NCBI GenBank assembly: GCA_016180285.1
Contig: JACPBO010000007.1
Location: forward strand, 1 to 32,260
DNA from: Candidatus Woesearchaeota archaeon
GTDB lineage: Archaea; Nanobdellota; Nanobdellia; Woesearchaeales; JACPBO01
Direction of reading: 5' to 3'
DNA: 32,260 nt
Shown here: piece after piece, positions 1-32,260 of the stretch
Layout: every line of letters starts with the position of its first letter
How positions within the stretch are numbered: position 1 is the first letter of the stretch
Made by a program: the position numbers and the translations under genes
Notes under the pieces: model-generated
What the model saw: the letters and a program-made list of their open reading frames with translations, nothing else
Databases searched by the model: none
What the model was told of the DNA's origin: nothing

Positions 1-148
1 TGCTCCAGAGCGAAGCCTGGTCAAACGCGCAGGACTCAGATGCGGTGCGATACTTAAGACCAGCTAGGACATCCTGTCCCTTAGAGCTTTGGCAGCAGAA
101 TTGCCTTGGCAAGGAATGGGTCCGAGGGTTCGAATCCCTTCCTCCGCA
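1..148 (+). tRNA. tRNA-Leu(CAG), 5' end missing, intron-containing
   Basis: The 3' part of a leucine tRNA gene; the 5' acceptor strand lies before base 1. The T arm (124-140, loop TTCGAAT) and 3' acceptor strand CCTCCGC (141-147) with discriminator A148 are clear. The anticodon stem is CAGGA (30-34) with TCCTG (72-76). With the 30-nt insert 41-70 removed, the loop reads CTCAGAA, giving anticodon CAG. The GGTCAAA D-loop segment and a long variable region fit Leu. Two parts fold poorly. The best D stem is GCG (10-12) with CGC (26-28), which leaves 9 bases before it where two are expected. The variable region (77-123) is about 47 nt, roughly three times the usual length. Further introns or a diverged fold are possible. 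Confidence 0.8.
41..70 (+). other. tRNA-Leu intron at the canonical 37/38 position
   Basis: A 30-nt insert between anticodon loop positions 37 (A40) and 38 (A71). Removing it restores a 7-nt loop closed by a perfect 5-bp stem. 37/38 is the usual site for archaeal bulge-helix-bulge introns, cut by the tRNA splicing endonuclease EndA. The exact bulges were not modelled. Confidence 0.7.
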
Positions 149-202
149 TTACATTTTTATATTGGACTGTATTTTCTTAATAAAAGGGGGATCTGAACAA
201 GA

Positions 203-934
203 GTGGCAAAGATGAAAAGAAGCAGATTGGTTTTAATAATGCTCTGCATGATCTTGCTTAATTTATCAATAGCTTCAGCCATAACAATAACCCCCAGAAT
301 ATCAAAAGACAACTACCAGATTTTTATGTTCTCTATTTTGGGAATAACAGACGTGACATTGTCAGTCACCACTGAAAAGCTCGCCTTCACTAATCTTCAC
401 CTGCAACTTTCAGAGGAATTCGCCAACATAAGCCTGAAGGTTGAAAAACTAGATGGCCCTCCTGAGGGCTTGGGAGCTCCTGGAGGAGCCTATCAGCACA
501 TCAGGGTTATAAATTCAAAAATACGCGACGCAACAGTGGATTTTCTGATAATCGAATTCAGGGTAAAAAAATCATGGCTTTCTGAAAATGGAATTAAAGA
601 CTCTGATGTTATTTTAACAAGGTACACATACAGCTATAGCTGGGTTGAGCTGCCAACAAGCAAAATAGCGGAGAGCATAGAGTATATCTATTATGAGGCG
701 AAATCTCCTGGCTTTGATTATTTAAGCTATTTTTCGATTTTTGCAAAAAGGCCTGTGGAACAAATGACAATGCAAAAACCCAATTCAACTGCAATACTGC
801 AAAGCATCAATTACAGTTCAGGCAGTTCGGTTGCAAATGAAACTGCTATGGTTGTTGAATATAAAACCCAAGAAAATAAAACACCAATTCAAAAATTATT
901 AGGTATGATTTATGCTATTTTTGGAAGAAAGTAG
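203..934 (+). CDS. Exported PGF-pre-PGF-like surface protein
   Basis: A 243-aa protein with an N-terminal signal peptide or anchor (basic MAKMKRSR, hydrophobic residues about 9-24, then ASA), so it is probably exported. The central part, residues about 98-180, fits my memory of the archaeal PGF-pre-PGF domain: a conserved I-x-V-N-S-K-I start, then FRVKKSWL, an acidic turn, an RY strand, a W-x-x-L-P-T segment and a PGFxYxxxF end. In that family the domain sits in secreted or S-layer-like proteins. The tail is rich in NxS/T sequons (NST, NYS, NET, NKT), suggesting N-glycosylation, and has no visible PGF-CTERM anchor. I chose the GTG start at 203 because a GGGGG Shine-Dalgarno-like run (186-190) lies 12 nt upstream; an ATG at 212 is the alternative. 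It overlaps the longest possible threonine synthase frame, but not the likely start. Confidence 0.6.
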   Translation: MAKMKRSRLVLIMLCMILLNLSIASAITITPRISKDNYQIFMFSILGITDVTLSVTTEKLAFTNLHLQLSEEFANISLKVEKLDGPPEGLGAPGGAYQHIRVINSKIRDATVDFLIIEFRVKKSWLSENGIKDSDVILTRYTYSYSWVELPTSKIAESIEYIYYEAKSPGFDYLSYFSIFAKRPVEQMTMQKPNSTAILQSINYSSGSSVANETAMVVEYKTQENKTPIQKLLGMIYAIFGRK

Positions 935-947
935 GTTATACTTAAAA

Positions 948-2318
948 ATGCAGCAAATCCTGTTCAGAAGCACAAACAAAAACTCAGAATTAGTTGATTT
1001 TAAAACTGCGTTATTAACTGGCCAAGCCCCGGATTACGGGCTTTATATGCCTGTTTACGCGCCTAAGTTAAGCAAAGAAGTTATTGCTTCTATGAAAAAG
1101 ATGAGCTATGATGAAATAGCTTTTATTGTTACAAAAGAGTTTCTTAAAGAAGAGATCAGCGATGAAGAATTAAGGAGAATAACAAAAGAAGCCTATAATT
1201 TTGGCATACCGCTGGAAAAAGTCAGGGATAAAATTCATGTCATGAGGCTGGACAGGGGGCCAACAGCTTCTTTCAAGGATTTTGCAGCCAGAATGATGAC
1301 AAGGCTTATGCAGTATTTTGCTGGAAAAGAAAATAAGCAATTAACAGTCTTAGTCGCAACATCAGGCGATACAGGCGGGGCAGTGGCAGATGCCTTTTAT
1401 GGATTGCAAAACATCAATGTAGTGATTTTATTCCCTGAAAAAGAAGTTACGGGAAGGCAAAGAAAGCAGATGACTACTTTGGGCAGGAATGTAAAAGCTA
1501 TTGCTGTTAAAGGCGTATTTGACGATTGCCAGGCCATTGTCAAGAGGGCGTTTAATGATAAAGAGCTAAACGAATTAGATTTAACATCTGCTAACTCCAT
1601 TAATATAGGGAGATTATTGCCGCAGTCAGTGTATTATTTTTACGCTTATGCCAGACTGGCGAAAGAAGGGGAAAAAATAATATTTTCAGTCCCATCCGGC
1701 AACTTTGGCAATTTAATGGGCGGTGTTTTCGCCAGAGAAATGGGCTTGCCAATAGAGAGATTTATTGCAGCTACAAATGAAAATGACGAATTCGCTAATT
1801 TTTTAAAAACTGGAAATTATGAGCCAGTTGTTCCTTCTAGGAAATGCAGCTCTAATGCCATGAATGTGGGGCATCCAAGCAATTTAGCCAGATTGATTGA
1901 CTTATACGGCGGCTGGCTTTTTGATGAAAGAAATGAAAAAGGGGAGGTTGTTAGAAAAGGCATTTTAAATAAAAAGCCTGATATGGAAAAATTAAGAAAG
2001 GATTTTATTTCATTTTCCATTACAGATGAAGAGGCGAATAAAGCAATAAAAGAAGTTTATAAAAAATACAAAATATTGCTGGAGCCGCATGGGGCTGTTG
2101 GATTTGCCGCTTTGGAAAAAGCCAAAATAAGCAAGGATGAGCTGGCTGTCAGCCTGGAAACAGCCGACCCTGCCAAGTTCCCTAAGGAGATAAAGGCTTT
2201 GCTCGGGATAGAGCCAAAGGCTCCTAAAAGCCTTTCTGAGCTGGATGGCAGAGGAGAGAATTTTGAAATTATTTCTAACGACTACGAAGAATTTAAGGAG
2301 ATGCTTTTAAAATCATAA
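948..2318 (+). CDS. thrC: Threonine synthase
   Basis: Converts O-phospho-L-homoserine to L-threonine and phosphate with PLP, the last step of threonine biosynthesis in the cytoplasm. The 456-aa length is normal for the family. Residues 106-111 (TASFKD) carry the PLP-binding lysine, K110. A glycine-rich phosphate-binding loop ATSGDTGGAVADAF follows at about 137-150, and a second glycine motif SGNFGNLMGG further on. The N-terminus, MQQILFRSTN followed by an ALLTGQAPDYGLY segment, matches the usual ThrC start. I therefore prefer ATG 948 over ATG 912, which would add 12 atypical residues and overlap the preceding gene by 23 nt. Two large hairpins and a tRNA-Thr gene follow it; a functional link is not shown. 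Confidence 0.93.
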   Translation: MQQILFRSTNKNSELVDFKTALLTGQAPDYGLYMPVYAPKLSKEVIASMKKMSYDEIAFIVTKEFLKEEISDEELRRITKEAYNFGIPLEKVRDKIHVMRLDRGPTASFKDFAARMMTRLMQYFAGKENKQLTVLVATSGDTGGAVADAFYGLQNINVVILFPEKEVTGRQRKQMTTLGRNVKAIAVKGVFDDCQAIVKRAFNDKELNELDLTSANSINIGRLLPQSVYYFYAYARLAKEGEKIIFSVPSGNFGNLMGGVFAREMGLPIERFIAATNENDEFANFLKTGNYEPVVPSRKCSSNAMNVGHPSNLARLIDLYGGWLFDERNEKGEVVRKGILNKKPDMEKLRKDFISFSITDEEANKAIKEVYKKYKILLEPHGAVGFAALEKAKISKDELAVSLETADPAKFPKEIKALLGIEPKAPKSLSELDGRGENFEIISNDYEEFKEMLLKS

Positions 2319-2322
2319 ATAA

Positions 2323-2362
2323 TGCCAGACATAAATAACTTATAAAATTGTTATGTCTGGCA
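2323..2362 (+). repeat. Perfect 12-bp inverted repeat (hairpin 1)
   Basis: TGCCAGACATAA (2323-2334) is exactly complementary to TTATGTCTGGCA (2351-2362), with a 16-nt AT-rich loop. It starts 4 nt after the thrC stop codon, so it could stabilise the thrC mRNA 3' end, act in termination or be part of a small RNA. Confidence 0.75.
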
Positions 2363-2365
2363 AAC

Positions 2366-2411
2366 TTTAGTAAGCGATTTATTCTATTACTTATTTTTGT
2401 CGCTTACTAAA
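2366..2411 (+). repeat. Perfect 12-bp inverted repeat (hairpin 2)
   Basis: TTTAGTAAGCGA (2366-2377) is exactly complementary to TCGCTTACTAAA (2400-2411), with a 22-nt T-rich loop. It starts only 3 nt after hairpin 1 and its stem sequence is unrelated. The T-rich loop and following bases could assist archaeal termination before the tRNA promoter. Confidence 0.75.
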
Positions 2412-2421
2412 ACTCAGTAAT

Positions 2422-2430
2422 CTTTATAAA
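2422..2430 (+). promoter_or_regulatory. TATA box for tRNA-Thr
   Basis: CTTTATAAA lies about 25-33 nt before the first base of tRNA-Thr, the normal archaeal TATA position for a tRNA whose transcript starts at or just before the mature 5' end. Confidence 0.6.
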
Positions 2431-2483
2431 GAATAAATAAAATCTGATCATTATGCCTCCGTAGCATAGTAGCTATTGCGCCA

Positions 2484-2512
2484 GGTATGAAGTTTTCTTT
2501 ATACCCGCAAAA
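2484..2512 (+). other. tRNA-Thr intron 1, inside the anticodon stem (29/30)
   Basis: A 29-nt non-canonical intron after the third base of the 5' anticodon stem (CCA|CC). Bases 2484-2505 form a strong hairpin, GGTATGAAG with CTTTATACC around TTTT (one G-T pair). The boundary can slide one base left, since A2483 equals A2512. It must be removed before the normal 37/38 anticodon-arm fold can form. Confidence 0.78.
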
Positions 2513-2520
2513 CCTTGGTA

Positions 2521-2535
2521 TTATGCTAACCTAAA
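2521..2535 (+). other. tRNA-Thr intron 2, position 37/38
   Basis: A 15-nt insert after A37 (2520) of the anticodon loop. Removal leaves the 7-nt loop TTGGTAA. The boundary may slide one base because A2520 equals A2535. It is very short for an archaeal tRNA intron. Confidence 0.75.
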
Positions 2536-2600
2536 AGGTGGAGGTCGCGAGTGCAACTCTCGTCGGAGGCTTTTTGTTTAATATAAATGGGGGCGTTATA

Positions 2601-2843
2601 ATGAAAGTCTTATATGAAGGAAAAGAAACAAAGATAAGCGAACTGCCTGAAGGCAGCTATATGCCCAGACTACCTTGCTATAATTGCGCAACACAGCCAT
2701 TGATCAGCAGGGATAATCTTGGTGAAAGAATAAGGAAGCTTGGCTATGACAAATTCAACATCAACAAAGATGAAGTGGTGGTTGAAGTTCAAGGCCCATT
2801 TCAATATTTGCATCTATCTGCATCTTGTTGTAGAAAACAGTGA
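2601..2843 (+). CDS. Small hypothetical protein, 80 aa
   Basis: I do not recognise the family. Starting at ATG 2601, preceded by a GGGGG run at about 2589-2593, it encodes an 80-aa soluble acidic/basic protein. It has a CYNC motif near residue 30 and a C-terminal ASCCRKQ. The two cysteine pairs could bind a metal or form a small zinc site, but the spacing matches no motif I can name. The frame is open further upstream, but that would run back into the tRNA-Thr gene, so the 2601 start is preferred. It sits between two tRNA genes. Confidence 0.55.
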   Translation: MKVLYEGKETKISELPEGSYMPRLPCYNCATQPLISRDNLGERIRKLGYDKFNINKDEVVVEVQGPFQYLHLSASCCRKQ

Positions 2844-2903
2844 TAGAAATAAACTAATCTGCTAATGTGCTTTATTAGAATGGCGTTTACTAAAGAAGCA
2901 AAA

Positions 2904-2914
2904 GCTATATAAAT
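2904..2914 (+). promoter_or_regulatory. TATA box for tRNA-Val
   Basis: GCTATATAAAT lies 25-35 nt before the tRNA-Val 5' end, the expected archaeal spacing. The rest of the 95-nt gap (2844-2938) is AT-rich with no gene. Confidence 0.6.
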
Positions 2915-2938
2915 GAATTCTTTTTAATATCTTATTGA

Positions 2939-3094
2939 GGGCTCATGATCTAGTGGCTATGATGTCACCTTGACGAACGAGCGTAGCGAAGTGAGTCAAG
3001 GCTCAGAACGAAAGCCGAAGGCGTTGACGCTGCCTTGACGAGCGTAAAACGTTCAAACTGGTGAATGTCGCCGGTTCAAGTCCGGCTGGGCCCA
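2939..3094 (+). tRNA. tRNA-Val(GAC) with an 83-nt intron
   Basis: Acceptor GGGCTCA (2939-2945) pairs with TGGGCCC (3087-3093), with discriminator A3094. The D stem is ATC/GAT, the variable loop ATGTC (3065-3069), and the T stem GCCGG/CCGGC around TTCAAGT. The anticodon stem is TCACC (2965-2969) with GGTGA (3060-3064). With 2976-3058 removed the loop reads TTGACGT, giving anticodon GAC. The spliced RNA is 73 nt and matches the usual archaeal tRNA-Val body. Confidence 0.87.
2976..3058 (+). other. tRNA-Val intron with internal copy of the exon-intron junction
   Basis: An 83-nt canonical 37/38 intron, noticeably more GC-rich than its surroundings. CCTTGACGA at 2968-2976 (exon anticodon strand plus the first intron base) recurs at 3033-3041, followed in both places by GCGTA after a short offset. 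GTCAAGG at 2995-3001 is complementary to both copies of CCTTGAC. No protein is encoded. Confidence 0.75.
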
Positions 3095-3104
3095 TTAAAA
3101 AGAG

Positions 3105-4115
3105 GTGGTTCAAATCAAGCAATACAAAAATATTTTTTTCATTGTTTTGGCCATTGTAATTTTCGTTTTTGCTTTTTTAATTGCAAGGCCATTTATAGAC
3201 GCATTGCTTGCTGCTGCAGTTGTTGCTTATATTTTTCATCCGGTTTACAGGTGGCTTCTGGCAAAAACAAAAAGGAAGTATTTATCAGCATCGCTGGCCA
3301 TTATCCTTATACTGCTTATCTTAATAGCAGCAGCGTCTTTGCTCATAGGCGCGCTTTACAAACAGGCATATTCTGTATACGGCGCAGCTAAAGGCGGCTT
3401 TGCAGCAGAGGGCTTGAGAATTTTCATGAATGAAAATGCCAATAATTACATAATGCAGCTCTTAAAAGACTCCGCTTCTTTCATATCAGACCAGGCTTCG
3501 GGGTTTTTCCTGAGCATTCCGAAAAAGCTGATATCCATGTTTGTTGCGCTCTTCACAATATTCTTCCTTTTGATTGACGGCGAGCAGCTGCTGAAAAGGA
3601 TAAAAGAAATCCTTCCGCTGAAAGAAAAGCAAAAACAGATTCTTGAAAAAGGAATTGGAAGCATGCTGTACGCTGTTGTATTCTGCACAATAATTGTTTC
3701 AATAATCCAGGGCATAATAGGGCTGGCTGGGTTTTATATATTCGGAGTTGATCATCCTTTGTTTTGGGCTCTTATACTGACGCTTGCAGCAATGATACCT
3801 TTTGTGGGGGCATGGGTTGTTTGGCTGCCTGCTGCATTGATTAAGATAAGCAATGGATACTATGCGGGCAACAATGCAGATATTCTTCTTGGAATCGGGC
3901 TTTTAATTTATGGCGCGCTGCTGATCTCAACTATTGATAACGTGATAAAGCCGAAGATTATAGGGGACAGATCAAAGCTTCATCCTGTTTTTGTGCTTAT
4001 CGGAGTTTTAGGCGGCCTGGTTTTGTTCGGCTTTATAGGCGTGCTAATAGGCCCGGCTATAATGACCTTGTTTGTAAACATAATTGAATTCTACAGGGAG
4101 TCTATCAAAAAATGA
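3105..4115 (+). CDS. AI-2E family membrane transporter
   Basis: A 336-aa polytopic membrane protein of the AI-2E exporter family (PF01594), whose members include putative autoinducer-2 exporters and ion/H+ antiporters; the substrate cannot be told here. The family layout is visible: two N-terminal hydrophobic helices (about 8-45), a third near 63-85, an extramembrane region with amphipathic segments, then a block of helices from about 180 to 325. The C-terminal hallmark is present: DNVIKPKIIG, then LHPVFVLIGVLGGL and GFIGVLIGP. The GTG start at 3105 lies 11 nt after tRNA-Val, with AGAGG overlapping it. A start just downstream cannot be excluded. Its stop overlaps the next gene's ATG (ATGA), so it is co-transcribed with AMP phosphorylase. 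Confidence 0.85.
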   Translation: MVQIKQYKNIFFIVLAIVIFVFAFLIARPFIDALLAAAVVAYIFHPVYRWLLAKTKRKYLSASLAIILILLILIAAASLLIGALYKQAYSVYGAAKGGFAAEGLRIFMNENANNYIMQLLKDSASFISDQASGFFLSIPKKLISMFVALFTIFFLLIDGEQLLKRIKEILPLKEKQKQILEKGIGSMLYAVVFCTIIVSIIQGIIGLAGFYIFGVDHPLFWALILTLAAMIPFVGAWVVWLPAALIKISNGYYAGNNADILLGIGLLIYGALLISTIDNVIKPKIIGDRSKLHPVFVLIGVLGGLVLFGFIGVLIGPAIMTLFVNIIEFYRESIKK

Positions 4116-5605
4116 AATTGATTGCCAAAGACATGGATATTGCAACAGGAGATGTTTTAGTTGCAATACTTAACCAAAAAGATGCTGCAAAGATGGACCT
4201 GCACGCATTGGACAGGATTAAAATAAAAAAGAGCGAGAAGATTGAAACGGTTGTGCTTGATATTGCAGAAAGCGAAAAGGCTGTCCCAGAAGGCCATATT
4301 GGAGTTTTCGAAGAAGTCATTGATTCTCTGGGCTTAAAAGATAATGAACCTATTGAGGTAATTCCTGCAAGAAAGCCCCTGTCCATTGATTTTATAAAGA
4401 AGAAGCTTGACGGCGGGACTTTAGATAAAAAAGAAATTGACCAGATTGTGTGGGACATTGTGCACAACAAGCTTGATGCAATAGAGCTGACTTATTTTGT
4501 TTCTGCCTGCTATTCAAACAGAATGACGATGAAAGAGACGGCTTTGCTGACAAAGGCAATGTCTGACATTGGCGATAAGCTAAAGCTGCGCCGCTATCCT
4601 GTAATGGACAAGCACTGCTCTGGAGGTGTTGCGGGCAACCGAACAACAATGATAATAGTTCCGATAATTGCGGCTGCCGGCTTAACAATTCCGAAAACAT
4701 CTTCAAGGAGCATAACAAGCCCTGCGGGAACAGCTGACACAGTTGAAGTGCTCACAAATGTCAATATTCCTCTTCCAAAAATGAAAAAGATTGTTGAAAA
4801 AACAAATGGCTGCTTAGTGTGGGGCGGAGCATTAAACCTTGCTCCTGCAGATGATAAGATCATAAAAGTTGAAAAGCCGCTTGCAATAGATGCAAAATCG
4901 CAGCTGCTTGCTAGTGTTATGGCAAAAAAGGCATCTGTTTCTGCCACGCATGTTTTGATTGACATCCCTTATGGCAAGGGCTCAAAAATTCTGGATAAAA
5001 AAGCAGCATCGCAATTAAAAAAAGGATTTGAGGAATTGGCAAAAGCTCTTGGAATGATTGTCAAGGTTATTTTAACAGACGGAACGCAGCCGATAGGAAA
5101 TGGAATTGGGCCCAGCCTTGAAGCCCGCGATGTTTTATGGATTTTAAGGAATGATCCCAGAGGGCCTCAGGATTTAAGGAGAAAAGCATTGATGATGGCA
5201 GGCTTGATGCTTGAGATGGGGTATAAAGCAAAGAAGGGAGAGGGCCTGAAAAAGGCAGCCGGTATTTTAAATGACGGGAGAGCATATAAAAAATTCATTG
5301 AAATAATAAAAGCGCAGGGAGGAAAAGAGATTATGCCGCAGGATATAAAAATTGGCGAGTTTGCCTATAATGCGCTTTCGCCAAAACAAGGCATTGTAAG
5401 GCATGTTGACAATCATTCGATATCAAAGATCGCAAGGATTGCAGGCGCTCCGCAGAACAAGGGGGCCGGTGTTTATCTGTACAAGCATGTAGGCGATAAG
5501 GTTAACAAAGATGAATCGCTGTTTACAATATACGCAGAAAGCCAGAGAAAGCTGGATTATGCTGTTTCAGCTATTGAAGAGTTTGACGGCATTGTTGTCG
5601 GATAA
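4112..5605 (+). CDS. deoA: AMP phosphorylase (archaeal thymidine phosphorylase family)
   Basis: Predicted to split AMP (also CMP and UMP) with phosphate into the free base and ribose 1,5-bisphosphate. This is the entry to the archaeal nucleotide-degradation route that continues with ribose-1,5-bisphosphate isomerase and form III RuBisCO. The 497-aa length fits the archaeal AMPpase, which has an extra N-terminal domain (about 1-85) compared with bacterial DeoA. Visible family motifs are DKHCSGGVAGNRTT (about 166-179), the PKTSSR...TSPAGTADT signature (about 194-210), and a C-terminal PYNP-type domain with KHVGDKV. Cytoplasmic. The gene overlaps the permease by 4 nt. Neither RuBisCO nor the isomerase is in the window. 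It is functionally opposed to, and far from, the purine synthesis cluster. Confidence 0.9.
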   Translation: MKLIAKDMDIATGDVLVAILNQKDAAKMDLHALDRIKIKKSEKIETVVLDIAESEKAVPEGHIGVFEEVIDSLGLKDNEPIEVIPARKPLSIDFIKKKLDGGTLDKKEIDQIVWDIVHNKLDAIELTYFVSACYSNRMTMKETALLTKAMSDIGDKLKLRRYPVMDKHCSGGVAGNRTTMIIVPIIAAAGLTIPKTSSRSITSPAGTADTVEVLTNVNIPLPKMKKIVEKTNGCLVWGGALNLAPADDKIIKVEKPLAIDAKSQLLASVMAKKASVSATHVLIDIPYGKGSKILDKKAASQLKKGFEELAKALGMIVKVILTDGTQPIGNGIGPSLEARDVLWILRNDPRGPQDLRRKALMMAGLMLEMGYKAKKGEGLKKAAGILNDGRAYKKFIEIIKAQGGKEIMPQDIKIGEFAYNALSPKQGIVRHVDNHSISKIARIAGAPQNKGAGVYLYKHVGDKVNKDESLFTIYAESQRKLDYAVSAIEEFDGIVVG

Positions 5606-5619
5606 TTATCTGGATTTGT

Positions 5620-5757
5620 TTATTTCTTTATGCAGTCTGTTTTATATGGCACGTCGAAGCACAGCTTTTCCAGCCTGTCCAGTTTTTCAAAACATAACTG
5701 CCTGTCGTCTTCATGATAGCAGTATGTTGCATCAAGTGTTTTTTCAGGAATGAAAGT
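5620..5757 (-). pseudogene. Remnant C-terminus of an unknown protein
   Basis: On the minus strand a frame reads into the segment ...FIPEKTLDATYCY, HEDDRQLCFEKL, DRLEKLCFDVPYKTDCIKK and stops at 5620. It is hydrophilic, protein-like and rich in D, E, K and C, but has no plausible start; an in-frame stop lies at 5799-5797. It looks like the 3' end of a decayed gene pointing toward deoA. I do not recognise the family, and chance cannot be excluded. Confidence 0.3.
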
Positions 5758-5923
5758 AAGATACACCAAACAAACCCTTCCAACCGGAGTTTTTATTTAC
5801 GGGAATAGTGTAATGACTGTTGTTTGGGGAGAAAAACCAACAGCGTTTGTGATAAGCTCAAGGAAGAACTATGATTATTACAGGGAATTCTTTGAGGATA
5901 TATGGAAAAAGGCAGTCCCTTAA
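5750..5923 (+). pseudogene. C-terminal fragment of a TrmB-like regulator
   Basis: A 57-codon frame from ATG 5750 reads PTGVFIYGNSVMTVVWGE, KPTAFVISSR, KNYDYYREFFEDIWKKAVP. This resembles the last part of archaeal TrmB/HTH regulators, where a GVxIYxxxVxxxxW strand pair and a final FExxWxxA helix close the effector domain. The HTH and the rest of the protein are absent; a stop at 5717-5719 lies just upstream in frame. It is either a decayed gene or a very short retained ORF. It abuts the opposite-strand remnant 5620-5757, so both appear to have lost their 5' ends at one breakpoint near 5755-5777. The whole 5606-5932 interval otherwise holds only this scar and the promoter that follows. Confidence 0.5.
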
Positions 5924-5932
5924 AGCGAAACA

Positions 5933-5940
5933 TTTATATA
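5933..5940 (+). promoter_or_regulatory. TATA box of the nucleotidyltransferase/HEPN pair
   Basis: TTTATATA centred about 27 nt before ATG 5964. With no Shine-Dalgarno sequence in front of the ATG, this implies a leaderless transcript and supports the 5964 start. Confidence 0.6.
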
Positions 5941-5943
5941 GTA

Positions 5944-5963
5944 ATGTAATATTATTGTTACAT
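5944..5963 (+). promoter_or_regulatory. Inverted repeat, possible autoregulatory operator
   Basis: ATGTAA (5944-5949) and TTACAT (5958-5963) are perfect inverted arms around 8 nt. They fill the space between the TATA box and the start codon, where a bound dimer would block RNA polymerase. The first gene of the pair encodes an HTH protein, so self-repression is plausible. Confidence 0.45.
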
Positions 5964-6512
5964 ATGTCACAAAATAATTACAATATTAGAATCATTGAAT
6001 CGCTTTTCAAGAGCGGCAATCACATCAGGGGGCTTGCCAGGCTGTTAAAAACTAATCAAACCACCATTGCAAGAAAAGTCCATGAATTGTACAGAGAAAA
6101 CATTGTTGATTTTAAGCAAGAAGGAAGAAATAAGGCATTCTTTCTGAAAAAAACGCTGGAGGCAAAACAATATGCCTATCTTGTTGAATCGCATAAGCTA
6201 TTAAAGATATTAAAGAAGTACCCTCATTTAAGGAGGATCATAGAGCTGATCAGGAAAAATCAAAAAATAAGCTTGTCAATTCTATTCGGCTCATATGCAA
6301 AAGGCATTGCAGCTAAGGACAGCGACATTGATATCTACATAGACACTAAAGATGCCAAGCTAAAAGAAGAAGTCGAGCAGATAGATTCAAAAATAAGCGT
6401 AAAAATAGGCAGCTATAATAAGGACAGCCTGCTTATTAAGGAAATAGAAAAAAACCATGCAATAATAAAGGGCACTGAGCTGTACTATGAAAAAAATAAA
6501 TTTTTTGATTAA
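5964..6512 (+). CDS. HTH-nucleotidyltransferase (MNT) protein, antitoxin-like
   Basis: A 182-aa protein with two parts. Residues about 5-60 form a winged helix-turn-helix (IRGLARLLKTNQTTIARKVHEL). Residues about 100-170 form a minimal nucleotidyltransferase of the MNT type, with GSYAKG at 109-114 and DSDID at 119-123 supplying the two metal-binding aspartates. Such proteins pair with HEPN proteins and can act as antitoxins, in characterised cases by AMPylating the HEPN partner. The frame overlaps the HEPN gene by 26 nt. I reject the longer frame from 5871: it would place the TATA box inside the gene and its extra N-terminus is not domain-like. The HTH fusion may let it regulate its own promoter. 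Confidence 0.8.
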   Translation: MSQNNYNIRIIESLFKSGNHIRGLARLLKTNQTTIARKVHELYRENIVDFKQEGRNKAFFLKKTLEAKQYAYLVESHKLLKILKKYPHLRRIIELIRKNQKISLSILFGSYAKGIAAKDSDIDIYIDTKDAKLKEEVEQIDSKISVKIGSYNKDSLLIKEIEKNHAIIKGTELYYEKNKFFD

Positions 6513-7038
6513 GCTGCATAAACAGGAAAAACTGCAGGAAGTTGAGCCCAGTGATGAACTTAAAGAAGCTTATATTCTGAGATCAAACGAATCTTTATCT
6601 TCAGCAAAAGCGCTATTGAAGATAGGCAATCTTAAAGATGCAGTTGCATTGGCATATTATTCCATGTACCATTGCCTTCTTGCTGCATTGTTTAGGATAG
6701 GCATAAAATGCGAAAATCATGCTGCCTCAATAATACTTCTCAAAAAAGTATTTGGAATTGACAATGCCAAAATGTCAAAGGCAAAATCCGAGAGGGTAGA
6801 CAAGCAGTACTATGTTGATTTTGCAGTTAATCAGGAAGAAGCATCTAATTCCATAAAGGTTGCTGAAGAATTCATTACAGAGATGGGCAATCTTATGGCT
6901 AATCTAAATGAAGAGAAGGTAAAAGAGCACCATGAAAAGGCAATTGGGCTCTTTATTGAAAAAGATAAGGAGAAGGGAAAAGAAGCGGAGAGGCCTAAAA
7001 CAAAAACTATAAATACTAAATCAAACATATTGGGATAA
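6487..7038 (+). CDS. HEPN-domain protein, toxin-like partner
   Basis: A 183-aa protein with a HEPN fold (PF05168 type) at residues about 22-138. It shows the conserved helix LAYYSMYHCLLAAL (56-69), a later R-x-x-x-x-x-Y motif (ERVDKQYY, about 102-109) in place of the R..xADY motif, and the AEEFI closing helix. HEPN proteins are often RNases or nucleotide-binding partners of MNT proteins. The RNase signature Rx4-6H of HepT-type toxins is not evident, so ribonuclease activity is uncertain. The tail (about 140-183) is lysine/glutamate-rich and probably disordered. It overlaps the MNT gene by 26 nt and they must be co-expressed. Confidence 0.75.
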   Translation: MKKINFLIKLHKQEKLQEVEPSDELKEAYILRSNESLSSAKALLKIGNLKDAVALAYYSMYHCLLAALFRIGIKCENHAASIILLKKVFGIDNAKMSKAKSERVDKQYYVDFAVNQEEASNSIKVAEEFITEMGNLMANLNEEKVKEHHEKAIGLFIEKDKEKGKEAERPKTKTINTKSNILG

Positions 7039-7052
7039 GAGGGGTGATAAAT

Positions 7053-7571
7053 ATGGCTGATGCAAATCTTATTGTTACATATGATCCTGCCCATGCAGGA
7101 AGCACAAAAGCTGAGATAGAGGCGTTGCTGAAAGAGCTGAAAGTTAAGCCTAAATTTCTGAAATCAGGCATTGATGGGTTGTTTATGCTTCGGGTTTCAA
7201 ATCCCAAGAAGATTGTAAGCTCGCTGTTAAATAAGGCGAAAAAAGACATTTCAAAATTCGAGCAGACATTTCACTATACGCCGATAGACAAATGGGTTAA
7301 GGCAACTGTAAAGGACATGCAGAAAGGCATAAAGGGCTTTGTCAAGGATATAAAGCTGAATGACAAGTGGAAGATGGAATTGAATAAAAGGCACTATGAC
7401 AAGGAAGGCGTGACAGACCTTATACTTAAGCTTACAGAGGTTGTTGACAGGAAGAATGTTGATCTTGAAAAGCCGCAGAAGATAATAAAAGTCGAGATAT
7501 GCGGCAACAAGGCAGGGCTGGCTTTATTAAAGGCTGATGAATTGCTAGATGTGCCTAAGCTGAGAAAGTGA
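7053..7571 (+). CDS. THUMP-domain protein, Tan1-like tRNA acetylation adaptor
   Basis: A 172-aa protein consisting mainly of a THUMP RNA-binding domain, resembling archaeal Tan1 proteins. In eukaryotes Tan1 assists the Kre33/NAT10 acetyltransferase in making N4-acetylcytidine in tRNA. The opening strand (ANLIVTYDP), GLFMLRVSNP strand and C-terminal half with VDLEKPQKIIKVEICGNKAGLALL are typical: the last matches the VDL.nPd..v.Vei.g..agi pattern of THUMP. ATG 7053 has a strong GAGGGGTG Shine-Dalgarno sequence 6 nt upstream (7039-7046); the upstream GTG (7044) lies within it. Only 14 nt separate it from the HEPN gene, so it may be read through from that promoter. Cytoplasmic. Confidence 0.75.
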   Translation: MADANLIVTYDPAHAGSTKAEIEALLKELKVKPKFLKSGIDGLFMLRVSNPKKIVSSLLNKAKKDISKFEQTFHYTPIDKWVKATVKDMQKGIKGFVKDIKLNDKWKMELNKRHYDKEGVTDLILKLTEVVDRKNVDLEKPQKIIKVEICGNKAGLALLKADELLDVPKLRK

Positions 7572-7611
7572 TTTCAGATTATTTTTATACCTGAATTACG
7601 GCCATATCTTC

Positions 7612-7655
7612 AGATGTTACTATTCTAGAATAGAAATGTTTATAAAGATGTTACT
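7612..7655 (+). promoter_or_regulatory. Promoter/operator of the purine cluster
   Basis: A TATA box TTTATAAA (7639-7646) is preceded by a perfect 14-bp palindrome CTATTCTAGAATAG (7620-7633). Two direct copies of AGATGTTACT (7612-7621 and 7646-7655) bracket it. The first copy overlaps the palindrome by two bases and the second shares its first base with the TATA box. Transcription should start near 7670, leaving a short leader with Shine-Dalgarno AGAGGGGAT before ATG 7689. The layout fits binding by a dimeric regulator that controls TBP/TFB access. Confidence 0.55.
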
Positions 7656-7688
7656 TAACTTTATCTAATTGTTTCAAGAGGGGATGGA

Positions 7689-8279
7689 ATGATAGAAAAA
7701 GCTAAAACTATTTCAGTTATCGCTGTTGGGAACAGCAAGGAAGACAAAGTGCCTGATAGAAAGGGCATCGGGCAAAAAGACTATCTTGTCAGAAATTTTG
7801 GGCTTCAAATTGATGAACTAAATATTTCTAAATTGTGGCTAATAGAAACACAATCAAATAATGGCATCGATTACCGCAAGATAGCGGAAGAAATTTTGAT
7901 TAACCCCGTTGTTCATTCTTATATCGTGTATGTTGGTTTTGATCCTTTTGCAGAAAAAATTTTTAATAAAAAATATACTGGAGACTGGGTTTTGCGTTTT
8001 GGCTTTAAGACACAGCCCTTTGTTAGTGATGTAGAGGGCGAATTTGTCCAGCGAGCAGTAAAAGATGTTTTAGGAATAGATTTCAGCTCTTTAAGAACAG
8101 CAAGCCAGTATACATTTAGAGGAAAATTAAACAAAAGAGATCTTGAAGTAATTGCAAATCAAAGCCCGATTGACTCAAAATGCCATAAAGTCATTTATTT
8201 TCCTATTGACATGGATGATATGAACGCTATGCAAAGCCCTATTAGCAAAAGGCACCAGAAATTGATTTACAGAAAATAA
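7689..8279 (+). CDS. purS: Tandem PurS-like subunit of FGAM synthase
   Basis: A 196-aa protein that I read as two PurS-like repeats. Repeat 1 (about 30-82) has an (A)EEILINPVVHSYIV end like the LLANPVIEDY end of PurS. Repeat 2 (about 98-170) has LRFGFKTQPFVSDVEGEFV and RAVKDVLGIDFSSLRTASQYTF, matching VxFKPGVxDPEG...LGIxxVxSVRxGxxY of PurS. PurS bridges PurL and PurQ so that glutamine-derived ammonia reaches the FGAR amidotransferase site. Normal PurS is about 80-85 aa and dimeric, so a tandem form resembles the N-terminal domain of large PurL. First gene of the cluster, with a strong Shine-Dalgarno sequence, 2 nt before purL. Domain assignment is by pattern and context. Confidence 0.7.
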   Translation: MIEKAKTISVIAVGNSKEDKVPDRKGIGQKDYLVRNFGLQIDELNISKLWLIETQSNNGIDYRKIAEEILINPVVHSYIVYVGFDPFAEKIFNKKYTGDWVLRFGFKTQPFVSDVEGEFVQRAVKDVLGIDFSSLRTASQYTFRGKLNKRDLEVIANQSPIDSKCHKVIYFPIDMDDMNAMQSPISKRHQKLIYRK

Positions 8280-8281
8280 AA

Positions 8282-10924
8282 ATGGCAATAGACGAATCAG
8301 TAAAATTTGAATGGGGAAAATTTTTGAATTTAAAACGTGAAGAGCTTGATAGTTTTGTTGCCCATCACAGATTGGCTTTTCTTCCAGGCGAGGCTGCAGT
8401 TGTTCAGAAAGAAATGAAAAAAGAACTTCCCTACTGGAAAAATAAAGGCATCGAAATAAATTCTGATTTTACGCAAATGTTTCTTAAGATGGCTGATCAG
8501 CAGTGGTGCGAGCATTCGGCGCATGGAACAAGCAAAGGAAGAATAAAACTTCTCGATTATTCTCTTGGCAATGGCATTGAACCAACCGTAACGCAATATG
8601 AAAACCTCATCAAGGAAACAATCTTCCATGCTTCTGAATTTTTAAATAAAGATTTTGTCGCATCAATGTTCAAGGATGATGCAGGCATAATGTATATTGG
8701 TATTTTTGAAGGCAGCAAAGTTGGTTTCGACCATAAAAAATTTGTCAAGCTTGGCCTTGCGTACAAATGTGAAACACATAACTTTCCATTCAAGATCTAC
8801 CCAATAGGCGGCACAGAAACAGCATTAGGCGGAGACTTGAGAGACATCTTGGCAGTTCTTGGCGATGTAAGAGGAGCAACTTATGTTTTATGCCTTGCGC
8901 CTCCTAGCTTAGATACCAAGAAAGTTCCAAAAGGAGTTCATCCCCCGATTCAATATCTTCTTGAAGGCATACGGGGCAATGAGAGTTATGGAAATAAATT
9001 CGGAGTTCCTACAGTAATCTCAAAAATAGAAGCCAATAGAATATTTGCCACTAATCCTTTGTGTTTCTCTGGTGCTTTTGGCGTAGTGGATATTGACGAA
9101 TATCTTAAGGCACAAAGGATTATGCCGGGAGATAAACTCGTTGCATGGGGGGGCGCAACAGGAAGAGATGGCTTAGAGGGCGCCGCAATGGCTTCAATGG
9201 GGGGCCACTTTATTGGCAAAGGAGCGCAAACAGAAATCGAGAAAAAACAGGCAGAAAGGCTGAGCGGCGCAGTTCAAATCGGAAATCCTATTGTTCAGCA
9301 GGCATGGGCTTACATTCTTAACAGATTTATTTTTCCAATGAGCATAATAACCCGGCAAAGAGATACTGGCGGTGGCGGCTATAATGCAAGTTGCTTTGAA
9401 TTGTTTGAAATGAGCAATGGCGGAGTTCTTTATCTGGATAGGATATGGACAAAAGAAAAAGGCTTAACAGATCTTGAATTGATTTTGTCAGAATCACAGG
9501 AAAGGCAGACTGCAACTGTTCGGCCACAGCACGCAAAAACATTAGTGGAAACAATGAGGCATTTTGGCGTCCCTGCAGCTGTTTTAGGAACTTGCACAGG
9601 AGATGGCAGAATCAGATTAACGAAGAATAACGGAAAGACCATTGTTTTTGATGCAAGTGTTAATTTCCTAAGAAACGGAAAACCTAAGGTTGAAAGAACA
9701 GCTATTTACAAAGAGTTGATTTTGCCCGAGCCCATAATAAAAAGAAAGAAGAAATATACAGAAGACCTTCTTAACATACTTGCAAATCCAACAATAGCCA
9801 GCAATGAGATGGTCATGGCCAGGAAATTCGACCATCATGTCGGCAATGCAACTGTCCACGGCCCATTCTCAGGCCCTCATTATGATGCGCCAAATGATGC
9901 TGCTGTGACTCAGCTATTTATGGATTACTATAACGGCGAAGTTCTTTCTATAGCAATTAACTCGAGAAGGGGAATAAAGAGCGTCAGGGATATGGTTAAG
10001 TCAATGTTTGATGAAGGCATTATGAAAAATATACTTGCTGGAGGAAATCCTTATTATATGGGGACAGGAGACAATTGGTCATTTGCAAACATAAAAAGGG
10101 ATGATGAGGAATTAGGAAAAATGGCTGTCGGTTATCAGACATTTGCCGACATGGTTGTTTTATTTGAGGCGCCAGGCATAGTAGGCAAAGACAGCTCTAA
10201 TAATAACCATATGGAAGGAGGAGAAAAGTACTATATACCCGCGATACTTCATTTTTCAGCATTGTCAATTATAGATGATGTAAGAAAAACATTAACATCA
10301 TTTGCAAAAAATCCCGGAAATCTGATTTATCTTGCTGGTTCGCCCACTAAAGCAGAACTGGGCGGCTCTCTATTTTACGCAATACAGAACTTCAAAAGAA
10401 AAGGAAAAGAAGAGTTTTCAGGAGGGAAACCCGAATACCATGTTGACGGATATATTGGCAATAAAGTTCCTAAAGTGGATGAGCAATTTGCAAAAATAAC
10501 GTATCATGACATATATCATATCATGCAAAATTGTGTGAATGCAGATCCAAGAGAAAGCATTATCCGCTCTTCAAAAGCAGTTGCAGCCGGTGGCCTTGCG
10601 ACTGCCCTGGCATCAATGGCTTATGGTGGAAGACATGGAATGCAAATAACGCTTTGTGATAAATCTTTTTCAGCACTAGAAAACCACGAGATTTTATTCT
10701 CAGAAACTCTTACAAGAGCATTATTTGAAGTAGATGCACGCAGGCGTAAAGAATTTGAGAATATAATGGACAGAACGAATACCCCTTATGCTTTAATAGG
10801 CCGCATAGACTCTACCCAAGATTTCAAAGTTGTCTGCCCTGACTCAACGCTTGCTGTTTCGACAACACTGGATAAAATAGGAAAAGCATGGAAATCTGCT
10901 TACAATTTCGCAGAGCTTCCATGA
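8282..10924 (+). CDS. purL: Phosphoribosylformylglycinamidine synthase, PurL subunit
   Basis: Catalyses ATP-dependent conversion of FGAR to FGAM, step 4 of purine synthesis. At 880 aa it is longer than the roughly 600-750 aa of small archaeal/bacterial PurL but lacks the glutaminase domain (encoded by purQ next door), so it is intermediate to the 1200-1300 aa large form. Motifs: ADQQWCEHSAHGTSKG (about 71-86, catalytic EH...H region); KCETHNFPFKIYPIGGTETA, a variant of the K-x-ETHNxP nucleotide site; GGDLRDILA; a second half with VHGPFSGPHYDA; and GGLATALASMAYGGRHG near the C-terminus, the typical second-repeat signature. The last codons overlap the purQ start (ATGA). Confidence 0.92.
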   Translation: MAIDESVKFEWGKFLNLKREELDSFVAHHRLAFLPGEAAVVQKEMKKELPYWKNKGIEINSDFTQMFLKMADQQWCEHSAHGTSKGRIKLLDYSLGNGIEPTVTQYENLIKETIFHASEFLNKDFVASMFKDDAGIMYIGIFEGSKVGFDHKKFVKLGLAYKCETHNFPFKIYPIGGTETALGGDLRDILAVLGDVRGATYVLCLAPPSLDTKKVPKGVHPPIQYLLEGIRGNESYGNKFGVPTVISKIEANRIFATNPLCFSGAFGVVDIDEYLKAQRIMPGDKLVAWGGATGRDGLEGAAMASMGGHFIGKGAQTEIEKKQAERLSGAVQIGNPIVQQAWAYILNRFIFPMSIITRQRDTGGGGYNASCFELFEMSNGGVLYLDRIWTKEKGLTDLELILSESQERQTATVRPQHAKTLVETMRHFGVPAAVLGTCTGDGRIRLTKNNGKTIVFDASVNFLRNGKPKVERTAIYKELILPEPIIKRKKKYTEDLLNILANPTIASNEMVMARKFDHHVGNATVHGPFSGPHYDAPNDAAVTQLFMDYYNGEVLSIAINSRRGIKSVRDMVKSMFDEGIMKNILAGGNPYYMGTGDNWSFANIKRDDEELGKMAVGYQTFADMVVLFEAPGIVGKDSSNNNHMEGGEKYYIPAILHFSALSIIDDVRKTLTSFAKNPGNLIYLAGSPTKAELGGSLFYAIQNFKRKGKEEFSGGKPEYHVDGYIGNKVPKVDEQFAKITYHDIYHIMQNCVNADPRESIIRSSKAVAAGGLATALASMAYGGRHGMQITLCDKSFSALENHEILFSETLTRALFEVDARRRKEFENIMDRTNTPYALIGRIDSTQDFKVVCPDSTLAVSTTLDKIGKAWKSAYNFAELP

Positions 10925-11748
10925 ATAAAATGAAGACAAAAAAACCAAAAGCCGCGATATTGTGGTTGCCTGGAAAAAACAGGTATAGGGAAAGTGAATG
11001 GTCATTGAAGCATGTTGGCTTTGAAGTAGAGTACGTCTTCATGAATGACCTGCTCTTAAAAAAGAAAAGTGTTCTCGAATACTCTTTGATATTTGATATT
11101 GGGGGATTCGGCTTCGGGGATTATAACTTTGCGGGTTCACTGGCTGGAAAATATTTCCTGCACCCCAATGTGAAATCTGAAATGGAGCGGTTTGTAGAAG
11201 AAGGAAGGCTTTTATTGGGGGTATGCAATGGTTTTCAAGACTTGACAGTGGCTGGGCTTATTTCAACTTCAAAAAAACCATTTGGAGAGGTTGATTTGGC
11301 GCTTTATGATACGGATGCTGGAAGATTTATGGATTATCCCGTGAGCCTTAACAATGTCAACAGAGGAAAATGCATTTGGACAAAAGGGATTGAAGAAGTG
11401 CTTCTCATGCACATGGATAATGGTGAAGGAAAGCTGGTCACAAAAGGATATTATCGCAATGATCTTGCTGTTTTGAAAAAACTTTGGAATAATGACCAAG
11501 TTGTATTTGCATATGTTAAGCCTAAAGGGCAGATGCTGGGGAAAAGAGAAAGCAATCTAAGAGCAGATCCAACAGGCTCTGTTGACCATATTGCAGGCAT
11601 ATGCAACTATAAAGGCAATGTGCTCGGGATGATGCCTCATCCAGAAACAACTAATCCGCTGTCAGATCCTTTGTGGACAAGAGATGGGGCCAGAAAAGAG
11701 CCTTCGGGCTTAATTTTGTTCAGAAATGCTTACGAGTATGTTAAATGA
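10921..11748 (+). CDS. purQ: FGAM synthase glutaminase subunit
   Basis: A class I glutamine amidotransferase that supplies ammonia to PurL. From ATG 10921, inside the ATGA overlap with purL, it is 275 aa. The nucleophile is C102 in LLGVCNGFQDL and the triad is completed by H240 and E242 in MMPHPETTN. The N-terminal AAILWLPGKNRYRESEW corresponds to the usual G.N...E strand-loop. The length is slightly above small PurQ (about 225) and closer to the glutaminase domain of large PurL, matching the unusual PurL and PurS lengths. A more upstream start inside purL is unnecessary. Confidence 0.92.
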   Translation: MNKMKTKKPKAAILWLPGKNRYRESEWSLKHVGFEVEYVFMNDLLLKKKSVLEYSLIFDIGGFGFGDYNFAGSLAGKYFLHPNVKSEMERFVEEGRLLLGVCNGFQDLTVAGLISTSKKPFGEVDLALYDTDAGRFMDYPVSLNNVNRGKCIWTKGIEEVLLMHMDNGEGKLVTKGYYRNDLAVLKKLWNNDQVVFAYVKPKGQMLGKRESNLRADPTGSVDHIAGICNYKGNVLGMMPHPETTNPLSDPLWTRDGARKEPSGLILFRNAYEYVK

Positions 11749-11757
11749 GGTGAAAAA

Positions 11758-13170
11758 ATGCCAAAAGATGCTGAGGAGAGCATATCTGCGCGGGAAATTG
11801 TTAGAAAACCAGATCCAATAAAAGACAAGTTGGATGAACTGATTGAAGATGCTCTTGGTGAATTTTCCTCTAATAAAGCGGAAGAAATGGAAGAGCCTGA
11901 CATTGCCAGCATTGACAAAGATGCAATAGGCTTTGAAAATATTCATATGCCGCAAGATACAGATCGCACTACTCGTAAACTATTGTATTTGATTGTATCA
12001 GAGGCAATTAGAGGCAGAGCAACCGATTTATATTTTGAATTATTTGGGAATAGGCTGAAAGTCAGATATGTAATAGATGGTGTGCCTTACGAGACGCCTG
12101 CGCCACCAAGACGGCTTTACAAGGATATTGCACTGGATTTAGAGGCAGAGTTTGGTATTCTGAAAATAACAAAGAAACAATTAACAGGGTGGGAGAAGAT
12201 AGTGAAAACTTTAAAACATATGGTCGGATTAGGCTTGTTTGAACCAGAATCTGAAATTATTACTAAGCTTCGTGAATTTAATGATGGTGATCTCGCGTCA
12301 GTAACATCAAGGGGGATTAACTTTAACTTAATGAAGGTTGCATCAAAATACGGCCTTCAATATCGCTTAAAAATTTTTCGTGTAAATGAATTCAGCAATT
12401 TAGAAGATTTATTTCCATTGAAAAGCGTTGAAAAAATAAGGGAAGGGATGCTCAAAAAAGAAAAAGGGCTTGTACTGGTGGCTGGCGCTCCTAACAGTGG
12501 CAGAACAACAACACTTTATCACCTATTGAGTTATGCAAATAATTATGATAAGGTAAGTGTAGCAATTGGAAGATGTTATGCTCCGGAAAGTGTGCATCAA
12601 TTTTTGGTCAGACCCACAAATCTAAATTATGCTGATACACTAAAAGCTATCAGAAATCTTAATCCAAATGTTGTATTGTTAGATAATATAGAAGACAGTA
12701 AAACTGCAAAAGAAGCCATTTATTACGCATCCAGCGGGGCATTAGTTCTTGCTTCCGTCCCTTCAAATGACGCAATAACTGGAATCAACTACTTGTTAAG
12801 CCTGGGAGTAAATTCAAGTTTGCTTGCTGATTCTTTGCAAGGAGTTATAGGCCAAACACTTGTAAGAAAAATTTGCGATAAATGCAAAGAAGAGTACAAG
12901 CCACATGAAGAGCTTCTTAAAGAACTTAAGCTGGCTAAAGACTTGACAGCTCATTATGGAGAAGGTTGTGATGAATGCAGACATGGAGGATATCTAGGCA
13001 GAATTCCCATCTCTCAGGTCATAGGACCTGAAGACAAAGAAATGGGTATGATTAAAACAGAGCTTAAAGAAGGTAGGTCGGTTGAAAGAATAGCCCCTTC
13101 TTTGCAAGAGCTTGGCAAAGAAGAAATGTTTAAGGGTTTAACGACTATTGAAGAACTTTTAAAAATTTAA
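11758..13170 (+). CDS. Degenerate GspE/PilB-like secretion ATPase homolog
   Basis: A 470-aa protein with the overall plan of bacterial type II/IV pilus ATPases. The N-terminal part (1-65) is acidic. An N2 domain at about 70-120 (RATDLYFELFGNRLKVRYVIDGVPYETPAPP) is followed by a divergent insert with a second strand region to about 215, and then the RecA-like domain 225-425. Key residues are altered. Walker A is GAPNSGRT (243-250), arginine replacing the lysine. The EDPVE aspartate box is GRCYAPE. The Walker B segment VVLLDNIED (305-313) lacks the GEIRD glutamate. The LHTND box is VPSND. The zinc site C373, C376, C404, C407 and GYLGRIPISQV are kept. It lies 9 nt after purQ with a GAGGTG Shine-Dalgarno sequence. 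No pilin or secretion gene is near. It probably binds nucleotide weakly or is structural (inference). Confidence 0.75.
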   Translation: MPKDAEESISAREIVRKPDPIKDKLDELIEDALGEFSSNKAEEMEEPDIASIDKDAIGFENIHMPQDTDRTTRKLLYLIVSEAIRGRATDLYFELFGNRLKVRYVIDGVPYETPAPPRRLYKDIALDLEAEFGILKITKKQLTGWEKIVKTLKHMVGLGLFEPESEIITKLREFNDGDLASVTSRGINFNLMKVASKYGLQYRLKIFRVNEFSNLEDLFPLKSVEKIREGMLKKEKGLVLVAGAPNSGRTTTLYHLLSYANNYDKVSVAIGRCYAPESVHQFLVRPTNLNYADTLKAIRNLNPNVVLLDNIEDSKTAKEAIYYASSGALVLASVPSNDAITGINYLLSLGVNSSLLADSLQGVIGQTLVRKICDKCKEEYKPHEELLKELKLAKDLTAHYGEGCDECRHGGYLGRIPISQVIGPEDKEMGMIKTELKEGRSVERIAPSLQELGKEEMFKGLTTIEELLKI

Positions 13171-13194
13171 ACATGAAAATGAGAGGAAAAATTA

Positions 13195-14745
13195 TTGAAG
13201 ATAAAAAATCCAAATAAGATGATCAAAATAATCGACTGCGGAAGCCAATTGACGCAGAACATTGCGAGAAGAATCCGCGAGCTTGGAGTTTATACAGAGA
13301 TTGTGCCTTATCACGCTCCTAAAGAGAATATATTGACTGGTGATCTGGAAGGCATCATTATTTCAGGCGGGCAGTTCAGCGTTTATGACAAAGGATCTCC
13401 TCTTTGCCAAAAAGAAATTCTTAATGCAAATATCCCGATTCTGGGCATATGCTATGGCCAGCAATCAATTGCTCATCTTTTAGAAGGCAGGGTTGCATCA
13501 ACAGAAAAAAGGGAATACGGCAGGACAAGAGTAAGGATTGTGAAAGAAAGCCCTCTTTTCAGAGAGATAGCTGATAAAGAAATTGATGTGTGGATGAGCC
13601 ATGGCGATATTGTGGAAGTTCTACCGCCTGGAATTGAGACTGTCGCATTGTCGCAAAACAACCATATTGCAGCAATGCAGAATTGTGAGAAGGGAATTTA
13701 TGCTGTTCAGTTTCATCCAGAAGTTGACCACACGCAGCATGGAAGAAAGATATTGAATAATTTCATAGACATATGCAATGCGCAAAGAACATGGGACCCT
13801 GAAAAAGAATATGACAGAATTGTTGCATATCTGGAAGAGAAGGTAAAAGGGAAAATCGGAGTCGGCGGTATAAGCGGAGGCGTTGATTCCTCAGCAGCAT
13901 CTGTTTTATTAAGCAAAATTGCTGGAAGGGACTATCATCCAATATTCGTGGATAATGGATTGTTAAGGCTGAATGAAGCTGAGGAAGTAAGAAGAAGCCT
14001 TGAGCCATTTGAGTTAAATATAACGTATGTTGATGCCGGCGAGAGATTTCTTTCAAAATTAAAAGGCGTTGTTGACCCGGATGAAAAAAGAAAAATAATA
14101 GGCAATGAATTCATAGCTGTTTTTGAGGAAGAAGCAGGAAAGATTTCAGGAGTGACTTATCTCTTGCAGGGCACCCTCTATCCAGATGTTATAGAAAGCG
14201 TTCCTATATATGGGTCTTCTTCAAAAATAAAAAGGCACCATAATGTCGGAGGACTGCCAGAAAAAATGGGTTTGAAGGTTGTTGAGCCATTCAATCGCTT
14301 ATTTAAAGACGAGGTAAGAAAGATAGCAGAAGATAAGCTTAAAATGCCAAAAGAAATTGTGTGGCGGCAGCCTTTCCCAGGCCCGGGATTGGCTGTGCGC
14401 ATTATAGGAGAAATTACGCCTGGAAAATTGTCGATAGTGAGAAGAGCTGATGCTATCTTTATTGAAGAGCTGAAGAAAAGAGACCTTTATTACAAAATCA
14501 GCCAGGCATTTGCTGTTTTAACAGATACTAAATCAGTCGGGGTTATGGGAGATGCCGGCACTTATCAGGCCAATATTGGGCTGCGGGCTGTAGTAACAAA
14601 GGATTACATGACTGCGGATATTTATCATTTTGACTGGAACGATCTGCAAGCAATAACCAACAGGATCATTAATGAAGTCAAAGGCATCAATAATGTCGCT
14701 TATTATTTAGGCCAAAAGCCGCCTGCTACAATAGAATTGGAGTGA
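13195..14745 (+). CDS. guaA: GMP synthase (glutamine-hydrolysing), fused form
   Basis: Converts XMP to GMP using ATP and glutamine. This is a single 516-aa chain: an N-terminal class I glutaminase with C86 in ILGICYGQQ and the HPEVDHT His/Glu near 174-176, a central ATP-pyrophosphatase with GISGGVDSSAA (about 225-235), and a C-terminal dimerisation domain ending AYYLGQKPPATIELE. Many archaea encode the two activities as separate genes, so the fused form is bacterial-like and may be acquired. A GAGAGG sequence (13181-13186) favours TTG 13195. ATG 13219 would give the canonical MIKIIDxGSQ start and cannot be excluded. Located inside the IMP cluster although it acts after IMP. Confidence 0.94.
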   Translation: MKIKNPNKMIKIIDCGSQLTQNIARRIRELGVYTEIVPYHAPKENILTGDLEGIIISGGQFSVYDKGSPLCQKEILNANIPILGICYGQQSIAHLLEGRVASTEKREYGRTRVRIVKESPLFREIADKEIDVWMSHGDIVEVLPPGIETVALSQNNHIAAMQNCEKGIYAVQFHPEVDHTQHGRKILNNFIDICNAQRTWDPEKEYDRIVAYLEEKVKGKIGVGGISGGVDSSAASVLLSKIAGRDYHPIFVDNGLLRLNEAEEVRRSLEPFELNITYVDAGERFLSKLKGVVDPDEKRKIIGNEFIAVFEEEAGKISGVTYLLQGTLYPDVIESVPIYGSSSKIKRHHNVGGLPEKMGLKVVEPFNRLFKDEVRKIAEDKLKMPKEIVWRQPFPGPGLAVRIIGEITPGKLSIVRRADAIFIEELKKRDLYYKISQAFAVLTDTKSVGVMGDAGTYQANIGLRAVVTKDYMTADIYHFDWNDLQAITNRIINEVKGINNVAYYLGQKPPATIELE

Positions 14746-14750
14746 TAAAA

Positions 14751-16022
14751 ATGACACAAAAATTGGGCGAAGATTATGAAGAGAGAGAAGGAAAGTCTGT
14801 AGATGCTGCTAAAAGGGCAATTAAGAAGTCAAAAGCAAATTTGTCTTCGAGGCAGATTATAAAAGGGTTTTTTGCAGACCTATATCAGAGTCATGTTTAT
14901 GAGAAGTACTTTTCTTTCTCAACCTGTGACAGTGTAGGCAGCAAATTAATGCTGGCTCATGCATCTGTGCAGTATCCTGAATTATCAGATCTTCTGCAAA
15001 AACAAAGAACAGCGTCAATTGCGGGAAAATTTGATACAGTCGCAATTGATGCTATTGCGATGAATGCTAATGACGCTGCGCCATGGGGAAGCGCATTTTT
15101 TGACCAGCTGACCAAATTTACAGCATGCCAGGCTGCTTATGAAGAAAAAGAGGTTTCAGGAGATGTTGAGCTTGGGCTTATAAAAGCAATGAAACTAGCA
15201 GATGTTTCTGACATTCTTGGGGTGCCTAAAATAAATCTCGGAAAATGTGAAACAGCATCCTTAGACGAAACAATAACAACAGTTGATGAAACTCATGGCT
15301 TTGAGCTGGTTTTTTCAGGTTTCGGGTTTATTAGCAGAAAGGATGTTTTCGAGAAAGGATTCACAGAAGAAGATGGATTCAGGTTTTCTATAAGGCCGAA
15401 GCAAATTATTGTTGGATTTGAGTCATCCGGCCTTCAGTCAAATGGCTATACTGCAGCAAGATTGAGGTCATTGAATGGAAGTTTTGAAAAAAGATACAAG
15501 TACAAAAAAGAGTATACTGGAAGATTTAACCTTGACGATAAAGTCCCTGGCTATGATGGAAAAACTTTTTTAGAAGTGCTGCTGGAGCCGACTATAATCT
15601 ATTCAAGGGCAATGGCGAGGATTGCAAAAGAATTCCCCTATGTCATTGGCGTCAATATAACAGGAAACGGACTGGCTAATTTTAATAGGGCTGGCAAAAA
15701 TGTGAAATATGTTATTGATAATCCAATCACGCCGCAGCCAATATTCAAATTATTTGAAGAAGAAGTGGAAAGGCAATTCAAAGAAGGAAAGATTCCAGAA
15801 AAAGCAAGGTATGATACAAAAAAACTATACCGAAAACTGAATATGGGAATGGGGTTTGCGTGCATCATAAATGGGAATGATGCTGATAAAGCAATTGAAT
15901 TAGCTAAGCAAGAAGGGATCAAAGGCAAGATAATAGGTTATGTGGCTTCCGGCTCTGGCAATTTAAAAACAGCACTCATCCTGCCAGGAAAAAAGCCTGT
16001 TGTTTTTGAAGGTTATATGTGA
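14751..16022 (+). CDS. purM: AIR synthase, PurM-like
   Basis: Phosphoribosylformylglycinamidine cyclo-ligase, step 5 (FGAM to AIR with ATP). The 423-aa chain is longer than the usual 340-350. PurM-fold motifs are present: CDSVGSKLMLA (canonical DGVGTK region), FDTVAIDAIAMNANDAAPWG (D.(V/I)A.D.VAM..ND....G), a GFESSGLQSNGYTAARL motif (canonical SSG.HSNGYS), and GYVASGSG at the end. The extra length sits in the middle-to-late region (about 235-360). The sequence is divergent, but no other AIR synthase is visible and the cluster context is strong. ATG 14751 has GGAGTG about 7 nt upstream; the GTG at 14742 lies in the Shine-Dalgarno region. Confidence 0.85.
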   Translation: MTQKLGEDYEEREGKSVDAAKRAIKKSKANLSSRQIIKGFFADLYQSHVYEKYFSFSTCDSVGSKLMLAHASVQYPELSDLLQKQRTASIAGKFDTVAIDAIAMNANDAAPWGSAFFDQLTKFTACQAAYEEKEVSGDVELGLIKAMKLADVSDILGVPKINLGKCETASLDETITTVDETHGFELVFSGFGFISRKDVFEKGFTEEDGFRFSIRPKQIIVGFESSGLQSNGYTAARLRSLNGSFEKRYKYKKEYTGRFNLDDKVPGYDGKTFLEVLLEPTIIYSRAMARIAKEFPYVIGVNITGNGLANFNRAGKNVKYVIDNPITPQPIFKLFEEEVERQFKEGKIPEKARYDTKKLYRKLNMGMGFACIINGNDADKAIELAKQEGIKGKIIGYVASGSGNLKTALILPGKKPVVFEGYM

Positions 16023-16046
16023 TTGAAGTCAAGGAGGAAAAAAATA

Positions 16047-16910
16047 ATGGCGAGGTTAAATGTTATATTCGGCTCAATAAGCGATGAAGAAAAAGTTTTA
16101 CCTGGTGTTGTAAGAGCAACAAAAAATATCCCGGAATTAGAAGTTGTAGTTCATTATGCTTCTGCCGATAATACGCCTGTTAAAGTTGAAACTATTATGA
16201 GCGCGCTTAGTTCACAGAAAGGGAAAAAGGTTTATATAAGCGGAGCAGGAATGAGCAACGTGCTCACAGGAGTTGTAAGGCGCTATGCAGCATTAAATGA
16301 CCTTGTCATTGGCGTTCCAATAAAAGATAAAGTTACAGACGGGGAAAGCTCATTTTTATCGACAGCTGAGAAGCCTCCTTTGAATGCAGTTTTAACAGTT
16401 GGCCTTGATAACAGTTATGCTGCTTTAAACATAGGGCACAGATTTCTAAATGGGCGATTTAACAATGACGTTGTTGTTTTAGACAATGATGGCATTAACA
16501 AAATCCAGATGGATGAACTAAAAAAATGTCTTTGCGACTTAAAAATAGATTATAAAATATCTGATAAAATTGACAAGGACGATATAGTTATAACTGTCTT
16601 TGGCGATATGCGCGGTTATTTGCATTATGTAGACAATATTTTGAGAAAGGGAAGCGGTGTGCAAATAGGCGTAAGACATCAAAACAATTCCAATGCTTCG
16701 GAGTATAAAGAACGCTTAGGTGAAAAAGAAATAGAAACAACAGGAATTGTAAGCGCAGCATCATACATAAATGCAGTTCAAATCGTTGCGCAACTAACTC
16801 AGCATTGTTATGCTTTAAAAATAATAAAGGAAAAGAAACAAGCAAAAATGGATGATTTGAACAAACATAGAGGATTGCTTGTCATTAATGGAGAAATAAC
16901 TAAATTATGA
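16047..16910 (+). CDS. purE: Divergent PurE-like protein with C-terminal extension
   Basis: Residues about 1-135 align by eye with PurE (N5-CAIR mutase or AIR carboxylase, step 6): GSISDEE for GSxSD, ASADNTP for SAHRTP, YISGAGMSNVLTG for IxGAGGAAHLPG, IGVPIKD for LGVPV, and a TVGLDNSYAALNIGHRFL helix for the AALLAAxIL end. The catalytic histidine of SAHRTP is Asp here, the arginine is Asn, and the histidine of AAHLPG is Val. Residues about 140-287 form an extra domain without clear identity; it has an ATxVSA-like stretch near the end and might be a decayed second PurE repeat. The start has an AAGGAGG Shine-Dalgarno sequence 10 nt upstream. It may use altered chemistry or be regulatory. Confidence 0.68.
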   Translation: MARLNVIFGSISDEEKVLPGVVRATKNIPELEVVVHYASADNTPVKVETIMSALSSQKGKKVYISGAGMSNVLTGVVRRYAALNDLVIGVPIKDKVTDGESSFLSTAEKPPLNAVLTVGLDNSYAALNIGHRFLNGRFNNDVVVLDNDGINKIQMDELKKCLCDLKIDYKISDKIDKDDIVITVFGDMRGYLHYVDNILRKGSGVQIGVRHQNNSNASEYKERLGEKEIETTGIVSAASYINAVQIVAQLTQHCYALKIIKEKKQAKMDDLNKHRGLLVINGEITKL

Positions 16911-16920
16911 GGTGAATGAA

Positions 16921-17661
16921 ATGTCAATAAGAGATCTAAAAGGCAAAGTAGATGATTTAATACCCGTTCAAAATGTGCTTATTAGCGTATACGATAAAAA
17001 TGGCTTGGAAGAGCTGATTCCAGGATTATTAAAAATAAATCCGCATGTAGAATTCATATCCACCGGAGGAACATATACAAAAATCAAAGAAATATTAGGG
17101 AGAAGTGCAACATATAGCCTCAAGGAGGTTGCAGATTATACGGGCTTTCCAGAGATGAAGGGCGGGCTAGTTAAAACACTGCATCCTAAGATTCATGCTG
17201 GCATTTTAGGCGAAAGAAATAACCCGGAGCATCAGAGATACTTGAATGAAGATTTAAATGGAGCCGTCTATATTGATATGGTTGTTGTTAATCTTTATCC
17301 GTTTAAGGAAATGATCAAAAAGATAGAAGCAGGCGAAATTAATAAGCAAACAGGCAAACCTTATAATTTTGAATCTGCAAGGGGGAATATTGATATTGGA
17401 GGGCCAACAATGATTAGAGCAGCTGCAAAGAACTTTCCAGGCTGCGCTGTTGTCTGCGATTCCAGGGATTATGATAACGTATTGAAAACTGTTGGAAATA
17501 ATAATGGCTGCACTTTATTTACACAAAGATTAATACTTGCCGAGAAGGCTTTTAACCAGACATCTGACTATGAAAATGCAATTTCGAAATATTTTTTTGA
17601 AAAAACAGGCAGCGGCGATGACATTATGAAAATAGCAAAAGAGTATGGTATTGAAATGTGA
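16921..17661 (+). CDS. purH: IMP cyclohydrolase (PurH N-terminal domain only)
   Basis: Closes FAICAR to IMP, the last step of the pathway. The 246-aa product is the MGS-like cyclohydrolase half of bacterial PurH. It has VLISVYDKNGLEELIPGL, FISTGGTYTKIKE, VADYTGFPEMKGGLVKTLHPKIHAGIL, VVVNLYPF and NIDIGGPTMIRAAAKNF, all in family order. The AICAR formyltransferase half (roughly another 300 aa) is missing and the next gene is purB, so formylation must come from elsewhere, for example a PurP-type enzyme (inference). ATG 16921 follows GAGGTGA at 6 nt; GTG 16912 lies inside that Shine-Dalgarno sequence. Confidence 0.92.
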   Translation: MSIRDLKGKVDDLIPVQNVLISVYDKNGLEELIPGLLKINPHVEFISTGGTYTKIKEILGRSATYSLKEVADYTGFPEMKGGLVKTLHPKIHAGILGERNNPEHQRYLNEDLNGAVYIDMVVVNLYPFKEMIKKIEAGEINKQTGKPYNFESARGNIDIGGPTMIRAAAKNFPGCAVVCDSRDYDNVLKTVGNNNGCTLFTQRLILAEKAFNQTSDYENAISKYFFEKTGSGDDIMKIAKEYGIEM

Positions 17662-17696
17662 CTAAAATGCAAGAAGGAAAAATAAAGGTGAACGAA

Positions 17697-19106
17697 ATGC
17701 CAGATGAACTAAATCCATTAACTGCAGTCAGCCCGATAGATGGCAGATATCATAGCAAAACTAAAGATTTAACATATTATTTTTCAGAAGCAGCTCTTAT
17801 GAAATACAGGGTGAAAATAGAGTCTAAATATTTATGCGCACTTTCTGATTTTAAAGTCATAAGAAGGCTTAATTTGTCTGAAGAAGAGCTATTGGGAAAT
17901 CTGCCAGATAATTTCAGCTTAGAAGATGCAAAGCAGATAAAAGAAGAAGAAAAAGTTACAAACCATGATGTTAAGGCTGTTGAATATTTCATGAGGAAAA
18001 AATTGAAAGGGACTTCTTTGAATGATGTGGCTGGAATGCTGCACTTTGGGTTGACATCATACGACATAAATGACAATGCAGCTTACATGATGCTAAGGGA
18101 CGGAATAAATAAAGTTTATAGGCCATCGCTTGTAAAGCTTGAGGAAAAGATTCTGAGCTTGGCTGAAGAATATAAACAAATGCCCATGCTTGGAAGAACA
18201 CACGGGCAGCCCGCTTCTCCAACAACCCTTGGAAAAGAATTTTCTGTTTTCGGCAGAAGGCTTGCTTATGAATTAGAAAACTTAGTTAATGCAAGGTATT
18301 CTGGAAAATTAAATGGCGCAGTTGGCAATTATAATGCGCTTCAAGCAGCTTTTCCTAACATAGACTGGATTCAATTTAGCAAAAAATTCTTGGAATCCCT
18401 AGGTCTTTCCCCAAATTTAATAACTACTCAGATAGAGCCGCATGATGCTCTTGTCGGGATATTCCACAATATGATCAGAATCAACAATATCATTCTTGGC
18501 CTAGACCAAGATGTATGGAGATACATAAGCGATGATTATCTGCTGCAAAAGCCAAAAGAGGGTGAAATCGGCAGCTCTACAATGCCGCATAAGATAAACC
18601 CAATTGACTTTGAGAACAGCGAAGGAAACATTATCGCAGCCAATGGCCTTTTGAGCGCATTTGCATCAAAGCTGCAAGTTTCAAGGCTGCAGCGCGACTT
18701 GAGCGATTCAACAATTACTAGGAACATAGGCTCTGCTGTTGCATACTGCCTTTTGGCTTCAGATAGCGCTTTTAAGGGGCTTGGAAAGATATACGCAAAT
18801 AAGGAGTTGATGCTGAAAGAATTGCAAGGCCATATTGAAATACTGGCAGAGCCAATACAAACAATTCTCAGGAAAGAGAATGTGCCAGAAGCGTATGAAA
18901 AACTAAAAGAATTGACGAGAGGCAAGGAAGTGAGCACGAACGACATTGCTTTGTTTATAGATGATATTGGCGTTTCGCAAGAAGCAAAACAAAGGCTTCG
19001 CGCATTAAAGCCAGAGAACTACATTGGCTTGGCAGTTGAGCTGACAGAATTGGCGATAAAAGATTCGAGAAGTATTTTATCACATATAGGTCAACCAAAG
19101 AAATAA
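17697..19106 (+). CDS. purB: Adenylosuccinate lyase
   Basis: Removes fumarate from SAICAR (to AICAR) and from adenylosuccinate (to AMP), so it acts twice. The 469-aa chain belongs to the fumarase/aspartase superfamily and looks like the E. coli type: N-terminal LTAVSPIDGRYHSKT, a long helical core with HGLTS-like HFGLTSYDIND, GRTHGQPASPTT with the catalytic histidine, and the signature SSTMPHKINPIDFENSEGN containing the catalytic serine loop. I chose ATG 17697, which has AGGTGA 5 nt upstream and gives the canonical N-terminus. Starts at 17658 and 17667 add unrelated residues. The E. coli-like rather than archaeal/Bacillus-like subtype hints at lateral acquisition. Confidence 0.94.
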   Translation: MPDELNPLTAVSPIDGRYHSKTKDLTYYFSEAALMKYRVKIESKYLCALSDFKVIRRLNLSEEELLGNLPDNFSLEDAKQIKEEEKVTNHDVKAVEYFMRKKLKGTSLNDVAGMLHFGLTSYDINDNAAYMMLRDGINKVYRPSLVKLEEKILSLAEEYKQMPMLGRTHGQPASPTTLGKEFSVFGRRLAYELENLVNARYSGKLNGAVGNYNALQAAFPNIDWIQFSKKFLESLGLSPNLITTQIEPHDALVGIFHNMIRINNIILGLDQDVWRYISDDYLLQKPKEGEIGSSTMPHKINPIDFENSEGNIIAANGLLSAFASKLQVSRLQRDLSDSTITRNIGSAVAYCLLASDSAFKGLGKIYANKELMLKELQGHIEILAEPIQTILRKENVPEAYEKLKELTRGKEVSTNDIALFIDDIGVSQEAKQRLRALKPENYIGLAVELTELAIKDSRSILSHIGQPKK

Positions 19107-19124
19107 AATTCAGGAGGGAGAAAA

Positions 19125-20186
19125 ATGCCGATTGATAAAAAACTAATAACGCGAGATATTATGAGCAACACTTTGAAGAGGGAAATCTATCCTGAAATTG
19201 ATGTCAGAACCCCTCCCAAAATGGGAAAGGTAAGAACTGTCTATGATGTTGCAGTTAATCAATTGCTTATGATATCCAGCGACAATCTCTCAACTCATGA
19301 TGTGGTGCATGAAAGGCAGGTATACGCAAAGGGCGAAAACCTTGATGCAATCTCATCATATTTTTTTGAAAAAACAAAGCACATTATCCGAAATCATTTT
19401 ATTGAGAACATTGCGCCTAACACGTGGCGTGTGCTAAAAGCAAAGCCAATATTGGTGGAAATGGTTTTCAGAAAATATCTGACAGGAAGCGGCTGGAAAG
19501 CTTATCAAGAAGCGAATGGTCCTGAAAAAGGGATGGAGTTTTGCGGTGTAAACTTAAGGCCAGGCTACAGAAAGAATGAGAAATTGGATGAGGTAATATT
19601 CACGCCAACAGCAAAAGGCCAGGTTAAAGATTTTCTAATTCCTGAGTTTAATGGCTTAAATCCAGAAGCAAATGACCCTAAACTTACAGCCGAGATTATA
19701 AAAAGGAATTATGAAGCATTTGGCTTGAGAAGGCCGGAAGACCTTAATCGCATAATGGAGATAGGGTTTGCGCTGTTTGATTTCATACACTCTTATCTGG
19801 AAACCAAAAGATATTTGCCAGCAGATACAAAATGGGAATTTGGATACCTGCCTGGAGGGGATATCGGATTGATAGATGAGCATGTAACTCCAGATTCTTC
19901 AAGATTTTGGGAGAAAGACGAGTACAAGTTCAACCAAGAAAAAAATGAATTCACTATTGTACAGGCTGATAAGCAGCATTACAGAGATCATGTAGAAAGC
20001 CTTGGCTTGCATAAAGATGAAAAAAAGCTTGCAAAATATTGGATGCCTGATGATGTTATGGCAGAGGGGATAGTGAAGTACTGCAATATAAGGGAAGCAA
20101 TAACAGGGACGTTGCCTGAGATAACAACAACACCCAGGAGAAAGATCATATTGGAAGCATTAGCAGAAGAAGGTTATTTAAAATAG
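19125..20186 (+). CDS. purC: SAICAR synthase
   Basis: Phosphoribosylaminoimidazole-succinocarboxamide synthase joins aspartate to CAIR with ATP (step 7). The 353-aa length is above the compact bacterial form (about 240) and near the longer type. MGKVRTVYDV with LLMISSDNLSTHD is the ATP-binding start (canonical GKvRdlY...SDriSafD). VEMVFRKYLTGSGWKAYQE, TPTAKGQVKD, GDIGLIDEHVTPDSSRFW and the aspartate/metal region follow in the usual order. A CAGGAGGG Shine-Dalgarno sequence (19111-19118) precedes ATG 19125. Cytoplasmic. Confidence 0.92.
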   Translation: MPIDKKLITRDIMSNTLKREIYPEIDVRTPPKMGKVRTVYDVAVNQLLMISSDNLSTHDVVHERQVYAKGENLDAISSYFFEKTKHIIRNHFIENIAPNTWRVLKAKPILVEMVFRKYLTGSGWKAYQEANGPEKGMEFCGVNLRPGYRKNEKLDEVIFTPTAKGQVKDFLIPEFNGLNPEANDPKLTAEIIKRNYEAFGLRRPEDLNRIMEIGFALFDFIHSYLETKRYLPADTKWEFGYLPGGDIGLIDEHVTPDSSRFWEKDEYKFNQEKNEFTIVQADKQHYRDHVESLGLHKDEKKLAKYWMPDDVMAEGIVKYCNIREAITGTLPEITTTPRRKIILEALAEEGYLK

Positions 20187-20196
20187 GGGGTAAAAA

Positions 20197-21495
20197 ATGG
20201 CAAACGTACTCGTTATCGGATCAGGCGGAAGAGAGCATGCTTTAGTTTGGAAATTAAGGAAGAGCGATTATGTTCAAAATTTATATTGCGCTCCAGGCAA
20301 TGGCGGGACTGCGCTTAATGCAACAAATGTGCCAATAACAATAAACGGATCTGATTTTGGCGGAATCGATAATTTAGTCAGAGAGAAGAAAATTGACCTG
20401 ACTGTTGTAGGCCCGGAAGTTCACTTGGTCAATGGCATTGTTGATTATTACAAGGACAATGGACTGATTGATGAAGAACATTTTATTTTTGGACCGACAA
20501 AGTCTGCCGCTAGATTGGAAGGAAGCAAAGCTTTTGCAAAGGACTTTATGTTTAGGCACAGCATACCTACTGCCGGCTTTAAGATACTATATGACTCCGA
20601 TGCAGCCAAAGCTTATCTTCGCAGCCAGGAAATGCCTATTGTTATCAAGGCATCAGGCCTTGCTTCTGGAAAAGGCAGCATTGTATGCAAGACATTAGAG
20701 GAAGCAGATAATTCAATTGAAAGGATTATGATTAAAAAAGAGTTCAAAGATTCTGGCGACGAAGTTGTGATAGAGGAATTCATGGAAGGCCAGGAAGCAA
20801 GCATACTTGCTTTAACAGATGGAAATGAAATAAGGGTTTTGGCTTCATCTCAGGACCACAAGCAGATTTATGATGGAGATGAAGGACCTAATACAGGCGG
20901 CATGGGGGCTTATGCGCCTGCTCCAATTGCCACAGACGAGATAATGGCAAAAGTTCATGAAAGAATACTGTTGCCGACAATAAACGGCATGAAGGAGGAA
21001 AATAACCCGTTCACCGGCTGCTTGTACGTTGGCTTGATGATCAAAGACAAGGAGCCAAGAGTTGTCGAGTTCAATGCAAGATTTGGCGACCCTGAAGCGC
21101 AGCCTGTTCTGTCTTTGCTGGAAAATGACTTGTACCTGCTGCTTAAGTCATGCGTTAAAGGCACATTAGGCACCCATCAAATAAGAAACAAGAAAGGAGC
21201 AGCATGCTGCGTTGTAATGGTTTCTGGCGGCTATCCAGGAAAATATGAAGAGGGCAAGGAAATTTTTGGCCTGGAAGATGCTGCAAATATCGAAAATGTT
21301 TATGTTTTCCATGCAGGAACAAAAAAAGAAGGCGGTAAAATATTGACAAATGGCGGCAGAGTGTTGGGAGTAACCGGGGTTGGAAAAAACATTGAGGATT
21401 CAATTAAAATCGCATATTCAGGTGTTGAAAAGATCAGATGGGAGAAGGAATATCATAGGACAGATATCGGAGCAAAGGCTTTGAACAGAAAATGA
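20197..21495 (+). CDS. purD: Glycinamide ribonucleotide synthetase
   Basis: Phosphoribosylamine-glycine ligase, step 2 of the pathway, an ATP-grasp enzyme. The 432-aa length is normal. It shows VLVIGSGGREHALVWKL at the N-terminus, a GPEVHLVNGIVD loop, KASGLASGKGSIVC in the ATP-grasp, EEFMEGQEASILALTDG, QDHKQIYDGDEGPNTGGMGAYAPAP, and EFNARFGDPEAQPVL with the metal ligands. A TAGGGGG Shine-Dalgarno sequence precedes ATG 20197. The stop overlaps the TPR gene by 4 nt (ATGA), so translation is probably coupled. Confidence 0.95.
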   Translation: MANVLVIGSGGREHALVWKLRKSDYVQNLYCAPGNGGTALNATNVPITINGSDFGGIDNLVREKKIDLTVVGPEVHLVNGIVDYYKDNGLIDEEHFIFGPTKSAARLEGSKAFAKDFMFRHSIPTAGFKILYDSDAAKAYLRSQEMPIVIKASGLASGKGSIVCKTLEEADNSIERIMIKKEFKDSGDEVVIEEFMEGQEASILALTDGNEIRVLASSQDHKQIYDGDEGPNTGGMGAYAPAPIATDEIMAKVHERILLPTINGMKEENNPFTGCLYVGLMIKDKEPRVVEFNARFGDPEAQPVLSLLENDLYLLLKSCVKGTLGTHQIRNKKGAACCVVMVSGGYPGKYEEGKEIFGLEDAANIENVYVFHAGTKKEGGKILTNGGRVLGVTGVGKNIEDSIKIAYSGVEKIRWEKEYHRTDIGAKALNRK

Positions 21496-22391
21496 AAACA
21501 ATAGTAGATCGCCTTTCCAAGGTGGCTGTAGATATGCTAGAAAAAATTCCAGATGGGATTGAAATAATTATGAATAAAGCGGGCAATAATTTTGTTATGG
21601 CTCCTGTTGATTATTGCAGCAACCTTGTTTCACTCTTTGAGTTCATTGCTATTCACAGAGGAACTTCTGACGATTTATATTATTTAGGAGTAGCGCAATT
21701 AAAATTGGGCGATGAGAATGAGGATGAAAAGAGTGTTTTACTTTACAGACGAGCCATTAAAAATCTAGAATTATCAACAAAAACTGACAAGAAAAAACAC
21801 CATTTAAACTTCTACTTTCTTGGAGAAGCCCAATATAGCTTAGCTGAAGAATGTCAATTGGATGACCGGGAAAAAATACAGCTATACGGGCAGGCAGCAG
21901 AAAATTTTGAAAAGTCAATGCAGCTTAAAAGAAGGGGAAATCGATATGATTATCTTTGGCTTGGAAAAGCGCAATTACAACTAGGAGATTTGTTAACAGA
22001 CCAAAAACTGCATGATGAATCAATAAAGAATCTTGAAACAGCCCTGAAGCGTTCCAAAAATAAAGATCCTGAATGCTTTTATTGGCTTGGGTTGGCCCAA
22101 TATTCTTCAACAGATGCATTACTTGGTCCAGAAAAGCGGCTAAGACATGAAGAAGCAATTAAAAACTTTCAACATGCTGCATCTCTTGAGGAAGATGCCG
22201 ACTATTATTATTTTTTAGGCGAAGCCCTGATGAGTTTTGCAGAAGATGCATTTGACTTTTTACAAAAGAGAATTCTTCTTGAAGATTCCATTGCAAATCT
22301 TGATAAATCTTATAGCCTGAAAAAAGATCCTGAAACATTAGAAACAATTAATGAGGCTAAGAGCATGCTATTCGGGCAGCAGGGTGTATAA
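21492..22391 (+). CDS. TPR-like repeat protein in the purine cluster
   Basis: A 299-aa all-helical protein with about five units of a repeat near 40-45 residues long. Helix A reads (D/F)YxLGxAQxxLxD and helix B (E/Q)AIKNLExAxxLK. Units begin near residues 62, 106, 153, 196 and 238. Repeats of this kind (TPR/Sel1-like) bind other proteins. No enzyme motif, signal peptide or membrane segment is visible, so it is cytoplasmic. Its start overlaps the purD stop and purN starts 1 nt after its stop, so it is strictly co-expressed with pathway enzymes. A scaffold or regulator of the enzymes is an attractive inference, not shown. Confidence 0.7.
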   Translation: MKTIVDRLSKVAVDMLEKIPDGIEIIMNKAGNNFVMAPVDYCSNLVSLFEFIAIHRGTSDDLYYLGVAQLKLGDENEDEKSVLLYRRAIKNLELSTKTDKKKHHLNFYFLGEAQYSLAEECQLDDREKIQLYGQAAENFEKSMQLKRRGNRYDYLWLGKAQLQLGDLLTDQKLHDESIKNLETALKRSKNKDPECFYWLGLAQYSSTDALLGPEKRLRHEEAIKNFQHAASLEEDADYYYFLGEALMSFAEDAFDFLQKRILLEDSIANLDKSYSLKKDPETLETINEAKSMLFGQQGV

Positions 22392-22392
22392 A

Positions 22393-23169
22393 ATGACAGA
22401 AAAAACAACTCCAATCTATTCAGGCAAATACGAAGATTTCAACTGGGTCGGCTTTGGCTCAGGATCTGGCACCAATCTGAGGGAATGCGCTAAAGTGATA
22501 AAGCCGAAGTTGATATTTTCTGATAAAGAGGATGCCGGGCTATTGGCGCTTGAGGAGCTGGCTGATGTTGAGAAGAGGTTTCTTAAAAAAGAAGAAGGTG
22601 AAAAAAGCGCAGATTATAATTACAAAATATTGACTTTATTAAAAAATTGTGAAAAAGAAAATGGCTTTACAATTGACCTCATAGTTCTTGGAGGCTATAT
22701 GAGGCTGATTAAAGAGCCATTGCTAGGCGCTTTCAAAGACAAAATAATCAATGTGCACCCTGCAGATCTTTCTATTTTAACAGGAGATGGATCTAAAAAA
22801 TATAGAAAGTACATTGGCGATGATGCGGTTTATGATGCGATAAATGCAGGAGAAATAGCAACTAAATCTTCGGTGATAATGGTTGATGAAAGTGAAGACC
22901 ATGGCGAGATTCTGGCGCAGGGTTCTAAAGTTGATGTTGTGAATAATTTAAAAGAAAAATTCGGATTGAGGGAATACGCAAAAATGCACCAGGATGTACA
23001 GAAAAAAGTTAGTGACTGGCCTGCCCTGACAAATGCTTTAAAAATGATAGCTGAGGGAAGGATCGCATTAGGAACTGAAAAAACCCATTTCAATGAATGG
23101 CGGACTGTTTATGTTGATGGAAAAGCAACGGTGTATGAGGGGTTTAGGGTTAAGTTAAATGGAGGTTAG
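22393..23169 (+). CDS. purN: GAR formyltransferase (folate-dependent)
   Basis: Transfers a formyl group from 10-formyl-tetrahydrofolate to GAR (step 3). The 258-aa chain is longer than typical PurN (190-215). FGSGSGTNLRE is the phosphate-binding start. LGGYMRLI and INVHPADLSI carry the catalytic Asn and His, and MVDESEDHGEILAQ carries the catalytic Asp loop. An insert of helical, charged sequence sits between the first strand and the catalytic motif (about 45-90). ATG 22393 lies 1 nt after the TPR gene with AGGGTG upstream; the longer frame from 22351 overlaps that gene and adds unrelated residues. Confidence 0.9.
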   Translation: MTEKTTPIYSGKYEDFNWVGFGSGSGTNLRECAKVIKPKLIFSDKEDAGLLALEELADVEKRFLKKEEGEKSADYNYKILTLLKNCEKENGFTIDLIVLGGYMRLIKEPLLGAFKDKIINVHPADLSILTGDGSKKYRKYIGDDAVYDAINAGEIATKSSVIMVDESEDHGEILAQGSKVDVVNNLKEKFGLREYAKMHQDVQKKVSDWPALTNALKMIAEGRIALGTEKTHFNEWRTVYVDGKATVYEGFRVKLNGG

Positions 23170-23173
23170 CAAA

Positions 23174-23512
23174 ATGAAAGAGCCACTTGATGAGAAAGTA
23201 AAAAAAGAGATTGATAAATGGAGAACATCAGGAAGAAAATATTATGGTTGGGTGGAAAGAAACATCAACCAATTAAGAGCAATATATCGTGGTAAAGACA
23301 CTATTGTTTCTGATTGTCGTACAGAAATATCGGAGCCTATACAAGAGCTATACCTAAAAGATCATGTGCTATTGCTCATGGGAAAAAACCATAGAAAGTG
23401 GATAGATGTATTCTATTGTTCATTTGACGAAAAATATGCAATAACAATAACAAATTTTAGTACAGGGGATACGCCTGCTGAATTAAGAATAGGATTTAAG
23501 GCTTATGAATAA
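23174..23512 (+). CDS. Hypothetical protein, last gene of the purine unit
   Basis: I do not recognise this 112-aa soluble protein. It begins with charged helices (EKVKKEIDKWRTSGRKYYGW) and continues with beta-rich sequence (YAITITNFSTGDTPAELRIGF). No enzyme motif is visible. ATG 23174 has GGAGGTT 6 nt upstream and lies 4 nt after purN, so it belongs to the same transcript. A 108-nt gap with a new promoter follows, which marks it as the end of the unit. Confidence 0.6.
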   Translation: MKEPLDEKVKKEIDKWRTSGRKYYGWVERNINQLRAIYRGKDTIVSDCRTEISEPIQELYLKDHVLLLMGKNHRKWIDVFYCSFDEKYAITITNFSTGDTPAELRIGFKAYE

Positions 23513-23590
23513 AAAAACGATCTTCACTTTAATTTTTATCTCTGGTTGCTTAACAGGTGACTAAAGTTTTAAGAAATCATAATCAAAACC

Positions 23591-23598
23591 TATATAAA
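23591..23598 (+). promoter_or_regulatory. TATA box, leaderless gene at 23621
   Basis: TATATAAA centred about 26 nt before ATG 23621, with no Shine-Dalgarno sequence at that ATG. The 23513-23620 gap holds only this promoter. Confidence 0.6.
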
Positions 23599-23620
23599 CA
23601 ACCTGTTTCATAAAATTATT

Positions 23621-24088
23621 ATGGATCAAAAAGTCTCAAAAGACACGCCATTGGCTGAGATAACTTTAAGGAGATATGAAAAGCCGCAGAATCTTGAAAA
23701 AAGGGATCTTGTCAAAAAACTGTGCCTGAGCCTTGGTTTGCTGCAGCCAGGTGATTCCAGGGATGTTGTTGTTGATATTCTTTATGTCCTGCTGGAAGCA
23801 AAGAAAAACAAGAAGGAATTAAGCAGTGTTGATGTTGAAGAGCAGGTTAAGGAATTAAGAAAAAGCCATAAGCTTGCAATGCTCGGCGTAGCAGGATCAA
23901 ACATAAGAAGGCAGCTGAAAAGATTGAGGGATCTGTTCCTGATAGAAAAAACAGGCAATATGTACAGGATTACAGAGCATTCCATGATATTTGATGTATT
24001 CAACGAGAAAATAGAAAGCTTTTTATTAAGCTCGATATTAACAAGGGTAAAAGAGTATGTTAAAAAAATAGATGAGGAATTCAAATGA
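23621..24088 (+). CDS. Winged-helix-like hypothetical protein
   Basis: A 155-aa soluble, mostly helical protein. Residues about 30-120 look like a winged helix: helices around LVKKLCLSLGLL and VVDILYVLLEAKK, a recognition-like helix GSNIRRQLKRLRDLFLIEKTG, then the hairpin NMYRITEH. This suggests DNA binding, but no family can be named. It is the first gene of a leaderless unit with two more genes whose starts overlap (ATGA at 24085 and 24546). Confidence 0.6.
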   Translation: MDQKVSKDTPLAEITLRRYEKPQNLEKRDLVKKLCLSLGLLQPGDSRDVVVDILYVLLEAKKNKKELSSVDVEEQVKELRKSHKLAMLGVAGSNIRRQLKRLRDLFLIEKTGNMYRITEHSMIFDVFNEKIESFLLSSILTRVKEYVKKIDEEFK

Positions 24089-24549
24089 ACCATTGGATAT
24101 TGGATGAATTTTTAAAATACCTTATCGAGTCTTCTATTGAAGGCAAGGTGGTGTTGGAAGTTACACAAGGCATAAATGTGCAATTTAATGTTGGCAAGCC
24201 TTATTTATTAAGTGCAAGCTTGCCGATGCATAATCAAAAGGAAGAAACAGAAAGGCTAGAGCAGGCGTTAGTTAATGTTATTGCAAAGAAATACAATTTA
24301 AAAGCTAGGCATGTAAATGGAAGTGGAGTTTTATATTGCGATAATAAAGCTTGTTCGAAAAGCACATTCGAAAGAAAAAAAGATGCAGCCAGATTATTAA
24401 GTGCAGCATGCACTGAATACTTTAACATCAGATTAGATGGCACATTTGGCCAAGCAGAAGCCAGGATAAAAAATGTTGTAAACTCGGCTTACCAATCTAT
24501 TGATGCAAAAGCATTAGAAGAGGCTAAAACACTAGTTGATGAAAAATGA
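24085..24549 (+). CDS. Hypothetical protein, 154 aa
   Basis: Unrecognised soluble protein overlapping its upstream neighbour by 4 nt and the zinc-ribbon gene by 4 nt. A beta-rich N-terminal part (KVVLEVTQGINVQFNVGKPYLL broken by turns) is followed by helices with a central LYCDNKACSKS pair of cysteines and a helical tail. No catalytic motif is seen. Tight coupling to a winged-helix protein and a zinc ribbon suggests a nucleic-acid related role (inference). Confidence 0.6.
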   Translation: MNHWILDEFLKYLIESSIEGKVVLEVTQGINVQFNVGKPYLLSASLPMHNQKEETERLEQALVNVIAKKYNLKARHVNGSGVLYCDNKACSKSTFERKKDAARLLSAACTEYFNIRLDGTFGQAEARIKNVVNSAYQSIDAKALEEAKTLVDEK

Positions 24550-24695
24550 ACAACATACTGTGCATAAAATGCAAAGTCGGAAAAATGGTCAGAAAAGGCG
24601 TAATGGACAGCGGCAATTCACGCTATACCAATTATGAATGCGATCACTGCGGGAATCTAATTACAATGTGCGAAGGGCTTAATCCTGAAAAATAA
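24546..24695 (+). CDS. 49-aa zinc-ribbon protein
   Basis: A small gene with CIKC near residues 6-9 and CDHC near 33-36, spaced like a four-cysteine zinc ribbon, with a GNLITMCEG end. The ATG overlaps the previous stop (ATGA), which supports translation. No family named. Confidence 0.65.
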   Translation: MNNILCIKCKVGKMVRKGVMDSGNSRYTNYECDHCGNLITMCEGLNPEK

Positions 24696-24720
24696 GTTAG
24701 GCCAAAGTGATGATTTCTTG

Positions 24721-25086
24721 TTAAAAATTTTGGCCAAATAGACTTTCACTATGCCTGTTTGAGATTCCCGCCAATTTCAACATTTTGCTCTTATTCGGGA
24801 TTATTTCTATTTTCGCATCTTTTTCCGAGTATAACAGCAACAATAGAGCATCAAAGTGATTTCCAGTATACTTTTTAAAATCATTTAATTGTAAATCGAA
24901 TGCTTGGTCTACTAATTCTATTGTTTCTGCTGCATCATGTCGATCTTTAAAATAGTCAACAATGTTCCTGATCTCGCTTATTAAATGGCGATATATAAAT
25001 TCATCATTGTTTTCTATTGAGGCCTCTTTGGCTTCTTCTATTAATCTCTCCAACAAGATTAGCGCTTTATTATAGACTTCATTCAT
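24721..25086 (-). CDS. Hypothetical helical protein, 121 aa
   Basis: An acidic, mainly helical 121-aa protein of unknown function. The N-terminal half is long amphipathic helices (KALILLERLIEEAKEA, EIRNIVDYFKDRHDA) and the C-terminal half is more basic. No motif or signal peptide is visible. The minus-strand TATA box about 25 nt upstream suggests a leaderless transcript. It is convergent with the preceding three-gene unit. Confidence 0.55.
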   Translation of the reverse strand: MNEVYNKALILLERLIEEAKEASIENNDEFIYRHLISEIRNIVDYFKDRHDAAETIELVDQAFDLQLNDFKKYTGNHFDALLLLLYSEKDAKIEIIPNKSKMLKLAGISNRHSESLFGQNF

Positions 25087-25101
25087 ATTAGATGCTGCCC
25101 C

Positions 25102-25152
25102 ATATTATATAATCCTGCATATAAGGTTTTAACTGCCTATATTTAAATATAT
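25102..25152. promoter_or_regulatory. Divergent promoter region
   Basis: On the minus strand TTATATAAT (about 25105-25113) serves the 121-aa gene. On the plus strand TATTTAAATATAT (25139-25152) lies about 27 nt before ATG 25176. Both starts lack Shine-Dalgarno sequences, consistent with leaderless mRNAs. Confidence 0.5.
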
Positions 25153-25175
25153 CCTATGATAACACATTTAGAATA

Positions 25176-25715
25176 ATGATATATGAGCCTCAAGAAGATT
25201 CCTTATTGCTGCAAGAATATGTGAAAAAACATGCTTTTGGCATGGTCTTAGATGTAGGCGCTGGTTCAGGGATACAAGCGATAGAGGCAGCCAAAAAGAA
25301 AGTTGTGAAGAAAGTTATTGCTGCGGATATCCAAAAGGATGTTGTTGATTATTTAAAAAGCAAAATTAAAAACAAGAAGATAATAGCCAAGCAAAGCGAT
25401 CTTTTTTCAAATATTAAAAACATGAAATTTGACACGATTATTTTCAATCCGCCTTACCTTCCTTCTGATCTGAAAGTCAAAGACATAACCATAGAAGGGG
25501 GCAAAAAAGGATATGAGGTTATTGAAAGGTTTTTGAGCAAAGCAAATAATTATCTTAAAAAAGACGGCATTATTTTGATGGTTTTTTCATCGCTGACAAA
25601 GCCGAGAATGATCAATAAACTGATAAAGAAAAATAAGTTAAAATACAGATTATTGGGCAAAAAGCGCATATTCTTTGAAGAGATGATGGTTTATCTTGTT
25701 GAAAGAGAAAAATGA
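25176..25715 (+). CDS. HemK2/Mtq2-type protein glutamine methyltransferase
   Basis: A 179-aa class I SAM-dependent methyltransferase. It opens with IYEPQEDS, typical of the archaeal/eukaryotic HemK2 (Mtq2) group, has the SAM motif VLDVGAGSG at 24-32, and the NPPY catalytic motif at 91-94 that binds a planar amide or amine. Relatives methylate the GGQ glutamine of release factor aRF1/eRF1, usually with Trm112; N6-adenine methylation is another NPPY activity. The stop overlaps the kinase gene by 4 nt. The size fits Mtq2. Confidence 0.82.
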   Translation: MIYEPQEDSLLLQEYVKKHAFGMVLDVGAGSGIQAIEAAKKKVVKKVIAADIQKDVVDYLKSKIKNKKIIAKQSDLFSNIKNMKFDTIIFNPPYLPSDLKVKDITIEGGKKGYEVIERFLSKANNYLKKDGIILMVFSSLTKPRMINKLIKKNKLKYRLLGKKRIFFEEMMVYLVEREK

Positions 25716-26299
25716 AATTCTACAAAAAAGGCAAGCGCGGATTGGTTTATTTCTCTAAATATAAGAACAAAAAAATAATCATCAAAATAAAGAATCCTGA
25801 AAGCAGGGCTGAAAACAGGATAGAGAATGAGTTCAGATTTTTAAAAATATTGAATAAAATGAACATTGGTCCAAATGCCCTATTCTTTAAAAATGGAAAG
25901 TTGGGGATGGAGTTTGTTGATGGTGTTTATTTCTTGGATTTTATTAAAAAAGAGAACAATAAAAATGCAATATTGAAAATAATAAAAACACTCTATGATC
26001 AATTATATCAATTAGACGAGCTGAAAATAAATAAGGAAGAGATGTCGCATCCGCACAAGCACATTATAGTGGCTGAGCATAATAAACCTGTCCTGATTGA
26101 CTTCGAGCGCGCACATTATGCTGCAAAGCCAGCCAATGTCACGCAGTTCTCGGTTTTTCTGGTCTCGGATTTTGTTTCAAAACTTTTAAAAGAGAAAAGT
26201 ATAAAAATAAACAGGCAAGACATGATTGAAAGCTGCAAAATTTACAAAAATAAAGCGGGCTACAACAACTTTTTGATGATCATAGGGCAAATCAGATGA
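25712..26299 (+). CDS. Small atypical protein kinase-like protein
   Basis: A 195-aa protein of the kinase fold, in the style of archaeal Bud32/RIO-like small kinases. A GKRGLVY glycine loop (7-13), lysine in KIIIKIKN (about K25), a helix glutamate in NRIENEF, PHKHIIV (about 114-120) in place of the HxD loop, and LIDFERA (129-134) as the DFG-like metal site are visible. The catalytic HxD aspartate is not obvious, so activity is uncertain. It overlaps both neighbours by 4 nt. Confidence 0.68.
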   Translation: MKFYKKGKRGLVYFSKYKNKKIIIKIKNPESRAENRIENEFRFLKILNKMNIGPNALFFKNGKLGMEFVDGVYFLDFIKKENNKNAILKIIKTLYDQLYQLDELKINKEEMSHPHKHIIVAEHNKPVLIDFERAHYAAKPANVTQFSVFLVSDFVSKLLKEKSIKINRQDMIESCKIYKNKAGYNNFLMIIGQIR

Positions 26300-26664
26300 C
26301 AAAAAAGAGGATTGCAAAGAAAAGCTTCGAATGCGAGAACTGCGGGCAGTGCTGCAGGCTTCTTTTTAAGCCGAATAAGTCAGACATCGTGAAAATAGAG
26401 GCTGCAGGCCATGCTGATTTTCTAATGAACCATCCATTCAGGAAAGATCAGGAAGGCTATATGAAGCTGATCAATGGAGACTGTTTTTTCCTTGTAAAAA
26501 ATACCGACGGAACAAGCTCCTGCAGAATATATGATGCAAGGCCAAAGGCGTGCAGGGATTATCCTTTTTTCAGCAAAAAAACAGCAGAAGACTGCAAGCC
26601 AATGCACCATCTTGAGGAAGTCAAGGTCAGATATGCAAAAAATTTATATATTCCAAAGATATAG
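26296..26664 (+). CDS. CxxCxxCC (YkgJ-type) cysteine cluster protein
   Basis: A 122-aa protein with CENCGQCC at 13-20 followed by a NGDCFFL motif and CRIYDARPKACRDYPFF. These are the hallmarks of the YkgJ/Fe-S or zinc cysteine-cluster family, function unknown. It overlaps the kinase gene (ATGA) and belongs to the same transcript as the methyltransferase. Confidence 0.85.
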   Translation: MTKKRIAKKSFECENCGQCCRLLFKPNKSDIVKIEAAGHADFLMNHPFRKDQEGYMKLINGDCFFLVKNTDGTSSCRIYDARPKACRDYPFFSKKTAEDCKPMHHLEEVKVRYAKNLYIPKI

Positions 26665-26672
26665 CTGTTAAA

Positions 26673-26840
26673 ATGATCGAAATATTCTCAAAAGAGGGCA
26701 TTGTAATCGCTGTTTCCCTGTTTGTTTCCTTCTTCATCTTCCACTGGCTGTTTAACAAGCCCGATAACTCGTTTGACAAGGAAGTTGAAGAGATCCTGAA
26801 ATCCGACAAATACAAGGTCAAGGGAAGGTTTGAGAGCTAG
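26673..26840 (+). CDS. 55-aa single-span membrane protein
   Basis: A short ORF starting 8 nt after the cysteine-cluster gene. It has one hydrophobic helix (GIVIAVSLFVSFFIFHWLF, about 9-27) followed by a charged cytoplasmic-type tail (DKEVEEILKSDKYKVKGRF). Close spacing and codon composition support a real gene, but the family is unknown. Confidence 0.5.
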   Translation: MIEIFSKEGIVIAVSLFVSFFIFHWLFNKPDNSFDKEVEEILKSDKYKVKGRFES

Positions 26841-26866
26841 CATATAAAAGAAAAGTCAGTTAAAAA
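26841..26866 (-). terminator. T-rich 3' end of the minus-strand operon
   Basis: Just after the radical SAM stop the minus strand carries TTTTTAACTGAC and CTTTTCTTTT. T runs are the known archaeal termination signal. No hairpin is evident. Confidence 0.3.
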
Positions 26867-27664
26867 TTATCTTCTATAATTCTCTTTTAATTTTCCGATT
26901 ACGATATCTCTTAGAAATTCACAATCTGATGCCAAAAGCCCATTATCTGTTGGCTCAACATATTTTTTTGTTCCAATAAATGGGCAAGCAGAATTTTCTG
27001 TTAATGGCTTGCAGTCATATTCTAAGCTGTTTTCCACATTTAATCCTTTGACTTCACAAGCATTTAAAAAAGCAACAGCCAATGTTTTGTCCATCCCACT
27101 TAAACCATCAACATTTTTTCCTCTGCCAACTCTAAATACAGGTGTAACTCTGACACCAACTCCAATAGCTGTTGCATAATCTACAACTTTCTCTATTTCA
27201 TCTTTATTTTCACCATAAACCGGCATTGATAGGTGTAATCTAACATCTTCTTGCAGCCATCTTTCTATATTTTCCTTGACTCTATTGACAGTTATACGAT
27301 TGGATGGTTTTGTTATGCTTTTCCATACTTCTTCATCAATAGCTGGCAAGCTTACTTGAAGCTCGCATTTTTGATTTTTTAGTATTTTTGATAAATCTTG
27401 CCTGTACATTGTTCCATTTGTTGATATTAGGATCGTCTCAACATTCAAATCAGATATAGCATATTCCAGCATAGCATTTAATTGAGAATTCATAAATGGC
27501 TCTCCTCCGCTAATATCAATAGATTTTGGTTTATCGCTGTCAATAAGAGTTATAAATTGCTCTAGTGATAAACTCTCTTTTCTTCCAGGATGGCCGTCAG
27601 CATAGCAAAACTTACACTCTAAATTGCAATACATATTAATAGCTAAAACTAGCTGATCAGTCAT
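26867..27664 (-). CDS. Radical SAM protein with SPASM/twitch-like tail
   Basis: A 265-aa radical SAM enzyme. C13, C17 and C20 (MYCNLECKFC) bind the SAM-cleaving 4Fe-4S cluster; SGGEP (52-56) is the SAM-binding motif; ILISTNGT is the following strand. The C-terminal region has further cysteines in YDCKPLTENSACPF and SDCEFLRDIVIGKL. This resembles the SPASM/twitch pattern of auxiliary-cluster enzymes that often modify peptides, such as anaerobic sulfatase-maturating enzymes or RiPP maturases. ATG 27664 overlaps the upstream CFI-box gene by 8 nt. It is the last gene of the minus operon. The substrate is unknown; the neighbouring protein is a natural candidate (inference). Long upstream extension rejected. 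Confidence 0.85.
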   Translation of the reverse strand: MTDQLVLAINMYCNLECKFCYADGHPGRKESLSLEQFITLIDSDKPKSIDISGGEPFMNSQLNAMLEYAISDLNVETILISTNGTMYRQDLSKILKNQKCELQVSLPAIDEEVWKSITKPSNRITVNRVKENIERWLQEDVRLHLSMPVYGENKDEIEKVVDYATAIGVGVRVTPVFRVGRGKNVDGLSGMDKTLAVAFLNACEVKGLNVENSLEYDCKPLTENSACPFIGTKKYVEPTDNGLLASDCEFLRDIVIGKLKENYRR

Positions 27665-29000
27665 TATGCACCGCTTCAATTTTCTTATGATTATGTGATT
27701 TGTATGATTCAACTACAATGTCCAAAGTTTCTTTAATGACCTTTTTAACATTATTTTTCATAGGGCTGTTTTCTACAACTCTTGCTGCAAATTCCCCAGT
27801 TCCCGAGTAGTAGAAATGAACACATGCTGCACCTAAAGGATTCTTTAATAAAACATCATCCCTTATTTCTCTAAGAACCACTACACTAGGGTGATTTATG
27901 TTGCCATAAACTGCTGTGGCTATAAAACAACTTTTAGTACTTTTGTTAAGAATATAGTTCATTGTAAGATCAAGTTCATCACTTGATTCATTAACTTGCT
28001 TAATAGTTTCTTCTGCATTCTTTAACACATTCACATTGAATTTCAATGCATCATTCTTATTTTTTAAATCTTCTAAAGAATATGAGAACCTTCGATGAAT
28101 GGTTGAATCTGTATCCTTTATGTCAACAGGAAATTCTGCGCCATAGCTTCTAATGGCAGAACAAACGGCTTTTATAGATGTTGCATATTCAGCTCCGCCT
28201 TTTTTTAAGTCGCCATAAAGTCTTAATTGTTCATTATAAGATGACTTAGGATTGTTCGGCAATGTGTATAGAGAACTAGCTGTGCTTATTAATCTGCCTT
28301 GCAATGGTCTGATGTAAGAAATAAAGACCTCATTTAGCTTGCCTACAAGCCAATTCATGCCTTCCTTTTTTGTAATAGAAAATGCTGTTGGGTCTTTTTC
28401 GTTGTTAGCAAACATTAAAAATTGCTTATAGCTTTCATACAATGCAGTTACATTTTCTTCTAATTTTGAGTCTGTTGGCGGTGTTTTTAATATTAAGCCG
28501 TATCTGTCATCCATGAATTTTTTGCTGAAATTTATCCATCCTTCAATATCATTTGAAGTTTTAAATTTATTCAGTTGGATTTCTATTTCGTTCTGGCTTA
28601 ATCCTGAAAGGTTCTTTTTTTCATCATAAGTTTGTGATTGTTCCTTCTGTGTTAATAGCCCCTCTTTTTGTAATTTCTCCTTACGGACTTTTATTTTTGA
28701 TTCTAAGTCAGTTATTGCAGTTGCTGCTTCAGGGTATTGTTTCCAGCCATCTTCATGCTCAAGCCTTTGTATTAAGTTTTCTGCTTTTTCAAACTCGCTA
28801 TTGATTATTCCTTTTTGTATTTCTTTTATTGTTTTATCATATCTTGTTTTCTGGCGCGCTTCAGCAGAATAATTTTGTCTGAAAAAATTTACACAGCCCC
28901 TGGAAGCAGAATAGCCTAAAATTAAAGAAGCTAAAATTAATACAGCAGATGCTCCTTTTCTGAGGAATATGCCCGGTGACATTATATTCATTCTTACCAT
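27657..29000 (-). CDS. Membrane-anchored protein with C-terminal CFI-box domain
   Basis: A 447-aa protein. An N-terminal hydrophobic helix (about 17-31, after basic residues) would anchor it, with the bulk likely outside. Residues about 45-340 are mostly helical, charged, probably coiled-coil, and unrecognised. The C-terminal domain begins CFIATAVYGN (358-367) and continues VVVLREIRDDVLLKNPLGAACVHFYY, FAARVVENSP and a final hydrophobic helix. This closely follows what I recall as the CFI-box-CTERM type domain (CFIATAAYG...LReFRD..L..n..G..fv..YY...P). ATG 29000 has GGAGG 10 nt upstream and overlaps the upstream gene by a few nt. Confidence 0.75.
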   Translation of the reverse strand: MVRMNIMSPGIFLRKGASAVLILASLILGYSASRGCVNFFRQNYSAEARQKTRYDKTIKEIQKGIINSEFEKAENLIQRLEHEDGWKQYPEAATAITDLESKIKVRKEKLQKEGLLTQKEQSQTYDEKKNLSGLSQNEIEIQLNKFKTSNDIEGWINFSKKFMDDRYGLILKTPPTDSKLEENVTALYESYKQFLMFANNEKDPTAFSITKKEGMNWLVGKLNEVFISYIRPLQGRLISTASSLYTLPNNPKSSYNEQLRLYGDLKKGGAEYATSIKAVCSAIRSYGAEFPVDIKDTDSTIHRRFSYSLEDLKNKNDALKFNVNVLKNAEETIKQVNESSDELDLTMNYILNKSTKSCFIATAVYGNINHPSVVVLREIRDDVLLKNPLGAACVHFYYSGTGEFAARVVENSPMKNNVKKVIKETLDIVVESYKSHNHKKIEAVHND

Positions 29001-29005
29001 TGTAA

Positions 29006-30703
29006 TTAAGCCTCCGCTTCGTATAGCGGCTGTTGGTTTTTCCATAAAGCAATGCGAGCGTATAATGGTTGAACAACTTTTAAGCTATCTTCAACTTTTT
29101 CACTAGCTTGCGCCTCACTTATTTTAGGAATGCTTGTAGCTAGTTCTTCAAGCTCCTTGCCAGAAAAGTCATTTTTGTGTATTATTGTCAGCAAACCCTT
29201 AATATAGTTATTTGACAAGCTTCCATCATTTAAAAAAGTGGATAAAAGTGTAACGTGCATATCATTAATCTGCCTTGTTGACGCAAAATATAAGACCCCT
29301 TGTTCTTTGAGGTTATTATATATGACTTTTTTTGCATTAACATTGTCAAGCTCTCTTTCTAAAGTCGCTCCAAAAAGCTTGTAAGCCTCTATTGTTGGGC
29401 TAATGCTTTCCCAAGCAGCTTTTGACGGATTAAAATTTGCAATATGTGAGGCCGCATCAGATATGCCGCAGATAGTTAAATCACGCCCCTTTTCTTTAGT
29501 TTCTCTATTGATGCTCACATTATATCTCCATATCTCCCTGTTTTCATCAGGGCCTCTGATCTTTTTGTAAGCAGAAACGCCTAAAGCTGCAACTGGCTCT
29601 AGGATAACTGCGCCACCAAATACATCTTTATCCTCTATATTTTCATTTTTGAACATTTGCCTCATTCTTATTATGCCATCAATCGCAAAATACGGTCCAA
29701 CTAAACCAAACATTTTCCATTGCGTAAGCCCAGCTATTGCTGTTATGGCGCCACCGATTATCTCAACTACACTATAAATAGGAAGTGCATACTCTGCGTA
29801 TTTGCTACTGGGTTTTATGGAAAATTCTCTTTTTATAGCCCTTGGCAAAAAGGGATAAACAGGGTAAAGTGCATATTGCGCTGCTTTTGAAAGTCTGCTA
29901 CCGGCTTCTGAAAATATGCCTTTTTGATCTTCAATATTTATTCTTTCATACTGTAAGCCTTCAATTGATCCTGACAGCTTTTTCATATTATTTTCATTTG
30001 ATGATAATATGATATTATCCCATCCTTCGCGTATCGCTTTTTCTAGCACACTTTTAACATCCTTCCCTCTGTTATTAATCACCAATACGCCGCCTTCATC
30101 TTCTATTTTAAATGAATGGCCCAAGATGGATGCCAAAACAGTTTCTATTGTTTCGCCAAATTTTTCTCCAAATCCCTTTATAGGCGTTGTTTTGCCCTTA
30201 AAAGGCTCTATGCCGTCCCATATTTTTTGTTGTTGCGAAATTGGCAAAGATTTTGATAAGAATAATTCCAGAGCATGTAAAAGATGCACTTTATCCTCTT
30301 CCTGCGCTTCTAAGCCTTGATAAGCAAAAGCCAGATTTGTTAGAGTTTTGTCTAATTCTGTGCCTTTCCAAAAGAAGTTTGTTTCATAGCTTATGTTGTT
30401 CCCATGGTTTAACAATTTAACAGCTTCGTCTACTGTTTTCTTGCGATCTGAAAGTTCATCCATTCGGTATAATGATTGTAAAACATTTCCTAGCCTTAAA
30501 GCCTGATTCAGGTATTCTTGACTTGCTCTTTTTGCATTTTCATAATTTTCGTTTGCTTTTTGCCTTGATTTTTTAGTTACTCTTGACTCTAAAAGCTGTG
30601 TTTTATAGTTATTTCTAAGTTCTCTTAGACCATTAAGCAAGGATTTTACATCACGAAACATATCCTGTTTCGTTATAGCGCCTTCAATAACCTCAACGCT
30701 CAT
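29006..30703 (-). CDS. Unknown 565-aa protein with central hydrophobic segment
   Basis: I do not recognise the family. Residues 1-100 are charged and helical. A region near 195-255 (HSFKIEDEGGVLVINNRG, then AIREGWDNIILSS) is alpha/beta and faintly recalls the A-x-x-x-GW-x-x-I pattern of LPD7-type domains in large mobile-element proteins; this is weak. Residues about 306-346 contain one or two hydrophobic helices (LPIYSVVEIIGGAITAIAGL and the following FGLVGPYFAIDGI). The C-terminal 200 residues are mixed, with no catalytic motif visible. ATG 30703 follows GGTGAGAGG. It overlaps the upstream gene by 11 nt. Confidence 0.65.
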   Translation of the reverse strand: MSVEVIEGAITKQDMFRDVKSLLNGLRELRNNYKTQLLESRVTKKSRQKANENYENAKRASQEYLNQALRLGNVLQSLYRMDELSDRKKTVDEAVKLLNHGNNISYETNFFWKGTELDKTLTNLAFAYQGLEAQEEDKVHLLHALELFLSKSLPISQQQKIWDGIEPFKGKTTPIKGFGEKFGETIETVLASILGHSFKIEDEGGVLVINNRGKDVKSVLEKAIREGWDNIILSSNENNMKKLSGSIEGLQYERINIEDQKGIFSEAGSRLSKAAQYALYPVYPFLPRAIKREFSIKPSSKYAEYALPIYSVVEIIGGAITAIAGLTQWKMFGLVGPYFAIDGIIRMRQMFKNENIEDKDVFGGAVILEPVAALGVSAYKKIRGPDENREIWRYNVSINRETKEKGRDLTICGISDAASHIANFNPSKAAWESISPTIEAYKLFGATLERELDNVNAKKVIYNNLKEQGVLYFASTRQINDMHVTLLSTFLNDGSLSNNYIKGLLTIIHKNDFSGKELEELATSIPKISEAQASEKVEDSLKVVQPLYARIALWKNQQPLYEAEA

Positions 30704-31595
30704 ACCTCTCACCACCCTTTGCAGGCGTTTCTATAGGCAAGGTTTTTTCAGGGCTTACCTTTGCCACTTCTAAGTTTATTTGTGTGGCTAGAAGATTTCT
30801 GTAATTAGTTATAGAATGAACTCCAGCGCCTTTTGTGTATCCTTTGCTTTTGGCTATCTCAACTGCTTCATCCAACATATTCTGCGTTTCTGGAGTAAAA
30901 TATAGGTCTATTGGAACTTGTCTTCTGGCTTTTTCATCAACAACTTTATCTCGCCATTCAAAATGGCTTCCAACATAGCACCTTATTCTTTTATTGCGGC
31001 TGACAGTCATTTCCCTATCAACTGCAATTGTCTTATGAATCAAAACTTTTGATAAAGGAGTATCTTTTAACTCTTGAGCAGTTTTGCCTGTTATTTTTGC
31101 AATGACGAAATCAACCCGTTTTTTTATTTCAGGGTCTTTTAAACCATATTCTGCAAGCTTTCGATCATCTAGCTCGCCACTGCTAACAATATTATTTATA
31201 AGTTGAGTTTCATAGCTATGCTTTACTTGCTGGCCTGCATCAGCCAATGTCAGCATTATTTTTGAATCGCTTTTTGCGCTGCCAAGCCTTGCTTCCAAGC
31301 TTATTACATCTTGATGCGTTTCTAATAATTCGTCTAAAGCATCAGAGCCAGAAGTCTCACCAGGCATTCTCATAAAATAATAAACCTTTTTTGGCAGAAT
31401 AAGATAACTTTTACTCTCTACATTTTCAATTTTTATCTGCAATAAGCTGTAGTTTTTGTCATCTATTAATCCAGCACTACTTAATTTATTTATGGTTTTT
31501 TCATCAGCTATGTAAACCTTTTCATTTGGCCCGGTGGGCAATTCTATTTCTTCCAGATTTTCCCGCTTAATGACCTCAATTAGTTTTTCCTTCAT
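30693..31595 (-). CDS. Unknown 300-aa protein
   Basis: No family recognised. It begins with a short helical/acidic segment, then beta strands (LLQIKIENVESKSYLILPKKVYYF broken by turns), a long helical middle (about 85-200), and a basic patch IRCYVGSHFEWRDK followed by QVPIDLYFTPETQNML. There is no signal peptide or membrane helix. The start overlaps the stop of the AAA+ gene (ATGA) and its 3' end overlaps the next gene by 11 nt, so the three are translationally coupled. Confidence 0.65.
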   Translation of the reverse strand: MKEKLIEVIKRENLEEIELPTGPNEKVYIADEKTINKLSSAGLIDDKNYSLLQIKIENVESKSYLILPKKVYYFMRMPGETSGSDALDELLETHQDVISLEARLGSAKSDSKIMLTLADAGQQVKHSYETQLINNIVSSGELDDRKLAEYGLKDPEIKKRVDFVIAKITGKTAQELKDTPLSKVLIHKTIAVDREMTVSRNKRIRCYVGSHFEWRDKVVDEKARRQVPIDLYFTPETQNMLDEAVEIAKSKGYTKGAGVHSITNYRNLLATQINLEVAKVSPEKTLPIETPAKGGERYER

Positions 31596-32260
31596 TTTTT
31601 AGCACCTTCTAAAGCCTGTTTTAATGATTGCAGTTCAGTGTATGTATCTATGCTATCTCTGTCCATAACTGTTTTAAATCCCTTCTTGATAGCCTCTAAT
31701 TCGTCTTGTGTTCTGCGCTTATATGATGAGCCTATTGACTTATAGTGTTCGGTTGTGGCTCCGGCTCCAATAATTTCTCTCATATGCTTGCAAGCTTGCG
31801 CTATTTCTCCAGGCAACAAAGTTGGGTTGACCCTGACAACTTCTTCAGTGTCTATTTTGGAAGGTCCGCCATATTCGCTTATATACTGTTGCCATAACAA
31901 TTTTTGCTCCTCTTTAGAAGGAATATCGAAGTATATGAAGTGGTCAAATAATGTTTTTATGCTTGAGGGTATTTGCACATATGGCTCTGAAACAGTTGCT
32001 ACTACTACAGCTTCCCCATTATGCTCCTTCTTCGCATCAAGCATTACACTCCTGAGCACTGTGTTGAAAGATTCTTGCCACCCTTCTGCCTTATAGCCAA
32101 CTAAACCATTGATGTTGGGTATAAATAACAATGCATTGCTGTAAACAGCCCTAGTTATAACTTGCCGTATTCTTTCTTCTGTTGTTCCTACAACGCCTCT
32201 GAAAATCTGATCGGGGGTTACTTCTACAAAAGGTTTTTCCAGAGTGCCAGCTATTGCTTC
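31592..32260 (-). CDS. AAA+ module protein with degenerate catalytic motifs (partial)
   Basis: The C-terminal 222 residues of a larger protein whose 5' end lies beyond 32260. The frame stays open to the window edge, so the TTG at 32131 is not its start. The order matches an FtsH/Cdc48-like AAA+ core. PFVEVTPDQIF and GVVGTTEERIRQVITRA correspond to the pore-loop region. ALLFIPNINGLVG stands where Walker B hhhFIDEIDAL should be. VVVATVSEP replaces the sensor-1 ATN strand, and IPSSIKTLFDHFIYFDIP replaces the R-finger L..RFD strand. A helical lid with PGEIAQACKHMREI follows. The acidic Walker B pair, the sensor Asn and the arginine finger all appear lost, so it is probably an inactive or partner subunit. 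Walker A is outside the window. Confidence 0.72.
   Translation of the reverse strand, partial: EAIAGTLEKPFVEVTPDQIFRGVVGTTEERIRQVITRAVYSNALLFIPNINGLVGYKAEGWQESFNTVLRSVMLDAKKEHNGEAVVVATVSEPYVQIPSSIKTLFDHFIYFDIPSKEEQKLLWQQYISEYGGPSKIDTEEVVRVNPTLLPGEIAQACKHMREIIGAGATTEHYKSIGSSYKRRTQDELEAIKKGFKTVMDRDSIDTYTELQSLKQALEGAKK

Follow-up and report, generated by a model that had tools for sequence, protein, structure and literature searches.

The five genes at positions 26867-32260 on the minus strand of the window (the whole stretch of DNA analysed, 32,260 nucleotides) belong to a cassette whose existence and conservation are virtually certain. The same genes were found by profile searches in five other Woesearchaeota loci (L178, L179, L181, L182 and L183), and a further occurrence lies on a contig of 3.3 kb that is catalogued as bacterial. 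The cassette is rare, movable and common to distantly related Woesearchaeota, which are small-genome archaea. The original prediction, an undescribed system that is tied to the membrane and has a radical SAM enzyme of its own, holds with some corrections: the conserved neighbourhood in relatives on which it depended is present. The preferred reading, to which a probability of about 0.4 is given, is that of a machine that uses ATP to act on a complex in the membrane, has its own radical SAM enzyme and is carried as an accessory cassette of two modules.

All the ORFs and junctions of the operon were checked and agree with the overlapping arrangement first described. The first gene (31592..32260, minus strand, as are all the others) encodes the C-terminal part, or D2 half, of a classic AAA ATPase with tandem domains, as judged from PF00004 (E 6e-7), alignment with five complete two-domain relatives and synteny with contig C38. 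It overlaps by 4 nt (31592-31595) the gene for a 300-aa protein with a CxxGSH motif, the p300 family (30693..31595), which in turn overlaps by 11 nt (30693-30703) that for the 565-aa member of the p560 family (29006..30703). A gap of 5 nt (29001-29005) separates the latter from the gene for an N-terminally membrane-anchored helical protein with a CFI-box C-terminal domain (27657..29000, the 'TM' position), and an overlap of 8 nt (27657-27664) leads into the gene for a radical SAM enzyme of 265 aa (26867..27664). Since the window is the entire contig G000:C7, its edge truncates the AAA gene. The proposed extension of the contig was approached through synteny with a genus-mate, which puts contig G000:C38 adjacent to the AAA end of the window; the N-terminal half of the protein (D1, intact) is found there on the plus strand, at L060 13601-14485. 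A scan for a P-loop cut short at the end of a contig failed, because the break sits just before the D2 P-loop. A small ORF of 47 aa without Cys recurs at L060 13454-13597 and at L178 2141-2284.

The left boundary of the inserted cassette falls at 26856..26867. The same-genus genome G001 lacks the operon and retains the flanks in synteny, and blastn of the window against its contig C9 gives 88.6% over 25709-26856 and nothing beyond. One of two genus-mates carries the cassette, at a variable site.

The cassette was opened by a phylum-wide search with P0003, and profiles worked thereafter, with E-values of 1.8e-97 (p300) and 7.7e-137 (p560) for the window members; single-sequence searches of relatives, viral contigs, plasmids and phages with the window proteins had failed to pick it up. 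The P0003 matches in G054 and G364 were judged to be due to chance, and weak p560 profile matches in five more genomes (E 1e-5 to 1e-6) were discarded because they cover the hydrophobic stretch only. Among the sampled genomes of the phylum, p300 was present in 4 of 371, and p560 in 6 of the 353 genomes covered in the order. Elsewhere the radical SAM gene comes first, followed by those for the tandem AAA ATPase, the 300-aa protein, the 560-aa protein and the N-terminally anchored protein, with 4-nt overlaps at most junctions of the five loci; the window differs in that the radical SAM gene is last. The 560-aa protein ranges from 1 to 6-7 copies and the anchored protein from 0 seen to 5; in L183, p560 is present six to seven times and the stretch seen holds no gene for an anchored protein. 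The shortest complete cassette is that of L181.

In each of the six cassettes whose flanks could be read, the window among them, the radical SAM-AAA-p300 unit occurs together with p560. AAA, p300 and p560 give concordant divergence matrices (r 0.93-0.96, permutation p<=0.003), so that these genes have travelled together, and the cassette genes are under purifying selection (dN/dS 0.08-0.12). Because the same order recurs in distant genomes and selection is purifying, the families are not together by chance: a fortuitous grouping of unrelated genes in a region undergoing decay, for which the divergence of the window version and its D2 without Walker B might speak, is ruled out by the neighbourhood conserved in five other loci, leaving it a vanishingly small probability. 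The p560-TM pair also occurs without other cassette genes nearby in G479, G002 and G162, genomes in which p300 had no match; this independence of the pair makes the system look modular.

The AAA relatives have 518-548 aa and two tandem classic AAA domains (two PF00004 stretches in the L181 member), and in the window genome the protein is split over two contigs. Walker A and B of D1 are intact there and in all but one of the five relatives (NE replaces DE in L182), while the D2 Walker B reads DE, DK, DG or PN across the cassettes. In the window it has decayed (FIPNIN for FIDEID) and the arginine finger is lost; the predicted loss of catalytic residues is real for Walker B and is confined to the second domain, D1 being intact on C38. 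The tandem domains resemble those of CDC48, Rix7 and Vps4, the last two being the best PDB sequence matches of the window D2 half, but the cassette ATPase lacks an N-terminal recruitment domain (its P-loop starts ~65 residues in) and has a D2 Walker B that is variable to lost. The CDC48 model (TIGR01243) gave 20.3 bits versus a cut-off of 802.65, a score obtained with the window D2 half alone against a full-length model.

The window radical SAM enzyme matches PF04055 (E 2.3e-20), and its Cys pattern was compared with five cassette orthologues: CxxxCxxC and three conserved C-terminal Cys are present in all six enzymes. A full seven-Cys SPASM domain is absent, each enzyme having only three or four Cys in its C-terminal part, three of them conserved, and for the putative auxiliary cluster, as far as the sequences indicate, 'twitch-like' is a better term than the earlier 'SPASM-like'. 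In L178 and L183 the sole Cys are the three of the core and the three C-terminal ones. The motif CX9-15GX4C follows the core in the five relatives (CX13GX4C in L178, at 233-252), and the window has CX14GX5C, one residue longer. In trees, where branches are long, the window enzyme neither grouped with the cassette enzymes nor was the grouping rejected (AU p 0.26). MoaA, which the cassette enzymes resemble in having a C-terminal cluster of three Cys besides the CxxxCxxC core, is the source of the best NCBIfam scores, although the 72.7 bits obtained lie below the cut-off of 325, the C-terminal Cys spacing differs (CX14CX18C in L178) and no molybdopterin genes were noticed beside the radical SAM gene.

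The p300 and p560 families match no library and no solved fold, the models being of moderate confidence. Neither found a match in Pfam, NCBIfam, PHROGs or PADLOC (no Pfam family scored above cut-off in any p300 member), and Foldseek of both models against PDB returned nothing at E<=1e-3, nor did that of the p560 model against viral structures. The window p300 shares 24-29% identity with its five cassette orthologues. Alignment of seven members shows C202, G205, S206, H207, H182 and H256 (L178 numbering) to be invariant; the CxxGSH motif is among the invariant features, most of that stretch falling in a low-confidence part of the model. The p560 architecture, with an AF2 model of a family member at pLDDT 74, comprises a helical N-terminal domain, a central hydrophobic stretch and an alpha/beta C-terminal domain. 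The hydrophobic helices ascribed to the window member are only moderate segments (Kyte-Doolittle 1.75 and 1.61 over 19 residues), and several members fall below the threshold.

The window anchored protein matches NF041770 (CFI-box; E 5.8e-17, residues 358-423) and, in N-terminal segment and position, the TM genes of L178, L179, L181, L182, L210 and L212. Every anchored protein has a net charge of +3 to +7 over its first 22 residues, the C-terminal parts differ between copies and genomes, and the p560 and anchored-protein genes are duplicated in some genomes. The idea that a CFI-box/radical SAM pair is the conserved core was not sustained. Although the window protein ends in a CFI box as CFI-box-CTERM proteins do, the box is peculiar to the window, being absent from the anchored proteins of L178-L183, and the CFI-box loci of 15 further genomes in the order have unrelated neighbours, with no gene in common with the cassette.

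Of the preferred reading of an ATP-driven machine, the two modules are observed: (a) the membrane pair, p560 plus the N-terminally anchored helical protein, and (b) a unit of three genes, which encode the twitch-type radical SAM enzyme, the two-domain AAA ATPase and p300. Beyond this, the AAA protein would form a double-ring hexamer powered by D1, leaving D2 free to decay, and, because it lacks an N-terminal recruitment domain, p300 and/or p560 may serve as its adaptor. With ATP as its fuel, it would put together, remodel or extract complexes in the membrane whose subunits are p560 and anchored proteins. The radical SAM enzyme may modify one of its partners, the first candidate site being the p300 loop with the invariant CxxGSH motif, and the enzyme's three-Cys auxiliary cluster may bind the substrate as that of MoaA does. 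That the proteins form a stoichiometric complex and that the enzyme modifies a partner is inferred, and membrane insertion of p560, partner contacts and modification are predictions from sequence. It counts against the mechanism that the window radical SAM gene stands at the opposite end of the operon, that the L183 stretch has no anchored-protein gene, that several p560 members fall short of the Kyte-Doolittle threshold and that no reading of p300 or p560 finds support in a fold match. The fuller version would be a new archaeal machine spread as an accessory cassette among Woesearchaeota, in which the enzyme modifies p300 as a subunit of a double-ring AAA motor and the motor works on a complex that the two new families form in the membrane; this version is rather doubtful. 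An accessory or conflict function is suspected; the patchy distribution of the cassette and its insertion at a site that varies point to a role in conflict, defence or surface interaction rather than housekeeping.

An antiviral defence cassette, with a viperin-like radical SAM enzyme, an IetA-like AAA protein and membrane proteins as sensor and effector, would fit this distribution and the multiple copies of p560 and anchored proteins. PADLOC relates the radical SAM core to pVip (E 2e-18) and the L181 AAA protein to IetA (E 5e-31), but the matches are at superfamily level: viperin (NF038283, pVip) scores 45.2 bits versus a cut-off of 180 and the IetA model, on the window D2 half, 19 versus 510. 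Viperins have no auxiliary iron-sulphur cluster, whereas the cassette enzyme has three extra conserved Cys and different partners; the likeness to IetAS is that of AAA proteins in general, the cassette having two AAA domains and no match to an S8 peptidase (subtilisin) partner among its proteins. The neighbours, as read from ORFs, are unlike a defence island, and defence appears unlikely.

A cell-surface apparatus, with anchored proteins facing outward, p560 as membrane base and AAA as assembler, for instance for host contact in an epibiotic archaeon, would account for the charged N-termini and variable C-terminal parts. It is given a small chance, since the cassette proteins show no homology to pilins, pilus ATPases or secretion parts and most relatives in the order live without the cassette. 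More broadly, the cassette proteins scanned have no Pfam, PHROGs or NCBIfam match to a secretion ATPase, pilin or mating-pair protein of type IV pilus, conjugation or secretion systems, and the two new families were assigned neither to these nor to another known system. Finally, twitch-type radical SAM enzymes are often maturases, and RiPP maturases stand with MoaA among the best NCBIfam scores, as would befit biosynthesis of a modified peptide or small molecule, with membrane proteins for export and AAA for processing; but no short Cys-rich precursor ORF surrounds the cassettes (the recurring 47-aa ORF has no Cys) and there is no exporter or peptidase family, which leaves this reading a slim chance.

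The pairing of a radical SAM enzyme with an AAA motor has no precedent in the literature searched, the coverage of which was incomplete. A five-gene set that once seemed unique is a cassette of molecular motor, radical-chemistry enzyme and membrane-linked proteins, a compact conserved set in which two families without library or solved-fold match are tied to the motor and the enzyme. Woesearchaeota are mostly uncultured and much of their gene content is unexplained; as a self-contained cassette, transferable to a laboratory host, this set makes one Woesearchaeota system testable.

The original prediction of five minus-strand genes has been borne out in both coordinates and junctions: an AAA ATPase (31592-32260, open at the contig edge; AAA library match, E 6e-7), the 300-aa p300 (30693-31595) and the 565-aa p565 of the p560 family (29006-30703), neither with a library match, an anchored CFI-box protein (27657-29000; CFI box, E 5.8e-17) and a radical SAM enzyme (26867-27664; library match, E 2.3e-20), all on the minus strand; three of the junctions overlap, by 4, 11 and 8 nt, and the remaining one is a gap of 5 nt. 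The window is the complete contig C7 of a 1.33-Mb genome in 51 contigs. Elsewhere in it, a PilB/GspE-like ATPase ORF (11758-13170) was noted by eye from the translation within an apparent purine-biosynthesis gene run.

Initially, the operon seemed unique, since 59 relatives searched with the single p560 sequence gave no match (two that carry it were missed and later detected by profiles), the best radical SAM matches in the first searches stood at about 32% identity, and no viral or plasmid relatives turned up in them. A p560 query against 371 genomes of the phylum gave two distant matches, ORFs equal in length, each standing within the same gene set: a radical SAM enzyme, an AAA protein of two domains, proteins of 300 aa and of 540-560 aa, and one or more N-terminally anchored proteins. 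Moreover, a p300 alignment matched six loci among 84,980 species genomes: L178 in a Nanoarchaeota record (G143), L179, L181 (G405), L182 and L183 (G004) in Woesearchaeota records, and L180, a cassette fragment on a 3.3-kb contig (VMFF01000070.1) filed under a Doudnabacteria MAG. Since the proteins of L180 are 84-91% identical to those of the Woesearchaeota cassette L181, misbinning is likely, or else a recent transfer.

In all five long loci the order is radical SAM, AAA, p300, p560 and anchored protein, with overlaps mostly of 4 nt. Copy number varies: p560 is duplicated in L179, six to seven strongly diverged tandem copies stand in L183 (10996-20295), one of them split between frames, apparently by frameshift, with no anchored-protein gene seen in that stretch, and L178 has five anchored proteins, one of only 88 aa. 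Additional ORFs include one of 166 aa between AAA and p300 in L179 (3393-3893), which shares 4 nt with AAA, contains a single clear hydrophobic segment and matches no Pfam family, and two, a lipoprotein-like one of 158 aa and one of 305 aa, that follow the cassette of L182 in the same coupled run (8315-9709 and 10378-11322); just past them lies a LAGLIDADG endonuclease gene (PF03161, E 4e-40).

The missing part of the window AAA was traced through the genus-mate G001, which matches window positions 25709-26856 at 89%, the match ending 10 bp past the operon's end; after about 1.2 kb with a different 373-aa ORF, its sequence resumes as that with which contig C38 (L060) ends in the window genome. 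There, a 295-aa ORF running off the contig end encodes AAA domain D1, in which GPPGTGKT is Walker A, FIDEID Walker B and MRPERL a finger-like arginine motif, ATNK being present too, and ends in the D1-D2 linker; this is the portion that the window AAA lacks. The predicted join of C38 to C7 would span some 15-20 codons holding the D2 P-loop. From the flank synteny and the D1 on C38, the predicted cassette order is therefore 47-aa ORF, AAA, p300, p565, anchored CFI-box protein and radical SAM. The 47-aa ORF (L060 13454-13597) has a homologue in L178 (2141-2284), which shares 4 nt with the start of radical SAM, and neither has a Pfam match. The cassette has conserved flanks on either side and is lacking in G001; its site is variable, since the genus-mate carries another gene there, the 373-aa ORF mentioned above, which is lipoprotein-like (L197 17056-18177).

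The window version stands apart: its radical SAM gene comes last, whereas it is first in the relatives, its CFI box is absent from all other cassettes, and identities to the relatives are 24-32% for p300, AAA and radical SAM and 17-20% for p560. It follows that the CFI-box/radical SAM pair does not form the conserved core. Unrelated neighbours surround the CFI-box genes of 15 further genomes in the order, as well as a second CFI-box gene in the window genome. This second, stand-alone CFI-box protein (176-185 aa), unrelated to the cassette, occurs in both genus-mates in apparently the same neighbourhood (G000:C36 41790-41996, L056 14761-15291; G001:C13 127434-127640, L057 9390-9947).

With a p560 profile, strong matches were found in six of 353 genomes of the order: the window genome, G004, G143, G479, G002 and G162. 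In G479, G002 and G162, an anchored protein comes after p560, with no radical SAM, AAA or p300 nearby, and a search of these three genomes gave no p300 (G479 is only 56% complete); p560 and the anchored protein therefore look like a core pair, to which radical SAM, AAA and p300 are an added unit. In G162, a run of p560 and two anchored proteins precedes three large ORFs of 786, 266 and 470 aa (L212 13000-17544), which may be another accessory unit.

Between L180 and L181, dN/dS is 0.084 for AAA, 0.122 for p300 and 0.123 for p560. Across six loci, the identity matrices of these three proteins correlate at 0.93-0.96 (permutation p<=0.003), the radical SAM matrix at a lower 0.83-0.90 (p 0.03-0.08); a single origin of the window radical SAM with the other five was neither confirmed nor rejected by trees (AU p 0.26). 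D1 has intact Walker motifs in the window genome as well as in four of the five complete relatives; the exception, L182, has NE in Walker B. In D2, Walker B varies (DE, DK, DG or PN). The radical SAM enzymes share CxxxCxxC and three conserved C-terminal cysteines; the five relatives have the motif CX9-15GX4C, and that of the window is one residue longer. Going by what is known of the family, this would be a putative twitch-like, MoaA-like auxiliary cluster site. In p300, C202, G205, S206, H207, H182 and H256 (L178 numbering) are invariant, and the model has low confidence over most of 185-229. The p560 model (pLDDT 74) consists of a helical N-terminal domain and an alpha/beta C-terminal one, with a hydrophobic centre. 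At E<=1e-3, neither PDB nor viral structures gave a fold match, the alignments being shallow and the models of moderate confidence. Finally, a short N-terminal signature (e.g. LNVSNKKTFARKL) is common to the anchored proteins, and their N-terminus carries a net charge of +3 to +7 ahead of a weak hydrophobic segment, which suggests that they face outward.

A defence system, a surface apparatus and a biosynthetic cassette are the rival explanations. Library matches liken the radical SAM enzyme to viperin and the AAA protein to IetA, but both likenesses are at superfamily level and below the curated cut-offs, which speaks against defence. A literature search gave no paper linking an AAA ATPase plus radical SAM to either Woesearchaeota or twitch domains, and papers returned by broader searching bear, by their titles, on different topics; since its coverage was incomplete, a prior description of the cassette is possible. 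What is shown is the gene content and its order, the modules, the state of D1 and D2, selection and an accessory distribution, each step of function being inferred. The most economical reading is that of a D1-driven AAA/p300 machine with a dedicated radical SAM enzyme, acting on p560/anchored-protein complexes. D1 would power the AAA machine, with p300 as its partner, the complexes would be acted upon at the membrane, and the best candidate substrate of the radical SAM enzyme would be the CxxGSH loop of p300.
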